From NCBI GenBank assembly GCA_900604495.1, contig UWOR01000005.1, forward strand, positions 62,001 through 126,000: 64,000 nucleotides of DNA. Reading direction: 5' to 3'. The notes below the pieces were generated by a model. It saw only the letters and a list, made by a program, of their open reading frames with translations, made no database searches and was not told the origin of the DNA. Below are positions 1 through 64,000 of this stretch, piece by piece. Numbering within the stretch: the stretch's first letter is position 1; the number at the start of each line of letters is the position of its first letter. The translations under genes were made by a program, and so were the position numbers. This DNA is from Desulfovibrio sp. Marseille-P6017. GTDB taxonomy: Bacteria; Bacillota_A; Clostridia; Peptostreptococcales; Peptostreptococcaceae.

Positions 1-706
1 GTTTATAATTATTTTCAAGCCAAAACTTAGAAAATACATTTTTATTATACATTAATATAGTGTCATTCAAGTCATTAATCATGTCTTTATAATTATTAAA
101 TGAATCATAAAATCCATCACTAAAAAGAATAATATAGTCATTTTTATTTTCATCATTAATTTCCTCTATATAGTACTCTATATATCTATAAGACTCATTA
201 TTACTTAATGAGTTAACAAAATAATTATTATTCATTCCTAGAACTTTAATATATTTATTATTTTTCCTTATTAAAATATAACTATCCCCTATATTAAAGT
301 ATAATCTAAAACTATCACAAATTAATGCTAAAACCAATGTAGTTGCATATTTAGAATACTCAGTTCTAAATACAACAGGTCTACTTTGTTTAAAGTGATT
401 ATTTACTAACTCTAGCCACTTTATATATATTTTTTGTTGTATTTTACTATTAACTAAATCATTTTTTATGTTATCTAGTTTATATCCATTTTCTTTTATA
501 TAGTTCTCTAAAACGTAAATTCCTGCATCACAAGCTAATTTTGATCCTATATGGCTATATTCAAAAAAATCACTACTATGTCCATCTGCTAATGAACATA
601 TTATCCCACCTTTAATTTTTTTATACTTACAATAATCTTGTGATTCCTTACCTTTTAATATATTTTTATATCCAACTACACTTCTGTAGAAAACATCAAA
701 TTCCAT
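1..706 (-). CDS. PP2C-family protein phosphatase (3'-truncated by window edge)
   Basis: This is an open frame of 235 codons running off the left end, so the C-terminus is missing. The translation opens MEFDVFYRSVVGYKN and carries LADGHSSD near residue 43, which matches the metal-binding DGH motif of PP2C serine/threonine phosphatases. A second motif, ILFSDGFYDSF near residue 210, matches the SDG motif of the same family. The expected role is Mn/Mg-dependent dephosphorylation of a protein Ser/Thr in the cytoplasm; the substrate is unknown. The start is an ATG preceded by TAGGAGG at 7 bases. A terminator lies between it and the next gene upstream, so it probably has its own promoter. Confidence 0.8.
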   Translation of the reverse strand, partial: MEFDVFYRSVVGYKNILKGKESQDYCKYKKIKGGIICSLADGHSSDFFEYSHIGSKLACDAGIYVLENYIKENGYKLDNIKNDLVNSKIQQKIYIKWLELVNNHFKQSRPVVFRTEYSKYATTLVLALICDSFRLYFNIGDSYILIRKNNKYIKVLGMNNNYFVNSLSNNESYRYIEYYIEEINDENKNDYIILFSDGFYDSFNNYKDMINDLNDTILMYNKNVFSKFWLENNYK

Positions 707-775
707 CTCCTACCTCCTAAAATACTTCTTATTTATTTTTTATTATTTTTAAGTAGAAACTATTCTCCATTTATA

Positions 776-833
776 ATAAAAATAGGACTACAAACAATAC
801 TTGATGATATCAATATCGTTTATAGTCCTATTC
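776..833 (-). terminator. Rho-independent terminator
   Basis: Inverted repeat AATAGGACTA / TAGTCCTATT (781-790 / 823-832) with further pairing inside. On the minus strand it is followed by TTTTTATTATA. It would end transcription of the small membrane protein gene before the PP2C gene. Confidence 0.7.
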
Positions 834-896
834 TTACATCCTCACTAATCATTAAATTTAACGTCATTAAATTTATATAATTCTCATTATGCATTC

Positions 897-1178
897 TTAT
901 GATACTTTTCTTCTTGATATATTTTGATTTTGCTTTTTCTTGTTGACTACCTTTTTAGCAACCCTAGCTTGAGGTACTCTTCTTTTCTTAGCAAATATAC
1001 GATTTATATTGCATAAAAATAAAGTCCCGAATAGTGCTAAACTTCCAAAGCTGAAAAGCATAAAATAATATCCAATTCCAACAACTACTCCCATAAAAAG
1101 GTTAGAAATAAACAGCGTAGAAGTTACAAAAAAACATATCATAGGTGACATAATAAGTATTTGTACCAATCTTTTCAA
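897..1178 (-). CDS. Small membrane protein of unknown function
   Basis: About 93 residues with two hydrophobic segments (around residues 10-30 and 34-58) and a basic tail rich in Lys/Arg (KKRRVPQARVAKKVVNKKK). This suggests two membrane helices with the tail in the cytoplasm. I do not recognise the family. The start chosen is a TTG at 1178 because GGGGTGA sits 5 bases upstream of it. The longer frame beginning at ATG 1211 has no ribosome binding site. It is a single gene between a terminator and the divergent cotE gene, and nothing in the context points to a function. Confidence 0.55.
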   Translation of the reverse strand: MKRLVQILIMSPMICFFVTSTLFISNLFMGVVVGIGYYFMLFSFGSLALFGTLFLCNINRIFAKKRRVPQARVAKKVVNKKKQNQNISRRKVS

Positions 1179-1382
1179 ACTACTCACCCCTATAATTACA
1201 ATTTTTAACACATTTATTCATAATTAACTATACCAAATTTATCTAAAAATAGCAATTATTATTGTACATTTTTGTTGTATATAACAGACTTACACTACTT
1301 ACTATTATAACCTGTAACATAAACATCTATTTATTAATACTATAAAATAGATTATATTTTATTGAATTAAGGGGTGATTTAT

Positions 1383-3137
1383 ATGCCATGTCTTCCAAGT
1401 TTAGGATCAACTGCGCCTGATTTCGAAGCCAATACAACTTTTGGACCTATAAAGTTGTCTGATTATAAAGGCAAATGGGTAGTTTTATTTTCTCATCCTG
1501 GTGATTTCACACCAGTATGTACTACAGAATTTATATGCTTTGCAAAATATTATGATGAGTTTCAAAAAAGAAATACGGATCTTATAGGGCTTAGTATAGA
1601 TAGTAATAGTTCTCACTTAGCTTGGGTTTATAATATTTGTACTTTAACTGGTATTGAAATCCCATTTCCTGTTATTGCAGATTCTAATATGAGAATTGCT
1701 AAACTATATGGTATGATTTCTGAATCTATGAGCAATACATCTACTGTTCGTTCTGTATTTATAATAGATGATAAACAAGTTTTAAGAACTATTCTTTACT
1801 ATCCTCTAACAACTGGAAGAAATATTCCAGAGATAATAAGAATTATAGACGCACTTCAAGCATCTGATAATGATAATATAGTTACTCCAGCTAACTGGCT
1901 TCCAGGTATGCCGGTAATTTTACCTCCACCTAAAACATGGAAGGATTTGAAAAAAAGAATAAATAATTGCGGAAAAGAATATTCATGCTTAGATTGGTAC
2001 TTATGTTTTATGCCAGGTAAAGATGTAAAAGAAATAGAACGTTCTCAAACTATACCTTATTTAAATAGACCTCCTATAAACGGTCCTGATGAACAGTCTA
2101 ATGTTACTAATAGTAATTGCCCTGATCTTCAACCAATTGTTATGGAGTATGTTTTAGGCAATCCGAAAAATGTTGACCCTAACTTTTTAGACGCAGTTAT
2201 TTATGCATTTGTTGAAATAAATCCTGATGGTTCTTTATTAGTCCCTACACCAAGATATTTAGAGTATTTGGTTTCTCTAAAAAGATATAATCCTCAACTA
2301 CAAGTAATTGCTGCTATTGGAGGATGGGGTGCTGAGGGATTCTCAGATGCAGCTTCAACACCTAAATCTAGATATGATTTTGCTAGACAGGTTAATAGAC
2401 TTATAAATAATTATAACTTAGATGGTATAGATATTGACTGGGAGTATCCAGGTAGTAGTGCCTCTGGTATAAAATCAAGTATTAATGATAGAGAAAACTT
2501 TACATTATTATTAACTGCCATTAGAGACGTAATTGGTGATGAGAAATGGTTAAGTGTTGCTGGTACTGGTGATACTGGATATACAAATAGAAGTGCTGAA
2601 ATAGATAAAATTGCTCCTATAATAACTTATTTTAACCTTATGAGCTATGACTTTACAGCAGGTGAAACTGGAGAGAGAGGACGTAGACATCAAGCTAATT
2701 TATATGATTCAGACCTATCTTTATCAGGTTATAGTGTTCATGGAATGGTTCAAAATCTTATACAAAATGGAATGCCTTCTGAAAAAATACTATTAGGAGT
2801 TCCTTTCTATGGTAGATTAGGAGCTACTACAACTGTATCAAATGACGAACTTAGAAGAAATTATATAAATAAGAATGGATATCAATATCAATTTGATAAC
2901 GAAGCTAGAGTTCCTTATCTTATAAGAGATGGTCAGTATGCTATGTCTATAGAAAATGATTTATCTATATATTTAAAAGGTCAGTATGTATTAAATAACT
3001 GTTTAGGAGGAATATTCGCTTGGCAGTCAACTTATGATCAAGCAAATATATATGCTAGAGCTATGTATGAGTCAATAAATAGCCCAATAGCATTTGCAGA
3101 TGAATTAGAAGATATCTATGGAGAAATTCCTGATTAA
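1383..3137 (+). CDS. cotE: CotE-like spore coat protein: peroxiredoxin fused to GH18 chitinase
   Basis: Predicted 584-residue bifunctional protein. Residues 1-215 are a 1-Cys/2-Cys peroxiredoxin (AhpC/TSA) with the peroxidatic motif DFTPVCTTE and Cys46. Residues 250-575 are a glycoside hydrolase family 18 chitinase with the catalytic motif DGIDIDWE (residues 347-354, acid Glu354). This fusion is the hallmark of CotE of Clostridioides difficile, an outer spore coat protein that combines peroxide reduction and chitin/mucin-type glycan hydrolysis. That protein is about 712 residues, so the linker here appears more than 100 residues shorter. There is no signal peptide, as expected for a coat protein made in the mother cell. 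The start is ATG 1383, 6 bases after AAGGGGTGAT; the upstream in-frame GTG lies inside that ribosome binding site. Confidence 0.88.
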   Translation: MPCLPSLGSTAPDFEANTTFGPIKLSDYKGKWVVLFSHPGDFTPVCTTEFICFAKYYDEFQKRNTDLIGLSIDSNSSHLAWVYNICTLTGIEIPFPVIADSNMRIAKLYGMISESMSNTSTVRSVFIIDDKQVLRTILYYPLTTGRNIPEIIRIIDALQASDNDNIVTPANWLPGMPVILPPPKTWKDLKKRINNCGKEYSCLDWYLCFMPGKDVKEIERSQTIPYLNRPPINGPDEQSNVTNSNCPDLQPIVMEYVLGNPKNVDPNFLDAVIYAFVEINPDGSLLVPTPRYLEYLVSLKRYNPQLQVIAAIGGWGAEGFSDAASTPKSRYDFARQVNRLINNYNLDGIDIDWEYPGSSASGIKSSINDRENFTLLLTAIRDVIGDEKWLSVAGTGDTGYTNRSAEIDKIAPIITYFNLMSYDFTAGETGERGRRHQANLYDSDLSLSGYSVHGMVQNLIQNGMPSEKILLGVPFYGRLGATTTVSNDELRRNYINKNGYQYQFDNEARVPYLIRDGQYAMSIENDLSIYLKGQYVLNNCLGGIFAWQSTYDQANIYARAMYESINSPIAFADELEDIYGEIPD

Positions 3138-3144
3138 ATCATAA

Positions 3145-3192
3145 AATAATAAGACCCTAATGAGTATACATTAAGGTCTTATTATTTTTTTA
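3145..3192. terminator. Bidirectional terminator between cotE and rnhA
   Basis: A long stem AATAATAAGACC / GGTCTTATTATT extended by TAATG / CATTA around a six-base loop, flanked by A and T runs on the two sides. It separates two convergent genes and can work in both directions. Confidence 0.85.
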
Positions 3193-3789
3193 TAAATCTA
3201 TAGCTTTTTTAGCTAATTTATCAGCTTCTTCATTATACTTATCACCACTATGAGCTTTAACTTTTACAAATTTAATATTTAGTTTATTTTTTATTCCATC
3301 ATAGAATCTTTTATATTCTATTGTTCCCTCTTTATTAGTTTTCCAAACTCCAGTACACCATTTTTCAATACCTTCGTAGTCAAAGTATAAAATTAGATTT
3401 TCTATATTATTTTCTAGGCAATAATTCATAGCTAGTTTTGATGCTTCTATTTCACCTGCGACATTTCTCATAGTTACTAAAGACTCATCATTACCCTTTA
3501 TGCTGTATGTTTTTTGAACTTGTCCATTTTTTAGTATAACAACACCTGAGCCATATTCTCTTATACAATGTTCATAACTACCATCTACATATGCCTCTAC
3601 GGTGTTATCTTCATTCGAAAAAATAATTTCTTTCTTTCCATATATATACTCTTCTGCTTCATCTTTAGATAAAAAGCTTTTGTATTCTGCTCCTGAAAAC
3701 CCATTTACTTGAGACTTACATTCATCCCAAGTATTATATATTCCTATGCACTTACCTTTTCTGACTGCATAAAATTTTTTTTTACTCAA
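3190..3789 (-). CDS. rnhA: Ribonuclease H with N-terminal viroplasmin-like domain
   Basis: About 199 residues. The N-terminal 50 residues (KKFYAVRKGKCIGIYNTWDE...) match the caulimovirus viroplasmin / hybrid-binding domain that sits in front of many RNase H1 proteins. The remainder is an RNase HI fold with the acidic residues in VEAYVDGSYE, AGEIEASK and LYFDYEG, and a C-terminal AHSGDKYNEEADKLAK segment. It would cleave RNA in RNA-DNA hybrids during replication and repair. The start is TTG 3789, 5 bases after TAGGAGTGA; the in-frame GTG upstream is part of that site. It converges on cotE with a shared terminator. A second, broken RNase HI gene lies at 51956-52408. Confidence 0.88.
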   Translation of the reverse strand: MSKKKFYAVRKGKCIGIYNTWDECKSQVNGFSGAEYKSFLSKDEAEEYIYGKKEIIFSNEDNTVEAYVDGSYEHCIREYGSGVVILKNGQVQKTYSIKGNDESLVTMRNVAGEIEASKLAMNYCLENNIENLILYFDYEGIEKWCTGVWKTNKEGTIEYKRFYDGIKNKLNIKFVKVKAHSGDKYNEEADKLAKKAIDL

Positions 3790-3944
3790 TATTATCACTC
3801 CTATAAGCTTACAATTATTTTTATACCGCTTGTAATCAATAATTATTGTAACTTAAACTTTATTTTTTTTAAAGTTATATTTTGTCACTTCCATATGTTA
3901 TTACTTTATGGTATAATTTTTTATGAATAACGAATATAACTAAT

Positions 3945-4106
3945 GATAGAGGTCGCGATATTAATAAGTAGTTCTGTGGAGGTAAGCACGTTGAAGCAAA
4001 ACAAAAGGTAATATTGCCGAAATATACAAGTGAAGCTTTAAGCTTGTATGTTGGGGTTATACATAATATGTATAACACTGTCACAATAATTTGTGGAGTA
4101 CTATCT
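3945..4106 (+). promoter_or_regulatory. Lysine riboswitch (L-box)
   Basis: The leader holds the conserved lysine aptamer blocks in order: GATAGAGGTCGCG, GTGGAGGTAAG, TAATATTGCCGAA, GTTGGGGTTATAC, ACACTGTCA and TGTGGAG, closed by a P1 helix GATAG (3945-3949) / CTATC (4101-4105). It is followed by a terminator at 4143-4170, and the P1 3' strand region CTATCTTTAG can partly pair with the terminator 5' arm CTAGAGTAG. Lysine binding should therefore favour termination. Promoter -10 TATAAT lies at 3912-3917. The regulated gene is the NhaC-family transporter. Confidence 0.9.
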
Positions 4107-4142
4107 TTAGATTAAGTCATATACTAAAAAATGATTAAGTCT

Positions 4143-4170
4143 AGAGTAGAAACTTCTACTCTATTTTTTT
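4143..4170 (+). terminator. Riboswitch-controlled intrinsic terminator
   Basis: Perfect stem AGAGTAGAA / TTCTACTCT followed by ATTTTTTT, placed between the lysine aptamer and the transporter start. It is the expression platform of the riboswitch. Confidence 0.85.
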
Positions 4171-4221
4171 AGCTAAAATTTAGATATCAGGTTATATTCA
4201 TAAAAATCAAGGAGGTCTATC

Positions 4222-5661
4222 ATGACATCATCAAGAGAAAAAAAACAAGCAACCTTATTTGATGCAGTTTTATGTATCGGTTTCTTAGTTGCGACCTTAG
4301 TAACATGCTTAGTCATTCTAAAAGATTATGAAATTTCAGCTCATATTCCATTAATATTAGGTGGAGTTTTTGCTGGCTGCATATCTATATTTAAGCTTGG
4401 GTTTACTTGGAAAGAATTAGAAGAAGGAATTTTAGAAACTATTAATACTACAATGCAATCTATTTTAATACTTTTAGTTGTAGGTATATTAATAGGTACT
4501 TGGATTATAAGTGGTATAGTTCCATCAATGATTTATTGGGGACTTAATTTATTATCTCCAAGTATATTTTTAGTAGCTACTACTGTAATATGTGCTATCG
4601 TATCAATTTCTACAGGTTCATCTTGGACAACAGTAGGAACTATTGGTATAGCATTGCTTGGTATAGGAAGTGCATTAGGCATGCCAAGTAGCTTAGTAGC
4701 TGGTGCAATTATTTCAGGAGCATATTTCGGTGATAAAATGTCTCCACTTTCAGATACAACGAACTTAGCTCCTGCAATGGCTGGAACTAATTTATTTGAT
4801 CATATAAAACATATGTTATATACTACAATTCCTGCTCTTTTAATAGCGCTTATAATCTACGCTATATTAGGAATGAAGTATGCAGGAAGCCAAATAGATA
4901 CAGCTCAAATAACAGAAATACAAAATGCTTTACTATCTAGCTTTAATACTTTATCTCCATGGTTATTCTTAGTGCCAGTTGGAGTTATAGCTATGGTTAT
5001 CCTTAAAGTACCAGCAATACCCGCACTAATGATCGGAGCACTAGCTGGAGGATTTGTAGCGGTATTTTTCCAAGGAAGTTCAGCTGCAGATGTTATTGTA
5101 GCTGCTAAAGTAGGATATACTTCAAATAGTGGTATGGTATTTGTAGATGAATTACTTTCTCGTGGAGGACTGGAAAGTATGCTAGATACAGTTGCACTTA
5201 TGATGTGTGCATTAGTAACTGGAGGTATACTTGAAAAGTCAGGAATACTACAAGCACTTGCTAATTCAATATTAAAAGTAGCAAAAGGAACATTCGGATT
5301 AATTGCTGCTACAATTTTCACTGCTATTGGAACTAATTTAGCTGTAGCTGATCAATACCTAGCAATAGTAATTCCAGGAAGTATGTATAAAGATGCATTT
5401 AAAAACCAAGGATTAGCTGCTAAAAATCTATCTCGTGCTTTAGAAGATAGTGCTACAATCACATCACCATTAATTCCATGGAATACATGTGGAGCTTATA
5501 TGTCTGCCACAATGGGGGTTGGGTGTTTTGCATTTTTACCATTTGCATTCTTCAATTTACTTTGCCCTATAATATCACTATTTTATGGTTTAACAGGAAT
5601 AAGTATAGAAAAAATATCAACTGAAGATAATACTGAGTCTGTAAAAGAGGCTATAGTATAA
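4222..5661 (+). CDS. NhaC-family transporter, probable lysine uptake (LysW-like)
   Basis: 479 residues, about 11-12 hydrophobic helices, with typical NhaC-family segments such as STGSSWTTVGTIGIALLGIG and SGAYFGDKMSPLSDTTNLAPA. The family is annotated as Na+/H+ antiporters. However, members placed behind lysine riboswitches have been predicted to be lysine transporters (comparative genomics of the LYS element, named LysW). The leader here carries such a riboswitch, so lysine transport is the better guess for the substrate, though it is not proven by the sequence. The ATG at 4222 is preceded by AAGGAGG. It is a single-gene unit ending in a strong terminator. Confidence 0.85.
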   Translation: MTSSREKKQATLFDAVLCIGFLVATLVTCLVILKDYEISAHIPLILGGVFAGCISIFKLGFTWKELEEGILETINTTMQSILILLVVGILIGTWIISGIVPSMIYWGLNLLSPSIFLVATTVICAIVSISTGSSWTTVGTIGIALLGIGSALGMPSSLVAGAIISGAYFGDKMSPLSDTTNLAPAMAGTNLFDHIKHMLYTTIPALLIALIIYAILGMKYAGSQIDTAQITEIQNALLSSFNTLSPWLFLVPVGVIAMVILKVPAIPALMIGALAGGFVAVFFQGSSAADVIVAAKVGYTSNSGMVFVDELLSRGGLESMLDTVALMMCALVTGGILEKSGILQALANSILKVAKGTFGLIAATIFTAIGTNLAVADQYLAIVIPGSMYKDAFKNQGLAAKNLSRALEDSATITSPLIPWNTCGAYMSATMGVGCFAFLPFAFFNLLCPIISLFYGLTGISIEKISTEDNTESVKEAIV

Positions 5662-5669
5662 ATATAATA

Positions 5670-5700
5670 AAAGGGTTGTCTATTTAGACAACCCTTTTTC
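5670..5700 (+). terminator. Intrinsic terminator of the lysine-regulated transporter gene
   Basis: AAGGGTTGTCTA / TAGACAACCCTT stem with a 2-base loop followed by TTTTC, directly after the stop codon. Confidence 0.88.
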
Positions 5701-5701
5701 T

Positions 5702-5911
5702 AATCCCCTTTTTAGGTATATTTTAGAATGGATTAATAATACATCAAATACACAAAGTTTAAGTAAAGATAGTATTTGTGTAAATTCTCTTGTAGATAAT
5801 AATTTAGGTAATGTAATAAAATTGATACTAAAGACTTAGGTAATTACTCAAAATCTTCAGTCATAGTTTATACAAAGGATAACAAAATACATTCAATTTC
5901 CATAAAATGAA
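5702..5911 (+). pseudogene. Remnant of an unidentified gene, frameshifted and 5'-truncated
   Basis: Two adjoining open stretches in different frames read like one protein tail: RYILEWINNTSN...NNLGNVIK (frame of 5702, to about 5817), then DTKDLGNYSKSSVIVYTKDN ending in IHSISIK (frame of 5824, stop at about 5911). Residue usage is protein-like and a clean stop follows. There is no start codon with a ribosome binding site. I cannot assign the parent family. It sits between the terminator of the NhaC gene and the terminator of the AbgT gene, a typical place for a decayed gene. Confidence 0.4.
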
Positions 5912-5983
5912 AAGATTTTGTATATGAAATTTTTCAAAAACCTCTACAAAATAGTAAGAATATCTAAATATTGTTCTAGACAT

Positions 5984-6030
5984 AAAAAAGAAATCCCATA
6001 ACATTTAAATGTATTGAGATTTCTTTTTTT
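5984..6030. terminator. Terminator downstream of the AbgT-family gene
   Basis: AAAAAAGAAATC ... GATTTCTTTTTTT inverted repeat with inner pairing of AACATT / AATGT. On the minus strand it follows the transporter stop codon and has T-rich tails on both sides. Confidence 0.8.
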
Positions 6031-6037
6031 ATTTATA

Positions 6038-7630
6038 TTATAAGCTGTAAACTAGTCCTGCTCCTGGTCCTAGTGGTAATCCTAATGTCATCCATAATAC
6101 TAACATTATTATCCATCCAACTAAGAATATTAAACTGTATGGTACCATTGTTGATATTAAAGTTCCTATACCAGCTTTTTTATCATGCTTTTGAGCAAAT
6201 ATAACTATCATTGCAAAGTAACTCATAAGTGGTGATATTATATTAGTAGTAGAATCACCTATTCTGTAAGCAACTTGAGTTAACTCTGGAGATATACCAA
6301 GTTTCATGAACATTGGTAAGAATACTGGAGCCATTATAGCCCATTTAGCTGAAGCTGATCCCATGAATAAGTTTATAAATCCTGCAAATAATACGAATAC
6401 TATTATTAGAACTATAGAGTTCATATTCATTGAACCTAGTAATTCAGCACCTTTTAATGCTAATATTGTACCTAAGTTAGTGTATGAGAAGTAGCTAACA
6501 AATTGAGCCATAACAAATGCTAATGCTATATATGATCCCATCGAAGCCATTGACTTACCAAGTTCAGCACCAACATCTTTCTCATTTTTAAATTTACCTG
6601 ATAATTTTCCGTAAACAACTGCTGCCACGAAGAATATTATTGCTATTAATACAACTAATCCATTCATTAATGGTGAATGATCTATTATTGAATTTGCAAA
6701 TGTATCTGCTTCTAAGTTTCTTAATACTGAGTTTGGCATTAATACTATTGCAACTAATGCTGCTAACATTAATAATACTACTGTATTAGTAATTTTTAAT
6801 GCTCTTTGTTCTTCTTTAGATAAGTTTTGTAAGTTTTTATCTTCTTCTGATAATTGAGATTTACCACTGAAAGATCCTAATCTAGGTTCAACTATTTTAT
6901 CAGTTATAAACCAACCTAATCCTGTTATTAAGAATGTAGATGCCATCATAAAATACATATTTGATGCTGCTTGTACTGTATAGTTTGGATCTAACATTTG
7001 AGCTGCACCAGTAGATATACCTGCTAACATTGGATCTATTGTTCCTATTATTAAGTTAGCACTAAATCCTCCAGAAACACCAGCAAACCCTGCTGCAAGT
7101 CCTGCAAGTGGATGTCTACCAAATGACATAAATATTAATGCTGCAAGTGGAACTAATACAACGTATCCTGCATCACTTGCTATATTTGACATAACTCCTA
7201 AAAATACAACCATTGGTGTAACTAATTTTGCTGGAGTTACAGAAACTGTCTTTTTAAGTAAAGCAGATATGTATCCACTTCCTTCTGCTGTACCTATACC
7301 TAACATACCTACTAAAACAACCCCAAGTGGTGCAAAGTTTATAAAGTTAGATATAGCATTTTCTAGCATATAAACTATACCTTCTCTTGATAGTAAGCTT
7401 ACTGCTGTTATTGTTTGGAATTCAACTTCATTAGTAGCTCTATTTATAAGTTCTCCTTCTGCTGAAAGACCTACACCTGCTGCTACTGCAGATATAATCA
7501 TAATTGCCACACAGAATAATGCAAATAATGTTATAGGATGAGGAAGTTTGTTTCCTACTACTTCTATTCCATCAAGGCATTTTTGAAATACACTTTTTTT
7601 CTCTTGCGTTGATTTAACCGCTCTATCCAT
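6038..7630 (-). CDS. AbgT-family transporter (p-aminobenzoyl-glutamate / drug:H+ antiporter family)
   Basis: 530 residues with about 12 hydrophobic helices and AbgT signature stretches: GNKLPHPITLFALFC near residue 26, FAPLGVVLVGMLGIGTAEGSG near 94, SDAGYVVLVPLAALIF near 152 and DSTTNIISPLMSYFA near 462. The family contains E. coli AbgT (uptake of p-aminobenzoyl-glutamate) and MtrF-type sulfonamide exporters, so the substrate cannot be fixed from the sequence. The start ATG at 7630 follows AGGGAGGGAAAG. It is a single gene with a clear promoter at 7693-7720 and a terminator downstream. Confidence 0.88.
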   Translation of the reverse strand: MDRAVKSTQEKKSVFQKCLDGIEVVGNKLPHPITLFALFCVAIMIISAVAAGVGLSAEGELINRATNEVEFQTITAVSLLSREGIVYMLENAISNFINFAPLGVVLVGMLGIGTAEGSGYISALLKKTVSVTPAKLVTPMVVFLGVMSNIASDAGYVVLVPLAALIFMSFGRHPLAGLAAGFAGVSGGFSANLIIGTIDPMLAGISTGAAQMLDPNYTVQAASNMYFMMASTFLITGLGWFITDKIVEPRLGSFSGKSQLSEEDKNLQNLSKEEQRALKITNTVVLLMLAALVAIVLMPNSVLRNLEADTFANSIIDHSPLMNGLVVLIAIIFFVAAVVYGKLSGKFKNEKDVGAELGKSMASMGSYIALAFVMAQFVSYFSYTNLGTILALKGAELLGSMNMNSIVLIIVFVLFAGFINLFMGSASAKWAIMAPVFLPMFMKLGISPELTQVAYRIGDSTTNIISPLMSYFAMIVIFAQKHDKKAGIGTLISTMVPYSLIFLVGWIIMLVLWMTLGLPLGPGAGLVYSL

Positions 7631-7692
7631 ATTCTTTCCCTCCCTAATAATAAGTTCTTATTTTTAATAAATAAATTAATTTTTATATACTA

Positions 7693-7720
7693 ATTATATC
7701 AACCTAAAAATAATTGTCAA
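7693..7720 (-). promoter_or_regulatory. Sigma-A type promoter of the AbgT-family gene
   Basis: On the minus strand TTGACA (7715-7720) and TATAAT (7693-7698) are separated by 16 bases, about 60 bases upstream of the start codon. Confidence 0.7.
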
Positions 7721-7987
7721 CTTTATTTTTAAAATTTTCTATAAATTTCAACAATAATACTTTATTTATTAATTTTAGTTATTTTCCAAATCAACTTTTA
7801 TTATTAGAAAATTTTAAATTTTATACTTATGATAAAAAAAATAATAAACCCCTGTTAAATACTACTTTACAAGAGATTTATTTTAATATAAAAGATTTAT
7901 ATGTATAATACATTTCCTACATATATTGAAAGTTATATATAATTTTTCTTCATTTTTTAAAAAAGTTTAATTTTTATTATTTAATCA
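7721..7987. other. AT-rich intergenic stretch without a recognisable gene
   Basis: Very AT-rich spacer between the AbgT promoter and the end of the DinG-like gene. A 64-codon plus-strand frame here has no ribosome binding site and biased Asn/Phe/Lys content, as expected from random AT-rich DNA. No hairpin or repeat stands out. Confidence 0.5.
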
Positions 7988-10900
7988 TTAAAGTATCTTA
8001 TCTTTATTTATTAAATAATTTATATTAAAATACTTTATTTTAAAAGTTTTTTGTAAATCACCCATATAACGTACTCTACTACTCAAAGTTCGTTTTTTTA
8101 TTTCTTCATTTATATAATTTTCAGCTTTTTTCATATCTTTAATTTGTATACTTTTTAAACTTTTTGAAATATCCATAATGGCAGATTTTATAATTTCATC
8201 TCTGCATCTTTTAAAATGAGCTTCCATATTCTTATACATATTACTTCTATTCATACTAATAATTCTACATCCATGTAAATCTTTTTCAAGCATCCTTAAA
8301 GTAGTTTTATTACTTCCACTATTAAGTATAACAAAGCAACCATAATCATATTTACTCCTTAATATACGTCCTAAAGCTTGCTTTATTTTTATAGCTAGCT
8401 GAGGATAGTTTATTCTGTGATAAGGTATATTGTATTTATGCATTATAGTTGAATACAAAGGATCTTTGGGGTTTAAGTTTGGTATTTTATCCAACGTAGC
8501 ACATATAAGTCCATCTCCCGGAACATCTACACCTTCAAAACAGCCTTTAGAACCTAATACTACACATTTTTTATTTATATCTTTAAGTACATTTATACCT
8601 TTTTTGTCACTATAAATTTCTATATCTTTTTCATGTAAGTAATTCTTTAAAACCTCATAAGTCTTAGTCTGCCTGTCCTTACTATTAAATAGACATAAAG
8701 TATGCCCATTAGTTATATCACAAATATCACTTATAATCATACTTATTTCATCTATAAATGAATTATTTTTATAACTACAAATATCATTTACACTAATTAA
8801 AGATAGCCTCCTTTTATAATCATAAATAGGTTCTATTACTTTTTCTAAATTATTAACTCTATTTATTCCTAACGTTCTTTTAAAGTAATCCATCTTATTT
8901 CCTACACTTAATGTAGCTGATAAAAATATTCCTGTAGATAAAGAACTTAGTATATTTTCTTCAAATAAGTCTGCTATATTTAATGGAACTACTCTAATTT
9001 CAAAATACTTAAAGTTTTTATCTATATCTACTATTCTCGCAAAATTATCATCTTCGCTATATTCTAAAAAGGCTTGAATAGTATTTCTTATATCTTCCAT
9101 ATCCTTAAACCTTGACTTACCAAATTTATATACATCAGATTCTTTATCACAACTATCATCTTCCATATTTCTATCAATAGCTACTAATATTGATGTAATA
9201 TTTCTTAATATAGTTTCACAGCTAATCTTTATTCTTTCACTATATGGATTATATGTAATACTTGCATACTCTCCATTCTTTTTTATCTTTCCAGCAACTT
9301 CATTTGATTGTAGATTTAACTCCCATCTTAAATTATACATACTTAAATTACTATACTCGCTAGTTTCTCCATAAATAAGTAGTGATTGAATTTCTTCTAC
9401 TATTAAGTTTATATTTGTACTTATTTTATCTTTAATAGTTCTATCTAATCTTATATGATTATAAAATTTATCAAACATCTTAACTTTTTTAAGCTTTTTA
9501 TTATATGAAAATGGACTATTATATATATTTTCATAAGGATATATTTCCTGTAAAAAATATAAAAAAGCCCTAGAATCTACTATACTAGAGAAAAAATCAT
9601 ATCCTTTTTCAGTTAAATTATGTGCCTCATCTACTATTAAATTTTCAATTGGCTTTTCTTCTTTATATGGCCATTTAGCAAGTAGTGAGTGATTTATTAC
9701 TGTTATGTCTTCTTCTTTTAATTCTTCAACTCTTTTTTTATATAAACAATTTTTAATACATTTTTTAGGTCTACATAAGTTAGGATCACAACTTGAGCTT
9801 ATAATATGATTCATTATTCCAGTAAAATGATTTAAGATCCAATAATTTATTTCTTCTATATCTCCATAATCTCCATTTTCTACTAATCTCTCTAGATATA
9901 TAATTCCTAATACTTCTAATTTATTTAAATCATCAGACTTATAATCATATTTATATGATTCTAGCTTCTCCACACATATATAGTTATTTTTTCCTTTTAT
10001 ATATCCATAACTTACTTTATTATTTAACTCTAGAGAATTAAGTATATTAGGAATATCTTTGTTTATAAGCTGAGTTTGTAGTTCCTTAGTATCTGTAGAT
10101 ACTATTATTCTTTGATTTCTTAATCTAGCTTCTAAAATTGCTGGTAATAAATATCCAATACTTTTTCCAATACCTGTTGGTGCTTCTATACATGCAATAT
10201 TAGCTGACCCATGGTTTCCTCTAAAAGTTTCTCTTATAGTTTTTGTAAGTTCATACTGTCCTGGTCTAAACTCATATATAAATCCTTCTTTACTTGCCCA
10301 AATGCTATCATCCTTAAGCAAGTCTTCATATGGACTATGCTTTGAATGTATTTTATTAAAGATTTCCTTTTCCTTCTTTTTATCTCTATATGATAAGTTG
10401 CTTTTATTATCTTCATACTTTATGTTATATTCATCTATTTCATAATTTCCTTCATCTATAAATCTACTCCAGTCCCAACTTGATAATCCAAATTTATTTA
10501 AATAAGAATTTATTTTAAAACTTAATGGTTCTAGTGTTGCGTTATTAATTTCACTTTTATTAAGTCTCATTAAAAGTGCATTCACAACGTTTATAGTATC
10601 TATAGCATCATCTAATGCTCTATGTTTTTCATCACTTTTATCATTGGTTATTCTCTTTTTTAGATAATCTAAACTATATTCTTTATGATATGGCTCTAAT
10701 ATCGCTGCTAATTCCATAGAATCTATAATCTTATTTTTAATTTCCGGTATATAAAAATTAAAGAAACTTTTTTCAAATTCTGCATTATGACATACTATAA
10801 CTTTATCCTCAATAAAGTCTATAAGATATTTTTTCACCGTATTTAAATCCATCGCATTATTAAAGTCTTCTCTTTTTAATTCACTACATAAAGAAAATAT

Positions 10901-11101
10901 CTCTAGTGGTATTTCTTTTTTATTTTTTATTAAAGACCTAAAGGTAGTTATTTCTTTATTGTTTATTTTCACAGCTCCAATTTCTAATATTTCAGATTTA
11001 CTCGGATTTAATCCACTTGTTTCTATATCTAAAAAAATAACATTATTTATCACACTAATAATATCATTTCTTAATTTTATTATATTCTCCACTTCATCCA
11101 T
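7988..11101 (-). CDS. DinG-like helicase with N-terminal DnaQ-type exonuclease
   Basis: 1037 residues. Residues 10-180 are a DEDDh 3'-5' exonuclease: VIFLDIETSGLNP (metal-binding Asp/Glu), CHNAEFEKSF and KHRALDDAIDT. The rest is a superfamily 2 XPD/DinG-type helicase with Walker A EAPTGIGKS (about residue 305), a cysteine cluster CDPNLCRPKKCIKNC that could hold the 4Fe-4S cluster of this family, Walker B DEAH (about 487), and motif VI region QALGRILRSKYDYG. The likely role is DNA repair or resolution of unusual DNA structures. The start is ATG 11101 preceded by GAAAGGA; the upstream TTG in frame lies within that site. It is monocistronic and divergent from the pdaA-like gene. Confidence 0.88.
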   Translation of the reverse strand: MDEVENIIKLRNDIISVINNVIFLDIETSGLNPSKSEILEIGAVKINNKEITTFRSLIKNKKEIPLEIFSLCSELKREDFNNAMDLNTVKKYLIDFIEDKVIVCHNAEFEKSFFNFYIPEIKNKIIDSMELAAILEPYHKEYSLDYLKKRITNDKSDEKHRALDDAIDTINVVNALLMRLNKSEINNATLEPLSFKINSYLNKFGLSSWDWSRFIDEGNYEIDEYNIKYEDNKSNLSYRDKKKEKEIFNKIHSKHSPYEDLLKDDSIWASKEGFIYEFRPGQYELTKTIRETFRGNHGSANIACIEAPTGIGKSIGYLLPAILEARLRNQRIIVSTDTKELQTQLINKDIPNILNSLELNNKVSYGYIKGKNNYICVEKLESYKYDYKSDDLNKLEVLGIIYLERLVENGDYGDIEEINYWILNHFTGIMNHIISSSCDPNLCRPKKCIKNCLYKKRVEELKEEDITVINHSLLAKWPYKEEKPIENLIVDEAHNLTEKGYDFFSSIVDSRAFLYFLQEIYPYENIYNSPFSYNKKLKKVKMFDKFYNHIRLDRTIKDKISTNINLIVEEIQSLLIYGETSEYSNLSMYNLRWELNLQSNEVAGKIKKNGEYASITYNPYSERIKISCETILRNITSILVAIDRNMEDDSCDKESDVYKFGKSRFKDMEDIRNTIQAFLEYSEDDNFARIVDIDKNFKYFEIRVVPLNIADLFEENILSSLSTGIFLSATLSVGNKMDYFKRTLGINRVNNLEKVIEPIYDYKRRLSLISVNDICSYKNNSFIDEISMIISDICDITNGHTLCLFNSKDRQTKTYEVLKNYLHEKDIEIYSDKKGINVLKDINKKCVVLGSKGCFEGVDVPGDGLICATLDKIPNLNPKDPLYSTIMHKYNIPYHRINYPQLAIKIKQALGRILRSKYDYGCFVILNSGSNKTTLRMLEKDLHGCRIISMNRSNMYKNMEAHFKRCRDEIIKSAIMDISKSLKSIQIKDMKKAENYINEEIKKRTLSSRVRYMGDLQKTFKIKYFNINYLINKDKIL

Positions 11102-11306
11102 TTTAAGTCCTTTCAATATTACTTTACTTCTAAGTTTATCTTAGTTTTATATAATATTTACTTTACTATACATTTTATAATTTTTAAATATTTTATATTA
11201 ATTGACAAAATTTTATAGCGATATATTGTTCTAATTTGTGGTATATAATCGACCATAATTATAAAAACTATATAAAGTTAAATTTATTATAATTAGAGGT
11301 GATTTT

Positions 11307-12137
11307 GTGAATAAAAAAAGCTATAAAAATTATTATATATTAGGTGCTTTTTTAATTGCTTTCACATTGTTAGTTGTACCAAATTTTTCTCTAGTCAAAA
11401 AGCTTAAAACTCAAATTTATTCTCCTGGGCTTAGTACTACTGAATATAATTGGTATTTTAATCCTCGTAACGATGGAAAGCAACCGTCTCCACCTCAAGA
11501 AGCTAGTTTCTTTAAGAAATATGATTCTTATTATGTAGGAGACCATAATGAAAAGGTAATATATTTAACATTTGATGAAGGGTATGAAAATGGTTATACA
11601 AGCAAAATCTTAGATGTATTAAAGAAACATAGTGCTAAAGCCCATTTCTTCGTAGTTGGAACTTATATTGACACTAATCCTGACCTTATAAAACGTATGG
11701 AAAAAGAAGGACATTTAGTTTGCAATCATTCTAAAAATCATCCTTCTATGGCAAGTATACATGATTTTGATAAGTTTAAAGATGAAGTTATTAGTGTAGA
11801 AGAATCTTATAAGAATGTTACAAATAAGGATATGCCTAAATACTTTAGACCTCCAATGGGAAAATTTAGCGAAGAGTCTTTAAAATACACACAAGACTTA
11901 GGTTATAGTTCAATATTTTGGAGCTTTGCTTATGTAGATTGGTATAATGATAAGCAACCTACTCCAGAGTTTGCAAAAGAAAAAATCTATTCTAGAACAC
12001 ATCCAGGTGCAATAGTTTTACTTCATCCTAATTCAAAAACAAATAGCGAAATACTTGATGAAGTTCTTACTCACTGGGAAAAAGAAGGATATAGATTAGA
12101 AACATTTGATTATTTAGTTAAATCAAATAAAAATTAA
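11307..12137 (+). CDS. pdaA: Polysaccharide deacetylase, PdaA-like (cortex delta-lactam pathway)
   Basis: 276 residues with an N-terminal signal/anchor helix (residues 9-28), then a NodB-type carbohydrate esterase 4 domain. Visible motifs are IYLTFDEGYENGYT (metal Asp), the two-His zinc motif in CNHSKNHPSM, RPPMGKFS and HPGAIVLLHP. The TFDxGYENGYT context with the long N-terminal spacer matches PdaA, which removes N-acetyl from muramic acid during spore cortex muramic-lactam formation. The start is GTG 11307, preceded by AGAGGTGAT. The protein should act outside the membrane, in sporulating cells the intermembrane space. It is a single gene with its own terminator. Confidence 0.82.
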   Translation: MNKKSYKNYYILGAFLIAFTLLVVPNFSLVKKLKTQIYSPGLSTTEYNWYFNPRNDGKQPSPPQEASFFKKYDSYYVGDHNEKVIYLTFDEGYENGYTSKILDVLKKHSAKAHFFVVGTYIDTNPDLIKRMEKEGHLVCNHSKNHPSMASIHDFDKFKDEVISVEESYKNVTNKDMPKYFRPPMGKFSEESLKYTQDLGYSSIFWSFAYVDWYNDKQPTPEFAKEKIYSRTHPGAIVLLHPNSKTNSEILDEVLTHWEKEGYRLETFDYLVKSNKN

Positions 12138-12142
12138 ATATA

Positions 12143-12192
12143 AAGTAAAGGTCTTAAATAAATATATTTCAATAATTTAAGATCTTTACTTA
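12143..12192. terminator. Bidirectional terminator after pdaA-like gene
   Basis: AGTAAAGGTCTTAAAT / ATTTAAGATCTTTACT inverted repeat (one mismatch) between two convergent genes, with A/T-rich flanks. Confidence 0.7.
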
Positions 12193-12202
12193 TACTTTTA
12201 AT

Positions 12203-12706
12203 TTAAGCATCTACTAATATATTTTTTCCTTTATATTCTGCTACCCAGTATGGTTTATATATACTTTTTATTTCTAGTAGCTTTATATTTTGTATATTTA
12301 GATTATCTAACATATCATTTTTATATTTTTTTTCCATAAACTTTATAATTTGATTTTTCACTTCTTCAATAATTTCGTAGTCATCAACTTTAGATTTTTT
12401 TATACAACTTTTTGGTACATATCTTTTTACTGTAATTGGAATAGAATCTACAGACTCAGAATATCCGCTATATGTATTTACTACCATGGTTACATCGAAC
12501 TTTTTAGAACTATTTCTAAATAAATTCATACTCCCCTTTTTGCTAGTTATTTGATACTTTAAAATTTTAAACTCTATATATTCTAGATGTATATCTTGAG
12601 CCTTATTATTAAATTGTATTACTTTACTAATTAAAGGTGTTTTATTAAATATCTTTCTAATAGCATCTTTCTTTTTTACATTTATTTTTATAGAATCCAC
12701 TAACAT
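12203..12706 (-). CDS. Conserved-looking protein of unknown function, 167 aa
   Basis: Soluble, basic protein with no signal peptide and no membrane helix. The N-terminal half is rich in short beta-like stretches (VDSIKINVKKKD, LEYIEFKILKYQIT). The C-terminus, IKSIYKPYWVAEYKGKNILVDA, has the aromatic pattern of a structural core. I do not recognise a family. The start ATG 12706 has a strong GGGAGG ribosome binding site 6 bases upstream. It stands alone, converging on the pdaA-like gene and divergent from a phospholipase C-like gene. Confidence 0.65.
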   Translation of the reverse strand: MLVDSIKINVKKKDAIRKIFNKTPLISKVIQFNNKAQDIHLEYIEFKILKYQITSKKGSMNLFRNSSKKFDVTMVVNTYSGYSESVDSIPITVKRYVPKSCIKKSKVDDYEIIEEVKNQIIKFMEKKYKNDMLDNLNIQNIKLLEIKSIYKPYWVAEYKGKNILVDA

Positions 12707-12836
12707 AAATATCCTCCCAGGATGATTTTATTTATTTACTTAATAAATTATATTATCCATAAGCTTGTTCTAATGTATATAGGTTTTTAAATTTACATAT
12801 CATAATGATTACAATTATGAATTGGAGGATAAAAAA

Positions 12837-13772
12837 ATGCCAAGGGCTATTACACACTATTTATTTGCTAATGATTGTTTTAATAATTTAGATATAAAAA
12901 CACAAAATATAATAAAAAAAAATATTAATGTATATAACTTAGGGAGCCAAGGTTCTAATTTTTTTAATTATTATAATGATTTATCCTTTTTGAATAAAAA
13001 AAATACTTCTCTATTAAGTGCTCTTATTCACAATAAAGATACTAATATTTTTTTTAATAATATGGTTATGTATTGTAATAGTAAAAATAATTTAGAACAT
13101 TTATTTAATGACACAAACTTTAAAAACGTTTGTATCTCATATATATACGGTTTTTTATCTCACTATATATTAGATGAATACGCTCATCCATATATATATA
13201 GTTTACAAAAAACGCTAAAGGAAAAATATAAATATAAAAGTGCTGTAGCTCTTCATAAAAGTATTGAAACTCATATTGATAAATTAATATTATTCAAATT
13301 TAAAAGCTTAAAACCATATGACTTTAAAGATTATTTAAATATTGATATTAGTAATGATGATTTATTAGTAATTTGTGATATGTATAGTTATTTACTAAGC
13401 TATGTGTATAATAAAAAAATCACTTATGACGATATAAAAAAATCATATTATACATTTAAAAAAGTAGAAAAAAAATTAAATACATCATATAACCTATTTT
13501 CTAAAATTTATTTAAATATAAAAAACACAACTGTAAAAAATAGTTTTATAGATAATGAAATATATTCTAACTATTCACATTGTGTAAATGATTTACTCAA
13601 TGAAAATCACTCTGTATGGGTAGATCCTATTACCCTAAAAAAGCATAACTGCTCTTTTTTAGATATATACAATAATAGCTTAGATATATTTTTAGATACT
13701 TCTATAAAATTAGATTCTTACTTTAAAAATAAATCTTCTATTGATTTTTTAGAGTTTAAAATTAGTTATTAA
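12837..13772 (+). CDS. Zinc-dependent phospholipase C-like protein
   Basis: 311 residues. The opening MPRAITHYLFANDCFNNL, the GSQGSNFFNYY segment and the YGFLSHYILDEYAHPYIYS segment resemble the all-helical zinc-dependent phospholipase C family (PF00882), where His and Asp residues such as those in SHYILDEYAHP bind zinc. No signal peptide is visible, so it is probably cytoplasmic, and its substrate is unknown. The start is ATG 12837, 7 bases after TTGGAGGAT; the upstream in-frame TTG lies inside that site. It is followed after 11 bases by a PHP-domain gene, which suggests one operon. A shorter paralogue lies at 33298. Confidence 0.75.
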   Translation: MPRAITHYLFANDCFNNLDIKTQNIIKKNINVYNLGSQGSNFFNYYNDLSFLNKKNTSLLSALIHNKDTNIFFNNMVMYCNSKNNLEHLFNDTNFKNVCISYIYGFLSHYILDEYAHPYIYSLQKTLKEKYKYKSAVALHKSIETHIDKLILFKFKSLKPYDFKDYLNIDISNDDLLVICDMYSYLLSYVYNKKITYDDIKKSYYTFKKVEKKLNTSYNLFSKIYLNIKNTTVKNSFIDNEIYSNYSHCVNDLLNENHSVWVDPITLKKHNCSFLDIYNNSLDIFLDTSIKLDSYFKNKSSIDFLEFKISY

Positions 13773-13783
13773 GGGATGATTTA

Positions 13784-15199
13784 ATGAATGTGAAAAAGAT
13801 AATATTTTTAATAGTACCAATACTTTTATTGTTAGTCTTTATACATGAAAGTAATGATGATACTGTAAGTGCTATAAATGAAATAAAAGATGATTTAACT
13901 CCACCGATTATAAAAAAAGTAAATCCATCTAAATGCCAACAATATATAGTTGGAAAACCTACAATATCAGTGTCTTATAAAGATGATACTGGTATAAATT
14001 TATCATCAGTAAAATTTTTTGTAAATTATAAAGATGTTACAAGTGATTGTACAATTACAAATGAAAAGATTACTTATACGCCTAAAACTAAATTTAAAAG
14101 AGGTAACCAAATAGTAAAAATTGAATTAAGTGACTTATCTAATAATAAAAAAGAATTTGAATGGTATTTTACAGTTGGTACTCCTGTATATACTCACTAT
14201 AGAGGTTTACTTCATGCTCATACAGAAAATAGCGATGGCCATGGTACCTATGAAGATGCTTATTATTTAGCAAAATATAAAGCTAATTTAGATTTTTTTG
14301 CTATAACAGACCATTCTAATTATTTAGATAATGACTTAATGTGTACTTTAAATGATTCATCACCTTCTAAAAAATGGAATAACTTAATAACTTGTGCTGA
14401 TAAGTATTCAAGTAATGGTGAATTTATAGCATTATCTGGATTTGAAATGACATATGATATGAATGATGAAAATCCAAAAGGACATATTAATGTATTAAAT
14501 ACAGATGGATTTATTTCTTCTAATGATACCAGTTTAGACTTAGATAGATTTTACCAAATTATATCTAACTACGAAGATTTAATAGGACAATTTAATCATC
14601 CATGTGATAAGTTTGGTAAGTTTAATGACTTTAAATATTCACAAGCTGCAGATAAAGTAATTTGCTTATTAGAAATAGGTAATGGATATAATAAATCTAT
14701 GGATAAAAATATAAAAGCATATGATATGTATCAATATGCTTTAGATAAAGGTTGGCACGTTGCACCTACATGTAATCAAGATAATCACAAAGTTGATTTT
14801 GGTATAGCAAATGAGTTTAGAACAGTTATTTTATCTACTGACTTAACAAAGGATGCTTTATATGATGGATTAAGACATATGAGAGTATATGCAACAGAAG
14901 ATAAGAACATAAAGATAGATTATACAATAAATGATTCACCCTTAGGTTCTACGCTAAAAAAACCATCGAAATTAAATTTTTCTGTTAGTGCTATAGATAA
15001 TGATAATAGTGATACTATTAAAGATATTCAAATTATAAGTAACAATGGATCAATTATAAAAAAACAAAGCTTTAATTCTAATTTTGCTAAATTAGATTTT
15101 ACTATCAAGGCTAAAGAAGATGCATTTTATTATGCTAAAATAATACAACAAAATAATAAGATATCAATTACTGCTCCTATATGGGTAAAAATAAGATGA
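13784..15199 (+). CDS. Membrane-anchored PHP-domain phosphoesterase (CehA/McbA-like)
   Basis: 471 residues. Residues 5-22 form a hydrophobic signal or anchor. Residues 45-135 look like an Ig/Big-type beta domain (PTISVSYKDDTGINLSSVKFFVN). From about residue 143 a PHP domain starts with GLLHAHTENSDGHG, followed by DFFAITDHSNY, GFEMTYD, GQFNHPCD and APTCNQDNH, all typical metal-binding stretches. A C-terminal beta domain follows. PHP enzymes of the CehA/McbA type hydrolyse phosphoesters extracellularly; the substrate here is unknown. The start ATG has GGGATGAT 6 bases upstream. It is co-directional with the phospholipase C-like gene, so a joint role in phospholipid or phosphoester breakdown is possible (inference). 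Confidence 0.8.
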   Translation: MNVKKIIFLIVPILLLLVFIHESNDDTVSAINEIKDDLTPPIIKKVNPSKCQQYIVGKPTISVSYKDDTGINLSSVKFFVNYKDVTSDCTITNEKITYTPKTKFKRGNQIVKIELSDLSNNKKEFEWYFTVGTPVYTHYRGLLHAHTENSDGHGTYEDAYYLAKYKANLDFFAITDHSNYLDNDLMCTLNDSSPSKKWNNLITCADKYSSNGEFIALSGFEMTYDMNDENPKGHINVLNTDGFISSNDTSLDLDRFYQIISNYEDLIGQFNHPCDKFGKFNDFKYSQAADKVICLLEIGNGYNKSMDKNIKAYDMYQYALDKGWHVAPTCNQDNHKVDFGIANEFRTVILSTDLTKDALYDGLRHMRVYATEDKNIKIDYTINDSPLGSTLKKPSKLNFSVSAIDNDNSDTIKDIQIISNNGSIIKKQSFNSNFAKLDFTIKAKEDAFYYAKIIQQNNKISITAPIWVKIR

Positions 15200-15205
15200 T
15201 GGAAT

Positions 15206-16176
15206 TTATTTTTCCATCATCCACTCTATATATAAACCAACACCTTCTTTTGTATTTGTAGCTAATACATGTGATAATGCACCTATTATTTTTCCATTTT
15301 GTATTATTGGTGAGCCACTCATACCTTGTAGTATACCACCATATGAATTTATAAAATCTTTATCAACTACTTCAAATTCAAATCCTTGAGTGCTTGGCTC
15401 ATCTTGATTGTTTATTTTAGTTATATTAATATCATAAAACTTTTTATTTTCTTCAGTACTATTACTTATAACTAAACTTGCATGTCCTAATTGAACATCT
15501 TCAACTTTACCTACCTTATAAATTTGTTTATCTTTAAAATTATCACAAGTTATTTTTCCCTTTGCTCCAAAGTCATTTACTTTATATATATTACCTTGAC
15601 TTTTGTCTTTCATTTTTCCATAAATACTACCAATTTCACATTTATTAGATTTTTTTATTTCTACTACATTACATAAATATATCTTACCTTGTTTTGAAAT
15701 TATATCATTTAGTTCATTAACTCTTATATTATGTCCTACAGCTCCAAATGTATTTTCTTTTGGATCTATATAAGTTAATGTAGCGCAAAATGGAATGTAT
15801 TCTGTAAAATAGGATGGATTAAGTTCTTCTTTACTTAACATTATGTTTTCATACTTTCCATTTCTTAATATTAAAACCTTATAATTTTTAGCTTTGTTAT
15901 AGATAATATAATTAAAAATATCATTTCTATTTTTATTTTTTTATTATCTATTTTACATATTAAATCGAAGTTTTCCAAATTTTTAAATTTGTTATCTCTT
16001 TTATAATACATAACTTTTTGAGTATCCATATTAATCTGTAAAAGTTCTCCTCCTATAATAACTTCTGAAGGAATTTCTTCTTTTTTTTGCATTGAATGAA
16101 TACAACTTGGAAATAATACTATTAAAGTAAAAATAATTAAAAACATTTTTAAATTTGTTTTAAAGGACTTTTTCAT
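15206..16176 (-). pseudogene. spoIVB: SpoIVB-family serine peptidase, split by a single-base frameshift
   Basis: The 3' part (15206-15841) encodes the S55 peptidase domain: TLTYIDPKENTFGAVGHNI with the catalytic His, and GMSGSPIIQNGKIIGALSHV with the catalytic Ser. The 5' part (from ATG 16176, ribosome binding site GAAGGAGT) encodes a signal/anchor helix and the SpoIVB-type IPSEVIIGGELLQINM followed by the start of a PDZ region. The two parts are in different frames. Adding one A to the A7 run near 15935 joins them into about 323 residues (IDNKKNKNRNDIFNYIIYNK...). SpoIVB-type peptidases act in the intermembrane space of the forespore in sigma-K signalling or spore maturation. The gene is either broken, sequenced wrongly, or rescued by slippage. 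Confidence 0.82.
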
Positions 16177-16297
16177 ATAGTACTCCTTCAATAAAATATT
16201 TTTAATTGCAGTATTATTATGTGTATCTATCAAATATATTATAATGGTAAGTACTTTATCCAACTTTACTATTTGCATCAACTTCATTTATTTAACT

Positions 16298-16324
16298 AAA
16301 AAAACGAGTACTTACATACTCGCT
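16298..16324 (-). terminator. Intrinsic terminator
   Basis: GCGAGTA / TACTCG hairpin on the minus strand followed by TTTTTTTAG, just after the stop codon of the small membrane protein at 16331. Confidence 0.8.
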
Positions 16325-16330
16325 TTTAAT

Positions 16331-16588
16331 TTACTTTTTATTTTTTTTTGATCTTATATCCATTTCTCCATATATATAGTTAACACCTAATATAATAAAA
16401 TACCAAATTACAAATAAAACTATACCTGCAATAAGTACTATATTTTTAAAGTTAATTAGTAAATCTAAAATTATAGAATTATCTAATTTTAAACCTAAAT
16501 AAAGTAAAATTAAACTTACTAATACTATTATAACAGTCTCTTTTAATGCTTTTAATCCATATTGCTTTAATCTATATATTTTTTCCAT
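16331..16588 (-). CDS. Small two-helix membrane protein
   Basis: 85 residues with a basic N-terminus (MEKIYRLKQYGLKALK) and two clear membrane helices (about residues 17-35 and 46-70), ending in a charged Lys-rich tail. It is not assigned to a family. It has an AGGAGAT ribosome binding site. It lies 16 bases downstream of the GNAT gene and shares its terminator, so the two are probably co-transcribed. Confidence 0.65.
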   Translation of the reverse strand: MEKIYRLKQYGLKALKETVIIVLVSLILLYLGLKLDNSIILDLLINFKNIVLIAGIVLFVIWYFIILGVNYIYGEMDIRSKKNKK

Positions 16589-16604
16589 TTTAATCTCCTG
16601 GTGA

Positions 16605-17390
16605 TTATTTTAATAAAATGCTCCACTTATCATCTACTTCATATCCTATTTTTTTATAAATTCTGCCTGCGTACTCATTATTATAAAATAAACAAGGTAC
16701 TTTACCTTCATTAAATAATTCTTTTGATAATGTGTATACCATATATGTAGCTAACCCTTTATTTCTATAATTTATATCTGTACCTACACCACAAATCATA
16801 GCTAAAAAGCTTGTCTCTATTCCTGTAGATACTGTGCTTATTATTTTATCATTATCTTTTACAAAATAAATCCTTGTATTCTTCTCATTTAATTGCTTAG
16901 TCTTTGATGGTATATAATCTGGTGCATGCATTCCATCTATTTGACTTAAGAATTTATTTAATTCTTCTAAATCTTTTACTTCAGCTTTTTGAATCTTATT
17001 TTCTGTACCTACTAAAGTTTCTATATTATTTAAACTTTTTAAGCTACAAAAATAAGTTTCTTTAAATTCTTTATAATCTTCATATCCGTCTAATAATTTA
17101 TCTATAACCGATTTTTTCCCACTAATCTCTTTTATATCCAAAGTATTTATATGACTTATCATTTCATCTACATCAAAATCATTCTCATAACTATAAATTA
17201 CTAAAGATTTGTAATATCTTAGCATTACAGCAGCAATCTTTTCGTTGCAAATTTGAAACCAAACTTCTTGAAATTCTGTATTTAATCCATAATTTTCAAC
17301 ATCGCCTATTATGAATAAATTAATACGCTCTTCATGCGATACATATTCCCAAAACGCTTTTTCTAAGCTTTCATTTACTTTTGTAATCAA
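16605..17390 (-). CDS. GNAT-family N-acetyltransferase
   Basis: 261 residues. The C-terminal half is a GNAT fold with the acetyl-CoA binding signature GVGTDINYRNKGLATYMVYTL (motif A, R/Q-x-x-G-x-G/A variant) and a final NNEYAGRIYKKIGYEVDDKW segment (motif B). The N-terminal half is a divergent second acetyltransferase-like domain. The acceptor substrate cannot be deduced. The start is TTG 17390 with AAGGGGGGAAT 6-9 bases upstream; no better start is present. It is transcribed together with the small membrane protein downstream. Confidence 0.78.
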   Translation of the reverse strand: MITKVNESLEKAFWEYVSHEERINLFIIGDVENYGLNTEFQEVWFQICNEKIAAVMLRYYKSLVIYSYENDFDVDEMISHINTLDIKEISGKKSVIDKLLDGYEDYKEFKETYFCSLKSLNNIETLVGTENKIQKAEVKDLEELNKFLSQIDGMHAPDYIPSKTKQLNEKNTRIYFVKDNDKIISTVSTGIETSFLAMICGVGTDINYRNKGLATYMVYTLSKELFNEGKVPCLFYNNEYAGRIYKKIGYEVDDKWSILLK

Positions 17391-17806
17391 AAGTATTCCC
17401 CCCTTATCTTTTTACAACTAATAAGCCTATTAATTATAAAAAATTTTAGTGGACTTGACCTAATTATAAAAAAATATATCGTATATATCAATAGCATTTC
17501 CTATTATTTAATAATTATTTTATTTACAAAGTTACACATACACCATATATATTCTTTACTGTTGATGTAATATCCTCTATAAATCATAGTTATATGATAA
17601 TTTTCTTCAAAATTTATATTTTACATTTTTACCTACCTTATTTATATATGCATTTAGTTTTGATACTTATACGTATTATTACAAAATAAATATCTAGCAA
17701 ATTTTATAATAACTTTTTATTATTTCTAAAAATTCAAATTTTATTTACTTATATATTTCTTATTAATTCATAAAATATAACTAATTCATCTTAAGGAGGA
17801 CTTAAT
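17391..17806. other. AT-rich intergenic stretch between divergent genes
   Basis: About 415 bases holding the 5' regions of the GNAT gene (leftward) and the small Cys-rich gene (rightward). A short minus-strand open stretch (about 39 codons) near 17500-17620 has protein-like content but lacks a start with a ribosome binding site, so it is not called as a gene. Confidence 0.5.
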
Positions 17807-17971
17807 ATGGAAAACAAATCGACTTGTAGTTCAGGATGTAATTGTAATCATGGACATTTTGAATTAGCTAATCTTAATTCATCTGAAAAAGCAGCTATTG
17901 ACAAAGCTGAACATTTAGTAAAAGAGGAAACTGGAAAAGATTATGTCATGATAGCTTGGGAAAAGAAATAG
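17807..17971 (+). CDS. Small Cys/His-rich protein, 54 aa
   Basis: The frame MENKSTCSSGCNCNHGHFEL... ends in KDYVMIAWEKK. It is preceded by a textbook AAGGAGG site 7 bases before the ATG and followed within 20 bases by a strong terminator, so it is a real stand-alone transcription unit. The N-terminus clusters three Cys and two His (CSSGCNCNHGH), which could bind a metal. The remainder looks like one amphipathic helix. I do not recognise a named family; a role as a small metal or stress protein is only a guess. Confidence 0.75.
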   Translation: MENKSTCSSGCNCNHGHFELANLNSSEKAAIDKAEHLVKEETGKDYVMIAWEKK

Positions 17972-17983
17972 CTTTCAAGTAAA

Positions 17984-18028
17984 AAAAGACAATATTAAAT
18001 AGGTTTTAACCTATTTAATATTGTCTTT
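17984..18028. terminator. Bidirectional terminator
   Basis: Stem of 18 bp, AGACAATATTAAATAGG / CCTATTTAATATTGTCT, with A run before and T run after. It lies between the small Cys-rich gene and the convergent Dph6-like gene. Confidence 0.9.
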
Positions 18029-18031
18029 GCA

Positions 18032-18679
18032 TTATATAATATCTAAATGACCATAATTTTTATCTAAGGTAATTTTATCAATTTTAAATTGTATAGGATT
18101 TTTAAATAATGGTCCATCACTTACAAATGTATGGTATTCTCCATTTTCCCCACATGCATCAGATCCAGTGGCTTTTATCTCCTCTATTAACTCTTTAGTT
18201 AATACCTTCCCTAAAAATTGCTCACCTAAGTTATCTAAGTTAACTTTTTTTATTGTTGCTTTATATCCACTATCAATAAATTCATAAACTAATTTCTCTC
18301 TATCTTCTTGCCATAAAGGAAATTCAGCTTTCATATTAGATACATTACATCTATCTACTCCCCATTGTTTATGATGCTCTATGTCTATATCTCCATAAAC
18401 ACAAACGTTAGCACCTTTTTGTTTAGCTTCTAATAATTTTTTCTCAAATTCTTTTTCGTATTCTTCAACTTCACACTCTACAGTTATAAGTTCTATACCC
18501 AAACTTTCACTTACTTTATTTAAAAAATTATTATTTATACCGTGTGTCCAAGATGAATCCTGATTTTTTTTTACAGTAGTTAAAAGAGCAACTGGAGTAT
18601 TCCCATTTTTAATCATTCTATGTAAAGCTAGCATACTATCTTTTCCACCACTAAAAGACATTACAAATTTATCGTTCAT
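18032..18679 (-). CDS. Dph6-like PP-loop ATP pyrophosphatase
   Basis: 215 residues. The N-terminal PP-loop FSGGKDSMLALHRM (residues 9-22) binds ATP, and the C-terminal GSDACGENGEYHTFVSDGPLF is the conserved signature of the diphthine-ammonia ligase family (ATP_bind_4, DUF71). Eukaryotic and archaeal members amidate diphthine on elongation factor 2. Bacteria lack diphthamide, so the substrate of this bacterial member is unknown. Start ATG 18679 follows AAAGGAGAT. It is followed upstream by a small DMT-type transporter gene in the same direction, 55 bases away. Confidence 0.82.
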   Translation of the reverse strand: MNDKFVMSFSGGKDSMLALHRMIKNGNTPVALLTTVKKNQDSSWTHGINNNFLNKVSESLGIELITVECEVEEYEKEFEKKLLEAKQKGANVCVYGDIDIEHHKQWGVDRCNVSNMKAEFPLWQEDREKLVYEFIDSGYKATIKKVNLDNLGEQFLGKVLTKELIEEIKATGSDACGENGEYHTFVSDGPLFKNPIQFKIDKITLDKNYGHLDII

Positions 18680-18734
18680 ATTAAATCTCCTTTATATATT
18701 TTATTTGTAAAAATTTAGCATAAGCCTTATATGT

Positions 18735-19163
18735 TTAGTTTAACATAAAAAATACTCCTATGAATAATAATACTGCTCCTATATAATTGTACAAATGTGT
18801 AGTATTCTTACCTAATATAATGCTATCTATTACAAATCCTAATATAATTTGTGAAACTACTATTAAGGTCAATGTATTTGAAACACCAAGAGATGGTATT
18901 GCTCTTACTGTAAAGTAAATTATTAATCCCCCAAATATACCACCTAATAATAATATTGGATTTATATTTTCTAATTTCATTAAATCTTTAAAATCTCCAG
19001 TTATTAATATGCTTATTAAAAAAAATACCGCTCCTACAACTAAACTTATAAACGTAGCTGTCATAGCTGTTGTATGTTTTTCTAATTCTCCATTAAAAAA
19101 TGCTTCTAATGTGGTAGAAAGACCTGCTAATATTGCAAATATTACTGCTCCTAAATTAGACAA
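18735..19163 (-). CDS. Small DMT-superfamily transporter (YdcZ/DUF606 family)
   Basis: 142 residues with five predicted membrane helices. The sequence AILAGLSTTLEAFFNGEL near the N-terminus and the central LLLGGIFGGLIIYFTVRAIPSLGVSNT fit the YdcZ/DUF606 branch of the drug/metabolite transporter superfamily, whose members work as homo- or heterodimers of single four- to five-helix units. The substrate is unknown. It has a GAGGAGG-type site before the ATG. It is probably co-transcribed with the Dph6-like gene. Confidence 0.78.
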   Translation of the reverse strand: MSNLGAVIFAILAGLSTTLEAFFNGELEKHTTAMTATFISLVVGAVFFLISILITGDFKDLMKLENINPILLLGGIFGGLIIYFTVRAIPSLGVSNTLTLIVVSQIILGFVIDSIILGKNTTHLYNYIGAVLLFIGVFFMLN

Positions 19164-19320
19164 AATTAAACCTCCTCATTATTAATAAACTCTATAATAC
19201 AAGCTCTATATTAATTAATATTCTTGTCCATAATCTATCATGCTTACTTTTTACAAATAATAATTTTATGTTATAATGTTATAAAATATTTATTTGTATT
19301 ATATATAATGAGGTGAATTT

Positions 19321-19863
19321 ATGTTTCAATTTTTTAATATCAATTTAGATGGTTTAAATAAAAGAGAAAATGCCACTAAGTTCATAGCACTTGGTCTAAT
19401 ACTAATTATTTTAGGTACATTATCTTTAGTATCTAAAGGATTTGGAATTAAATTAGTATCTTGGATATTAGGACTATCACTTTTATTTATAGCATATTTA
19501 AATTTAAAAAATATTAATGAACTATCTAGATACACTCCAAAAGAAGAACTTAAACCTTATAAACAAAGTCAAACTATCTTATTAATTTTAGTTGTACTTT
19601 TATTTTTATTTCCAACTAAAATCCAAGGTTTTATTTCATCCGTAATAGGTGCATATTTATTAGTTAATCAATTATTAAAATTCATTACTAATAAAAACAA
19701 TCCTTACTTTAGATTTGGTTTATGGAATGTAATTGTTATTTTCTTTGGAATAACTTTGATTATGTCTCCATTATTCTTATCTAGATTTATATCTTCTATT
19801 ATGTCTTTTATCGTGCTAATGATAGGATTAAGTTTATTTGCTAAAGGTAATAGCCTAAGATAA
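19321..19863 (+). CDS. DUF308/HdeD-like membrane protein
   Basis: 180 residues with six hydrophobic segments arranged as pairs (residues 20-38, 43-62, 85-100, 106-122, 138-155, 158-175). This is the pattern of HdeD/DUF308 membrane proteins. Function is unknown; E. coli HdeD is linked to acid stress, but that cannot be carried over. The start ATG 19321 has a GAGGTGA site. It is a single-gene unit closed by a hairpin shared with the convergent pyrG gene. Confidence 0.7.
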   Translation: MFQFFNINLDGLNKRENATKFIALGLILIILGTLSLVSKGFGIKLVSWILGLSLLFIAYLNLKNINELSRYTPKEELKPYKQSQTILLILVVLLFLFPTKIQGFISSVIGAYLLVNQLLKFITNKNNPYFRFGLWNVIVIFFGITLIMSPLFLSRFISSIMSFIVLMIGLSLFAKGNSLR

Positions 19864-19872
19864 ATTAAGTTT

Positions 19873-19908
19873 AAAAGTGATAGGTATAATTATCTATCAC
19901 TTTTTATA
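19873..19908. terminator. Bidirectional terminator at the pyrG 3' end
   Basis: AAAAGTGATAG / CTATCACTTTTT stem around a short AT loop, between two convergent stop codons. Confidence 0.85.
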
Positions 19909-19912
19909 TTAA

Positions 19913-21562
19913 TTAAAATATATTTTGATATGATAAACTATTAAGTTCTACTTCTATATTTCTTTCTTTATTCTCTAAAGATACCTTTATAAATTGTTTT
20001 ATTATCGGATTTGCACGATTTGGTCTACTCTTAAACTCTGGATGGTATTGAACTCCTACATAAAAATCATTATTTTCTACCTCTACAGCTTCTACTAATT
20101 TATCATCTGGCGATGTTCCGCATATAATCATTCCTGAATTTTCAAAAATCGCTCTATACTTATTATTAAACTCATATCTATGTCTATGTCTTTCTAATAT
20201 TTCACTAGTTTTATATGACTTGAACAATTGAGTATTTTCTTTTATTTTACAAGGGTATGCTCCCAATCTCATAGTACCTCCCTTTTGTAGGTTTCCATAT
20301 TGATCATGCATTAAATCTATTACAGGATACTTACCATAGTATACAAATTCACTAGAATTCGCTTCATGTAATTTTAATACATTTCTTGCAAACTCAATTA
20401 CTGCTATTTGCATACCTAAGCAAATACCCAAATATGGTATATTATTTTCTCTAGCATATCTAGCAGTTCTAATCATACCTTCTATCCCTCTATCTCCAAA
20501 TCCTCCAGGAACTAATATACCATCGCTATCCTTTAATAACTCATCTACTGTAATATCATTAACATATTCTGAATCAATCCAGTTTATCTCTATATTTAAT
20601 TTATTTTCATATCCTGCATGGTTAAGAGCTTCTACTACAGATAAGTATGCATCATGTAATTTTGTGTATTTACCAACTAAAGATATCTTTATACTCTTTT
20701 CTCTATTATCAATTCTATCTATCATATTGTTCCATTCAGCTAAATTACACTCATCATATTTTATTCCTAACTCTCTACATACAACTTTCGATAACCCATT
20801 TTCTTCTAACATAATTGGCACTTTGTAAAGCACATCTGTATTATTATTTTCTATAACACAGTCAGGTTTCACATTACAAAATAGTGCTATTTTTTGTTTT
20901 GTATTTTCATCAATTGCCTCATCAGATCTAGCCACAATAATATGTGGTGTTATTCCAAAGGATTGAAGTTCTTTTACTGAATGTTGAGTTGGCTTTGATT
21001 TAAACTCACCAGAACTACTTATATAAGGTATTAATGTAACATGTATAAATATACAATTATTTCTTCCAACTTCTTGATATATTTGTCTTATCGCTTCTAA
21101 AAATGGTTGACTTTCTATATCACCTGTTGTTCCCCCAATTTCAACTATAGCAATATCTGCATTGCTTTTTTCTCCAACGGAATATACAAAATCTTTTATT
21201 TCATTAGTTATGTGGGGAATTACCTGTACCGTTTCCTCTAAATACTCACCATTTCTCTCTTTCATAAGTACATTCCAGTATACTTTTCCAGTTGTTAAGT
21301 TTGAATATTTATTTAAATTCTCATCTATAAATCTTTCATAATGACCTAAATCTAAATCAGTTTCTGCTCCATCGTCTGTAACAAAAACTTCCCCATGTTG
21401 ATATGGACTCATAGTACCTGGATCTACGTTGATATAAGGATCTAGTTTTTGAGCAACTATTTTAAGTCCTCTATTTTTTAATAATCGTCCTAAAGATGCT
21501 GCTGTTATTCCTTTTCCTAAGCCAGATACAACTCCACCTGTTACAAATATAAATTTTGTCAT
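19913..21562 (-). CDS. pyrG: CTP synthase (glutamine hydrolysing)
   Basis: 549 residues, full length. It converts UTP to CTP using ATP and the amide of glutamine. The N-terminal synthetase domain starts [17 protein letters not shown] (P-loop, residues 2-18), with GTVPHIT-type, [12 protein letters not shown] and KTKPTQHSV-type stretches. The C-terminal class I glutaminase holds the nucleophile Cys near residue 381 in [10 protein letters not shown] and the His-Glu pair in YHPEFKS. The start ATG follows a GGAGTAAATA site. It is the third gene of a run glnA - ANTAR regulator - pyrG with 25-33 base gaps, so the glnA leader may control it too. Confidence 0.96.
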
Positions 21563-21587
21563 TATTTACTCCTCCATATTTTATATT

Positions 21588-22157
21588 TTAATTTTCATAA
21601 GTTTTAAGTATATTTTGAGCTACTTCTTTTTTAGTAATTCTTCTGTCCATAGCTTGCTTTTCTATATATCTATGTGCTTGAGGCTCTGTCATATTTAAGT
21701 ATTGTATTAAAATACATTTTGCTCGATCTATTAACCTAATTTCACTTATTTTATTTTTTAGTTTCAAGTTTTCTTCCTTCAGTTTTGTTATTCTTTTTGT
21801 TGAAGTGGATATTAACTTAATTGCTTGATACAATAGTTGTTTATTTAAAGGTTTTTCAACAATAAATACACCAAAATCCTCAACTTTTGCAGATATCTCA
21901 TCTGCAATATTACTTTTTACCATAAGTATTACACCTGATGATGTATTTTCAGTTATATTTAAAGCTAAATCATGCCCAAATTCGTCAGTTAATGGTGCGT
22001 TTATAAGTACTATATCAAAATTATTTTGTATAAGAATTCTTCGTACTTCACTTCCATTGCTTACAGTTTCTATCTTAGAAAATCCACTCATTTTTATAAT
22101 TTCAGAAAGAATACTCTTCCCCTTTTCTGAACTCGATACAATTAAGGCACTTGACAT
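21588..22157 (-). CDS. ANTAR-domain response regulator (NitR-like antiterminator)
   Basis: About 189 residues. Residues 1-120 are a receiver-like domain (ALIVSSSEKGKSILSEII, FDIVLINAPL, VIVEKPLNKQ-type end), but the usual phospho-acceptor position reads LINAPL rather than an Asp, so it is probably a pseudo-receiver. A coiled segment follows, then a C-terminal ANTAR RNA-binding domain with the signature AKCILIQYLNMTEPQAHRYIEKQAMDRRITKKEVAQNIL. ANTAR proteins bind hexaloop hairpins and prevent termination. The gene is directly downstream of glnA, as nitR is in Clostridium saccharobutylicum. The start is taken as the second ATG (GGATGGTG upstream). Confidence 0.88.
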   Translation of the reverse strand: MSSALIVSSSEKGKSILSEIIKMSGFSKIETVSNGSEVRRILIQNNFDIVLINAPLTDEFGHDLALNITENTSSGVILMVKSNIADEISAKVEDFGVFIVEKPLNKQLLYQAIKLISTSTKRITKLKEENLKLKNKISEIRLIDRAKCILIQYLNMTEPQAHRYIEKQAMDRRITKKEVAQNILKTYEN

Positions 22158-22189
22158 ATATACACCATCCATTTCTTAAAAGATATACC

Positions 22190-23509
22190 TTAAACACTTA
22201 AGAAATATAATTCTCTTTCTACCTTTTCTTTGTCTGTTCTTGCGTCGTACTTTCTCCACTCATACTCCTTAGTCTCTATATATGTGTTGATTACATTTTC
22301 AGGTAATATACTTTTTATAAATCGGCTATTTTTTGACAAATTTATAGCTTCAAAAAGATTTTTAGGCAATGCATCTATATCATTTAAATTTTTTTGTAAT
22401 ATTTTATTTAAATTTACATCACAAGCTTCACAAAGCTGTAAATTATTTTCTATTCCTTCAAGTCCAGCTCTTATTATTAGAGCTAATGCTATATATGGAT
22501 TACAAGATGAATCAGATGATCTAACTTCAATATTTGTATATTCACCATCTCTTATATGAACTTTTATAAGTTGTGATAAATTTCTTTTAGACCAAGTTAT
22601 AAATTTAGGTGCTTGAAAATTTCCAAATCTATTATATGAATTCGTTATTGGATTTAGAAATAAAGTTATCTCCTTTAACCTATTCAATATTCCTGCAATA
22701 AACTTATCAGCCGTTTCTTTATCTACCATTTTAGGATCTTCAAATAAATTTAATTCATTTTTGCAAATCATAAAATTAAGATGTAATCCACTTCCACTTT
22801 CATTTGCAAGTGGCTTTGGCATAAATGATGCAAATAATCCATTTGTAGATGCTGTTGTTTTCACAACTGATTTAAAATTAATAATATTATCTGCAGCACT
22901 TAGTGGCCCACAGATTTTAAAATTTATTACATTTTGTCCCGGCCCATGATCATGATGTGAATTATTTAACTCTATTCCCATCTCATCTAATATTAGGCAT
23001 ATTTCTCTTCTAATGTTTTCACCTTTATCCAATGGTGCTATATCGCAGTAACTAGCAAAGTCTTGTGGTATATTTGTAGGGCTTCCATTTTCATCTAGTT
23101 CAAATAGGTAAAACTCGCACTCTGAACCTACTTTAAATAAATAACCTAAATCACGTCCTTTATCTATTACTGACTTCATTATATGTCTTCCATCACCCTC
23201 AAAATGACGACCATCAGGATACTTTATATCACAAAAAAATCTTATAACCCTTCCATGTTGAGGTCTCCAAGGAAGTATTGATAAAGTTTTTAGATCCGGA
23301 TATAAATATAAGTCACTATCTTCTATATTCATAAATCCACTCATAAAAGATGCATCAAATTTTACTCCATATTTTATCGCATCTTCTAACTCATTTGGCA
23401 TTATAGATATATTTCTTTGCATTCCAAAAATATCGCAAAATGCAAGTCTTATAAATTTAACATCGTTATCTTCAATAAACTCCATTACTTCACTCTCTTT
23501 ATAACTCAT
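22190..23509 (-). CDS. glnA: Glutamine synthetase type I
   Basis: 439 residues, the short GSI-alpha length. It makes glutamine from glutamate, ammonia and ATP. Visible signatures are CDIFGMQRNISI (beta-grasp), KVGSECEFYLFELD and HHDHGPGQNVINFK (metal and substrate residues), NESGSGLHLNF and NSYNRFG. No adenylylation-type extension is present. The start ATG 23509 has an AGGAGG site. The leader carries a TTGACA-17-TACAAT promoter, an AAAGGU hexaloop hairpin and an overlapping terminator, so expression should depend on antitermination by the ANTAR protein encoded next. It heads the glnA - ANTAR - pyrG run. Confidence 0.95.
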   Translation of the reverse strand: MSYKESEVMEFIEDNDVKFIRLAFCDIFGMQRNISIMPNELEDAIKYGVKFDASFMSGFMNIEDSDLYLYPDLKTLSILPWRPQHGRVIRFFCDIKYPDGRHFEGDGRHIMKSVIDKGRDLGYLFKVGSECEFYLFELDENGSPTNIPQDFASYCDIAPLDKGENIRREICLILDEMGIELNNSHHDHGPGQNVINFKICGPLSAADNIINFKSVVKTTASTNGLFASFMPKPLANESGSGLHLNFMICKNELNLFEDPKMVDKETADKFIAGILNRLKEITLFLNPITNSYNRFGNFQAPKFITWSKRNLSQLIKVHIRDGEYTNIEVRSSDSSCNPYIALALIIRAGLEGIENNLQLCEACDVNLNKILQKNLNDIDALPKNLFEAINLSKNSRFIKSILPENVINTYIETKEYEWRKYDARTDKEKVERELYFLSV

Positions 23510-23521
23510 AACGTCCTCCTA

Positions 23522-23587
23522 AAAATAATAAAAAGGTGCTCATCAAAAGATAAAAATACAGACTTTTACCTCATGATGAACACCTTT
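23522..23587 (-). terminator. Leader terminator of glnA (antitermination target)
   Basis: On the minus strand AAAGGTGTTCATCA (23574-23587) pairs with TGATGAGCACCTTT (23532-23545, one mismatch), followed by TTTTATTATTTTT just before the ribosome binding site of glnA. Its 5' arm shares bases with the hexaloop hairpin, so the two folds exclude each other. Confidence 0.82.
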
Positions 23588-23592
23588 GTTCA
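23577..23592 (-). promoter_or_regulatory. ANTAR-type hexaloop hairpin in glnA leader
   Basis: Minus-strand TGAAC-AAAGGT-GTTCA: a five-pair stem with a six-base loop that has A at position 1 and G at position 4, the pattern recognised by ANTAR antiterminators. It overlaps the 5' arm of the terminator. A possible second hairpin inside the terminator loop has a UCUGUA loop (G at 4, no A at 1) and is weak. Confidence 0.75.
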
Positions 23593-23606
23593 TTTTAATA
23601 TGTATA

Positions 23607-23635
23607 ATTGTAAAGCAGATATATATTTGTGTCAA
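23607..23635 (-). promoter_or_regulatory. glnA promoter
   Basis: TTGACA (23630-23635) and TACAAT (23607-23612) on the minus strand with exactly 17 bases between. Transcription would begin only a few bases before the hexaloop hairpin. Confidence 0.8.
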
Positions 23636-23703
23636 TATATTCCGATTATTTCGATTATTTTCAATAATAAAAAAATATTTATTTATAGATATATTTTTTT
23701 ATG

Positions 23704-23732
23704 TTGACAATCTAAAATTATTTTCATACAAT
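23704..23732 (+). promoter_or_regulatory. Promoter of type III glutamine synthetase gene
   Basis: TTGACA (23704-23709) and TACAAT (23727-23732) with 17 bases between: the same boxes and spacing as the divergent glnA promoter. Confidence 0.8.
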
Positions 23733-23754
23733 GACACTATAAATAATAAATAAA

Positions 23755-23770
23755 ACAGCAAAGGCGCTGT
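23755..23770 (+). promoter_or_regulatory. ANTAR-type hexaloop hairpin in leader of type III glutamine synthetase gene
   Basis: ACAGC-AAAGGC-GCTGT: a five-pair stem with a hexaloop that matches the glnA leader loop in five of six bases (A1, G4 present), on a stem of different sequence. It overlaps the following terminator. Confidence 0.75.
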
Positions 23771-23797
23771 AGGTTATTACCTACTGCGCTTTTTTTA
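23764..23797 (+). terminator. Leader terminator of type III glutamine synthetase gene
   Basis: GCGC-T-GTAGGT / ACCTAC-T-GCGC stem followed by eight T. The 5' arm uses the 3' half of the hexaloop hairpin, as in the glnA leader. It lies about 75 bases upstream of the start codon. Confidence 0.85.
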
Positions 23798-23872
23798 TTT
23801 TAAAAATAAAATATAAGATACAAAGAAGTTCTCTTATATTTAACTACTATAATAATTTGGGGGTAATTTATT

Positions 23873-25963
23873 ATGATAAATATTCCAGATATATTCGGAA
23901 GTATGGTATTTAATGATAAGGTAATGAAAGAAAGATTACCTAAGGATGTTTATAAAAAATTAAAAGAAACAATAGATGATGGATCAACTCTTGATATAAA
24001 TATAGCAAATATAGTTGCAAATTCTATGAAAGATTGGGCTATTGAAAAAGGTGCTACTCATTTTACTCATTGGTTCCAACCTATGACTGGCATAACTGCT
24101 GAAAAACATGATAGTTTTATTTCTCCTACATCTGATGGATCTGTGATAATGGAGTTTTCTGGAAAAGAACTTATAAAAGGTGAACCTGATGCATCAAGTT
24201 TTCCATCTGGAGGGCTTAGAAGTACCTTTGAAGCTAGAGGATATACAGCTTGGGATCCTACATCTTATGCATTTATAAGAGATAATACTTTATGTATACC
24301 TACTGTATTTTGCTCTTATTTAGGGGAAGTATTAGATAAGAAAACTCCTTTACTTAGATCTATGGAAGTTATAAATAAACAATCTTTAAGAATACTAAAA
24401 TTATTTGGTGATACTACTACAACTAGAGTAACAACTACAGTTGGTCCAGAACAAGAATATTTCTTAATAGATAAAAAGCTTTATGATAAAAGAGAAGATT
24501 TACAATTTTGTGGAAGAACTTTATTAGGTGCAAGATCTCCAAAAGGTCAAGAACTTAATGATCATTACTTTGGAGCTATAAAGCCTAGAGTTGCTGCATT
24601 TATGAAGGAACTAGATGAGGAACTTTGGAAATTAGGAGTATTATCAAAAACTGAACATAATGAAGTTGCTCCTGCTCAACATGAATTAGCTCCAATATTT
24701 GCTAATAGTAATGTTGCAAGTGACCATAATCAACTTGTAATGGATTTAATGAAAACTATCGCAATTAAACATGGCCTAGTTTGTCTTTTACATGAAAAAC
24801 CATTTGCTGGCCTTAATGGTAGTGGTAAACATAATAACTGGTCTTTATGTACTAACACTGGTAAGAATTTATTAAGCCCAGGAAAGAATCCTAGAGATAA
24901 TACTCAATTTTTATTATTCTTAGTAGCTGTAATAAAGGCAGTAGATGAATATCAAGATTTACTTAGAATATCCGTTTCAAGTGCTGGAAATGACCATCGT
25001 TTAGGAGGACATGAAGCTCCACCTGCAATAGTTTCTATGTTCTTAGGTTCTGATTTAGAGGCAGTTTTACAATCTATAGAAGATAATGTTGAATATAATC
25101 AATCCCTTGCTGCTAAGATGGAAATTGCTGTAGATGTACTACCTTCATTTAAAAAAGATTCTACTGATAGAAATAGAACTTCACCATTTGCATTTACAGG
25201 AAATAAATTTGAATTCCGTATGTTAGGTTCAACAGTTTCTATTGCTTGTCCGAATACTATTTTAAATACAATAGTAGGTAATTCATTATGTGAGTTTGCT
25301 GACTTGCTTGAAAAATCTGATGACTTTGAAAGTGATGTAAATAATTTGATAAGAGATACTTATTTAAAACATAAAAATATAATATTTAATGGAAATAATT
25401 ATTCTGATGAATGGGTAGAAGAAGCCAATAAAAGAGGTTTGTTTAACTTAAAAACTACAGTTGATGCTCTTCCTTATTATACATTAGATAAAAATATAAA
25501 ATTATTCGAAAAACATGGTATATATACTAAGGAAGAAATTGAGTCTAGATATGAAATACTTTTAGATGAATATTCTAAAACAATAAATATAGAAGCACTT
25601 ACTTTATGCGATATGATAAAAAAAGATGTTATACCAGCAGTTTGTGAGTATATAAAAGAATTAAGTGATACTGCTTTATCAAAAAAATCTCTTTCTTCTG
25701 ATATAGATTGTAGCTTAGAAATTGATTTAGTATCAAAACTTTCTTCATTAAATAGCTGCTTATCAAAAAGATTAGATACTTTGGATAATCTTCTTATAAA
25801 TTCTAAAGATTATGAAGGAACTTTAAGTACTGCAAAATATTATAAAGATAATATAATTCCTGCTATGCAAGAAGTAAGAGCCGTTGCTGATGAATTAGAA
25901 TTTATAGTTAGTGATAAATATTGGCCATATCCAACTTATGGTGATCTATTATTTAGTATATAG
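23873..25963 (+). CDS. glnN: Glutamine synthetase type III
   Basis: 696 residues, the length of the GSIII family. Signatures include [75 protein letters not shown] and [17 protein letters not shown], covering the ammonia, glutamate and ATP sites. It makes glutamine, probably under different conditions from glnA. ATG 23873 is preceded by GGGGGTAA. It is divergent from glnA with a mirror-image regulatory leader (promoter, AAAGGC hexaloop, terminator). The gene ends with its own terminator, so it is monocistronic. Confidence 0.95.
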
Positions 25964-25970
25964 ATTAAAT

Positions 25971-26007
25971 AAAAAATGATTGTACTTTATTAAAGTACAA
26001 TCATTTT
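25971..26007. terminator. Bidirectional terminator
   Basis: AAAAAATGATTGTACTTTA / TAAAGTACAATCATTTTTT, a near-perfect stem between the convergent glutamine synthetase III and methionine synthase genes. Confidence 0.92.
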
Positions 26008-28431
26008 TTATTTAATTGTTTTTTGTATAGTGTTATCAACTTGATTTAAAAATAAACCTTGTGCTACTTTTACGCTTTCTCTAGCATCTCTTACATAATA
26101 GTCTGCACCTATCATATTAGCATACTCTTGATTTAGTACAGCACCTCCAACCATTACCTTACAATCAATGTTATTTTCTCTAAGAGCATCTATAGTTGAT
26201 TTCATATTCACTACAGTTGTAGTCATAAGAGCACTAAGACCTATGAGTTTAATATTTTTTTCTTTGGCAACTCTAATTACTTCATCTATATCAACGTCTT
26301 TACCTAAATCATAAATCTTAAATCCATAGTTTTCTAAAAGAACTTTCACAATATTTTTACCTATATCGTGAATATCTCCTTTTACTGTAGCAAGTATTAT
26401 TTCGCCTTTATTATGAGACTTTTCTCCACTTTTATTTAAATTTTCTTTTATTTCATCAAAAGCAATTTTTACAGTTTCTGCGCTCATTATAAGTTGAGGT
26501 AAGAATAATTTATTTTTTTCAAAATCATCTCCAACTTCATTTAATGATTTAATTATATAATTATCAACTATTTCTAAAGGCTTATAATTTTTTAGAAGCC
26601 TTTTAGTTTCTTCTTTTACTTCATTTTTTAAGCCCTTTTTTATCATATCTATTAAAGAGTGCTTTGATTTTTCTTTTTCAATAAAATTTATATCTTCTGA
26701 TTTTGTATAATTCATACAGTGATTTATATATTCTTTACTTTCTTTATCTTCATTAACTAAAACTCTATATGCTTTTATTGACTTTACTACATCTTTGTCT
26801 AATGTATTTAGTATCGGTGCATCAAGTCCACATGTAAAGCACATCATTAAAAATGTAGATGTTAATAAGCTTCTATTCGGAAGACCAAAAGAAACATTAC
26901 TTACTCCAAGGACTGTGCATACACCAAGTTCTTCTTTTATCATTTTAATTGCTTTAACACTTTCAAGCACTTCTTTTTGTTGTGCTGATGCTGTTAATGC
27001 TAGAACATCTATTAGTATATCTTTTTTATCTATTCCATACTCTTTTGCTGTATCAATAATTTTTTTCGCTATTTTTACTCTCTCTTCCGCCTTACTTTTT
27101 ATTCCATCTTCATCAATAGTAAGACCAATTACTGCTGCTCCATACTTTTTAGCTAAAGGGAATATCTTTTTCATAGATTCCTTTTTTCCATTTACAGAAT
27201 TTATAATGGGTTTTCCATTGTATATAAATAAGGCCTCCTCTATAACTTCATTATCGGTACTATCTATTTGAAGTGGCACATTTATAATTTCTTGAATAGA
27301 TTTTATAGCTTTTACCATTGTATTTTTTTCATCTATTTCCGGTAATCCTACATTTACATCTAATATATCAGATCCACTTTCCACTTGATTTATTGCTTCT
27401 TTTAATATATAGTCATAGTCTTCATTTTGCAAAGCTTCTTTTAATTTTTTCTTTCCAGTTGGATTTATTCTTTCTCCTATTAAAACTTTATTTTCACCTA
27501 TTATTACAGTTTTATTTCCACTAGATACTGTAGTATTATTTTTAAGTGTTATAGTTTTCGGTTTTAAATTAGCTACTTCTTTAGATAAATCTTGTATAAA
27601 CTTATCATCAGTTCCACAACATCCTCCAACTATTCTTACACCTTTTTCAATCATTGTTTTTACTTCTTTTGTAAATTCTTTTGAATCTATGTCAAAGTAA
27701 GTTTCTCCGCTTTTCATCTTAGGAAGACCTGCATTAGGTTGAACAATAACTGGTATTGATGAATAAGATAAGATTTCATCTATAACAATTTGTAATTCCT
27801 TAGGTCCTAGTGAACAATTAACGCCTAGAGCATCAACTCCTAAAGCTTCTAAAACTGTAACCATCGTAAGTGTATCACAACCTGTTAAAGTTCTTTTATT
27901 TTCATCAAATGTCATTGTACAAAATATTGGTTTATCACTGTACTCTTTACATGCAAGTATAGCAGCTTTAGCTTCATATAAATCACTTATAGTTTCAATT
28001 ATAAATCCATCTACGCCTTCTCTTTGACCAATTTGTACAATCTCTTTATATGTTTCATAAGCCTCTTGAAATTTTAAAGTTCCTATTGGCTCAATTAAAA
28101 CTCCTAATGGTCCCATATCAAGAAAAATATTAGCACTTTTTTTAACTTCTTTTATGGATTCTTTTGCAATATTTATAGCAGATGTTATAATTTCATCTAC
28201 GCTGTATTTTTCATGCTCAAGCTTTATTCTATTTGCACCAAACGTATTCGTTGTGACTACATTACTTCCTGCCATTAAATATTTTTTATGTATATTCTTT
28301 ATAATATCTCTTTTTTCAATATTATAAAATTCAGGTATCTCCCCGCCAATCATTCCCTCTCTTTGAAGCATAGTTCCCATAGCTCCATCAAATATTAATA
28401 TATTATCTTTTATATATTTTCTTAAATCCAT
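26008..28431 (-). CDS. metH: B12-dependent methionine synthase lacking the reactivation domain
   Basis: About 807 residues. It transfers the methyl group of methyl-tetrahydrofolate to homocysteine through cobalamin. Order of domains: homocysteine S-methyltransferase (1-290, zinc ligands in GVNCS and GGCCGTDD), pterin-binding domain (about 315-570, GERINPTGKKKL), cobalamin cap and binding domain (about 590-800, DIHDIGKNIV with the lower-axial His). The C-terminal adenosylmethionine reactivation domain of E. coli MetH is absent. The gene just upstream encodes that domain as a separate protein, 18 bases away. The start is the ATG 6 bases inside the first possible one, placed 7 bases after AAGGGGT. 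Confidence 0.93.
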   Translation of the reverse strand: MDLRKYIKDNILIFDGAMGTMLQREGMIGGEIPEFYNIEKRDIIKNIHKKYLMAGSNVVTTNTFGANRIKLEHEKYSVDEIITSAINIAKESIKEVKKSANIFLDMGPLGVLIEPIGTLKFQEAYETYKEIVQIGQREGVDGFIIETISDLYEAKAAILACKEYSDKPIFCTMTFDENKRTLTGCDTLTMVTVLEALGVDALGVNCSLGPKELQIVIDEILSYSSIPVIVQPNAGLPKMKSGETYFDIDSKEFTKEVKTMIEKGVRIVGGCCGTDDKFIQDLSKEVANLKPKTITLKNNTTVSSGNKTVIIGENKVLIGERINPTGKKKLKEALQNEDYDYILKEAINQVESGSDILDVNVGLPEIDEKNTMVKAIKSIQEIINVPLQIDSTDNEVIEEALFIYNGKPIINSVNGKKESMKKIFPLAKKYGAAVIGLTIDEDGIKSKAEERVKIAKKIIDTAKEYGIDKKDILIDVLALTASAQQKEVLESVKAIKMIKEELGVCTVLGVSNVSFGLPNRSLLTSTFLMMCFTCGLDAPILNTLDKDVVKSIKAYRVLVNEDKESKEYINHCMNYTKSEDINFIEKEKSKHSLIDMIKKGLKNEVKEETKRLLKNYKPLEIVDNYIIKSLNEVGDDFEKNKLFLPQLIMSAETVKIAFDEIKENLNKSGEKSHNKGEIILATVKGDIHDIGKNIVKVLLENYGFKIYDLGKDVDIDEVIRVAKEKNIKLIGLSALMTTTVVNMKSTIDALRENNIDCKVMVGGAVLNQEYANMIGADYYVRDARESVKVAQGLFLNQVDNTIQKTIK

Positions 28432-28449
28432 ATTCATACCCCTTAAACA

Positions 28450-29118
28450 TTATTTATTATAATTTGCACATTTATTATTATTTCTATACATACAATTTTC
28501 TCTTGCATGGCAACTATCACATATATCGTACTCACTTTTAATATCATTATTTGATATACCTATTATTGCAGTAACAGATTTTCTTGGCATAAGTATAAAA
28601 TTACTACTACAAGTTAAACCTATTTTTCTATTAGCATCTAGTAATCCTATAACTTTCTTTTGTGAACTTATATCTAAATCTCCATATCCAGGACTAAACC
28701 TTAAAGTATATCTATATTCTTTGTTTAAACCTTTTTTTATTATTTTCTCTATATCATCACAAAGAGATTCAACTAATATACTAGCACATGCATCTAGTAT
28801 TATACTTTTTGTTAGGTCTATCTTTTCATATAATCTTATCTTTCTTTCTATATCAATTCCAAGGGTACATGCAAATAGTATAACCTTATTACAGTCTTTT
28901 AAATGTCTAGTTATACTTTCTCCACTTAAAACTATGTTAGTATTAAGTAGCCTTATATCTTTATCTTCTTCAATATCATAAACTCCGTATATAAATCTTT
29001 CATTTATAAGATTAATTGCCTCTTCTTTGCATGAATTTATCATATTTAAAATAGAATCATCTAGTTTTTGATTTTTATATCCTAGAAAAGTTAATATATC
29101 ATTATTTTCTATATACAT
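28450..29118 (-). CDS. Stand-alone methionine synthase activation-domain protein
   Basis: 222 residues with the motif RFSPGYGDLDISSQKKVIG, which matches the adenosylmethionine-binding reactivation domain of MetH (RxSPGYP-like). ATLGIDIERKI-type and LMPRKSVTAIIG segments also fit this family. The C-terminus adds CDSCHARENCMYRNNNKC, a cysteine cluster that may bind metal. It should reductively remethylate the inactive cob(II)alamin of MetH in trans. The start ATG follows GGAGGGTAT. It is the first gene of a two-gene unit with metH. No S-box or T-box leader is visible in the 248 bases upstream. Confidence 0.85.
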   Translation of the reverse strand: MYIENNDILTFLGYKNQKLDDSILNMINSCKEEAINLINERFIYGVYDIEEDKDIRLLNTNIVLSGESITRHLKDCNKVILFACTLGIDIERKIRLYEKIDLTKSIILDACASILVESLCDDIEKIIKKGLNKEYRYTLRFSPGYGDLDISSQKKVIGLLDANRKIGLTCSSNFILMPRKSVTAIIGISNNDIKSEYDICDSCHARENCMYRNNNKCANYNK

Positions 29119-29321
29119 ATACCCTCCTTTTATTTCTATTAATTCAATAAATCTTCAAATATTTATTTTTATTTGAAATCCTTAGATTAAAATATCATAA
29201 ATAATATTAAATTATTACAAATTATAAATTTATTTAACATAAATTATAACATACTAGATGTTGATATTAAATTTAAAATTTTCATAATTATAAAAATTTT
29301 ATAGTGCCATTTGAGATTTTA

Positions 29322-29366
29322 ATAAAAAAAGTATTACTGATATTTTTATCCAGTAATACTTTTTTA
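29322..29366. terminator. Intrinsic terminator of the VanW-family gene
   Basis: AAAAAAAGTATTACTG / CAGTAATACTTTTTT stem directly after the stop codon; T runs on both strands. Confidence 0.88.
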
Positions 29367-30830
29367 TTATCTATAAACACTTGTATCTACATGCTTTTCA
29401 TAAACTTTATTGTTATTTGAATCGTATCCATATAAATAAGTGTTAGCTACATTTCCACTAGCATAACTAACTGCTTCATATGTTAAACCATTAGTTGCAT
29501 CTTTATTTGACCAAAACTCTATATGAATAGTTCCGCCAGATGTATATGTATTTATTACAAGCGGGTAATCGTATGTATTTTTAAACTTATAATCTATACT
29601 ACCTGATGCTAATGTAGCATCCATACCTCTTGGAACATAACTTACTGCCTTTGAATGATTTCTTCTCTCCGTAGGTAATATACCAGCTCTTAATTGTGCA
29701 TTATATATAGTAGTTGATACTTGACATACTCCACCACCAACGCCTTGTGTTAGTGTTCCATTTGAAATAACTGGAGCATATGTATATCCATTACTAGTTT
29801 CTACTGGACCTACTGTAGCTTCATAAGAAAATTCTTCACCTGGCATTAATAATAAGTCATCAACTTTATTTGTTGCAACTTCTATATTCTTTCCTCTTCC
29901 TCCACCAGTTCCATATGTAGTTGAATAACTAGATATTTTAGTATTTACTTTATTTAAATCATCTACACTTATTTTGGGATCTTCTTCTATATAACTTACT
30001 TCTATATTTTTAGCTTCATTATTACCATCATAATTTTCTATCATATTTTTTAGTGTAGCTACTAAGCTTTCTTTATCAACAACATTACCTTTTTTACCTT
30101 CTGTTATCTCTATATCATCTCCATTTATAGAAATTTTAGGTTCTTCTGGTGCTTTACTATTTTCATCATATATTTTATTTACTAATTCATTTAACTTATT
30201 TTCATTAACTTTTATATCAAATTCATAATTTTTAGCTATACCTATAATTATCATTCCAAACTGTTGAAGTGTATTTCCATCTTTCCCATAAGACATAACT
30301 TCATTTTCTAATTTATCTTCATTATAAGTTTTTATTAAATCTTTAAATTCTAAATTATATGTATCATTTTTAGCTTTTATTTTTATTTTATTACTACCTA
30401 TTTCATTTTTTATATTACTTACTTTTTCATTTAAATTGTCTTTATCTAGTTTTGATATGTTTACTTCATATAACTTTGTTCCTGGAAATACTAATGCTTT
30501 ATACTTAGATGTAACGTTGCTTGCTATTATACTGCCTACTATAATTACCCCTACACATGCTGCAGATATTATTTTTGATTTTTTATCAAATTTAAATTTC
30601 ATCTGCTTACAATCATTATTTTCTTTTACTTCCTCTTTTTTAGATTCTTCCTCTAATTCTTCTTTTATTTCTTCTGACCCTTCTTTATTAAACTTTTCAT
30701 CTTCAGGTTTAACTTCTTCATTTTCATAGTTAATTGTAATATCTTCCGCGTCTACAACATCTTTTTCTTCATTTAATTTTTCAACTTCATCTTTATGACT
30801 ATTATTTATATTGTTTTGATCTTTATCCAT
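29367..30830 (-). CDS. VanW-family protein with peptidoglycan-binding-like domain, membrane anchored
   Basis: About 487 residues. The first 75 residues are strongly acidic and Lys-rich (cytoplasmic, probably disordered). One membrane helix follows (about 82-103, IISAACVGVIIVGSIIASNV). A YoaR/PG_binding_4-type repeat domain covers about 115-270, and a VanW domain (PF04294) covers about 300-440 with GEEFSYEATVGPV, GTLTQGVGGGVCQVSTTIYNA and RRNHSKAVSYVPRGMDA. VanW occurs in vancomycin resistance clusters, but its function is unsettled; a cell-wall role outside the membrane is likely. No resistance genes adjoin. The second ATG is chosen for its better spacing from GAGGGGGAT. Confidence 0.85.
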   Translation of the reverse strand: MDKDQNNINNSHKDEVEKLNEEKDVVDAEDITINYENEEVKPEDEKFNKEGSEEIKEELEEESKKEEVKENNDCKQMKFKFDKKSKIISAACVGVIIVGSIIASNVTSKYKALVFPGTKLYEVNISKLDKDNLNEKVSNIKNEIGSNKIKIKAKNDTYNLEFKDLIKTYNEDKLENEVMSYGKDGNTLQQFGMIIIGIAKNYEFDIKVNENKLNELVNKIYDENSKAPEEPKISINGDDIEITEGKKGNVVDKESLVATLKNMIENYDGNNEAKNIEVSYIEEDPKISVDDLNKVNTKISSYSTTYGTGGGRGKNIEVATNKVDDLLLMPGEEFSYEATVGPVETSNGYTYAPVISNGTLTQGVGGGVCQVSTTIYNAQLRAGILPTERRNHSKAVSYVPRGMDATLASGSIDYKFKNTYDYPLVINTYTSGGTIHIEFWSNKDATNGLTYEAVSYASGNVANTYLYGYDSNNNKVYEKHVDTSVYR

Positions 30831-30991
30831 ATTCATCCCCCTCTAAATCATTAGTTACTATCAACTAATTAATGTATATGACTATAAATGTGTTAGTATT
30901 TTTAATTTTATTAATTTGTATATATAATTTTTTTATGGTAATATATCAATAATATAATTACAATTAATAACTATTAGAAAAGGTGATAATA

Positions 30992-31933
30992 TTGACAAAA
31001 TTTAAATATGCATTTGACAATAAAAGATACCATACATGGAACTATTATCTTAGAAATACATTTGGAGAAAAAATTTTTAAAGTCTCTATAAATGCTGGAT
31101 TCACATGTCCTAACATAGATGGAAAAGTAACTTATGGTGGATGTACTTACTGTAGTAAGGAAGGTTCCGGTGATTTTGCTGGAAATCCTAAGGATGATTT
31201 AATTAAACAGTTTTATGATATTAAAGAAATGATGCTAAAAAAATGGCCTAAAGCAAAATATATAGGTTATTTCCAAGCATTTACTAATACTTATGCTCCA
31301 CTTGAAGTTTTAAAAGAAAAATATGAGACTATATTAGGTTTAGAAGATGTTATAGGTTTATCTATATCTACAAGACCTGATTGTCTTCCAGATGATGTAG
31401 TTGAATATTTAGGAGAGCTTAATGAAAGAACAAATCTTTGGGTTGAGCTTGGACTTCAAACTATCCATGATTCAACGTCTAAATTAATAAATAGAGGTCA
31501 TGATTATCAAACATTCCTTGAAGGTGTTGAAAAGTTAAAAGCTAAAAATATTAAAGTAGTTGTTCATATTATAAATGGACTTCCAGGTGAAGATTATAAT
31601 ATGATGATGGAAACGGCTAAAGCAGTTGGTAAACTTGGCGTTGATGGTATAAAGATACATCTACTTCATGTTATTAAGGATACTCCTATGGAGAGAATGC
31701 TTAACAATGGTATGTTAAATTTAATGACTCAAGAAGAATATATTAAGTTAGTTTGTGACCAACTTGAGGTTTTGCCTGAGGAAATGATAGTCCATAGGCT
31801 TACTGGTGATGGAAAAAGAGAAGACCTTGTAGGTCCTTTATGGAGTTTAAAAAAATGGCATGTATTAAATGATATTGATGCTGAATTAAAAAGAAGAGGT
31901 ACTTTCCAAGGATCAAATTATGCTGGAGAGTAA
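30992..31933 (+). CDS. Radical SAM protein, TIGR01212/YtqA family
   Basis: About 313 residues. The cluster-binding cysteines lie in FTCPNIDGKVTYGGCTYC (CxnCxxC with the spacing of the TIGR01212 family rather than the usual CxxxCxxC). GLSISTRPDCLPD, LWVELGLQTIHDST and VHIINGLPGEDYNMM follow, which is the family signature. B. subtilis YtqA-type proteins are suspected RNA or protein modification enzymes, but the reaction is not known to me. The start is TTG 30992, 5 bases after AAAGGTGAT; the upstream in-frame GTG lies inside that site. It is a single gene followed by the long hairpin element at 31944. Confidence 0.83.
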   Translation: MTKFKYAFDNKRYHTWNYYLRNTFGEKIFKVSINAGFTCPNIDGKVTYGGCTYCSKEGSGDFAGNPKDDLIKQFYDIKEMMLKKWPKAKYIGYFQAFTNTYAPLEVLKEKYETILGLEDVIGLSISTRPDCLPDDVVEYLGELNERTNLWVELGLQTIHDSTSKLINRGHDYQTFLEGVEKLKAKNIKVVVHIINGLPGEDYNMMMETAKAVGKLGVDGIKIHLLHVIKDTPMERMLNNGMLNLMTQEEYIKLVCDQLEVLPEEMIVHRLTGDGKREDLVGPLWSLKKWHVLNDIDAELKRRGTFQGSNYAGE

Positions 31934-31943
31934 AAATACTCGC

Positions 31944-32040
31944 TATACGGGCTAAGTGTAAAATAAAATTAGCTTCCATGCAGCAAAGTTACGCTACAAA
32001 TGGAAGCTAATTTTTATTTTACACTTTTCGCCTGGGTATA
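31944..32040 (-). repeat. Long hairpin element A with conserved apical loop
   Basis: Stem GTGTAAAATAAAATTAGC TTCCAT (31956-31979) pairs with 32000-32024 over about 24 bp with one bulge. Below it is a small asymmetric internal loop, then GGC/GCC and TATAC/GTATA pairs. Read on the minus strand, the apical loop (31977-32002) begins CATTTG, has ...ACTT... in the middle and ends TGCATG. This is almost the loop of element B, while the stems are unrelated in sequence. It could act as a terminator for either flanking convergent gene, but it is far longer than the other terminators in the window. Confidence 0.7.
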
Positions 32041-32054
32041 TCATAATATATTTT

Positions 32055-32981
32055 TTAGCATACTTCTTTGGTAGGTTCAGATACACTATCTGTGTCTGTT
32101 GAGTCTGATCCTTTTATTGCTACTATAGCTGATGCTATCATAAATAATAGTCCTAATAGTTTTATTATTGAGAATGCTTCTTTTAATATAAACCAACCTA
32201 TTAATTGAGCAAATATTAATTCTACTGAGGCTATTACTCCTGCTACTGATAGTTCTACTCCTTTTGATATGCCTATCATGTAAAATATGTATGCAAGTGC
32301 AGCTGGCATAAGCCCTAATGATAACATATTAAATAATATTGATGAGTTTGCCATTTTTATTATTACTTCACTTGGATTTGATATTGGTAACATAAATAAT
32401 GCTCCAAATAAGAATGAGTATAATACTAATGTTATACTTTCATTTTCTTTTAATGCATTCTTATTTATTATCGGCATTAGTGCATATGCTATTGCTGATA
32501 GTATTCCTATTCCAACTCCTGTTAGATTTAAGCTACTTGTATCTAATTTTCCACCTGTTACTGCTAATATCGCTCCTATAAAACATAGTATTAATGATAT
32601 TATTTTATGTTTGTTTATATTTTCTTTAAATACTACTTTTGAAAATATAGCTAAGAATAATGGTGATGTATAAAGTAGTACCGCTGCTACTGATACTCCT
32701 ACACTTTGTATTGAACTTAAATAACATAAATTAAATAATGCCTGACATATAAGTCCTATTACTATTGAATATATTAATCCTTTTTTACTTATCTTTAATA
32801 ATCGTGGTTTACTTATCATGCAGTATAAACTTAAGAATAAACATCCTAGTGTTAGTCTTCCAAATGCAACTTGACTAGGATTTAATCCACTTTCCATTAA
32901 GCTATTTGAAAATAAACCTATTGTTGACCATAGTATACCGGCTATGGCTATAAAGATATAACCGTTGTTTCTTTCTTTCAT
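32055..32981 (-). CDS. EamA-family (DMT superfamily) transporter
   Basis: 308 residues with ten hydrophobic helices in two homologous halves (about 7-140 and 150-290), each an EamA domain. Characteristic stretches are GILWSTIGLFSNSLMESG, AAVLLYTSPLFLAIFSKVVFKE and AGVIASVELIFAQLIGWFILKE. The family exports small metabolites or amino acids, or takes them up; the substrate is open. The C-terminal tail SDSTDTDSVSEPTKEVC is acidic and cytoplasmic. ATG 32981 has an AAAGGAGA site. It is a single gene. Confidence 0.83.
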   Translation of the reverse strand: MKERNNGYIFIAIAGILWSTIGLFSNSLMESGLNPSQVAFGRLTLGCLFLSLYCMISKPRLLKISKKGLIYSIVIGLICQALFNLCYLSSIQSVGVSVAAVLLYTSPLFLAIFSKVVFKENINKHKIISLILCFIGAILAVTGGKLDTSSLNLTGVGIGILSAIAYALMPIINKNALKENESITLVLYSFLFGALFMLPISNPSEVIIKMANSSILFNMLSLGLMPAALAYIFYMIGISKGVELSVAGVIASVELIFAQLIGWFILKEAFSIIKLLGLLFMIASAIVAIKGSDSTDTDSVSEPTKEVC

Positions 32982-33297
32982 TGTCTTCTCCTTTAGATGT
33001 AAAATACTTCCTAATTATATCATAATATTTTTATTATAGTTAGAAATAAAATCTTAATTATATGTTCTAAATTTATACACGAAACTTAGTATACATAGTA
33101 CTGAATTTACTAAAATTTTGATTATAATAAAATGATATTAGGGATTATATACTTATTTGGAATTTCTTACTCATTGAAACGTATATTACTTATTGTTATT
33201 ATTTAATTAGTAGAAAGCTTTTCAAATTTATAATAAAATCTTTCATTAAAGTTAAATATATAGTTATATACGTTAATTAAGATAATGAGGTGATGCA
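32982..33297. other. Intergenic spacer between divergent genes
   Basis: About 316 AT-rich bases between the EamA gene and the phospholipase C-like gene. It must hold both promoters. I see no riboswitch, strong hairpin or further open frame. Confidence 0.5.
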
Positions 33298-33885
33298 ATG
33301 TTTATAAATACTCATCTTTTAATAGGTAAGTCTTTAATTGAAAATATAGATGAAAATAAATCTTTTTTTATAAGCGATAAAAACTTTATTTATGGAAATA
33401 TAAAACCAGACATATCATCTAAATATGTTTTACAAAAGCATTATATGGAAGAATCTCTTGATATGATATTAAAAAAAATAGACTACTTATGCACTTTAGA
33501 CTTAGATTGTATAAGTAAATATTTTTCAATAAGTAAATTTAATCAAGAACTAGGTGTTATATGTCACTTTTTATGTGACTTTTTCTGTGTACCTCATAGT
33601 AGACGTTGGGAAATGTCTCATAGTATGAGTAAACATATTAACTATGAGAAAGAACTTGCTATGGTTGCTAAAGAAACTAATTTATTAAAGTTTAAGGGAG
33701 ATAAAATTAAAACTAATACATTTAAAGAATTCTTTGATTCATTATATCTAGAATATCAAGGAATAACAGAATACGAAAATGATTTATTATTTTCAAATTA
33801 TGTATGTAATAGTGTAATAAATTATATATTAGACTGTATATTAATTAATACAGCTAATTGTAATAAATTTATAAATTGTGTTTAG
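33298..33885 (+). CDS. Zinc-dependent phospholipase C-like protein (short paralogue)
   Basis: 195 residues. It starts MFINTHLLIGKSLIENI, which resembles the His-containing N-terminus of the phospholipase C-like family (PF00882). The segment GVICHFLCDFFCVPHSRRWE carries the His/Asp residues in the place of the zinc-binding helix. Mostly helical, no signal peptide. The function is unknown; it could be an intracellular hydrolase or an inactive relative. The start ATG has a GAGGTGAT site. It is related in layout to the protein at 12837-13772, but shorter by a third. It converges on the HAD gene 9 bases away. Confidence 0.65.
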   Translation: MFINTHLLIGKSLIENIDENKSFFISDKNFIYGNIKPDISSKYVLQKHYMEESLDMILKKIDYLCTLDLDCISKYFSISKFNQELGVICHFLCDFFCVPHSRRWEMSHSMSKHINYEKELAMVAKETNLLKFKGDKIKTNTFKEFFDSLYLEYQGITEYENDLLFSNYVCNSVINYILDCILINTANCNKFINCV

Positions 33886-33893
33886 GTGTTGAA

Positions 33894-34679
33894 TTAATTT
33901 TCAACACCATTTGTTTTTTCTATAACTTCAATTGCTTCTTTTACACTTTTCACAGTATAAGCTGAACTTTTTTTAACATCTTCTCTACTACTATCCATTG
34001 AAAAACTATATTTAAAATCTTTTAACATAGATATATCATTAGGAGAATCTCCTATTGTTGCTATTTCATCTAAATTTACATTTAAGATACTGCATACATG
34101 CTTTATTGCATTCCCTTTTGATATATGGCTTGGAGATATATTTAAGACATATTTTCCAGATAAATAAACATCTAATATTCCTTCAAATTCATTTTTGTAA
34201 TATGTCTCCATTCTTCCTAATTCATCTTCATTTCTCGATAAAATCCCTATATTTCCTACTAAGTTGTCAAAGCTATCTTTTTTAAAAAAATCCGGATCAT
34301 TTATACACTCCCTGTCAAACTCATCTAGTATATCCTCTCCTCCAGATATTACTATATTTCCGTCATGCATAAAGAATATATAAGCATCATCAGATTTAAA
34401 TCTATTAACTACCTTTTTTACTAAATTATCATCTATTACTTCTTTTAAGATTTCGTTATGATTTTTGTCATATACAAAGGCACCATTTTGGCATATATAA
34501 TATCCATTTAAATCTAACTTGCCTTTAATCATTTTAGAAGCTTGTTTAAAAGCTCTACCAGTTGCTATATTAAATACAACACCCTTTTTCTCTATTGCTT
34601 CTATAGCCTTTATATCATCATCACTTATTCCATGATGATACAGAGTTCCATCTAAGTCACAAAATATGTGTTTTATCAT
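33894..34679 (-). CDS. Cof-type HAD-IIB phosphatase
   Basis: 261 residues. Motif I FCDLDGTLYHH with nucleophile Asp8, motif II NIATGRAFKQ, a C2B cap in the middle, motif III SKGNAIKHV, and motif IV IGDSPNDISMLKDFKYSFSM. These define Cof/YidA-like hydrolases acting on sugar phosphates or related metabolites; the substrate is not predictable. It lies 20 bases downstream of cinA in the same direction, so it is probably co-transcribed with it. Confidence 0.87.
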   Translation of the reverse strand: MIKHIFCDLDGTLYHHGISDDDIKAIEAIEKKGVVFNIATGRAFKQASKMIKGKLDLNGYYICQNGAFVYDKNHNEILKEVIDDNLVKKVVNRFKSDDAYIFFMHDGNIVISGGEDILDEFDRECINDPDFFKKDSFDNLVGNIGILSRNEDELGRMETYYKNEFEGILDVYLSGKYVLNISPSHISKGNAIKHVCSILNVNLDEIATIGDSPNDISMLKDFKYSFSMDSSREDVKKSSAYTVKSVKEAIEVIEKTNGVEN

Positions 34680-34699
34680 AAATTGCCTCCAAAATTTAA

Positions 34700-35935
34700 T
34701 TAAAGATTTATAATTTCTAATCTTAAATCATTTAATATTGTTTTTGTTGCTCTTAATCTTACTTGTTCTCTATTTCCGTTGAATAAATATCTTTTAACTA
34801 TTGTCTTACCATTTATATAAATACCAAAATAAACTAGTCCTACTGGTTTTTCCTCACTTCCACCTTGTGGACCTGCTATCCCTGTAGTTGATATACCTAT
34901 ATTAGTATTATGTCTTTTAGCTACTCCTATAGCCATTTCTCTAGCGGTCTCATAACTAACTGCTCCAAATTTGTCTAAAGTCTCTTTATTTACTCCTAAA
35001 CTCATTATTTTAGCTTCATTAGAATATGTAACGCACCCTTCCATAAAAACAGATGATATCCCTGGGTAATTTATAAGATTAGAAGAAACCATACCACCAG
35101 TACAAGATTCTGCAACGCTAATAGTTAAATTCTTGTCAACCAATAACTTAGCAACAGTATCTTCTAAAGTAACTTCACCTTGAGCATATATATACTTTCC
35201 TACTCTGTCATATATTTTATTTATAACAGGGTTCATTAAACTAATAGCTTCATCTTCATTTTTAGCCTTTGCAGTAATTCTTAATGTAGCTTCAGTTTCC
35301 TTTGCATAAGGAGCTACAGTTGGGTTTGACTGCGCCTTTATTATATCCATTATCTCATGTTCTAATAAAGATTCTCCAATACCATAAAATCTAAGTGTCT
35401 TAGAAACTAAAACTTCATCAGTTAAATCTTTTAAATAAGGTTTAACACTTTCATCAAACATAGGCTTCATTTCCTTTGGAGGTCCTGGAAGTACTATTAT
35501 AGTTTTATTATCTTTCTTTAAAATAGCCCCAGGCGCTGTACCATTATTATTTTCAAGAATTATAGCTTCCTTAGGAAAATAAGCTTGTTTTTTATTATTC
35601 TCACTTGGAGTTTTACATAGCTTATTAAAATACTTCTCAATCTTATTCCATGATGGCTCATGAAGAACTAATTCTTGATTGAAAAATTTAGCAGCAGTTT
35701 CTTTGGTCAAATCATCTTTCGTTGGTCCAAGACCACCAGTTGTAATAACAATATCACTTCTATCTAAACTCTCTTTTAGACAGTCAAATAATCTGTCTTC
35801 ATTATCTCCAACAGTACCTTGATAATAAACATCAATTCCTAAATTAGCTAACTCACAAGCTAAGTACTGAGAATTCGTATTAACAATATCCCCCAAAAGA
35901 ATCTCAGTACCAACAGTCAAAATCTCAGCTTTCAT
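34700..35935 (-). CDS. cinA: CinA: MoCF-like domain plus NMN amidohydrolase domain
   Basis: 411 residues. N-terminal molybdopterin-binding-like domain (AEILTVGTEILLGDIVNTNS, ITTGGLGPTKDDLT, VLPGPPKEMKPMFD), and C-terminal CinA domain (VAESCTGGMVSSNLINYPGISSVF, GISTTGIAGPQGGSEEKPVGLV). The family hydrolyses nicotinamide mononucleotide or ADP-ribose in pyridine nucleotide salvage, and in other bacteria it is linked to competence. The start is ATG 35935, 9 bases after AAGGAGTGG; the in-frame TTG further up lies inside this site. It is first in a unit with the HAD phosphatase gene. Confidence 0.92.
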   Translation of the reverse strand: MKAEILTVGTEILLGDIVNTNSQYLACELANLGIDVYYQGTVGDNEDRLFDCLKESLDRSDIVITTGGLGPTKDDLTKETAAKFFNQELVLHEPSWNKIEKYFNKLCKTPSENNKKQAYFPKEAIILENNNGTAPGAILKKDNKTIIVLPGPPKEMKPMFDESVKPYLKDLTDEVLVSKTLRFYGIGESLLEHEIMDIIKAQSNPTVAPYAKETEATLRITAKAKNEDEAISLMNPVINKIYDRVGKYIYAQGEVTLEDTVAKLLVDKNLTISVAESCTGGMVSSNLINYPGISSVFMEGCVTYSNEAKIMSLGVNKETLDKFGAVSYETAREMAIGVAKRHNTNIGISTTGIAGPQGGSEEKPVGLVYFGIYINGKTIVKRYLFNGNREQVRLRATKTILNDLRLEIINL

Positions 35936-36033
35936 CTTAATCCACTCCTTCAAATATAATTTAAACCAAATATATATTTTTAATGTATTTTTCTTACTTT
36001 AACTATTATCTAAATCTCCACATAAAAACAAAA

Positions 36034-36180
36034 GGGCTTCTCTCGAATAAATTATTTTATACCTGGGTCAAGGTAGACAATATATATTTTCTAGTCATTT
36101 GCAACATCACTTAAATTGCATGACTAGAAAATATATATGTCTGCCCGACCCCTGAACAAAATTATTTTTCGAAAAAGCCC
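36034..36180 (+). repeat. Long hairpin element B with conserved apical loop
   Basis: A giant imperfect hairpin of about 147 bases. The outer stem GGGCTT..TCGAATAAATTATTTT pairs with 36158-36180. The inner stem covers GGGTC / GACCC, AGACA / TGTCT and a long AT helix to 36095. The apical loop (36096-36122) begins CATTTG, contains ATCACTT and ends TGCATG, nearly the same as in element A. On the minus strand it lies just after tRNA-Cys and is followed by TTTTGTTTT, so it may end that transcript. The conserved loop orientation, however, is on the plus strand. Confidence 0.7.
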
Positions 36181-36190
36181 ACATTTTTAT

Positions 36191-36264
36191 TGGAGGCGAC
36201 ACCCAGATTCGAACTGAGGATCAAGGAGTTGCAGTCCACTGCCTTACCACTTGGCCATGTCGCC
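36191..36264 (-). tRNA. tRNA-Cys (anticodon GCA)
   Basis: Cloverleaf on the minus strand: acceptor GGCGACA / TGTCGCC, discriminator T as usual for Cys, encoded CCA, anticodon loop CTGCAAC with GCA, and T-loop GTTCGAATC. Length 74 with CCA. Confidence 0.96.
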
Positions 36265-36345
36265 TTATTAATTACAATTAAATTATATATGTCTTTTTAA
36301 ATACTTGCAACAATTTAAGTTATAAAATTTTATTTTTATAGTATA

Positions 36346-36410
36346 TACCACTCTATATTTAAACTTAATAACTAGTGGTACTTTCGATATGACCTACATA
36401 TTAATATAAT
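36346..36410 (+). promoter_or_regulatory. Putative ddl promoter with flanking inverted repeat (possible MocR operator)
   Basis: TACCACT (36346-36352) and AGTGGTA (36374-36380) form a 7-bp inverted repeat. It ends just before the place of a -35 box, and TATAAT lies at 36405-36410. The -35 region (TTTCGA) is poor, which fits an activator-dependent promoter. The link to the downstream MocR regulator is inference. Confidence 0.4.
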
Positions 36411-36499
36411 TAGGTATAAATAAAATTAAGAAAACTAAGAAAAGTAAATTCTTTAGAATTAATATTCAAAGAAAATTTAAATATATTAGGAGTGGTTTT

Positions 36500-37423
36500 A
36501 TGAAAGTAGCAGTTATAATGGGAGGTATCTCTTCAGAAAGAGAAGTCTCTTTAAATTCAGGTAATGAAGTTTTTAATGGTTTAGATAGAAATAAATATGA
36601 CGTAGTTAAAATTATTATAGATAAAACAGAAGATATATTTACAAAGCTTACAAATGATATTGATTTTGCATTTATTGCACTTCATGGTAAATTTGGCGAA
36701 GATGGATGTATACAATCAATATTACACGCAAAAGGTATACCATATTCAGGATGTGGTCCTCTATCAAGTGGGATGTGTATGGATAAAAATATTACTAAAA
36801 AGATATTAAAAAATTCAAATATCCCAACTGCTAAATGGTTTGTTACTAATTCATGTGAAAATATAGATTATGATAAAATAGAAAGTTTCAAGTATCCTGT
36901 ATTTATAAAACCAAATAGTGGTGGTTCTAGCGTTGCAACATTTTGTGTACGTTCAAAGGAAGAGGTAAAGCCTGCTATAGAAAAAGTTTTAGAAGTTGAT
37001 GAATACGCAATTATAGAAGAATACATTTCAGGTGGAGAATATACATCATTTGTACTTAATAATGAAGTTTACCCTACTATATCAATAAAAGCTAACTCTG
37101 AATTCTTTGATTATACTGCAAAATATAATGATAATGGTGCTTTAGAAGAAGTAGTTTATCTAGAAGAAAACTTACAAAATAAAATAAATGAAATTTCACA
37201 AATATGCTGGGATATTTTCTATTGCAAAGCCTATGTAAGAATTGATATGATTATACATGATGGAGTTCCTTATGTACTTGAGTTAAACACACTTCCTGGA
37301 CTTACTAAAGCTAGCTTAATTCCTAAAAGTGCAGCTGCTAAAGGTCTTGGATTTAGTGATTTATTAGATAAAATAATAGAATACTCTTTAACTCCCAGTA
37401 AAGTCGCTTCATTAAATTATTAA
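36500..37423 (+). CDS. ddl: D-alanine-D-alanine ligase
   Basis: 307 residues, the usual length. It joins two D-alanines for peptidoglycan, using ATP. The N-terminal domain begins KVAVIMGGISSEREVSLNSG with the D-Ala-binding Glu. The ATP-grasp domain shows FIKPNSGGSSVATF, EEYISGGEYT, and the metal-binding ending YVLELNTLPGLTKASLIPKSA. ATG 36500 has a TAGGAGTGG site. It is followed 18 bases later by a MocR-type regulator gene in the same direction, an arrangement like ddl/ddlR of Brevibacillus. Confidence 0.95.
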   Translation: MKVAVIMGGISSEREVSLNSGNEVFNGLDRNKYDVVKIIIDKTEDIFTKLTNDIDFAFIALHGKFGEDGCIQSILHAKGIPYSGCGPLSSGMCMDKNITKKILKNSNIPTAKWFVTNSCENIDYDKIESFKYPVFIKPNSGGSSVATFCVRSKEEVKPAIEKVLEVDEYAIIEEYISGGEYTSFVLNNEVYPTISIKANSEFFDYTAKYNDNGALEEVVYLEENLQNKINEISQICWDIFYCKAYVRIDMIIHDGVPYVLELNTLPGLTKASLIPKSAAAKGLGFSDLLDKIIEYSLTPSKVASLNY

Positions 37424-37441
37424 TAAAACTGAGGTGATAAA

Positions 37442-38905
37442 TTGTTATTCTCTAATCTCAATATAGATGACAATGAGCCAATTTATATACAAATAAAAAA
37501 TCATATAATAGATATGATTTTAAAAGGACTTATACCTGATAATAGTAAGCTCCCTTCTACAAGGGAGCTTAGTCAACTTCTTAAAGTTAGTAGAAACTCT
37601 ATAGTTTTAGCTTATGAAGAACTAAAATCTGAAGGATATATATATTCAGTTTCTGGCAAAGGAACTTTTGTAAGTTCAAACGTCAATATACCTAAAGGTA
37701 ATTGGTGTATAAATTGGGACTCGCTTGAAAATAGTTATTCTAAAACTGCAAATAAAATGGACATTATAAAAAATGAAATTCCCTGGAGGTCTGACTTAAT
37801 ATCTTTTAAAAGTATTTCTCCTGATGGTTCTATGTTTGATATAGATGAATTAAAGAAATCTTTTCTAAATAGAATTTCCCTTGAAGGAGATAAACTTCTT
37901 AATTATGGATACGCACAAGGTTATAAACCTTTAATAGATTATTTATTAAAATATATGAATAATAAAGGAGTCGATACTTCTAATAAAGATATACTCATAA
38001 CAAATGGCTTTACAGAAGGATTAGAAATTATGCTATCTTCATTTACATCTCCTGGAGATTATATAATTTGTGAAAACCCAACTCATAATACTACACTTAA
38101 AATTATGAGAGCTTTAAATTTAAATCTTATTAATGTTGACATAAATAAAAATGGCTTAGATTTTGACATGCTAAAAAATAAAGTTTCTAAATATAAAGAT
38201 AAAATTAAATTTGCTTATATAACGCCTTCTTATCATAACCCTACTGGAACTGTTATGTCACCTGAAAGTAGGTATAAATTTTATAATTTAATGAAAGATA
38301 ATAATATTGCTATTATTGAAGATGGATTTAATGAGGAACTTCTATACTCTAGTTCTCATATATTCCCTATTGCATCTCTTGATAATTTTAGTAATGGAGT
38401 TGTTTATATAGGCAGTTTTTCAAAAATTTTATTCCCTGGGCTTAGAATAGGATGGATACTTGCTGATAAAAACATTATTTCAAAACTTGAAAGTGTAAAA
38501 AGATGTAAAACTATTCATGTTTCTTTTTTAGATCAAGGTATCCTTTATGATTATTTGCATAATGGCGGTTTTGAAAAATACATAAAAAAAGTCCGTAAGT
38601 TTTATGGTGATAAATTTAATTTTGCTTATGAGTGTGCCTTAAAACATATTCCACATGATTATATTCTTGGTGATGGTGGTCTTCATATTTTTGTTAAACT
38701 TAAAAATATTAAATCTAGAGATTTATTAAATAAATGTTATGAAAAAGGTGTTATTTTTATGCCTGGGGATATATTCTCTATTAATGATAATGGTGATAAT
38801 ACTTTAAGACTAGGATTTTCTAGATTATCTTTAGATGATATAGAAAAAGGAATAAAAATAATTGGTGAGTGTATAAAAAATATGGAAAATGATTCTAAAT
38901 CCTAA
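37442..38905 (+). CDS. MocR-type transcription factor (GntR winged helix fused to aminotransferase-like domain)
   Basis: 487 residues. Residues 10-78 form a GntR winged helix (IYIQIKNHIIDMILKG, LPSTRELSQLLKVSRNSIVLAYEEL). From about 110 a fold-type I aminotransferase domain follows with YITPSYHNPTGTVMS, the Asp in IIEDGFNEE and the PLP-binding Lys in GSFSKILFPGLRIGW. MocR regulators sense PLP or amino compounds; named members are PdxR, GabR and DdlR. The position next to ddl makes a DdlR-like role (control of D-Ala-D-Ala ligase) the best guess. The start is TTG 37442, 5 bases after GAGGTGAT. A terminator overlaps the stop codon. Confidence 0.85.
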   Translation: MLFSNLNIDDNEPIYIQIKNHIIDMILKGLIPDNSKLPSTRELSQLLKVSRNSIVLAYEELKSEGYIYSVSGKGTFVSSNVNIPKGNWCINWDSLENSYSKTANKMDIIKNEIPWRSDLISFKSISPDGSMFDIDELKKSFLNRISLEGDKLLNYGYAQGYKPLIDYLLKYMNNKGVDTSNKDILITNGFTEGLEIMLSSFTSPGDYIICENPTHNTTLKIMRALNLNLINVDINKNGLDFDMLKNKVSKYKDKIKFAYITPSYHNPTGTVMSPESRYKFYNLMKDNNIAIIEDGFNEELLYSSSHIFPIASLDNFSNGVVYIGSFSKILFPGLRIGWILADKNIISKLESVKRCKTIHVSFLDQGILYDYLHNGGFEKYIKKVRKFYGDKFNFAYECALKHIPHDYILGDGGLHIFVKLKNIKSRDLLNKCYEKGVIFMPGDIFSINDNGDNTLRLGFSRLSLDDIEKGIKIIGECIKNMENDSKS

Positions 38906-38935
38906 AAGTTCACTTTGAACTTTTAGGATTTTTTA
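38897..38935 (+). terminator. Intrinsic terminator of the ddl-mocR unit
   Basis: AATCCTAAAAGTTCA / TGAACTTTTAGGATT stem with a 3-base loop followed by TTTTAT. It begins before the stop codon of the MocR gene. Confidence 0.9.
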
Positions 38936-39021
38936 TATCTTTACCTAATTAGGTCTTTTATCTATTTATATATCATAGAGTTTAAATATAATTAAGCTAA
39001 ACTTTTTAATGGAGGTATACC

Positions 39022-39540
39022 ATGTCATCACTACTAAACACACATGAAGTTGTGTCTAAAATCTTACAAAGTTATAATGTTTATTATGATATCGAAAAAT
39101 GTACTAATACACATATACCACTTGTAGCTAAGTGTGAATTTCATGTACATAATCAAAAATATGTATTAGTAAAAAAAGCTACCTTATGGGAAGCTGACTC
39201 AAATGAATATGTTTATATTTTTGAAGTTGATAATTTAACAAAAGAACTTTTTATAAAGTGTAAGAATTATGCTTATGAAAATGGTATGAGTTTAATTAAT
39301 CCCAAATCAGGTCATATGTATTCATATATTACGACTTTATTTGTATGCAATTCTTGCGAAGAAGGTGTAGATAAACTTATAAAAAAATGTAAAATATTTA
39401 AAAATTTTAAGTTCTCTTTTAATGGTTGGATGGATTTTCGTACTTGTTGCTTAAATATTAGTGATAGTAAAATTTATGGAAATAAGTCTGGAAAAGATAC
39501 TACTAAGTTTTTTAAAAATTTACTGTCTAAAAATATTTAA
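39022..39540 (+). CDS. Protein of unknown function, 172 aa
   Basis: Soluble mixed alpha/beta protein, no signal peptide. The segment YVLVKKATLWEADSNEYVYIFEVDNLTKELF and the later GHMYSYITTLFVCNSCEEGV look like a compact enzyme-like or binding domain. The C-terminal half has RTCCLNISDSKIYGNKSGKD. I do not recognise the family. ATG 39022 has a GGAGGT site 8 bases upstream. It is a single gene between the ddl-mocR terminator and cstA. It could be a small clostridial regulator or enzyme; no function is proposed. Confidence 0.68.
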   Translation: MSSLLNTHEVVSKILQSYNVYYDIEKCTNTHIPLVAKCEFHVHNQKYVLVKKATLWEADSNEYVYIFEVDNLTKELFIKCKNYAYENGMSLINPKSGHMYSYITTLFVCNSCEEGVDKLIKKCKIFKNFKFSFNGWMDFRTCCLNISDSKIYGNKSGKDTTKFFKNLLSKNI

Positions 39541-39658
39541 GTTGTGTAGTTTACTATTCAATATATTTTTTAAATTATATTTTCAGAATTTTTCTACATT
39601 TAAATAGTTATTAAATTTATATAAATAACTATAATTTTTTGTAAAAGGGGGAAAATTT

Positions 39659-41392
39659 TTGAACGCTTTATTTATTTTATTTTTAGGAATTATAGTTTTA
39701 TTCGTTGGCTATGTTACTTATGGTAGATGGCTAGCTAAACAGTGGGGAATTGATGAAAAACGTACAACTCCATCTCATGAATTAGAAGATGGCATAGACT
39801 ACGTTCCTGCAAAAACACCAGTTTTACTTGGTCATCACTTTTCATCTATAGCTGGTGCAGGGCCAATTAATGGACCTATTCAAGCTGCTGTGTTTGGTTG
39901 GGTTCCTGTAGTACTTTGGGTTTTAATTGGTGGAATATTCTTTGGTGCTACTCATGATTTTGGTGCTTTATTTGCATCTATTCGTCATAAAGGTCAATCC
40001 ATTGGTGAAGTTATAGGCCAAAATATAGGTCCTAGGGCTAAAAAACTATTTCTTACATTCTCCTATTTAACACTAATATTAGTTGTTGCTGCATTTGCAT
40101 CTATAGTTGCAGATACTTTTAAGGCTACATTTACTCAATCTGGTGCTGTTGATTATGTTGCAAGCTCAGCTAATGCTTCTACTGCTATGATATCTCTTTT
40201 GTTTATATTATTAGCAATTGCTTTTGGATTTTTAGTTTATAGAAGAAATGCTTCTTTAGGAGTTTCAACTGTTATAGGCATTGTAGCTATAATTATATGT
40301 ATAGCTTTAGGTCTTAATTTCCATCCTATTTACTTAAGTTCAAATACTTGGATGATTATAGTTGGTATATATATATTAATTGCATCTGTAACTCCAGTTT
40401 GGATTTTACTTCAACCCCGTGATTATTTAAGCTCATTTTTATTATACGGTATGATAGCCATTGCTATAGTTGGGATTATAGGATGCCATCCAACATTAGA
40501 TATACCTGCATTTACTGGTTTTACTGATACTATAGCTCCTACTGGAACTTCTCTTGGGTACTTATTCCCTGCTTTATTTATTACAATTGCTTGTGGTGCT
40601 ATATCCGGATTTCATTCTTTAGTTGCTTCTGGTACTACTGCAAAACAATTAGATAAAGAAGCAGACGCTCGTCCTATAGCTTATGGTTCTATGTTAATAG
40701 AATGTGCTCTAGCATTAATTTCTGTATGCGCAGTAGGATATATATGGAAAGATTATTCAACTGGAACAACAGTTACTCCTACAGTAGTATTCGCATCTGG
40801 CATAGCATCTATGTTAAGTAAAATCCCTGGCCTTTCTAATGTTTATAACATAGCATACTCTTTATTAGTTTTAACAGTTTCAGTTTTCTGCCTAACTTCA
40901 TTAGATACTGCAACTCGTCTTGCTCGTTATATGTTCCAAGAATTTTGGCTTGCCCCTGGTGAAACTAGAGATGATGTTTCAGGATTTAAAAAGACTATAA
41001 CAAATCCATATGTAGCAACACTTATTACTGTTGTATTAGGTATAAGTCTTGGTCTTACTGGATATGCAAATATATGGGCTTTATTTGGAGCTGCAAATCA
41101 ACTATTAGCTGCACTTGGTTTGCTTGCTATAGCTACATGGCTTGGTAATATCGGTAGAAACAATAAGATGTTCTTTATACCAATGGTATTTATGCTTGTA
41201 GTAACTGTTACTTCTTTAGTGCTTACTATTAAATCTAATGTTCTAGCTATTATGTCTGGCGGTACTGGACTTGGCTGGTGTTATATACGTACTATCCTAG
41301 CTTTACTTTTAGTAATTCTTGCTATTATTCTTATGATAGAAGGATTCAATACTATAAAAAAACAATTTAAATCTAAGACTAAACAAGCTTAA
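39659..41392 (+). CDS. cstA: CstA-family carbon starvation / peptide or pyruvate transporter
   Basis: 577 residues with about 15 membrane helices. CstA signatures: GHHFSSIAGAGPINGPIQAAVFGWVPVVLWV (residues 57-87), GATHDFGALFASIRHKGQSIGEVIG and FHSLVASGTTAKQLDKEADARPIAYGSM. The family takes up peptides under starvation in E. coli and pyruvate (BtsT) in related members; the substrate here is open. The start is TTG 39659 behind AAAAGGGGGAAAA. It is a single gene with its own terminator. The 118-base leader shows no riboswitch that I recognise. Confidence 0.9.
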   Translation: MNALFILFLGIIVLFVGYVTYGRWLAKQWGIDEKRTTPSHELEDGIDYVPAKTPVLLGHHFSSIAGAGPINGPIQAAVFGWVPVVLWVLIGGIFFGATHDFGALFASIRHKGQSIGEVIGQNIGPRAKKLFLTFSYLTLILVVAAFASIVADTFKATFTQSGAVDYVASSANASTAMISLLFILLAIAFGFLVYRRNASLGVSTVIGIVAIIICIALGLNFHPIYLSSNTWMIIVGIYILIASVTPVWILLQPRDYLSSFLLYGMIAIAIVGIIGCHPTLDIPAFTGFTDTIAPTGTSLGYLFPALFITIACGAISGFHSLVASGTTAKQLDKEADARPIAYGSMLIECALALISVCAVGYIWKDYSTGTTVTPTVVFASGIASMLSKIPGLSNVYNIAYSLLVLTVSVFCLTSLDTATRLARYMFQEFWLAPGETRDDVSGFKKTITNPYVATLITVVLGISLGLTGYANIWALFGAANQLLAALGLLAIATWLGNIGRNNKMFFIPMVFMLVVTVTSLVLTIKSNVLAIMSGGTGLGWCYIRTILALLLVILAIILMIEGFNTIKKQFKSKTKQA

Positions 41393-41419
41393 TTATTAAT
41401 AAATATATACTAAATTAAT

Positions 41420-41458
41420 AAAAAAATCCAATAGGTTAACTATTGGATTTTTTTATTT
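41420..41458. terminator. Bidirectional terminator
   Basis: AAAAAATCCAATAG / CTATTGGATTTTTTT with loop GTTAA between the convergent cstA and thiT genes. Confidence 0.92.
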
Positions 41459-41462
41459 ATAA

Positions 41463-42098
41463 TTATTTATCATAACTTTCTTCTAAATGTTCTTTTGTTA
41501 TAGTTTGTATATTTGCCATTCTTTTAATTTTAGATAATGGCATTGTAACTAAAACTATACTACTAAGCAATCCTTCTAATCCTGTACCTGATAAATTGTA
41601 AACTATTGAATAAGCAACTGGATTCCATCCTTCCCATGCATAATCTGCAAAATAAATACATCCTGAAAGTATGTGAGAAAGTTGCTTTAAAAGCACAGCT
41701 AATATGCATCCTATAAATATATTTCTCTTTTTATTACAATCAAATAGTCCACTAAGTCCAAGTAACATAGTTGGTAATATATAGTCTAGTAAAAATTGAG
41801 CTGGATGAATTATATATGCCGAACCTATTAAACCTAGTATTCCTGTAATTAACCCACAAGTCATACCAGTAATAGGCCCATAAAGTAAACCAATCATTAA
41901 AATTGGCACTGATGATAATAATTCAATACCTCCTCCTTGTGGATATTGGATTAGTTTTATTTTAGATAAAATAAAGCTACATGCAGCAAATAAAGATACA
42001 ACTATCATTGTTTTTGTATCTAGCTTAATTTTCTTTATGTTTAATAAATAATAAGCTATAGGTATTAAACATATAATTAACATTATTGTGTTTACCAT
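41463..42098 (-). CDS. thiT: ThiT, substrate-binding subunit of an ECF-type thiamine transporter
   Basis: 211 residues with six membrane helices. The segment YPQGGGIELLSSVPILMIGLLYGPITG and the later YFADYAWEGWNPVAYSIVYN (aromatic residues that bind thiamine) fit ThiT. It captures thiamine at the membrane and works with the shared ECF energising module, which is not in this window. The leader has a TPP riboswitch and terminator, so thiamine pyrophosphate represses it, which supports the substrate assignment. ATG 42098 has a GAGGAGGTAAG site. Confidence 0.9.
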   Translation of the reverse strand: MVNTIMLIICLIPIAYYLLNIKKIKLDTKTMIVVSLFAACSFILSKIKLIQYPQGGGIELLSSVPILMIGLLYGPITGMTCGLITGILGLIGSAYIIHPAQFLLDYILPTMLLGLSGLFDCNKKRNIFIGCILAVLLKQLSHILSGCIYFADYAWEGWNPVAYSIVYNLSGTGLEGLLSSIVLVTMPLSKIKRMANIQTITKEHLEESYDK

Positions 42099-42130
42099 TC
42101 CCTTACCTCCTCAATAAATAAATGAATTAT

Positions 42131-42164
42131 AAATAAAAAAGCTATACCTGATTAGGTATAGCTT
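42131..42164 (-). terminator. TPP riboswitch expression-platform terminator
   Basis: On the minus strand AAGCTATACCT / AGGTATAGCTT with a 4-base loop, followed by TTTTATTTAT, between the aptamer and the thiT start. Confidence 0.88.
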
Positions 42165-42222
42165 CAAAATTCAAAATTATTATAACTCTCTAATTAATTT
42201 ACTAGATTATTATATTAATATC

Positions 42223-42306
42223 TACTCTTGCTTTCCTACGCTGGTACTAACCAGATCAGGTAATAAGGGTCGGTATAAACCTCTCAGCCAATGGCACCCC
42301 TAGCAT
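42223..42306 (-). promoter_or_regulatory. TPP riboswitch (THI box)
   Basis: The minus strand shows the aptamer core in order: AGGGGTGCC, GGCTGAGAGG, ACCCTTATTACCTGATCTGG and GTACCAGCGTAGG. A terminator follows. The riboswitch should turn off thiT when thiamine pyrophosphate is plentiful. Confidence 0.95.
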
Positions 42307-42488
42307 TAATTATTTACTTATAATTTAATTGTAATATATTTTTTTATATTGTCAATTATTAATTATATAATTTAGACATATTAAATGAATATATAAAATA
42401 GATTTATATTACAAAATTATCATAGAATATTTTCAAACGTGTAAGTTAAAAATATGCTTAGACTATTATTGAAAGGAATATTTTTAAC

Positions 42489-42914
42489 ATGGAAAAATTA
42501 AATTTTGAAAAAGAAAATCAACTTGGTTTAGTAAAAGATAATGAAGAATTTAAACAAAGCTTACAAGGACAATTTAATAGTGAAACTGCTGAGGTTGGTT
42601 TATACTTAGCTATGGCAAGAGTTGCACAAAGACAAGGTTACGCAGAAATAGCTGAGGTACTTAAAGTCATAGCTTGGGAAGAAGCTGAACATGCTGCTCA
42701 ATATGCTGAACTTCTTGGTAAAGTTTCAGATTGTACTAAAACTAATATATCAAACATGATTAAAGGTGAAGTTGGTTCTAATAAATATAAATCAGAGCTT
42801 GCTCAAAAAGCTAAGAATTCAGATCTTGAAGAACTATATACATTTATAGATCATGCTGCTAGAGATGAAGCTAGACATGCTAGTATGTTAAAAGGTATGT
42901 TAGATAGATTATAA
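42489..42914 (+). CDS. Rubrerythrin-type ferritin-like diiron protein without rubredoxin domain
   Basis: 141 residues covering the four-helix diiron domain only. Iron-ligand stretches: FNSETAEVGLYLAMA, WEEAEHAAQYAELLG, and DHAARDEARHASML (ExxH motifs). The C-terminal CxxC rubredoxin domain of full rubrerythrin (about 190 residues) is missing, so electrons for peroxide reduction would come from another protein. The role is peroxide defence in an anaerobe. ATG 42489 is preceded by GAAAGGAAT. It is a single gene with a strong terminator. Confidence 0.85.
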   Translation: MEKLNFEKENQLGLVKDNEEFKQSLQGQFNSETAEVGLYLAMARVAQRQGYAEIAEVLKVIAWEEAEHAAQYAELLGKVSDCTKTNISNMIKGEVGSNKYKSELAQKAKNSDLEELYTFIDHAARDEARHASMLKGMLDRL

Positions 42915-42949
42915 AACTTATAAAAAATTTATAAGTTTTATATATATGA

Positions 42950-42986
42950 AAAGGCATTTCTATATAAATAGAAATGCCTTTTTTAT
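42950..42986. terminator. Bidirectional terminator
   Basis: AAAAGGCATTTCTAT / ATAGAAATGCCTTTTTT between the convergent rubrerythrin-like and DUF4397 genes. Confidence 0.92.
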
Positions 42987-42996
42987 ACTAATAAAT

Positions 42997-43611
42997 TTAT
43001 TGCATCAACATATACGTGCATCCATCCAAAGACTGAACTAAAGTTAAATTCGGTACATCTCCTAAAACATACAATGAGTAAACCTTTCTATCTTTTAAAT
43101 TTACATTGCTACTTAAAACTATATTATCAGTATTAGCTACCTTAACTTCTATCCTATATTCCCCATAATTAACATATATATAATCTGTAGCTTCTCTAAA
43201 TTCCACGTCACTAAACATTTCATTTCCATTTACATATATATCAACTTCTGGTGCATTTGGTGATAAATGTATAGCCCTTACTCTTGATTTTCCATCTTGA
43301 AGGTTTCTTGGATTTGATTCTATATATGGAACTAATGTTAGATTATTTAAGTTACCTGTTGCTGCTACAGTTATCATACTGCCACCCGGTACATCTACAT
43401 TTTGACTAATTACTGGATTTTCTTCTGTTCCCGCAATATAAACATTGATAGTATAACTTCCTTGTGGCACTGGTATATATGATGAGAATTGTTCAAATGT
43501 TAAATTGCTAAATAATATCATATCTCCTGCATATACATCTACAGCTGGTGCATTTGGTGCCGCATGTAATACTCTTATATATGATGTATTCATGTCTAAT
43601 CTTATTTTCAT
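42997..43611 (-). CDS. Protein with two DUF4397 domains
   Basis: 204 residues made of two repeats of about 95: YIRVLHAAPNAPAVDVYAG...FEQFSSYIPVPQGSYTINV and SRVRAIHLSPNAPEVDIYVNG...FREATDYIYVNYGEYRIEV. This is the DUF4397 pattern, a beta-rich domain often found on bacterial surfaces. No signal peptide is seen. In spore formers similar proteins may be coat components, but this is only a possibility. ATG 43611 follows an AGGAAGTAAC site. It is a single gene; a PH-domain gene follows upstream at 43694. Confidence 0.8.
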   Translation of the reverse strand: MKIRLDMNTSYIRVLHAAPNAPAVDVYAGDMILFSNLTFEQFSSYIPVPQGSYTINVYIAGTEENPVISQNVDVPGGSMITVAATGNLNNLTLVPYIESNPRNLQDGKSRVRAIHLSPNAPEVDIYVNGNEMFSDVEFREATDYIYVNYGEYRIEVKVANTDNIVLSSNVNLKDRKVYSLYVLGDVPNLTLVQSLDGCTYMLMQ

Positions 43612-43693
43612 GATGTTACTTCCTATATATCTTTATATATATTATGATTGCAACATCTATTTGTGATAATTTGCATATAATGCACTTAATTTA

Positions 43694-44317
43694 TTAGTTA
43701 TTTATATATTTTTCAAAAACATATCCAAAGTCTTTGTTATTATAAGTATCCTTAACATTTTGCATCCAATTAAAATTAAATCTTGTTACTTCTTCAATCA
43801 TTGTAGCTATATTTCCATCTATATGAGCTCTTTTTATAGATTCATTAGCCATGTTTAAACTATTCATACCATATTCATATGATTGATTATTTCTATTTTG
43901 AACTGTTCCAATTTCAAATAAAGCTTTATACAAATCTTTTAATTGCTCTATTTGTTTTTTATCTACATCTATACTAAAGTGTTCACTTCCAAAACTAAAT
44001 TTTATTTCAACATCTAAGTCTACTGTTCCAGCTGTTTCTAAAGTTACTGAGTGCACATTTTCACTTCTAAACTCATGTCTTTTTACTACTCTTTTTTTGC
44101 TTACTGCAGATGCTCCATCTACATGAATTAGTCCTCTATTTGTAAATACATACTCATCTGACTTTGATTTTATAACGAAGTATATCTTTTCTCCATCTTC
44201 GTTCATTATATAATCATCACCATCAACTTTGTTAAAATCCTTTGGATCTATTATCTTACCTATATCAGATAAGCCTAATGTATCTGCTGCCATTTTTCCA
44301 AATATATTCCCTGCCAT
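43694..44317 (-). CDS. Bacterial PH-domain protein (PF08000-like)
   Basis: 207 residues, soluble. Residues 35-145 form a beta-rich domain with DEYVFTNRGLIHVDGASAVSKKRVVKRHEF and SVTLETAGTVDLDVEIKFSFG, the pattern of bacterial pleckstrin-homology-like proteins. The helical C-terminus ends in NFNWMQNVKDTYNNKDFGYVFEKY. The function is unknown. ATG 44317 is preceded by TAGGAGGATG. It stands alone between the giant metalloprotease gene and the DUF4397 gene. Confidence 0.72.
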   Translation of the reverse strand: MAGNIFGKMAADTLGLSDIGKIIDPKDFNKVDGDDYIMNEDGEKIYFVIKSKSDEYVFTNRGLIHVDGASAVSKKRVVKRHEFRSENVHSVTLETAGTVDLDVEIKFSFGSEHFSIDVDKKQIEQLKDLYKALFEIGTVQNRNNQSYEYGMNSLNMANESIKRAHIDGNIATMIEEVTRFNFNWMQNVKDTYNNKDFGYVFEKYINN

Positions 44318-44372
44318 AACATCCTCCTAATTCATTTTTATTTATTAATTATTATAACAAATATATATAAAA

Positions 44373-44411
44373 AATAAAATTGCTGAAAATTTATATTCCA
44401 GCAATTTTATT
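44373..44411 (-). terminator. Terminator of the M60-type metalloprotease gene
   Basis: AATAAAATTGCTG / CAGCAATTTTATT stem, ending on the minus strand in TTTTTATATA, ten bases after the stop codon. Confidence 0.8.
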
Positions 44412-44420
44412 CTTAAATAT

Positions 44421-47400
44421 TTACTTTAATTCATCTATTAAGTAGTTCATTAAGAAAGTAAATGATTCTACATCTATATCACTTGCATTTACATCATTAT
44501 AAATTACTTTTGCATCTACCAAAGCATCTTGTAAATTTTTCCACCTAATAGAATTATAATTAACATTTTCTATAGACTCTGCTTTTTCTATAGCTTTATT
44601 AAGAGCTATTTTATTTTCTCTAGCAACTAAGTTTTTAGATGATTCTAATATTCTATTGCACATAGAATCTATTTCTTCTTGTGTAGATTGATTTTCTTCT
44701 ATCATATTTCTAGCTTCATTAATTAAATTCTTATGACTTTCCATTACATCTTTATAATAATTTAACTCATTATATTCATTATTATTTTCTATAGCATCTA
44801 TAAGATCATTCCAATTTATTAATGAAACTAAATTATCATAAGCTTCTTTTAAAGTGTTATATAATTCATCTATCTCTACTTGATTATAACCATCATTTAA
44901 TGAATTTTCTACTACAGCTAATGTATCTTTTACTACCTTATAACTTTCTATTGTATAATTAGCCTCATTTATACTATTTACATTTTCAATTAATTCATCA
45001 AGGTTTACTCTATTTACTTCTACACTTTCTGAATTTGCAAAATGAAGCTTCGCATCTGCAAAGTTAGCATGGTCTGATCCATTCCCATTTTTTCCATCAG
45101 TTACTACAAGTTTTAATTCTTTAGCATCCTTAAGATTTATTTCAACATATTTTTGAGCATCTCTTGAGCTCATTAATCCACTATCGTATACTTTTTCATT
45201 ATCTAAGTAAATTTCAAATGTTACTGAACCAACACTTCCATACATTGTTCTATCTACTCCAACAAAACTAGTGAAATATCCATAATCATCATTAGTTAAA
45301 TCATATTTTATAGTAGATGTAGAATGAGTACCAATTCCTTTTTCATAAGAAACCTCTCTTCCACTTTCATCAGTAAGCCTTAAGGCATTTCCACTTACTG
45401 CCTTATCTTTTTTAATTGTATTCCAACCTATTTGAGCTGATGTCCAGTCTATATCACTTATATATGTAGTATCATTCATATCTACTACTTTTATATATCT
45501 AGTTTTTATAGTTGTATTTCCATCTGAATCTGTAACTGTGAAAGTTTGTTCGTATTTACCAGCTTTATTGAAGTTAACATTATCTTCTACTACTACTTTA
45601 TTAGTTAAGTCTCCATCTTCTGCATCAGTTGCACTGTATTCACTATCTAAGCTTACTTCTACACCAAGCTTTGTAGTTATCCCCTCACTAGCTATATCTA
45701 TCGTAGGTTTAGAATTTGTTATTAAGAATTTTGCATCTGCAAAGTTAGCGTGGTCTGATGTATTTCCATTACCACCATTATTAGCTACTAACTTTAACTC
45801 ACTAACTCCATCTAATTTTATTCTAGCTAGTTTAGCATTATCGCTCCATTTCATTAAACCACTATCGAATACTTTTTCTCCATCAGCAAATATTTGGAAT
45901 ATTACACTTGAGTTATTTTGTTGTGATATATTTCTATCAATACCTACAAGTGTTTCAAAGTATTCATATCCTTTACCTTCTACATTATAAATTATTGTAG
46001 AATTAGCATGTGTTCCTATTCCTTTTTCAAATTCTTTAGTTTGTCCATCAATACCAACTTTTATAGTTCCATTAGAACTTGATTTATCTTTTCTTACACT
46101 TTGCCAATCAGTTGTTGCAGATTGCCAATCTGTATTACTAGCATAAACTACATCACTATACACTACTATGTTTTTACTAACAGTCGTAGTATTATTATCA
46201 CTATCCGTTACTGTATATTCAATAATGTATCTTCCAGTTTTATTAGTTGTAAAGCCATTAGAATTAATATTTATAGCTTTTGTTAACTCTCCATCTTCAA
46301 TATCACTAGCAGTTACACCTTCTGTTAAATCATACTCTTGTCCTAATTTTACAATATCAGAAGTCTTAGATATATCTATACTTGGTTTCATATTGTTATT
46401 ACTTAATTTTGGATTAATTATTACACCATAGTCTGATGTATTTCCATTTCCACCATTATTAACTTGTATTTCTAATTTACTAATACCACTTACTGGTACA
46501 CTTATATAAACCATATTATCACTATACTTTAAGACTCTTGTAGTTGCTACTGTTTGTTCATCTGCTACAACTTTAAATGTTATACTTGAATTATCTTGTG
46601 CTGCTATTGTTCCGTCAACACCTACAAGTGCTTCAAATGTATCATAATTTTTTCCTTCTAAATTATAAACAACCTTACCATTTGCATGTATTCCTATCCC
46701 TTTATCAAATGCTTTTATTTCTCCATTTACTCTACCTTTTAGATTGCTATTTCTTCTTGGTGTTCCATGCTGAGTTTCTACACTTTCCCAATCACTATCA
46801 GATAAATAATCAAATGAGCTTACTACTTCTATATCAACAGTTTTAGAAAGTTCTACTTCATTATCTACTAAAGTATACTTAACTTGATAATTACCTTTTT
46901 TACTTGTATTAACATTACTTTCTATTATTATATTAGAGCTTATATCCTCACCCTTATAATTTAATGCCTTTGCAAAATCTTCTGCATTAAATTGGCTATT
47001 TAAGCTAACCATCATATTATCTTGTTGTACACTTAATATTGGTGAAAATGCTTTTACACTTACACCTTTTGCTGTTGATAAATCTTTTGCATATGCAACT
47101 ACTTCATATATTGTATTTTCATTTACATCAACACTTTTAACTACAAAGTTATTACCTCTTGTAAATCCTATAACTTCATTGTCTTTTAAAATTTCATATC
47201 CTAGTAAATCATCACTATTTTCACTATCTATAGTAAATGATAAAGTATTAGTTGCATTTTCTTCATTTAATTTAGAACTTACTTCTATTTTTAAATTTTC
47301 ATCGAATCCATTTCCTTTATAGTCATAAGCACCGCCATGTAAATACTCTATCTTTTTATCAAGTTTTGGTAAATTGGCTACAACTTCTCTCATTTGATCT

Positions 47401-50400
47401 GTAACTGTTATATAATTCCAACCCTCAAAGAAATCAAGTAAATTTACATTTAATGCTAATGAATATGCCACAGCTAATCTTTGTTGGTCTGAACCTTTTA
47501 CCGAAGATATTTGTGAAGTATTATGTCTTACATATGTAGACATTTTTGCATAAGCATCATATCCATAAGCTATATTTATTTGAGATAATACATCTAGTCT
47601 TTCAAAATAATGCATAGCAAACTCTTGTCCATTAAATCTCTTCATAATTTCATTCCAGTTAGCTCTATCTCCACCTAAACCTTTAATCCTTCTAAATTCT
47701 TGTGCATAAAGGTTATTAGTTACTTCTCCATCGACAACATATTTTGTATTGAATATATGTCCAAACTCATGAGTATAACACCAGTTGTCATTATCTCTAT
47801 GAGTTATAGGTAATACTATTTGCTTAAAGAATCCACCGTTTCTTTCTATATTACTTGAACCTAGATAACCAGTGTATCCATGGTCTGCAAATCCTAATGG
47901 TACATTTTGGAATACCCTAGCTATAAATTTATTAGGGAAGTAACTATCTTTTTCTTCTTTTGCATCTTTTTCAAAGCCTTGGAATGTTTGGAACATATCA
48001 TACATTTCTTCCCATTCATTCATAGTATCTTCTACTGTTAAATTAGTTTTTTCCATTGTTTTTAGAGCTTCTACAGCACCTGCTGCACTAGTTGTTATTA
48101 TACAGTTTTCAGATACTAACTCTACTATATTAAATACTTTACCTTCTGGGTTTCCATTTGTAAATGCATTATCATTATATTCAACCTTTTGTGCGTATTC
48201 TTTTACTTCATTTGCAAATTCATTTGCATCTGTTTTTCCATGAATGTATGTAGGGAACTTATTTCCACCTTCAATTCTTAACTTTGGAGCAAAAGCTTGG
48301 TCTTTTGGTAATGCATCGTTTACTATATATACTGCACTAGGATTTATTCCAGATGGTGCTTTTATTACATTTTTACCTGGTTGTAGATTTGCCCATCTTC
48401 TCCAGTCTCCTTGACCTTTACCAGATTGACCAAAGCATATTCTAGGCATTACTCCATTTTCATCAGCTTCAACATAAACTGTAATTTCTTCACCTTGTGT
48501 TACATATAGTCCTGTTGATTGGAATGAAGAGTATGCGGCACCATTAATACTTCTTATGCCAATTTCTTGAGTATATTTTCCTCTTTGTTCTGCTGTTATA
48601 ATAGTCACATTTTCAAATTTATCTGGATTATTTACTAAATCTTTAGCTAATTCTATATCATTTGAATATAATTCTTTTAGTGGATGCGTTGATAACTCTT
48701 CTTCTAATTTGTTTATAGCTTCAACTGAATTAAACTCTTCACTTAGCTGATTATATAAACCATTTGTAAATAATTTTTCCATTTTTTCTGATATTTCATC
48801 TTGCTTGTATAAACTAATTTCTGCTGCACAAGCCCAATTTTCATATCCTTTTTTTAATACAAATTTAACTCTTTTAAACTCAGTTGGATTAAATCTTATT
48901 TCTACTGAATCTTGAGTAACACTAGATGATCCTGCAGACACTTTTTCAAAATTATCTCCTTTAGTAGTTCTAGAAGCATAAACTTCAAACTCTTGTGCAA
49001 ATCCTCTATTTGAACCTCTAGGGGCTGTATAAACTATTCTATTTAATGTTGTAAGTTCATCTAACTCCATTACAACTTCATTCGTAAATGTATCTGTGTT
49101 TTGTTTTCCTGAATGCCACTTAGTATTAAAATCTCCATCAATAGCTTTTGATATTACTTCACTTGCATAGTGACCGCCATTAGCAGTTATTGATTTTATT
49201 TTGGTTATATCTAATTTGTAAACCTCATCATAACCTGAAAGTAATTTGCTATTTATATCTAAAAATTTAGATACTTTTGCATCAGTGTATTGAACATTGC
49301 TATTATCAACAAGTAATCTAGCATTGCTTAAATCTTCTTTATAATCTTCATAGAATGGATGTGACTTAGCTTCTTCCTCTAATGCATTTATTTTATCTAC
49401 TGTATTAAATTCTTCACTAACTTTACTCATACTATTATCTGTAAAAAGTCTTCCCATTTTATCCTTAAGTTTATCTTCTTTATATAAAGCAAATTCAGAT
49501 GCTAATGCCCAGTTTTCATAACATTGTTTATATACAAATTTAACTCTTCTTGCCTCAGTTGGATTAAACTTTATTTCTAAAGAATCTTTTGTTATACTAC
49601 TACTTCCTGAAGTTACTTTTTCAAATGTATCTCCCTCAGTTGTTTTTGAAGTATATATATCAAATGAATTAGCAAATCCTCTGCTGTTTAAACTTGTATA
49701 TACTACCCTATCTAAAGTTTCAAGTTTATCTAAGCTTATAATAACTTCATTTATAAAGCTTGAGCTGTTTTGTTTTCCTGAGTGCCAAGAAGTATTTATA
49801 TCTCCATCAATTGCTTTTTCTATATTACTACTTCCATAATGGCTACCATTAGTACTTATAGAAGAAGGATTTATTTTAAATAATTTATTGTATTCTAATA
49901 AAGCTTCATCGTTAAACGATTTAAATTTGTTTATTACGGCATCTTTATATTCTACATTATTTCCTTCTAGTATTAATCTTGCATTATTTATATATGTTTT
50001 AAATTCTTCATAAAGCGGATGATTTTTGACTTTATTTTCAAAATCAGATAATTTATCTAATGTATTAAATTCTTCACTTATTTCATTCATATTTTCATTT
50101 GTAAATATAGAGTTTAACTTATCAATTGATTTATCTTCTCTATAGAAATAAAACTCTGATGCACTTGCCCATCCTTGATTTGCTTCTTTGAATACAAACT
50201 TAACTTTCTTAGCTGTTATAGTATCAAACTTAAATTCCATCATATTGCCAGTTGATGAATGTGCTCCTGTAGAAACTAATTCAAAATCTGAATCTTCTCC
50301 TGTTGTTGAAGCATATATTTCAAATTGAGTTGGGAATCCTTTCCCTTTCGCTCCATCTTGTCTTGTTGCATAAGCAATTCTATCAATTGATTCTATTTCA

Positions 50401-50753
50401 TTAAATTCTACAACAACTTCATTTTGGAAAGTTGAGCTGTTTGACTTTCCTGTTTCCCAGTGAGTTGAAAGATTTCCATCTATAGCTTTATCTATAGAAC
50501 TTGATCCATATTGACCACCATTGTTAGATATTGATTTGATTTCTTCTCTTAGAATTTTAAACTCTGAATTGTAACCCTCAAAATTAGTGTATTCACTTAA
50601 ATTAAAGGCCGATATTTTTGCTTCACTTACTACTTTTTCTTCTACTGCTTGAACTTTTTCTTTTACCACTTCATTAGCATATACATTTAATGCTGGAGAG
50701 GCATTGCTTACTACAATTGATGCTACTAGTATTGCTGATATTTTTTTCTTCAT
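44421..50753 (-). CDS. Secreted M60-like (enhancin-type) metalloprotease with F5/8 C and NPCBM repeats
   Basis: 2110 residues. Signal peptide 1-27 (cleavage near VYAN). Three F5/8 type C (discoidin) modules at about 70-205, 293-425 and 510-650, each with xNGGxYGSSxIxKAIDGxxxT. M60 peptidase region at about 720-1130 with zinc motif HEFGH (995-999) and downstream Glu near 1010-1019. Ig-like domains alternate with three NPCBM-type carbohydrate-binding modules (about 1320-1800, each with YEKGIGTHANSTIIY-like text). A helical FIVAR-like tail follows. No LPxTG sorting motif, so it is probably secreted. M60 proteins of gut bacteria cleave mucins. A c-di-GMP-I OFF riboswitch precedes it. Confidence 0.9.
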   Translation of the reverse strand: MKKKISAILVASIVVSNASPALNVYANEVVKEKVQAVEEKVVSEAKISAFNLSEYTNFEGYNSEFKILREEIKSISNNGGQYGSSSIDKAIDGNLSTHWETGKSNSSTFQNEVVVEFNEIESIDRIAYATRQDGAKGKGFPTQFEIYASTTGEDSDFELVSTGAHSSTGNMMEFKFDTITAKKVKFVFKEANQGWASASEFYFYREDKSIDKLNSIFTNENMNEISEEFNTLDKLSDFENKVKNHPLYEEFKTYINNARLILEGNNVEYKDAVINKFKSFNDEALLEYNKLFKINPSSISTNGSHYGSSNIEKAIDGDINTSWHSGKQNSSSFINEVIISLDKLETLDRVVYTSLNSRGFANSFDIYTSKTTEGDTFEKVTSGSSSITKDSLEIKFNPTEARRVKFVYKQCYENWALASEFALYKEDKLKDKMGRLFTDNSMSKVSEEFNTVDKINALEEEAKSHPFYEDYKEDLSNARLLVDNSNVQYTDAKVSKFLDINSKLLSGYDEVYKLDITKIKSITANGGHYASEVISKAIDGDFNTKWHSGKQNTDTFTNEVVMELDELTTLNRIVYTAPRGSNRGFAQEFEVYASRTTKGDNFEKVSAGSSSVTQDSVEIRFNPTEFKRVKFVLKKGYENWACAAEISLYKQDEISEKMEKLFTNGLYNQLSEEFNSVEAINKLEEELSTHPLKELYSNDIELAKDLVNNPDKFENVTIITAEQRGKYTQEIGIRSINGAAYSSFQSTGLYVTQGEEITVYVEADENGVMPRICFGQSGKGQGDWRRWANLQPGKNVIKAPSGINPSAVYIVNDALPKDQAFAPKLRIEGGNKFPTYIHGKTDANEFANEVKEYAQKVEYNDNAFTNGNPEGKVFNIVELVSENCIITTSAAGAVEALKTMEKTNLTVEDTMNEWEEMYDMFQTFQGFEKDAKEEKDSYFPNKFIARVFQNVPLGFADHGYTGYLGSSNIERNGGFFKQIVLPITHRDNDNWCYTHEFGHIFNTKYVVDGEVTNNLYAQEFRRIKGLGGDRANWNEIMKRFNGQEFAMHYFERLDVLSQINIAYGYDAYAKMSTYVRHNTSQISSVKGSDQQRLAVAYSLALNVNLLDFFEGWNYITVTDQMREVVANLPKLDKKIEYLHGGAYDYKGNGFDENLKIEVSSKLNEENATNTLSFTIDSENSDDLLGYEILKDNEVIGFTRGNNFVVKSVDVNENTIYEVVAYAKDLSTAKGVSVKAFSPILSVQQDNMMVSLNSQFNAEDFAKALNYKGEDISSNIIIESNVNTSKKGNYQVKYTLVDNEVELSKTVDIEVVSSFDYLSDSDWESVETQHGTPRRNSNLKGRVNGEIKAFDKGIGIHANGKVVYNLEGKNYDTFEALVGVDGTIAAQDNSSITFKVVADEQTVATTRVLKYSDNMVYISVPVSGISKLEIQVNNGGNGNTSDYGVIINPKLSNNNMKPSIDISKTSDIVKLGQEYDLTEGVTASDIEDGELTKAININSNGFTTNKTGRYIIEYTVTDSDNNTTTVSKNIVVYSDVVYASNTDWQSATTDWQSVRKDKSSSNGTIKVGIDGQTKEFEKGIGTHANSTIIYNVEGKGYEYFETLVGIDRNISQQNNSSVIFQIFADGEKVFDSGLMKWSDNAKLARIKLDGVSELKLVANNGGNGNTSDHANFADAKFLITNSKPTIDIASEGITTKLGVEVSLDSEYSATDAEDGDLTNKVVVEDNVNFNKAGKYEQTFTVTDSDGNTTIKTRYIKVVDMNDTTYISDIDWTSAQIGWNTIKKDKAVSGNALRLTDESGREVSYEKGIGTHSTSTIKYDLTNDDYGYFTSFVGVDRTMYGSVGSVTFEIYLDNEKVYDSGLMSSRDAQKYVEINLKDAKELKLVVTDGKNGNGSDHANFADAKLHFANSESVEVNRVNLDELIENVNSINEANYTIESYKVVKDTLAVVENSLNDGYNQVEIDELYNTLKEAYDNLVSLINWNDLIDAIENNNEYNELNYYKDVMESHKNLINEARNMIEENQSTQEEIDSMCNRILESSKNLVARENKIALNKAIEKAESIENVNYNSIRWKNLQDALVDAKVIYNDVNASDIDVESFTFLMNYLIDELK

Positions 50754-50847
50754 AATATTTCCCTCGACTATTATTCTAGTTTTATATTTCTTGTAACTAA
50801 GGGTTGTACTACCAAGCCTAAAAATTTAATTCTATTATTATTTTTAA

Positions 50848-50875
50848 TAAAAAAACTACCCTCAAAAAGGATAGT
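50848..50875 (-). terminator. c-di-GMP riboswitch terminator
   Basis: Minus strand AACTATCC / GGGTAGTT (50854-50875) followed by TTTTTTATT. The AGUUGCC strand of the aptamer P1 helix can pair with GGCAACU (50873-50879) at the foot of this hairpin, giving the alternative antiterminator. Confidence 0.82.
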
Positions 50876-50959
50876 TGCCATCAAAAGTAAACATCATAAA
50901 ATTATCTTTTACCATAAGTGAGCATAAGATTTTTATACGAACAAAGAATTTGTATTCTT

Positions 50960-51037
50960 CGGCAACTGGCTGGCATAGTTAATAATTAACCTTAGCCCCT
51001 TTAGCTTTGCGTCTCTAGATTTCTCTAGATTTGCCTA
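50960..51037 (-). promoter_or_regulatory. Cyclic di-GMP-I (GEMM) riboswitch, OFF type
   Basis: The minus strand reads AGGCAAA, a TCTAGA-GAAA-TCTAGA tetraloop helix, GACGCAAAGC, GGGGCTAAGG, ATGCCAGCC and AGTTGCCG. These are the conserved blocks of the GEMM-I aptamer in order, with P1 GGCAA / TTGCC. A terminator follows, so ligand binding should stop transcription of the metalloprotease gene. Confidence 0.92.
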
Positions 51038-51223
51038 TGAAATTTTAATTTATTCTACCATATTTTTACAGTAATCACAATGTTATTTTTATAATCTATA
51101 TATTTTAATTATATTAATCTCATTTTAAATAAATATGTATATACACTAAAAAAGGTCTATCTACTTGATAGACTTTAGTTATATTTTAAATTTAATTAAA
51201 GTTATATATATTTTTTAGTCACT

Positions 51224-51769
<546 letters not shown>

Positions 51770-51878
51770 TCATATAAATTAGAAATATATTTAATTTAAA
51801 AGTGGTTTTTTCTTGTGAATATATACTACTTTAATTATTATCTATGATTTTCTATTTTTAATAGTTAGTTTTTAAATA

Positions 51879-51925
51879 AAAGACTATATATAGATTTATA
51901 AAAAATAAATCTATATATAGTCTTT
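51879..51925. terminator. Perfect 21-bp inverted repeat, probable terminator of the RNase HI remnant
   Basis: AAAGACTATATATAGATTTAT is repeated exactly in inverse at 51905-51925 with a 5-base loop. On the minus strand TTTTATTTAAAAA follows. It lies after the 3' end of the RNase HI pseudogene. Confidence 0.6.
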
Positions 51926-51955
51926 AGCGTAATAAAGCTTTAATATTAATTATAT

Positions 51956-52408
51956 TTATTTTAGCATTTTATCCATGTATTTATTACATAGTTCATCTGC
52001 TTTATTGTTTACTATGCAGCTGGAGTGACCTTTTACCTTTATAAATTTTATATCTTTAAATTGATTTTTTAAATTATCTAGTTCAATCCATAATTCTTTA
52101 TTTTTAACAGGTTCTTTATTTGATGATATCCAATTATTTCTTTTCCATCCATAAATCCAAGATGTTATTCCATTTAATACATAGGAACTATCTACATATA
52201 CCTCTACTGGTATATTCTTTTTCTTTACTGCTTTTAAACTTTCTATACATCCCATTAGTTCCATTATATTATTTGTAGTTTCTTTACTTCCTCCACTTAT
52301 TTCTTTTGTATGTTCTCCATATATTAGGTACGCTCCTCATGCACCTATGTTTGATTTTTTACCATTGCCTCGGCATCCGCCATCTGTGTATATTTGTATT
52401 TTTTTCAT
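51956..52408 (-). pseudogene. rnhA: RNase HI with an in-frame TGA stop at codon 24
   Basis: From ATG 52408 the frame reads KKIQIYTDGGCRGNG and then NIGA-stop-GAYLIYGEH, continuing without a shift through NNIMELMGCIESL, VYVDSSYVLNGI and VKGHSSCIVNNKADELC to 51956. All catalytic acids of E. coli-type RNase HI (Asp in YTDGG, Glu in MELM, Asp in YVDSSYV, Asp near the end) are present. Only codon 24 (52337-52339) is TGA, where relatives commonly have TGG (Trp) or another residue. It is a recent single-base inactivation, or recoded. A different, intact RNase H (3190-3789) may compensate. Confidence 0.85.
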
Positions 52409-52631
52409 TTTATAATTATACCTTACTATTTGTTAGTAATTTTTTATTAATTCTAGATATTAATTATATCAAAGGTTGTTAAATTCATCAATTAAGATGC
52501 TTTTATTAAAAGTTTCTTTTTTTATTTATTATTAAATTAATATAAATATTTTTATTTTATATGTATAATATTTGTATTTATGTTAATGATTTAAATATAA
52601 CAATATCTTTTGTATTTTTTATAATTCTCCA

Positions 52632-52668
52632 CTAAAAAAGACAGGAATCGGAACCTGTCTTTTTTAAT
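52632..52668. terminator. Intrinsic terminator of the sigma/anti-sigma operon
   Basis: AAAAAAGACAGG / CCTGTCTTTTTT with short loop, overlapping the stop codon of the last operon gene. Confidence 0.88.
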
Positions 52669-53461
52669 TTAATATTTCTTCCTTTTTCAAATCTTGTTCT
52701 TTATAATACTTCTGTAAATCTTCGTAACTTTTTAATACACGATTTTCTAAATCCTCTTCATATATATCTTTATATAAAAACTTTTCTACACTTATATAGC
52801 TATCATCTGAACTTAATTCTCCATTTTCATTTCTCGGCTTTTGTAAAGTAAAATCAATAGAATAAAATGATACACTTTGCTTATCAAGCATAGATTTTAT
52901 ATCAAGTAAAATTTCACTAGCTTTTTTAAAACTAACATCTTCATCTTGAATATAAAGAACAATATGACCTGCCTTTTTACCTAATTCATATAAATTATAA
53001 TCCTTATCTAACTCTAACTTATTTCTATCTAACATATCTTCACTCAATTCACCAAAATAAATATCACTTTTATATGTAAATTCCTTACTTTCAATAACAT
53101 TATTTACTTTATCATTATAAATTTTATCTATTCTTGTTAAAGTATTAAACTTACCAAGTACATCACTTTCATAAGTATCCCCTATTATTTTTCCAAGAGG
53201 TGATATGGTAAGTGAAAAATGTGTATCTTTACTTATAGGAGACTTTACTTGAACATAATAATCACCTGTTTTAAAACTATAAGAAGCATTTGATAAATTT
53301 AATTTCATATTTTGATAATTTTTAGCTATATATTCTTTGGACACATTATTTGCTACTGTCTTAGATATAGGATTTCCTAATAAACCATTTGCAAAGTACA
53401 GTATAACTATTATTAATAAAAAAGCTAATCCCCCTGATAAAATTTTTATAAATTTTTTCAT
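52664..53461 (-). CDS. YfjL-like membrane-anchored protein, third gene of ECF sigma operon
   Basis: 265 residues. Residues 7-27 form one membrane helix or signal anchor. The external part starts NPISKTVANNVSKEYIAKNYQNMKLNLSNASYSFKTGDYYVQVKSPISKDTHFSLTISP-like text, which resembles the N-terminal domain of YfjL-type proteins of Firmicutes (function unknown). The start is the ATG at 53461, overlapping the stop of the anti-sigma gene as TAATG, with AAAGGAGAAAA upstream, so translation is coupled. It is probably the target or sensor part of the sigma / anti-sigma system, but no activity can be assigned. Confidence 0.72.
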   Translation of the reverse strand: MKKFIKILSGGLAFLLIIVILYFANGLLGNPISKTVANNVSKEYIAKNYQNMKLNLSNASYSFKTGDYYVQVKSPISKDTHFSLTISPLGKIIGDTYESDVLGKFNTLTRIDKIYNDKVNNVIESKEFTYKSDIYFGELSEDMLDRNKLELDKDYNLYELGKKAGHIVLYIQDEDVSFKKASEILLDIKSMLDKQSVSFYSIDFTLQKPRNENGELSSDDSYISVEKFLYKDIYEEDLENRVLKSYEDLQKYYKEQDLKKEEILN

Positions 53462-54000
53462 TATTTTTTCTCCTTTTTTAACGCAATATAAAGTAAAAAT
53501 CCAATTAAAATCCCAATAGCACAAAGTCCGGTATATATTATAGCCCACAATATAGGAGCTGTTATATATGATAACAATTGAGATTTATCAAATATGCCAC
53601 CTATTATATATTTAATTAAATTATATACATATGTAAAAGCAAACATGGTTACTAAGGTAATGTATGATTTTTTTCTAAGAGCAAAGTATGATAAAGCTCC
53701 TATGGTAGGCATAATTAGTATATTGTAAAACATATTTTCACTTTCAGTAATTGCTATACCTATAAATGAGCCTAGTATAACTAATATAACTGATACCAGT
53801 ATAAGTTGTTTTTTTATTTTAGATATAATTTTTTTATCATCTATATTATGATTTTTGGTATTAGTTTCATTAAATAAACTTCTACACTGACTACATTTAT
53901 CTATATGCTTAATTACTGCATTTTGACTATCTTCACTAGCTACTTTATCCTTCACTAATGGAATTAGATCCATACAAATATCGCATGATATTTTATTCAT
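53461..54000 (-). CDS. Zinc-finger anti-sigma factor, membrane protein
   Basis: 179 residues. The N-terminus CDICMDLIPLVKDKVASED...HIDKCSQCRSLF has the H-x3-C-x2-C anti-sigma zinc (ZAS) motif. Residues 68-175 contain about four membrane helices. It would hold the ECF sigma factor at the membrane. The gene overlaps the sigma gene by 8 bases and the downstream gene by 1 base, the usual tight coupling. The ATG 54000 lies in GTATATGAAT with GAAGGAGTAG upstream. Confidence 0.83.
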   Translation of the reverse strand: MNKISCDICMDLIPLVKDKVASEDSQNAVIKHIDKCSQCRSLFNETNTKNHNIDDKKIISKIKKQLILVSVILVILGSFIGIAITESENMFYNILIMPTIGALSYFALRKKSYITLVTMFAFTYVYNLIKYIIGGIFDKSQLLSYITAPILWAIIYTGLCAIGILIGFLLYIALKKEKK

Positions 54001-54491
54001 ATACTACTCCTTCCTTCATCAAAGTATCTTTAATTTTCTTTTTAGTTCTATAATCTATTACTCTTGCAGAGCCTTCAGATATATTGTACTTTTTTCCTAT
54101 TTCAAAATATGAGTATCCCTCAATTCTCATAAAAATAATATCTTTTGTTCTAGATGATTCATTATCAAGTAATGTATTTATTTTACTTGCAAGTTCCTTT
54201 TTTATTAAAGAACCATCTAAATCATTTTCACTTAAAAGGTAGTTATAAGCTAAGTCATCTATAGAAATAGTTGGCTTTTGTTTGCGTAAATACTCGTACC
54301 ATTTATTTCTTGCAATTGAAAAAAGCCATGTTTTAATACTACATTCTCCTTTAAATTTATATAATGACTTTAATGCACCTAGAAAAGTTTCAGACACTAA
54401 ATCTTCTGAAAGTGAGGTATCATATGTTAAGGTTACAAGATATTTAAATACATCTTGCTTATATTCTTCGTATATTTTTTTTTAGTAACAT
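53993..54491 (-). pseudogene. ECF sigma factor with a frameshift in an A9 run at codons 3-6
   Basis: A good start (ATG 54491, GAAAGGAGATTT upstream) leads into an A9 run and then a stop after ten codons. Removing one A gives MLLKKIYEEYKQDVFKYLVTLTYDTSLSEDLVSETFLGALKSL-like text, that is, the complete sigma region 2. Region 4 (RIEGYSYFEIGKKYNISEGSARVIDYRTKKKI) follows in the long frame. As read, only a shortened protein from an internal start could be made, lacking half of region 2. The run could be a sequencing error, a phase-variable tract or a transcriptional slippage site. The adjoining anti-sigma gene confirms the identity. Confidence 0.8.
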
Positions 54492-54642
54492 AAATCTCCT
54501 TTCATGATATTAGTGATAAAAAAACTCATTTCGTTACACTTTTTATAAATAAATTTATTATTTTTATTTTATATACACATTTAAATTCTAAGCTATCTAT
54601 CATTATCATAAAAGACATTATTGTTAAATCTTGATTAAAATT

Positions 54643-54676
54643 AAAAATAGCCCTTATTTATTAGGGCTATTTTTTG
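54643..54676. terminator. Intrinsic terminator
   Basis: AAAAATAGCCCT / AGGGCTATTTTTT stem between the sigma operon promoter region and a short ORF. On the minus strand it would end the transcript of the 42-residue ORF at 54697. Confidence 0.85.
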
Positions 54677-54696
54677 TTAATATAATTCTATCTACT

Positions 54697-54825
54697 TTAC
54701 TTATATATCATCTCTTTTAGAAAATCTATATAAATTTCTTTATACAGTTGATTTTCTTCAAAAGGTATTAAGTTTATTAAATTTTTCTTCAAAATATCTT
54801 TTATGCTTTCTGAAACTTTTCTCAT
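54697..54825 (-). CDS. Small protein of 42 residues, unknown
   Basis: The frame MRKVSESIKDILKKNLINLI...YKEIYIDFLKEMIYK starts with ATG 54825 behind TAGGAGAATTATT and ends 20 bases before a strong terminator. This makes it a likely true small gene. It is mostly helical, mixed-charge, without a membrane helix. No family is recognised. Its position upstream of the ECF sigma operon could mean a regulatory role, but nothing in the sequence proves this. Confidence 0.5.
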   Translation of the reverse strand: MRKVSESIKDILKKNLINLIPFEENQLYKEIYIDFLKEMIYK

Positions 54826-54955
54826 AATAATTCTCCTATCCAACACCATATTTATTAAATAATTTATTTACTTCAATATATCATTCTCAATAAAATATTT
54901 ATAATAAATTTATTAGTTCTATGGTATAATTCTCACATAAAAGGAGTTGGTAATA

Positions 54956-55708
54956 GTGATTAGTAAAAATAAATCTATAAATAAAAAGCAACTTGAATAT
55001 ATGGCATTTATAAATAGAGAAAATGAATATAGACATCATACCTATGATGAGGAGATGCTTCAATATGAATATCTAAAAGAAGGCAAAATAAAGGCTATTG
55101 AAGAAAGTATAAAAATGTTCTCATCTTCAACAGTAGGTGTACTTTCAGATAATCCTATTAATAATATAAAATATTTATTTGTTGCATCTATTACATTAGC
55201 AACTCGTTTTGCAATAGAAGGTGGAATGGAACCAGAAACAGCTTATAATGCTAGCGATTTATTTATACAAAAAATAGATAAATGTAAAAGTACTAATGAG
55301 GTAAAAGATATACATACAGAAATGTTTACTTTTTTTACTAAACATATGAATGAGTTACAAAAGAAAAATATTTACTCTAAACCAATTGTTCTATGCATGG
55401 ATTATGTTTATTATCACTTAAATGAAGTTATCAATGTTACTAAACTTGCAGAGTATGTTGATTTAAATCCTAGCTACCTTTCTACTCTTTTTAAAAAAGA
55501 AGTTGGAATTACTATTACTAATTACATAATAAAAAAACGCATTGAAGCAGCTAAAAATATGTTGAAATTCTCGGATTATTCCTATTCAGATATTAGCTCA
55601 TATCTTTCTTTTAGCTCTCAAAGTTACTTTATTCGCGTATTTAAAAATGAAACAGGTCTTACGCCTAAAGAATATCGCCATAAATATTATAGAATAAGTT
55701 TTGATTAA
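54956..55708 (+). CDS. AraC-family transcriptional regulator
   Basis: 250 residues. The C-terminal 100 residues carry the two helix-turn-helix units of AraC/XylS: INVTKLAEYVDLNPSYLSTLFKKEVGITITNYII and YSDISSYLSFSSQSYFIRVFKNETGLTPKEYRHKY. The N-terminal 150 residues are helical and do not resemble the usual cupin sensor. The signal sensed is unknown. The start is GTG 54956, 9 bases after AAAGGAG; the in-frame TTG directly behind that site is too close. A TATAAT box lies at 54925-54930. The following VanZ-like gene, 87 bases downstream, may be its target or operon partner. Confidence 0.85.
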   Translation: MISKNKSINKKQLEYMAFINRENEYRHHTYDEEMLQYEYLKEGKIKAIEESIKMFSSSTVGVLSDNPINNIKYLFVASITLATRFAIEGGMEPETAYNASDLFIQKIDKCKSTNEVKDIHTEMFTFFTKHMNELQKKNIYSKPIVLCMDYVYYHLNEVINVTKLAEYVDLNPSYLSTLFKKEVGITITNYIIKKRIEAAKNMLKFSDYSYSDISSYLSFSSQSYFIRVFKNETGLTPKEYRHKYYRISFD

Positions 55709-55795
55709 ATTTTTTGTCATTTATTTACTGAGTTTAATCAAAATGAAAGATATTTTATATTTTTATACTATAATTAAATATTTAGGAGAACTTAA

Positions 55796-56299
55796 ATGAA
55801 AAATAAAAAACAACTTAATTTAACTATGATTTTGTCTGCAATATATTTTTGTATATTAATATGGATTATTTTATTTAAAATGAATTTATCATTTAGTGAG
55901 ATTGATAACAATAGAAGTATTAATATAATTCCTTTTTCTGGCTCAGTTATTGTTAACGGAAAAATATATATCAGTGAAATTATTAATAATATACTGGTAT
56001 TCGTTCCTGTTGGAATTTACACATGTATGTTAAAACAAGATTGGTCTTTTACTAAAAAAACTTCAGTAGCTTTTTTAATTAGTTTATCTGTTGAAGTTTT
56101 ACAATTTATCTTTGCTATTGGAGCAACAGATATAACAGATCTTATAGGAAATACTTTAGGTGGGGTAATAGGTATTGGAATATACTCTATATCTAGTAAA
56201 GTCTTTAAAAGTAAAACTGTTAGTATATTTAACACACTTGCTTTTATTGCTACAGTTGGATTAGTATGCTTGTTATATATTTTGTTATTATTAAATTAA
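55796..56299 (+). CDS. VanZ-family membrane protein
   Basis: 167 residues, with four to five membrane helices and the VanZ signature: residues 40-60 with INIIPFSGSVI, then NILVFVPVGIYTCMLK, SVEVLQFIFAIGATDITDLIGNTLGGVIG. VanZ gives low-level teicoplanin resistance in enterococci; clostridial homologues are common and mostly of unknown role. ATG 55796 follows TAGGAGAACTTAA. It lies after the AraC gene in the same direction and ends with a terminator. Confidence 0.85.
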   Translation: MKNKKQLNLTMILSAIYFCILIWIILFKMNLSFSEIDNNRSINIIPFSGSVIVNGKIYISEIINNILVFVPVGIYTCMLKQDWSFTKKTSVAFLISLSVEVLQFIFAIGATDITDLIGNTLGGVIGIGIYSISSKVFKSKTVSIFNTLAFIATVGLVCLLYILLLLN

Positions 56300-56315
56300 T
56301 AATATTTTACAAATT

Positions 56316-56350
56316 GAAGTCCAGCATATAATATTGCTGGACTTTTTATT
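56316..56350 (+). terminator. Intrinsic terminator of the VanZ-like gene
   Basis: AGTCCAGCA / TGCTGGACT stem followed by TTTTTATTT. Confidence 0.88.
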
Positions 56351-56352
56351 TC

Positions 56353-56457
56353 TTAATTATTTTTACTATCTTCCATAAATTTAATCATCTCATCCATTTT
56401 TTCATCTAAATACTTCCCCCCATGCCTTATCATCTACAAAAGGATTCTCTACTGCAA
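56353..56457 (-). pseudogene. C-terminal scrap of an unidentified gene
   Basis: On the minus strand protein-like text ENPFVDDKAWG and, after a one-base shift, KYLDEKMDEMIKFMEDSKNN runs to a stop at 56353. No start is present; the text breaks at about 56457, where the LysR scrap begins on the other strand. The parent family is not recognised. Together with the next entry it looks like a once divergent gene pair fused by deletion. Confidence 0.4.
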
Positions 56458-56663
56458 AATTTTATGTATTACAAGCTGCTCTATCTCAACATTTAGCCAA
56501 ATAAAAAAAAGAAGGTATACCTCCTTTATTTTATCGACATAATGGAAAATTACTTTTAACCGATGCAGGTAAAATATATATTAATGGAGCTATGCATATT
56601 CTTAGTATTTTAGATGAGGATGAAAAAACTATGGCTAGTTTAAAAAAATCAAAACAAGAGTAA
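56455..56663 (+). pseudogene. Remnant of a LysR-type regulator (helix-turn-helix part)
   Basis: Reading across a frameshift and stop gives FYVLQAALSQHLAK...GIPPLFYRHNGKLLLTDAGKIYINGAMHILSILDE, which is the LysR winged-helix pattern (AALSQ helix, PLFxR, LTxAGxxYxxxA). There is no start codon, and the frame ends at 56663 before the effector domain. It lies just upstream of the ferredoxin-like gene, which is not obviously related. Confidence 0.65.
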
Positions 56664-56801
56664 GTTGAAGTAAATATAAATATTATTGAATTACTCCATG
56701 ATATATATCACTTATATTGAAACATTTATGTGATTTAGTCACAGAACCTATATCAATAAATCTATATAATAATATCAATAAGTTATATGGAGGGATAATT
56801 G

Positions 56802-57011
56802 ATGGCAAAAATAAAAAGAAAAGCTGTAATTGATAAAGAATATTGTGTGGCATGTGGCACATGCACAAAAGTATGTCCACTACAAATTATACACATAGAA
56901 CAAGGTGTGTTTGCACAAATAAACTCTGATAAATGCGTTGGTTGTGGTAAATGTGCAAAAGCTTGTCCTGCTTGTATTATAAAAATTGAAAAAGTGGAGG
57001 TAGAAGCTTAA
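56802..57011 (+). CDS. Small 2[4Fe-4S] ferredoxin-like protein
   Basis: 69 residues with two cluster motifs: YCVACGTCTKVCPLQII (CxxCxxCxxxCP) and KCVGCGKCAKACPACII. It should carry electrons, most likely to or from the membrane Fe-S protein encoded 1 base downstream. ATG 56802 is preceded by TGGAGGGAT; the in-frame TTG one codon earlier is less likely. Confidence 0.9.
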   Translation: MAKIKRKAVIDKEYCVACGTCTKVCPLQIIHIEQGVFAQINSDKCVGCGKCAKACPACIIKIEKVEVEA

Positions 57012-57012
57012 T

Positions 57013-57609
57013 ATGAAAAATAAGAAAAAATCATTTACAGATTACATGTGGATTATAAGTGCAACTTACTTAATACTTGGACTATTTAATATACTATTTG
57101 CATGGTTAGGGCTTCTATGCTTTTTAATACCTTTAATAATCTCAATTTCTGGTCATGGAAAAACATATTGTAATACTTACTGTGGTAGAGGTCAATTATT
57201 AAATTTAATAGGTGATAAGTTAAAATTGTCTAGATATAAAGATATACCTAAGTTTTTAAGAAGCAAATATTTTCGATATGGATTTTTAACATTTTTTATG
57301 ACTATGTTTGTAGTTATGTTATTTAATACTTATCTAGTATTTATAGGTGCTAGTAATTTAAAAGAAGTTATTAAATTACTTTGGACTTTTAAGGTACCTT
57401 GGAATTGGGTTGATACTAGTATTGTTGCACCATGGGTTGCTCAGTTTGCATTTGGATTTTATAGTATGATGCTTACATCTACTATTTTAGGCATAATAAC
57501 CATGCTTCTATTTAAGCCAAGATCTTGGTGTGTATATTGCCCAATGGGTACAATGACTCAGTTAATATCAAAAGCTAAATACAATCCTGAAAAGAGCACT
57601 ACTATATAA
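57013..57609 (+). CDS. NapH/NosR-like membrane 4Fe-4S protein
   Basis: 198 residues with four to five membrane helices (about 12-30, 36-48, 92-112, 140-165) and two cysteine groups: YCNTYCGRGQLL near residue 55 and CVYCPMGTMTQ near 177. This pattern is that of the NapH/NosR/RdxA group of polytopic Fe-S proteins, which pass electrons at the membrane. It starts 1 base after the ferredoxin gene with GGAGGTAGAAGC, so the two are co-translated. In clostridia without nitrate respiration the partner is unknown. Confidence 0.82.
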   Translation: MKNKKKSFTDYMWIISATYLILGLFNILFAWLGLLCFLIPLIISISGHGKTYCNTYCGRGQLLNLIGDKLKLSRYKDIPKFLRSKYFRYGFLTFFMTMFVVMLFNTYLVFIGASNLKEVIKLLWTFKVPWNWVDTSIVAPWVAQFAFGFYSMMLTSTILGIITMLLFKPRSWCVYCPMGTMTQLISKAKYNPEKSTTI

Positions 57610-57753
57610 ATAAAAATAGCTTATAAATTAGATTAATATTATCTAATTAAAGATAAGAAGTTTATTGAAAAAAATATTAATAAATTTAAATAAACTGGTT
57701 ACAATAATAACTGTAAAGATCAAGTAGATAATTTCTACTTATTATAAAGACAC

Positions 57754-57829
57754 GGGAATATGGCTCAGTTGGTAGAGCAATTGACTGTTAATCAATGGGT
57801 CACAGGTTCGAGCCCTGTTATTCCCGCCA
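57754..57829 (+). tRNA. tRNA-Asn (anticodon GTT)
   Basis: Cloverleaf with acceptor GGGAATA / TATTCCC, discriminator G, encoded CCA, anticodon loop CTGTTAA, and T-arm GGTTCGAGCC. Length 76. Confidence 0.96.
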
Positions 57830-57831
57830 AT

Positions 57832-57868
57832 AAAAAAACTCTTAGTTTATAAGCTAAGAGTTTTTTTA
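57832..57868. terminator. Bidirectional terminator after tRNA-Asn
   Basis: AAAAAAACTCTTAG / CTAAGAGTTTTTTT stem between the tRNA and the convergent deformylase-like gene. Confidence 0.92.
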
Positions 57869-58282
57869 TTATATTATAATCCCTTCAAAGTGATCCATTT
57901 CATGCTGTATAATTTGTGCAGGGAATCCTTTAAATACTTGTTTTTTCTTTTCAAAATTCACATCAAAATATTCTACTTCTATAGTTTCATATCTTATAGT
58001 TTTTCTAAATCCATCTAAAGATAAACAGCTTTCTTCTGCTTCATAGCTATTTTCTTTTTTTAATATAACTGGATTTACCATAGGAACTATAATTCCTCCA
58101 CCTATAGTAAATACTAATATACGCTTTTTAACTCCAATCATATTAGCTGCTAATCCTACACATCTATCTAAATTTACTCTTAGTGTATCTACTAAATCAT
58201 TTATAACTTGTGCATCTTCCTTGGTTGCAAGTTCTGATTTTTGTTCTAAAAATAATATATCTCTTACAATTTCTTTTACCAT
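57869..58282 (-). CDS. Peptide deformylase-like protein with altered motif I
   Basis: 137 residues. Motif 3 QHEMDHFEG (HExxH) and motif 2 ESCLSL hold the metal ligands Cys and two His. Motif 1, normally GxGLAAxQ, reads CVGLAANMIG: the Gln that stabilises the transition state is replaced by Met. Deformylases remove the formyl group from new proteins, and some relatives with weak motif 1 have other or unknown roles. It lies 16 bases downstream of the LiaF-like gene, making a unit LytTR - LiaF-like - deformylase-like. A canonical def is probably elsewhere in the genome. Confidence 0.8.
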   Translation of the reverse strand: MVKEIVRDILFLEQKSELATKEDAQVINDLVDTLRVNLDRCVGLAANMIGVKKRILVFTIGGGIIVPMVNPVILKKENSYEAEESCLSLDGFRKTIRYETIEVEYFDVNFEKKKQVFKGFPAQIIQHEMDHFEGIII

Positions 58283-58298
58283 ATTTATTAAAGCCTTT

Positions 58299-59003
58299 CT
58301 ATATATAAATTATTTCAACACCAGCAAAACTAATATCACCAACTAAAGTTAGTATATCATCTTTGCTTGGAAAGTTTTTATTTTTCTCACTAAGTCCTCC
58401 AAAAGCTTGACTGGTTCTATCTTCAACAGTCCAAGTTTTAGGTATATAAAGCTCCACTCCTGCAAAAGAAGCTTCTAACTTGATAACACCTCGTCCATTT
58501 TTCAACTTTGAATTATCAAAATAAATTTTCATAGATCCAAAACTACAACTTAAATCAGCTCTTTCAAAACTTTCTGTATTAATATATTTTATACTACCAC
58601 CAAAGCTAGTATCAAGTCTAATACGATTATCATCTTCAAAATCTATAGTATCGTAGTTGTCTTCCTTCCAATTATAGTTTTGTTTATAATCATACCACTT
58701 AGGTTTTTTATGAAAAATCATTGAAAGTCCTGCACTACCTAAAGCTGCTGCAATTAAAACTGTCCACGGAGTAATTGCAGTAAGTCCAAGCTTATCATCA
58801 AAAATTATACATATAAAAGCAAGTGGAAATAAAATACCTGCAAAACTTTTATAAAATATACTTTTTATCATAATTCCAATTAATACAATGCTAATTATTA
58901 TACTAACCATATTGATATCACCAAAATATCCTAATTTATTAACTATTAGCGATATACTTCCAAGTATAAGTAGCACACCCCAAAATATTCTTTCTTTTCT
59001 CAT
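58299..59003 (-). CDS. LiaF-like membrane protein (DUF2154 C-terminal domain)
   Basis: 234 residues. Four membrane helices in residues 1-100, then a beta-helix-like C-terminal domain with repeated patterns RLDTSFGGSIKYI, LSCSFGSMKIYFDN, KLEASFAGVELYIPKTW and GDISFAGVEIIYI, as in LiaF, the repressor protein of the LiaRS cell-envelope stress system. The gene starts 1 base beyond the LytTR stop, so both are coupled. An envelope sensor function is likely. Confidence 0.82.
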   Translation of the reverse strand: MRKERIFWGVLLILGSISLIVNKLGYFGDINMVSIIISIVLIGIMIKSIFYKSFAGILFPLAFICIIFDDKLGLTAITPWTVLIAAALGSAGLSMIFHKKPKWYDYKQNYNWKEDNYDTIDFEDDNRIRLDTSFGGSIKYINTESFERADLSCSFGSMKIYFDNSKLKNGRGVIKLEASFAGVELYIPKTWTVEDRTSQAFGGLSEKNKNFPSKDDILTLVGDISFAGVEIIYI

Positions 59004-59004
59004 A

Positions 59005-59460
59005 CTATCTCCTCTTTTCTAACAACTTAAATTTTAAAGGCTTATAATAGTTTCTCGACACATACACCTTTTTATGGGTATGTTGAAATTCAACTATACT
59101 TGATGCTGTAAGATTTCTTGTTATTGAATAAATATAATCGACATTTAAAATCGTAGACTTTGAAACCCTCATAAAATTATTTGGTAAAATTTCTTCTAAT
59201 TCATAAAGCTTATATTTTACTTGGTATACATCATTTACTGTATGTGCAAATATAATACTTGCCTCAGTTTCAAAGAAAAGTATTTCTTCTAAAGAAATAA
59301 AATACTCTATATTATCTTTGTAAAATACCATACTACTTTTTTTAGATATTATTTCTTTTAACATGCCTTGTATTTTATTTATCTCATCAGTTAACTTACT
59401 ACATTTTATAATAACTTCGTCTTCTTTTATTTTTTCATCAATTTCAATTCGTATTTTCAT
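59005..59460 (-). CDS. LytTR-family DNA-binding regulator without receiver domain
   Basis: 151 residues. The C-terminal 95 residues are a LytTR domain: FYKDNIEYFISLEEILFFETEASIIFAHT, LYELEEILPNNFMRVSKSTILNVDYI and KVYVSRNYYKPLKFKL. The N-terminal 45 residues are a short helical stretch instead of a receiver. Stand-alone LytTR proteins with a membrane partner are common in Firmicutes, where the membrane protein restrains the regulator. The LiaF-like protein downstream would fill that role. It is the first gene of the unit. Confidence 0.85.
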   Translation of the reverse strand: MKIRIEIDEKIKEDEVIIKCSKLTDEINKIQGMLKEIISKKSSMVFYKDNIEYFISLEEILFFETEASIIFAHTVNDVYQVKYKLYELEEILPNNFMRVSKSTILNVDYIYSITRNLTASSIVEFQHTHKKVYVSRNYYKPLKFKLLEKRR

Positions 59461-59574
59461 TTATCCACTCTCCACAGTATTAATTATATCCTTTAATATT
59501 TTTGTGTAAACGAATTTTGACTAAGAGGTAAATTTATAGTAGTAAGACGTTAAAACTAGATACTTTTAGTAAAT

Positions 59575-59612
59575 AAAAAAATCACTCTTACTATTTAATA
59601 AGAGTGATTTTA
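59575..59612. terminator. Intrinsic terminator of the response regulator / kinase unit
   Basis: AAAAAATCACTCTTA / TAAGAGTGATTTTA stem after the kinase stop codon; on the minus strand TTTTTTATTTA follows. Confidence 0.85.
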
Positions 59613-59630
59613 ACATATAAAATTTATATA

Positions 59631-60641
59631 CTAATTAGTTAAGTTTTCATATATAGGAAATACTATACTTAAACTAGTTCCTTCATTTACAGTTGATTTT
59701 AAATTTAATCCTAAACCTAATTTATCGCAAAGTTTCTTACATAAGTATAAACCTATACCTGTGCTCTTACCAAATTTTCTACCATTTTCTCCTGTAAATC
59801 CTTTTTCAAATACTTTATTTACATCCTTTTCAATAATACCTACACCATTATCTTCTATAATTAATACTATTGAATTATCTACTTTTTTTGAACTGATACT
59901 TATCTTAGCATCTTCTAATTTTGAGTATTTAATAGAGTTTCCTATTATTTGATTCAATATAAATTCAACCCATTTTACATCAGTATATATAGTCTCATTA
60001 ATATCATCTAGTTGTAACCTTATTCTTTTATTTATAAAGTCTCTTTTATTTTTATTAATTACACTTTTTACAACTGTAGATAACTCTACTTTCTTTATAA
60101 TATAATCCTTACCAACCTCATCACTTCTAGAATAGTATAATACTTGTTCTACAAAATTTTCTATTCTATCCAGTTGAGTATTAATCTTTCTTGTAATATC
60201 ATTGTTATTATTTTCTATTAAAAGCTTACTTGATGCCATAGGTGTCTTTATTTCATGAACCCACATTTCAATATACTCTCTATATTCTTCTTGCATAACC
60301 CTATAATATTTAACATGTTCATGCATATCTCTACTTAATATTTTAAATATATTATTCATTTGTATACCTTCAATAAAATTTGGATCATCTACGACTTCAG
60401 GTAATAAGTATTTTTTATCTAAGTTTTCTAGTATATTTTTAACAGAATTAAAATATCTTTTATATTTAAAAAACTCTATTAACATATAGCTTAATAAAGG
60501 GAAAAACCATATACAAAATACACTAAAAATTATAACTACACTTGTATTTATCAAATACATAATAAATGCAGTTATTATAAAAATAAGTAGATTTATACTT
60601 AAGAATATCCCTTTATCTTTTATGTAATTTAATATTTTCAT
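59631..60641 (-). CDS. BceS-type sensor histidine kinase
   Basis: 336 residues. Two membrane helices (about 13-30 and 35-57) with almost no external loop, as in intramembrane-sensing kinases. The phospho-acceptor is in WVHEIKTPMASSK (His about 128). ATP-binding boxes: NQIIGNSIKYS (N), EDNGVGI (G1), GRKFGKSTGIGLYLC (G2). It pairs with the response regulator upstream, which it overlaps by 4 bases (ATGA). Together with the ABC transporter genes it should sense peptide antibiotics such as bacitracin-type compounds. Confidence 0.9.
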   Translation of the reverse strand: MKILNYIKDKGIFLSINLLIFIITAFIMYLINTSVVIIFSVFCIWFFPLLSYMLIEFFKYKRYFNSVKNILENLDKKYLLPEVVDDPNFIEGIQMNNIFKILSRDMHEHVKYYRVMQEEYREYIEMWVHEIKTPMASSKLLIENNNNDITRKINTQLDRIENFVEQVLYYSRSDEVGKDYIIKKVELSTVVKSVINKNKRDFINKRIRLQLDDINETIYTDVKWVEFILNQIIGNSIKYSKLEDAKISISSKKVDNSIVLIIEDNGVGIIEKDVNKVFEKGFTGENGRKFGKSTGIGLYLCKKLCDKLGLGLNLKSTVNEGTSLSIVFPIYENLTN

Positions 60642-61309
60642 GGCATTATATAACCTAGTCCTCTTCTTGTTTCTATGATATTTTCCATTCCTACTTCATC
60701 TAATTTCTTACGAAGTCTTGCTATATTAACATTTAATGTACTATCATCTACAAAATAATCTGAGTTCCATAAGTGCTCCATCAGCAAATCTCTAGATATA
60801 ATTTGTCCTTTATTATTTATCATATAAGAAAGTATTTTAACTTCATTTTTAGTTAATTCAATTTCTTTGTCCTTATATGTAATCGTTGCATTTGATAAAT
60901 TTAACTTAAGGTCTCTATAAGTTAATATATTACTTGAAGTTACATTACATCCACTTCTTTTTAATAATGCTGATATCCTTGCCAATAGTATTTGGGTATT
61001 ATAAGGCTTTGTTACAAAATCATCAGCACCTAAATTCATACTCATTAATTCATCCATATCACTATCTCTACTTGTTACAACTATTATTGGCGCATCTGAC
61101 TCTTTTCTAACTTCTCTACATATGTAGTATCCATCGAAAATTGGTAAATTTATATCCAATAAAACTAAGTTAGCATTCTCATCTAAAATAAACTTAACTA
61201 TATCTTCAAATTCTTTTGGTGCAATCACTTCATATCCATATTTATTTAAAAAATTTTTAAGCTCATCTCTAATTATTTCATCATCTTCAACTATTATTAT
61301 TTTTTCCAT
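60638..61309 (-). CDS. OmpR-family response regulator (BceR-type)
   Basis: 223 residues. The receiver domain shows IIIVEDDEIIRDELK, LVLLDINLPIFDG (phospho-Asp about 54) and FVTKPYNTQ. The winged-helix domain has LTKNEVKILSYMI, SRDLLMEHLW and VNIARLRKKL...RRGLGYIMP. It should control the ABC transporter genes upstream. The start is ATG 61309, 8 bases after AGGAGTGAT; the in-frame GTG lies in that site. A TATAAT box (61345-61350) next to the upstream terminator suggests a separate promoter. Confidence 0.9.
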   Translation of the reverse strand: MEKIIIVEDDEIIRDELKNFLNKYGYEVIAPKEFEDIVKFILDENANLVLLDINLPIFDGYYICREVRKESDAPIIVVTSRDSDMDELMSMNLGADDFVTKPYNTQILLARISALLKRSGCNVTSSNILTYRDLKLNLSNATITYKDKEIELTKNEVKILSYMINNKGQIISRDLLMEHLWNSDYFVDDSTLNVNIARLRKKLDEVGMENIIETRRGLGYIMP

Positions 61310-61351
61310 ATATTTAATCACTCCTAAATACTATCTTGTAGTTTATTATAC

Positions 61352-61393
61352 AAAAAAAATCTATTTAAAATAGTTTACTACTTTAAATAGATT
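61352..61393 (-). terminator. Terminator between permease and response regulator genes
   Basis: On the minus strand AATCTATTTAAA / TTTAAATAGATT followed by eight T, which ends the ABC transporter transcript. Confidence 0.8.
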
Positions 61394-61402
61394 TTATAAG
61401 GT

Positions 61403-63398
61403 TTATATATTGTTTTTTACTATATTTTTATACCCTACATAAGTTGTATAGAAATATATTATATATACAACTATAAAAATTCCTGCGGTTATAAAAGATG
61501 CTACTCCTATATCGGGTTGATTATACATTGATATAAATTGATTTGCAACTTTTATTCCTACAACTGAATGCACTACTGATAATAATACTGGAATACTAAA
61601 GTAAACTAAAGTTTGTATAAATATAGTCTTATTTATTCCTTTCATATTAACTCCTAATTTTCTTAATGAAGTATATCTATCCATACTGTCACTTGCTTCA
61701 CTTAATTGTTGAAGAGCAAGAACTGCCATACTACTTATTAAAAATACTATTCCAATATAGATTCCTACGAATAATACAATAGTAGTTGTACCTTTATTTC
61801 CTTCATAAATTTCATCTCTACTAGTTCCCATTACAAATCCTATTTTATCATAATCTGTATCTTCAGTTTTGTATGAATATATTGCATTAGTAAAATCAGC
61901 TTCACGTTTTTCCTTATTATTCCCTGCAAAATTAACATTTACAGAGCTTGAAGATATATTCATATCATCGCATAGTTTATCATTTACTATAACAGTTAAC
62001 AGATTAGTTTTCATAAACTCAGTCTTCAAGTTATGTTCTATAACTTCTTTATTTTTTATATTATAAGTTTTGTTTTGAATTTTGATAGTATTATTATCTT
62101 TCATATAATTTTCTATTACTGGTAATACTCTTGAAAAGTTAGATGTAATTAATACTTCATTTTCTTTTAAATCTACTATCTTTTCATTGTCTAATTCCAT
62201 TATTTTGTTATAGTCTGATACTTTTATATATTCCACTTCATAATTCATATTTTGTGAAATATCATTTACATTAAAAATATCATATATTTTACTTCCATCC
62301 ATATATTCATTATAATAAGCTACTTTATCGTCCTTATCAAATTTTACACCTATATATTCAAGGGATTTTTCTATATCTTGTGCTTTATCCTGTGGACTAA
62401 CATACATATATGCACTAGCATCAAATGGAGTAGCTTCTTCTAGCCCTGATTCTAAAGCTTTCTTAAAGCTAAATCCTGTTGATAACATAACAGTAGTTAT
62501 AAACAGCATTAAACAAATTACTGACATTGATATAAAGTTTGTATTAACTTTACTATTTATTTGCTTCACTATAAATATATTTAGTCCTCTGAAATAAATA
62601 CTTTTATTTTTCTTTACAATATATAAAATAAATCCTGATAAGCTAAAGAAAATAAAAGTGTACCTATTACCCCCAGTCCTATTGACATAAGAAATCTGCT
62701 ATCATTTATATTTAAATTTATATCTATAATAAACTTATACGCTAAACCTAATGAAATTACACATAAAATAAATGTAACTAAATATACAAATGGATTTCTA
62801 AATTTTATTTCTTCTGTTTTTCTTCCAACTGTTAATAAATCAATTATTTTATATTTTGATATTACAGAAAATTAAATATCATTACTACTAAAAACATTAT
62901 TCCAAAATATAAAATAGTCTTAAGAATAGCTGTTTTCGATATTATAAAAGTATATCCTGACATTTGAAATTCAAATAGCTTTGATACAAGTATTGATAAA
63001 CCTTGAGAAGCTATTAATCCTAATACTAAACCACTTATTAATGACAGTATTCCAACTATTATAGTTTCTAGTATTAAAATTCTAGATATTTTATTTTTTG
63101 ACATACCTAATGTCATATAAATTCCTAGTTCTTTTTTTCTCTTTTTTATTAAAAAGTTATTAGCATAAAGAATAAGACTTCCTAATATAAAAGCTACAAA
63201 TACAGATACATAAGATATTATCTTAACAAGAGTTTCTGTATATTCTTTACCTGAAGCATTCATCTGTATCATAGCTTTTTGTGATTTTATAGAATTAAAG
63301 CTATAAAATATACAAACTGCTAATGTTAATGTTAAAAAATATATACTATAATCTTTAAAGCTTTTTTTCACATTTTTTAATGCCATATTAGAATACAT
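61403..63398 (-). pseudogene. BceB-type ABC transporter permease with two single-base frameshifts
   Basis: Pieced together, the gene encodes about 665 residues, the usual BceB length. The first part, [27 protein letters not shown]... with an FtsX-like domain, ends early at 62862. The middle part (SKYKIIDLLTVGRKTEEIKFRNPF...) and the last part (the large external domain and final three helices, 61403-62569 and upstream to about 62655) lie in shifted frames. Restoring one T in the T4 runs near 62868 and 62655 joins all three. The start ATG at 63398 overlaps the ATPase gene. An intact protein would export or detach peptide antibiotics. Confidence 0.8.
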
Positions 63399-64000
63399 TG
63401 TTGTCATCCCCTCCTATTAGAGAAATAACTTCCATAATTCTACTAAAGAACTCTTTTCTTGAGTCACTTCCTCTTACTAATTCTGTAAAGATTTTTCCAT
63501 CTTTTATAAATAATATTCTATGAGCATAACTTGCAGTAAAAGCATCATGAGTTACCATTAATATAGTTGATTTTAAAGATTTATTTAAATCTTCAAATCT
63601 TTCAAGTAATAATCTAGCTGATTTTGAATCTAATGCTCCTGTTGGTTCATCAGCAAGAATTAATGATGGATTAGTTACTATAGCCCTAGCTGATGCTACT
63701 CTTTGCTTTTGTCCTCCTGACATTTGATAAGGATATTTATTTAATATTTTTTCAATTTCTAAATATTTTGCCACTTCTTTTATTTTTGAATCTATAAGAG
63801 AAGTTTTTTCTCCTTTTATTGTTAATGCTAATGCTATGTTTTCATAAGCAGTAAGTGTATCTAATAAGTTAAAATCTTGGAATATAAATCCAAGTTCATC
63901 TTGTCTAAACTTATCTAATCTGTTAGATTTTAATCTTGTAATATCATTATCATTTATTATTATTTTTCCTGTTGTTACATTGTCTATTGTTGATATACAG
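63388..64000 (-). CDS. BceA-type ABC transporter ATPase (5'-truncated by window edge)
   Basis: 204 codons open to the right edge, so the N-terminus with Walker A is missing. Visible are the Q-loop [19 protein letters not shown], the signature [18 protein letters not shown], Walker [13 protein letters not shown] and the switch His in MVTHDAF. This is the MacB/BceA branch of ABC ATPases. It overlaps the permease gene by 11 bases, as is usual in bceAB operons. Confidence 0.9.

Follow-up and report, generated by a model that had tools for sequence, protein, structure and literature searches.

Predicted single-hexaloop attenuators before divergent glutamine synthetase genes and their candidate ANTAR regulator in Clostridia

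Two short leaders that diverge from one intergenic region, one preceding a glnA-like gene and one preceding the gene of a type III glutamine synthetase (GSIII), are very likely transcription attenuators that are controlled by an ANTAR protein through a single-hexaloop site and that allow read-through when nitrogen is short. They are located in a 64,000-nucleotide stretch of DNA, hereafter called the window. As judged by comparison with relatives, the combination of hexaloop hairpin and terminator is a real, conserved regulatory element; protein binding, antitermination, and nitrogen limitation as the signal are the parts that we infer. The main novelty is this conserved, predicted antiterminator, which is built from one hexaloop and lacks a second hairpin.

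The divergent locus and its two leaders

The glnA-like gene (22190..23509, minus strand) encodes a protein of 439 residues with the Gln-synt_C and Gln-synt_N domains of Pfam, which is probably catalytically defective. Directly behind it lies the gene of the regulator (21588..22172, minus strand), whose 194 residues comprise a pseudo-receiver, a coiled coil, and an ANTAR domain, followed after 25 nt by the CTP synthase gene pyrG (19913..21562, minus strand; assigned by Pfam). The GSIII gene (23873..25963, plus strand) forms a divergent pair with glnA. Its product of 696 residues (GSIII_N, 279.6 bits) is apparently intact and, aligned with 47 further full-length GSIII proteins, deviates at two of the 224 columns that at least 97% of these keep. 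The original prediction had spoken of two glutamine synthetases; this holds for GSIII and is doubtful for GlnA, where several catalytic residues are lost. pyrG probably belongs to one operon with glnA and the ANTAR gene, and it also follows the latter closely in four relatives' loci (L001–L004). CTP synthesis, by way of this glutamine-dependent CTP synthase, may be under common control with glnA–ANTAR. Elsewhere in the window, riboswitches reach the Rfam gathering score for lysine (3939–4111, plus strand), TPP (42216–42311, minus strand), and c-di-GMP-I (50958–51045, minus strand).

Both leaders have a σA-type promoter of the form TTGACA-17-TACAAT (11 of 12 matches each), located at 23607..23635 on the minus strand for the glnA operon and at 23704..23732 on the plus strand for GSIII. 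Taken alone, these promoters are not significant, since 4.5 promoter-like sites are expected per shuffle in a simple scan. The −10 element is followed after 14 and 22 nt, respectively, by a 5-bp stem that carries a hexaloop, the candidate antiterminator. On the glnA side, this hairpin is TGAAC[AAAGGT]GTTCA (23577..23592, minus strand; UGAAC[AAAGGU]GUUCA as RNA), to which similar elements of relatives are collected in alignment A3. On the GSIII side, it is ACAGC[AAAGGC]GCTGT (23755..23770, plus strand; ACAGC[AAAGGC]GCUGU as RNA), represented by the 34 elements of alignment A2. Five of the six loop bases are equal between the two. Intrinsic terminators with a U tract follow at about 23528..23587 (minus strand, −28.7 kcal/mol) and about 23760..23797 (plus strand, −19.3 kcal/mol). 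In both leaders, the 5′ arm of the terminator consists of the loop and the 3′ arm of the hexaloop hairpin, and the two folds are mutually exclusive. Promoters, hairpins, near-identical loops, and base-sharing terminators are all located where the original prediction had placed them.

For each leader, the RNAfold optimum is the terminator. The isolated hexaloop hairpins reach just −3.9 kcal/mol on the glnA side and −5.4 kcal/mol on the GSIII side, far weaker than the terminators, and the minus-strand loop can close further by an A1–U6 pair into a tetraloop. Hence, a protein or folding kinetics would be needed for the hairpin to form. No Rfam family was found at gathering score in the leaders of the window or at the corresponding leaders of seven relatives' loci; with relaxed thresholds, the intergenic region of the window gave 26 weak matches, all of them below the gathering score.

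By default, the nascent RNA would fold into the terminator and transcription would stop. Under nitrogen shortage, the ANTAR protein from the gene behind glnA would grip the hexaloop hairpin near the 5′ end of the transcript and, because hairpin and terminator share bases, the polymerase would read through. Read-through would lead into glnA–ANTAR–pyrG on one strand, thus creating autocontrol, and into GSIII on the other. One hexaloop would suffice, unlike at the targets of EutV, NasR, and AmiR. The signal would probably reach the pseudo-receiver via a protein partner, for which GlnA is the leading candidate.

Conservation and distribution of the element

An alignment of 27 regulators was used to scan genome contigs for loci of relatives; the best 80 loci were taken as a sample. 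Viral contigs gave 59 pattern matches, none of which encodes a relative. In the best 80 loci and the window, 104 combinations of terminator and hexaloop of the type AxxGG[CTG] were found, compared with 21 in a Markov-1 control. When the loop sequence was left unconstrained and a stem of at least 4 bp was required, a hexaloop competing with a terminator was present in 33 of the 38 GSIII leaders of ANTAR-bearing loci, window included, as opposed to 1.35 per set in Markov controls; the five leaders without a match are those of L010, L024, L033, L041, and L059. Loop positions A1, A2, G4, and G5 are identical in the best hexaloops of all 33 leaders and position 3 varies, each loop reading AANGG[CT]. 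An 8-nt loop was obtained as well from 26 GSIII leaders and is taken to be the same hairpin minus its closing pair. The original prediction had been made to depend on conservation of the loop in relatives, which was found both in these leaders and in alignments A2 and A3.

The mirror-image arrangement of two divergent leaders recurs in 32 of the 81 loci formed by the best 80 and the window. No element was seen in 25 of these 81, some of which are short contigs and seven of which are labeled Treponema or Spirochaetaceae. In the Treponema loci, no element was seen before glnA, and the upstream frame resembles, by eye, the C terminus of GlmS in several of them. In many relatives, glnA is part of a longer operon whose first gene is preceded by the element, which is why a first scan of glnA leaders recovered it in only a minority of loci. 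In L033 and L059, GSIII is preceded by a frame that resembles the C terminus of AsnA, and an element is located further upstream. A number of relatives, as exemplified by L040:1639-8579 (plus strand), have an operon of split glutamate-synthase-like genes that is led by the same hexaloop element and ends in glnA–ANTAR. The split genes comprise GATase, FMN domain, ferredoxin, oxidoreductase, and GXGXG parts, as read by eye.

From 81 filtered elements, 34 of the GSIII or AsnA type were assembled into alignment A2 and 35 of the operon and amt type into A3, with members selected by a filter on the loop and a stem length of at least 4 bp. In both alignments, changes at positions 3 and 6 of the loop are compensated in the terminator strand, whereas A1, A2, G4, and G5 stay constant. 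The hexaloop stem of A2 shows two-sided changes at two of its five pairs, six such cells in all, a level that 0 of 500 shuffles reached in cells and 22 of 500 in pairs. The 97.6% pairing of this stem is not independent evidence, because a stem was required for an element to be included. Different stems (CAGC, GAAC, CAC) carry one common loop.

AAAGGC is a common terminator base. Conservation of the loop from the terminator alone was considered and rejected: terminators in these loci that begin with AAxGGx are bimodal, the flanking 5′ arm that the terminator does not use being complementary by at least four Watson–Crick pairs in 71 of 187 and showing no complement in 87 of 187, the latter including some of these terminators counted again from the opposite strand.

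The genomes of 12 relatives were searched with covariance models derived from A2 and A3. Matches whose loci were retrieved are located before GSIII, before the GATase–glutamate synthase–glnA operon or glnA itself, and before genes of ammonium transporters (L088, L095, L096, L119, L123, L134), AsnA (L113, L117), AsnB (L110), and a GltB-like GATase_2 protein (L137); the element precedes AsnB in L041 as well. The downstream proteins were confirmed by Pfam for L096, L119, L123, L134, L110, L113, L117, and L137 and read by eye for the others. The gene behind a strong match (L114, 60.4 bits) encodes a solute-binding protein of the SBP_bac_5 family, possibly for peptide uptake. Weaker matches lie before a PucR-like regulator (L099) and in L103 and L126, and a methionine-aminopeptidase-like or thiolase-like gene is also among those behind weaker matches. 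Some matches thus precede genes that are not obviously about nitrogen. In L003 and L057, an ammonium-transporter gene, its PII part recognized by eye, directly follows GSIII, and a single-hexaloop element without a called promoter lies in between (L003:3996-4046 and L057:4089-4149, both minus strand), possibly acting as an internal attenuator within the operon. The genes served cover ammonium uptake, glutamine, glutamate, and asparagine, and the short leader is directly testable in vitro.

The association with the ANTAR protein was assessed in 146 genomes of the family to which the Clostridium celatum locus belongs. The ANTAR subfamily of the window type (E < 1e-50) is carried by eight of them, and all eight have a match to model R1 at E ≤ 1e-3. 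Full-length R1 matches at E ≤ 1e-5 occur in ten genomes, each with an ANTAR domain, as opposed to 77 of 146 genomes overall. GSIII is encoded by 39 genomes of the family, one of which (G111) was left out with only 39 nt of leader at a contig edge. In the remainder, a GSIII leader with hexaloop and terminator was found in 14 of 28 genomes with ANTAR and in 0 of 10 without (Fisher p = 0.006, relatedness ignored); G154, whose stem has 3 bp, and G151, which has the hairpin but whose terminator escaped the script, were scored as negative. By this strict scan, the element is absent from the other 14 ANTAR-positive GSIII genomes, two of which have a weak form. The seven of these genomes that were inspected contain a second ANTAR subfamily behind a classical glnA (L184–L190), which we take to be NitR. 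The GSIII leaders of six of these show other stems with the loops AATGGC, AATGGG, AACGGA, or AACGGC; the leader of the seventh (G022) has no hexaloop.

These counts bear on whether the ANTAR neighbor is coincidental and the hairpin is instead recognized by another factor or merely stabilizes the 5′ end. The 5′ end of a transcript is a known place for stabilizing stems, and the hairpin is located there in most predicted transcripts. Such an explanation is nonetheless improbable. Although only the ANTAR protein was used to find the loci, 77 of the best 80 have a glnA frame directly upstream of its gene (cut by a contig end in two), and the remaining three (L024, L053, L075) have a GSIII gene beside it. 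In addition, every genome of the subfamily has an R1 match, all genomes with a strong R1 match have ANTAR, and A1 and G4 of the loop agree with the rule for ANTAR target RNAs as given in PMC3369931.

It is likewise hard to see the palindromes as DNA operators of a repressor or activator, with the terminators being incidental or fail-safe. ACAGC-N6-GCTGT and TGAAC-N6-GTTCA do look operator-like and lie at the predicted start. However, the arms differ between targets, whereas it is the asymmetric center that stays constant, reading AANGG[CT] from 5′ to 3′ on the RNA strand in 33 of 33 leaders. Moreover, changes in the loop and the 3′ arm are matched by changes in the terminator, and the amt-type elements 3′ of GSIII have no called promoter.

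One hexaloop in place of two

In the criteria for ANTAR target RNAs that Ramesh et al. 2012 give for dual hexaloops, an A1/G4 hexaloop overlapping a terminator is combined with a further hexaloop hairpin, P1, located upstream across a short linker; the elements described here contain the former and lack the latter. For EutV, deletion of P1 is reported to abolish induction, both hairpins being needed in vivo (PMC3369931), and NasR is described as binding one hairpin more weakly, at about 12 μM (PMC7496416). The original prediction had called the second hairpin weak or missing and suggested a reduced recognition site. The hairpin proves to be missing, and the reduction is general.

For these counts, near-identical elements and those with less than 70 nt upstream were excluded, which leaves 87. 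A promoter with at least 9 of 12 matches precedes 80 of them, a score that 20% of shuffles reach. In these promoter-bearing elements, the predicted −10 is separated from the stem by a median of 10 nt, and the predicted RNA before the stem has a median length of 4 nt and is shorter than 15 nt in 74 of 80. Hence, there is no room for P1 in these 74, as less than 15 nt is too short for a hexaloop hairpin of 3 bp plus a 3-nt linker. P1 is absent between the predicted start and the stem in all 80 elements. A P1-like hexaloop within 2 to 20 nt upstream occurs in one of the 87, rarer than expected by chance (4.05), and this sole case lies inside the promoter. The eut leaders of the same family served as a positive control: the script detected a dual hexaloop in 21 of 30, of which about 19 are convincing by eye, with linkers of mostly 7 to 11 nt. 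Herein, the script preferred P1-bearing candidates over the whole locus, which favored the count; two of the matches (L210, L229) look spurious, and 19 of 30 was entered in the Fisher test. A canonical dual-hexaloop site with P1 degenerate or further upstream, as would agree with the dual nature of the characterized sites described in PMC3369931 and PMC7496416 and with the 16 nt of predicted RNA before the stem of the window GSIII leader, has a very slight chance of being correct against this absence of P1 and this control.

The single-hexaloop reading relates to a question left by the EutV structure of 2022, in which the dimer grips one hexaloop at a time; its authors asked why two are needed and left the part played by single-hexaloop sites to further work (PMC8934654). 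Natural terminator-coupled single-hexaloop sites across Clostridia would be candidates for answering it. As described for Enterococcus faecalis (PMC3369931, PMC8934654), EutV and the eut leaders combine two hexaloops, a constrained linker, and a phosphorylated receiver, whereas the system described here lacks a phospho-acceptor and has a single hexaloop, in most cases at the 5′ end. Ramesh et al. 2012 list predicted ANTAR RNAs before ammonium transporter, PII, and glutamate/glutamine synthase genes, as here; their search model, as set out in PMC3369931, required two hairpins, unlike the elements of the window type. No description of a single-hexaloop ANTAR antiterminator at such genes was found in the literature searched; the leader analysis of Stutz et al. 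2007 may overlap with the present one.

The regulator and the degenerate GlnA

The regulator of the window matches the ANTAR domain PF03861 with 64.7 bits (curated cut-off 27.3). In its receiver, the phospho-acceptor Asp is replaced by Asn58, which is invariant in the 27 sequences of the regulator alignment A1; to judge from this residue, the domain is a pseudo-receiver, unlike the two-component EutV type. By our own mapping, the RNA contacts K143, K147, K149, and E160 of EutV correspond to R146, R150, K152, and E163, while R142 becomes Ile145 and Tyr164 becomes His167, so that four of six contact residues are kept or conservatively replaced. In an alignment comparison, AmiR has His at the position of EutV Tyr164 as well.

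That the ANTAR gene lies directly behind glnA is correct, as originally predicted; the comparison with NitR drawn there needs a correction. The window regulator is 27 to 32% identical (E 2.5e-16 to 3.2e-12) to the ANTAR proteins behind classical glnA in the seven Clostridium-family genomes and, because of this low identity, is placed in a separate subfamily from presumed NitR. By eye, the receiver of the presumed NitR proteins seems to be without the usual phospho-acceptor Asp.

The general idea that ANTAR proteins control glutamine and glutamate synthase genes has already been put forward in the accounts of PMC3369931 and PMC6316151. NitR of Clostridium saccharobutylicum, whose gene follows glnA (Stutz et al. 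2007, as cited in PMC6316151), is likewise an ANTAR protein of ammonium assimilation, and its antitermination is said there to induce GS/GOGAT genes upon nitrogen limitation. In Clostridium thermocellum, an ANTAR gene is co-expressed with a GATase/glutamate-synthase cluster (Clo1313_2030-2036), for which the authors suggest antitermination; the passages of PMC4676874 on this cluster describe no RNA element, hexaloop, or link to GSIII.

Aligned to the glutamine synthetase (GS) of B. subtilis, the window GlnA carries the substitutions E189D, E196V, R316L, R321K, and R331N, at positions that presumably bind metal and substrate phosphates (B. subtilis numbering). It thus differs at 5 of the 14 residues examined, all of which are kept by 117 of 123 aligned proteins. 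R316L, R321K, and R331N or K occur in the window GlnA and also in its closest relatives, P0121–P0123 (94, 76, and 75% identical), and further residues are lost in the window protein and in P0121 and P0122, not in P0123. The window GlnA may be a pseudoenzyme, a trait that P0121–P0123 would share in part.

That it is retained before the ANTAR gene despite the apparent loss of catalysis hints at a role in sensing, comparable to that of AmiC and of GS–TnrA in Bacillus. AmiR–AmiC, as outlined in the literature, likewise features a pseudo-receiver ANTAR protein held by a signal-sensing partner, and in NasT–NasS an ANTAR regulator is held in the same manner. The candidate partner in the window would differ from AmiC and NasS by being a relative of glutamine synthetase. 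We offer tentatively, as a rather doubtful extension, that a noncatalytic GlnA acts as glutamine sensor that holds and releases the ANTAR protein while GSIII serves as the enzyme, with one hexaloop and with neither a second hairpin nor phosphorylation being needed. Nitrogen control would herein rest on a pseudo-receiver, possibly together with a degenerate glutamine synthetase. At 13 of 75 other loci (counted by hand; many are draft metagenome genomes), GlnA lacks one or more of the residues in a strict set that comprises D50, E132, E134, E189, E196, H245, R298, R316, R321, R331, E333, and R335.
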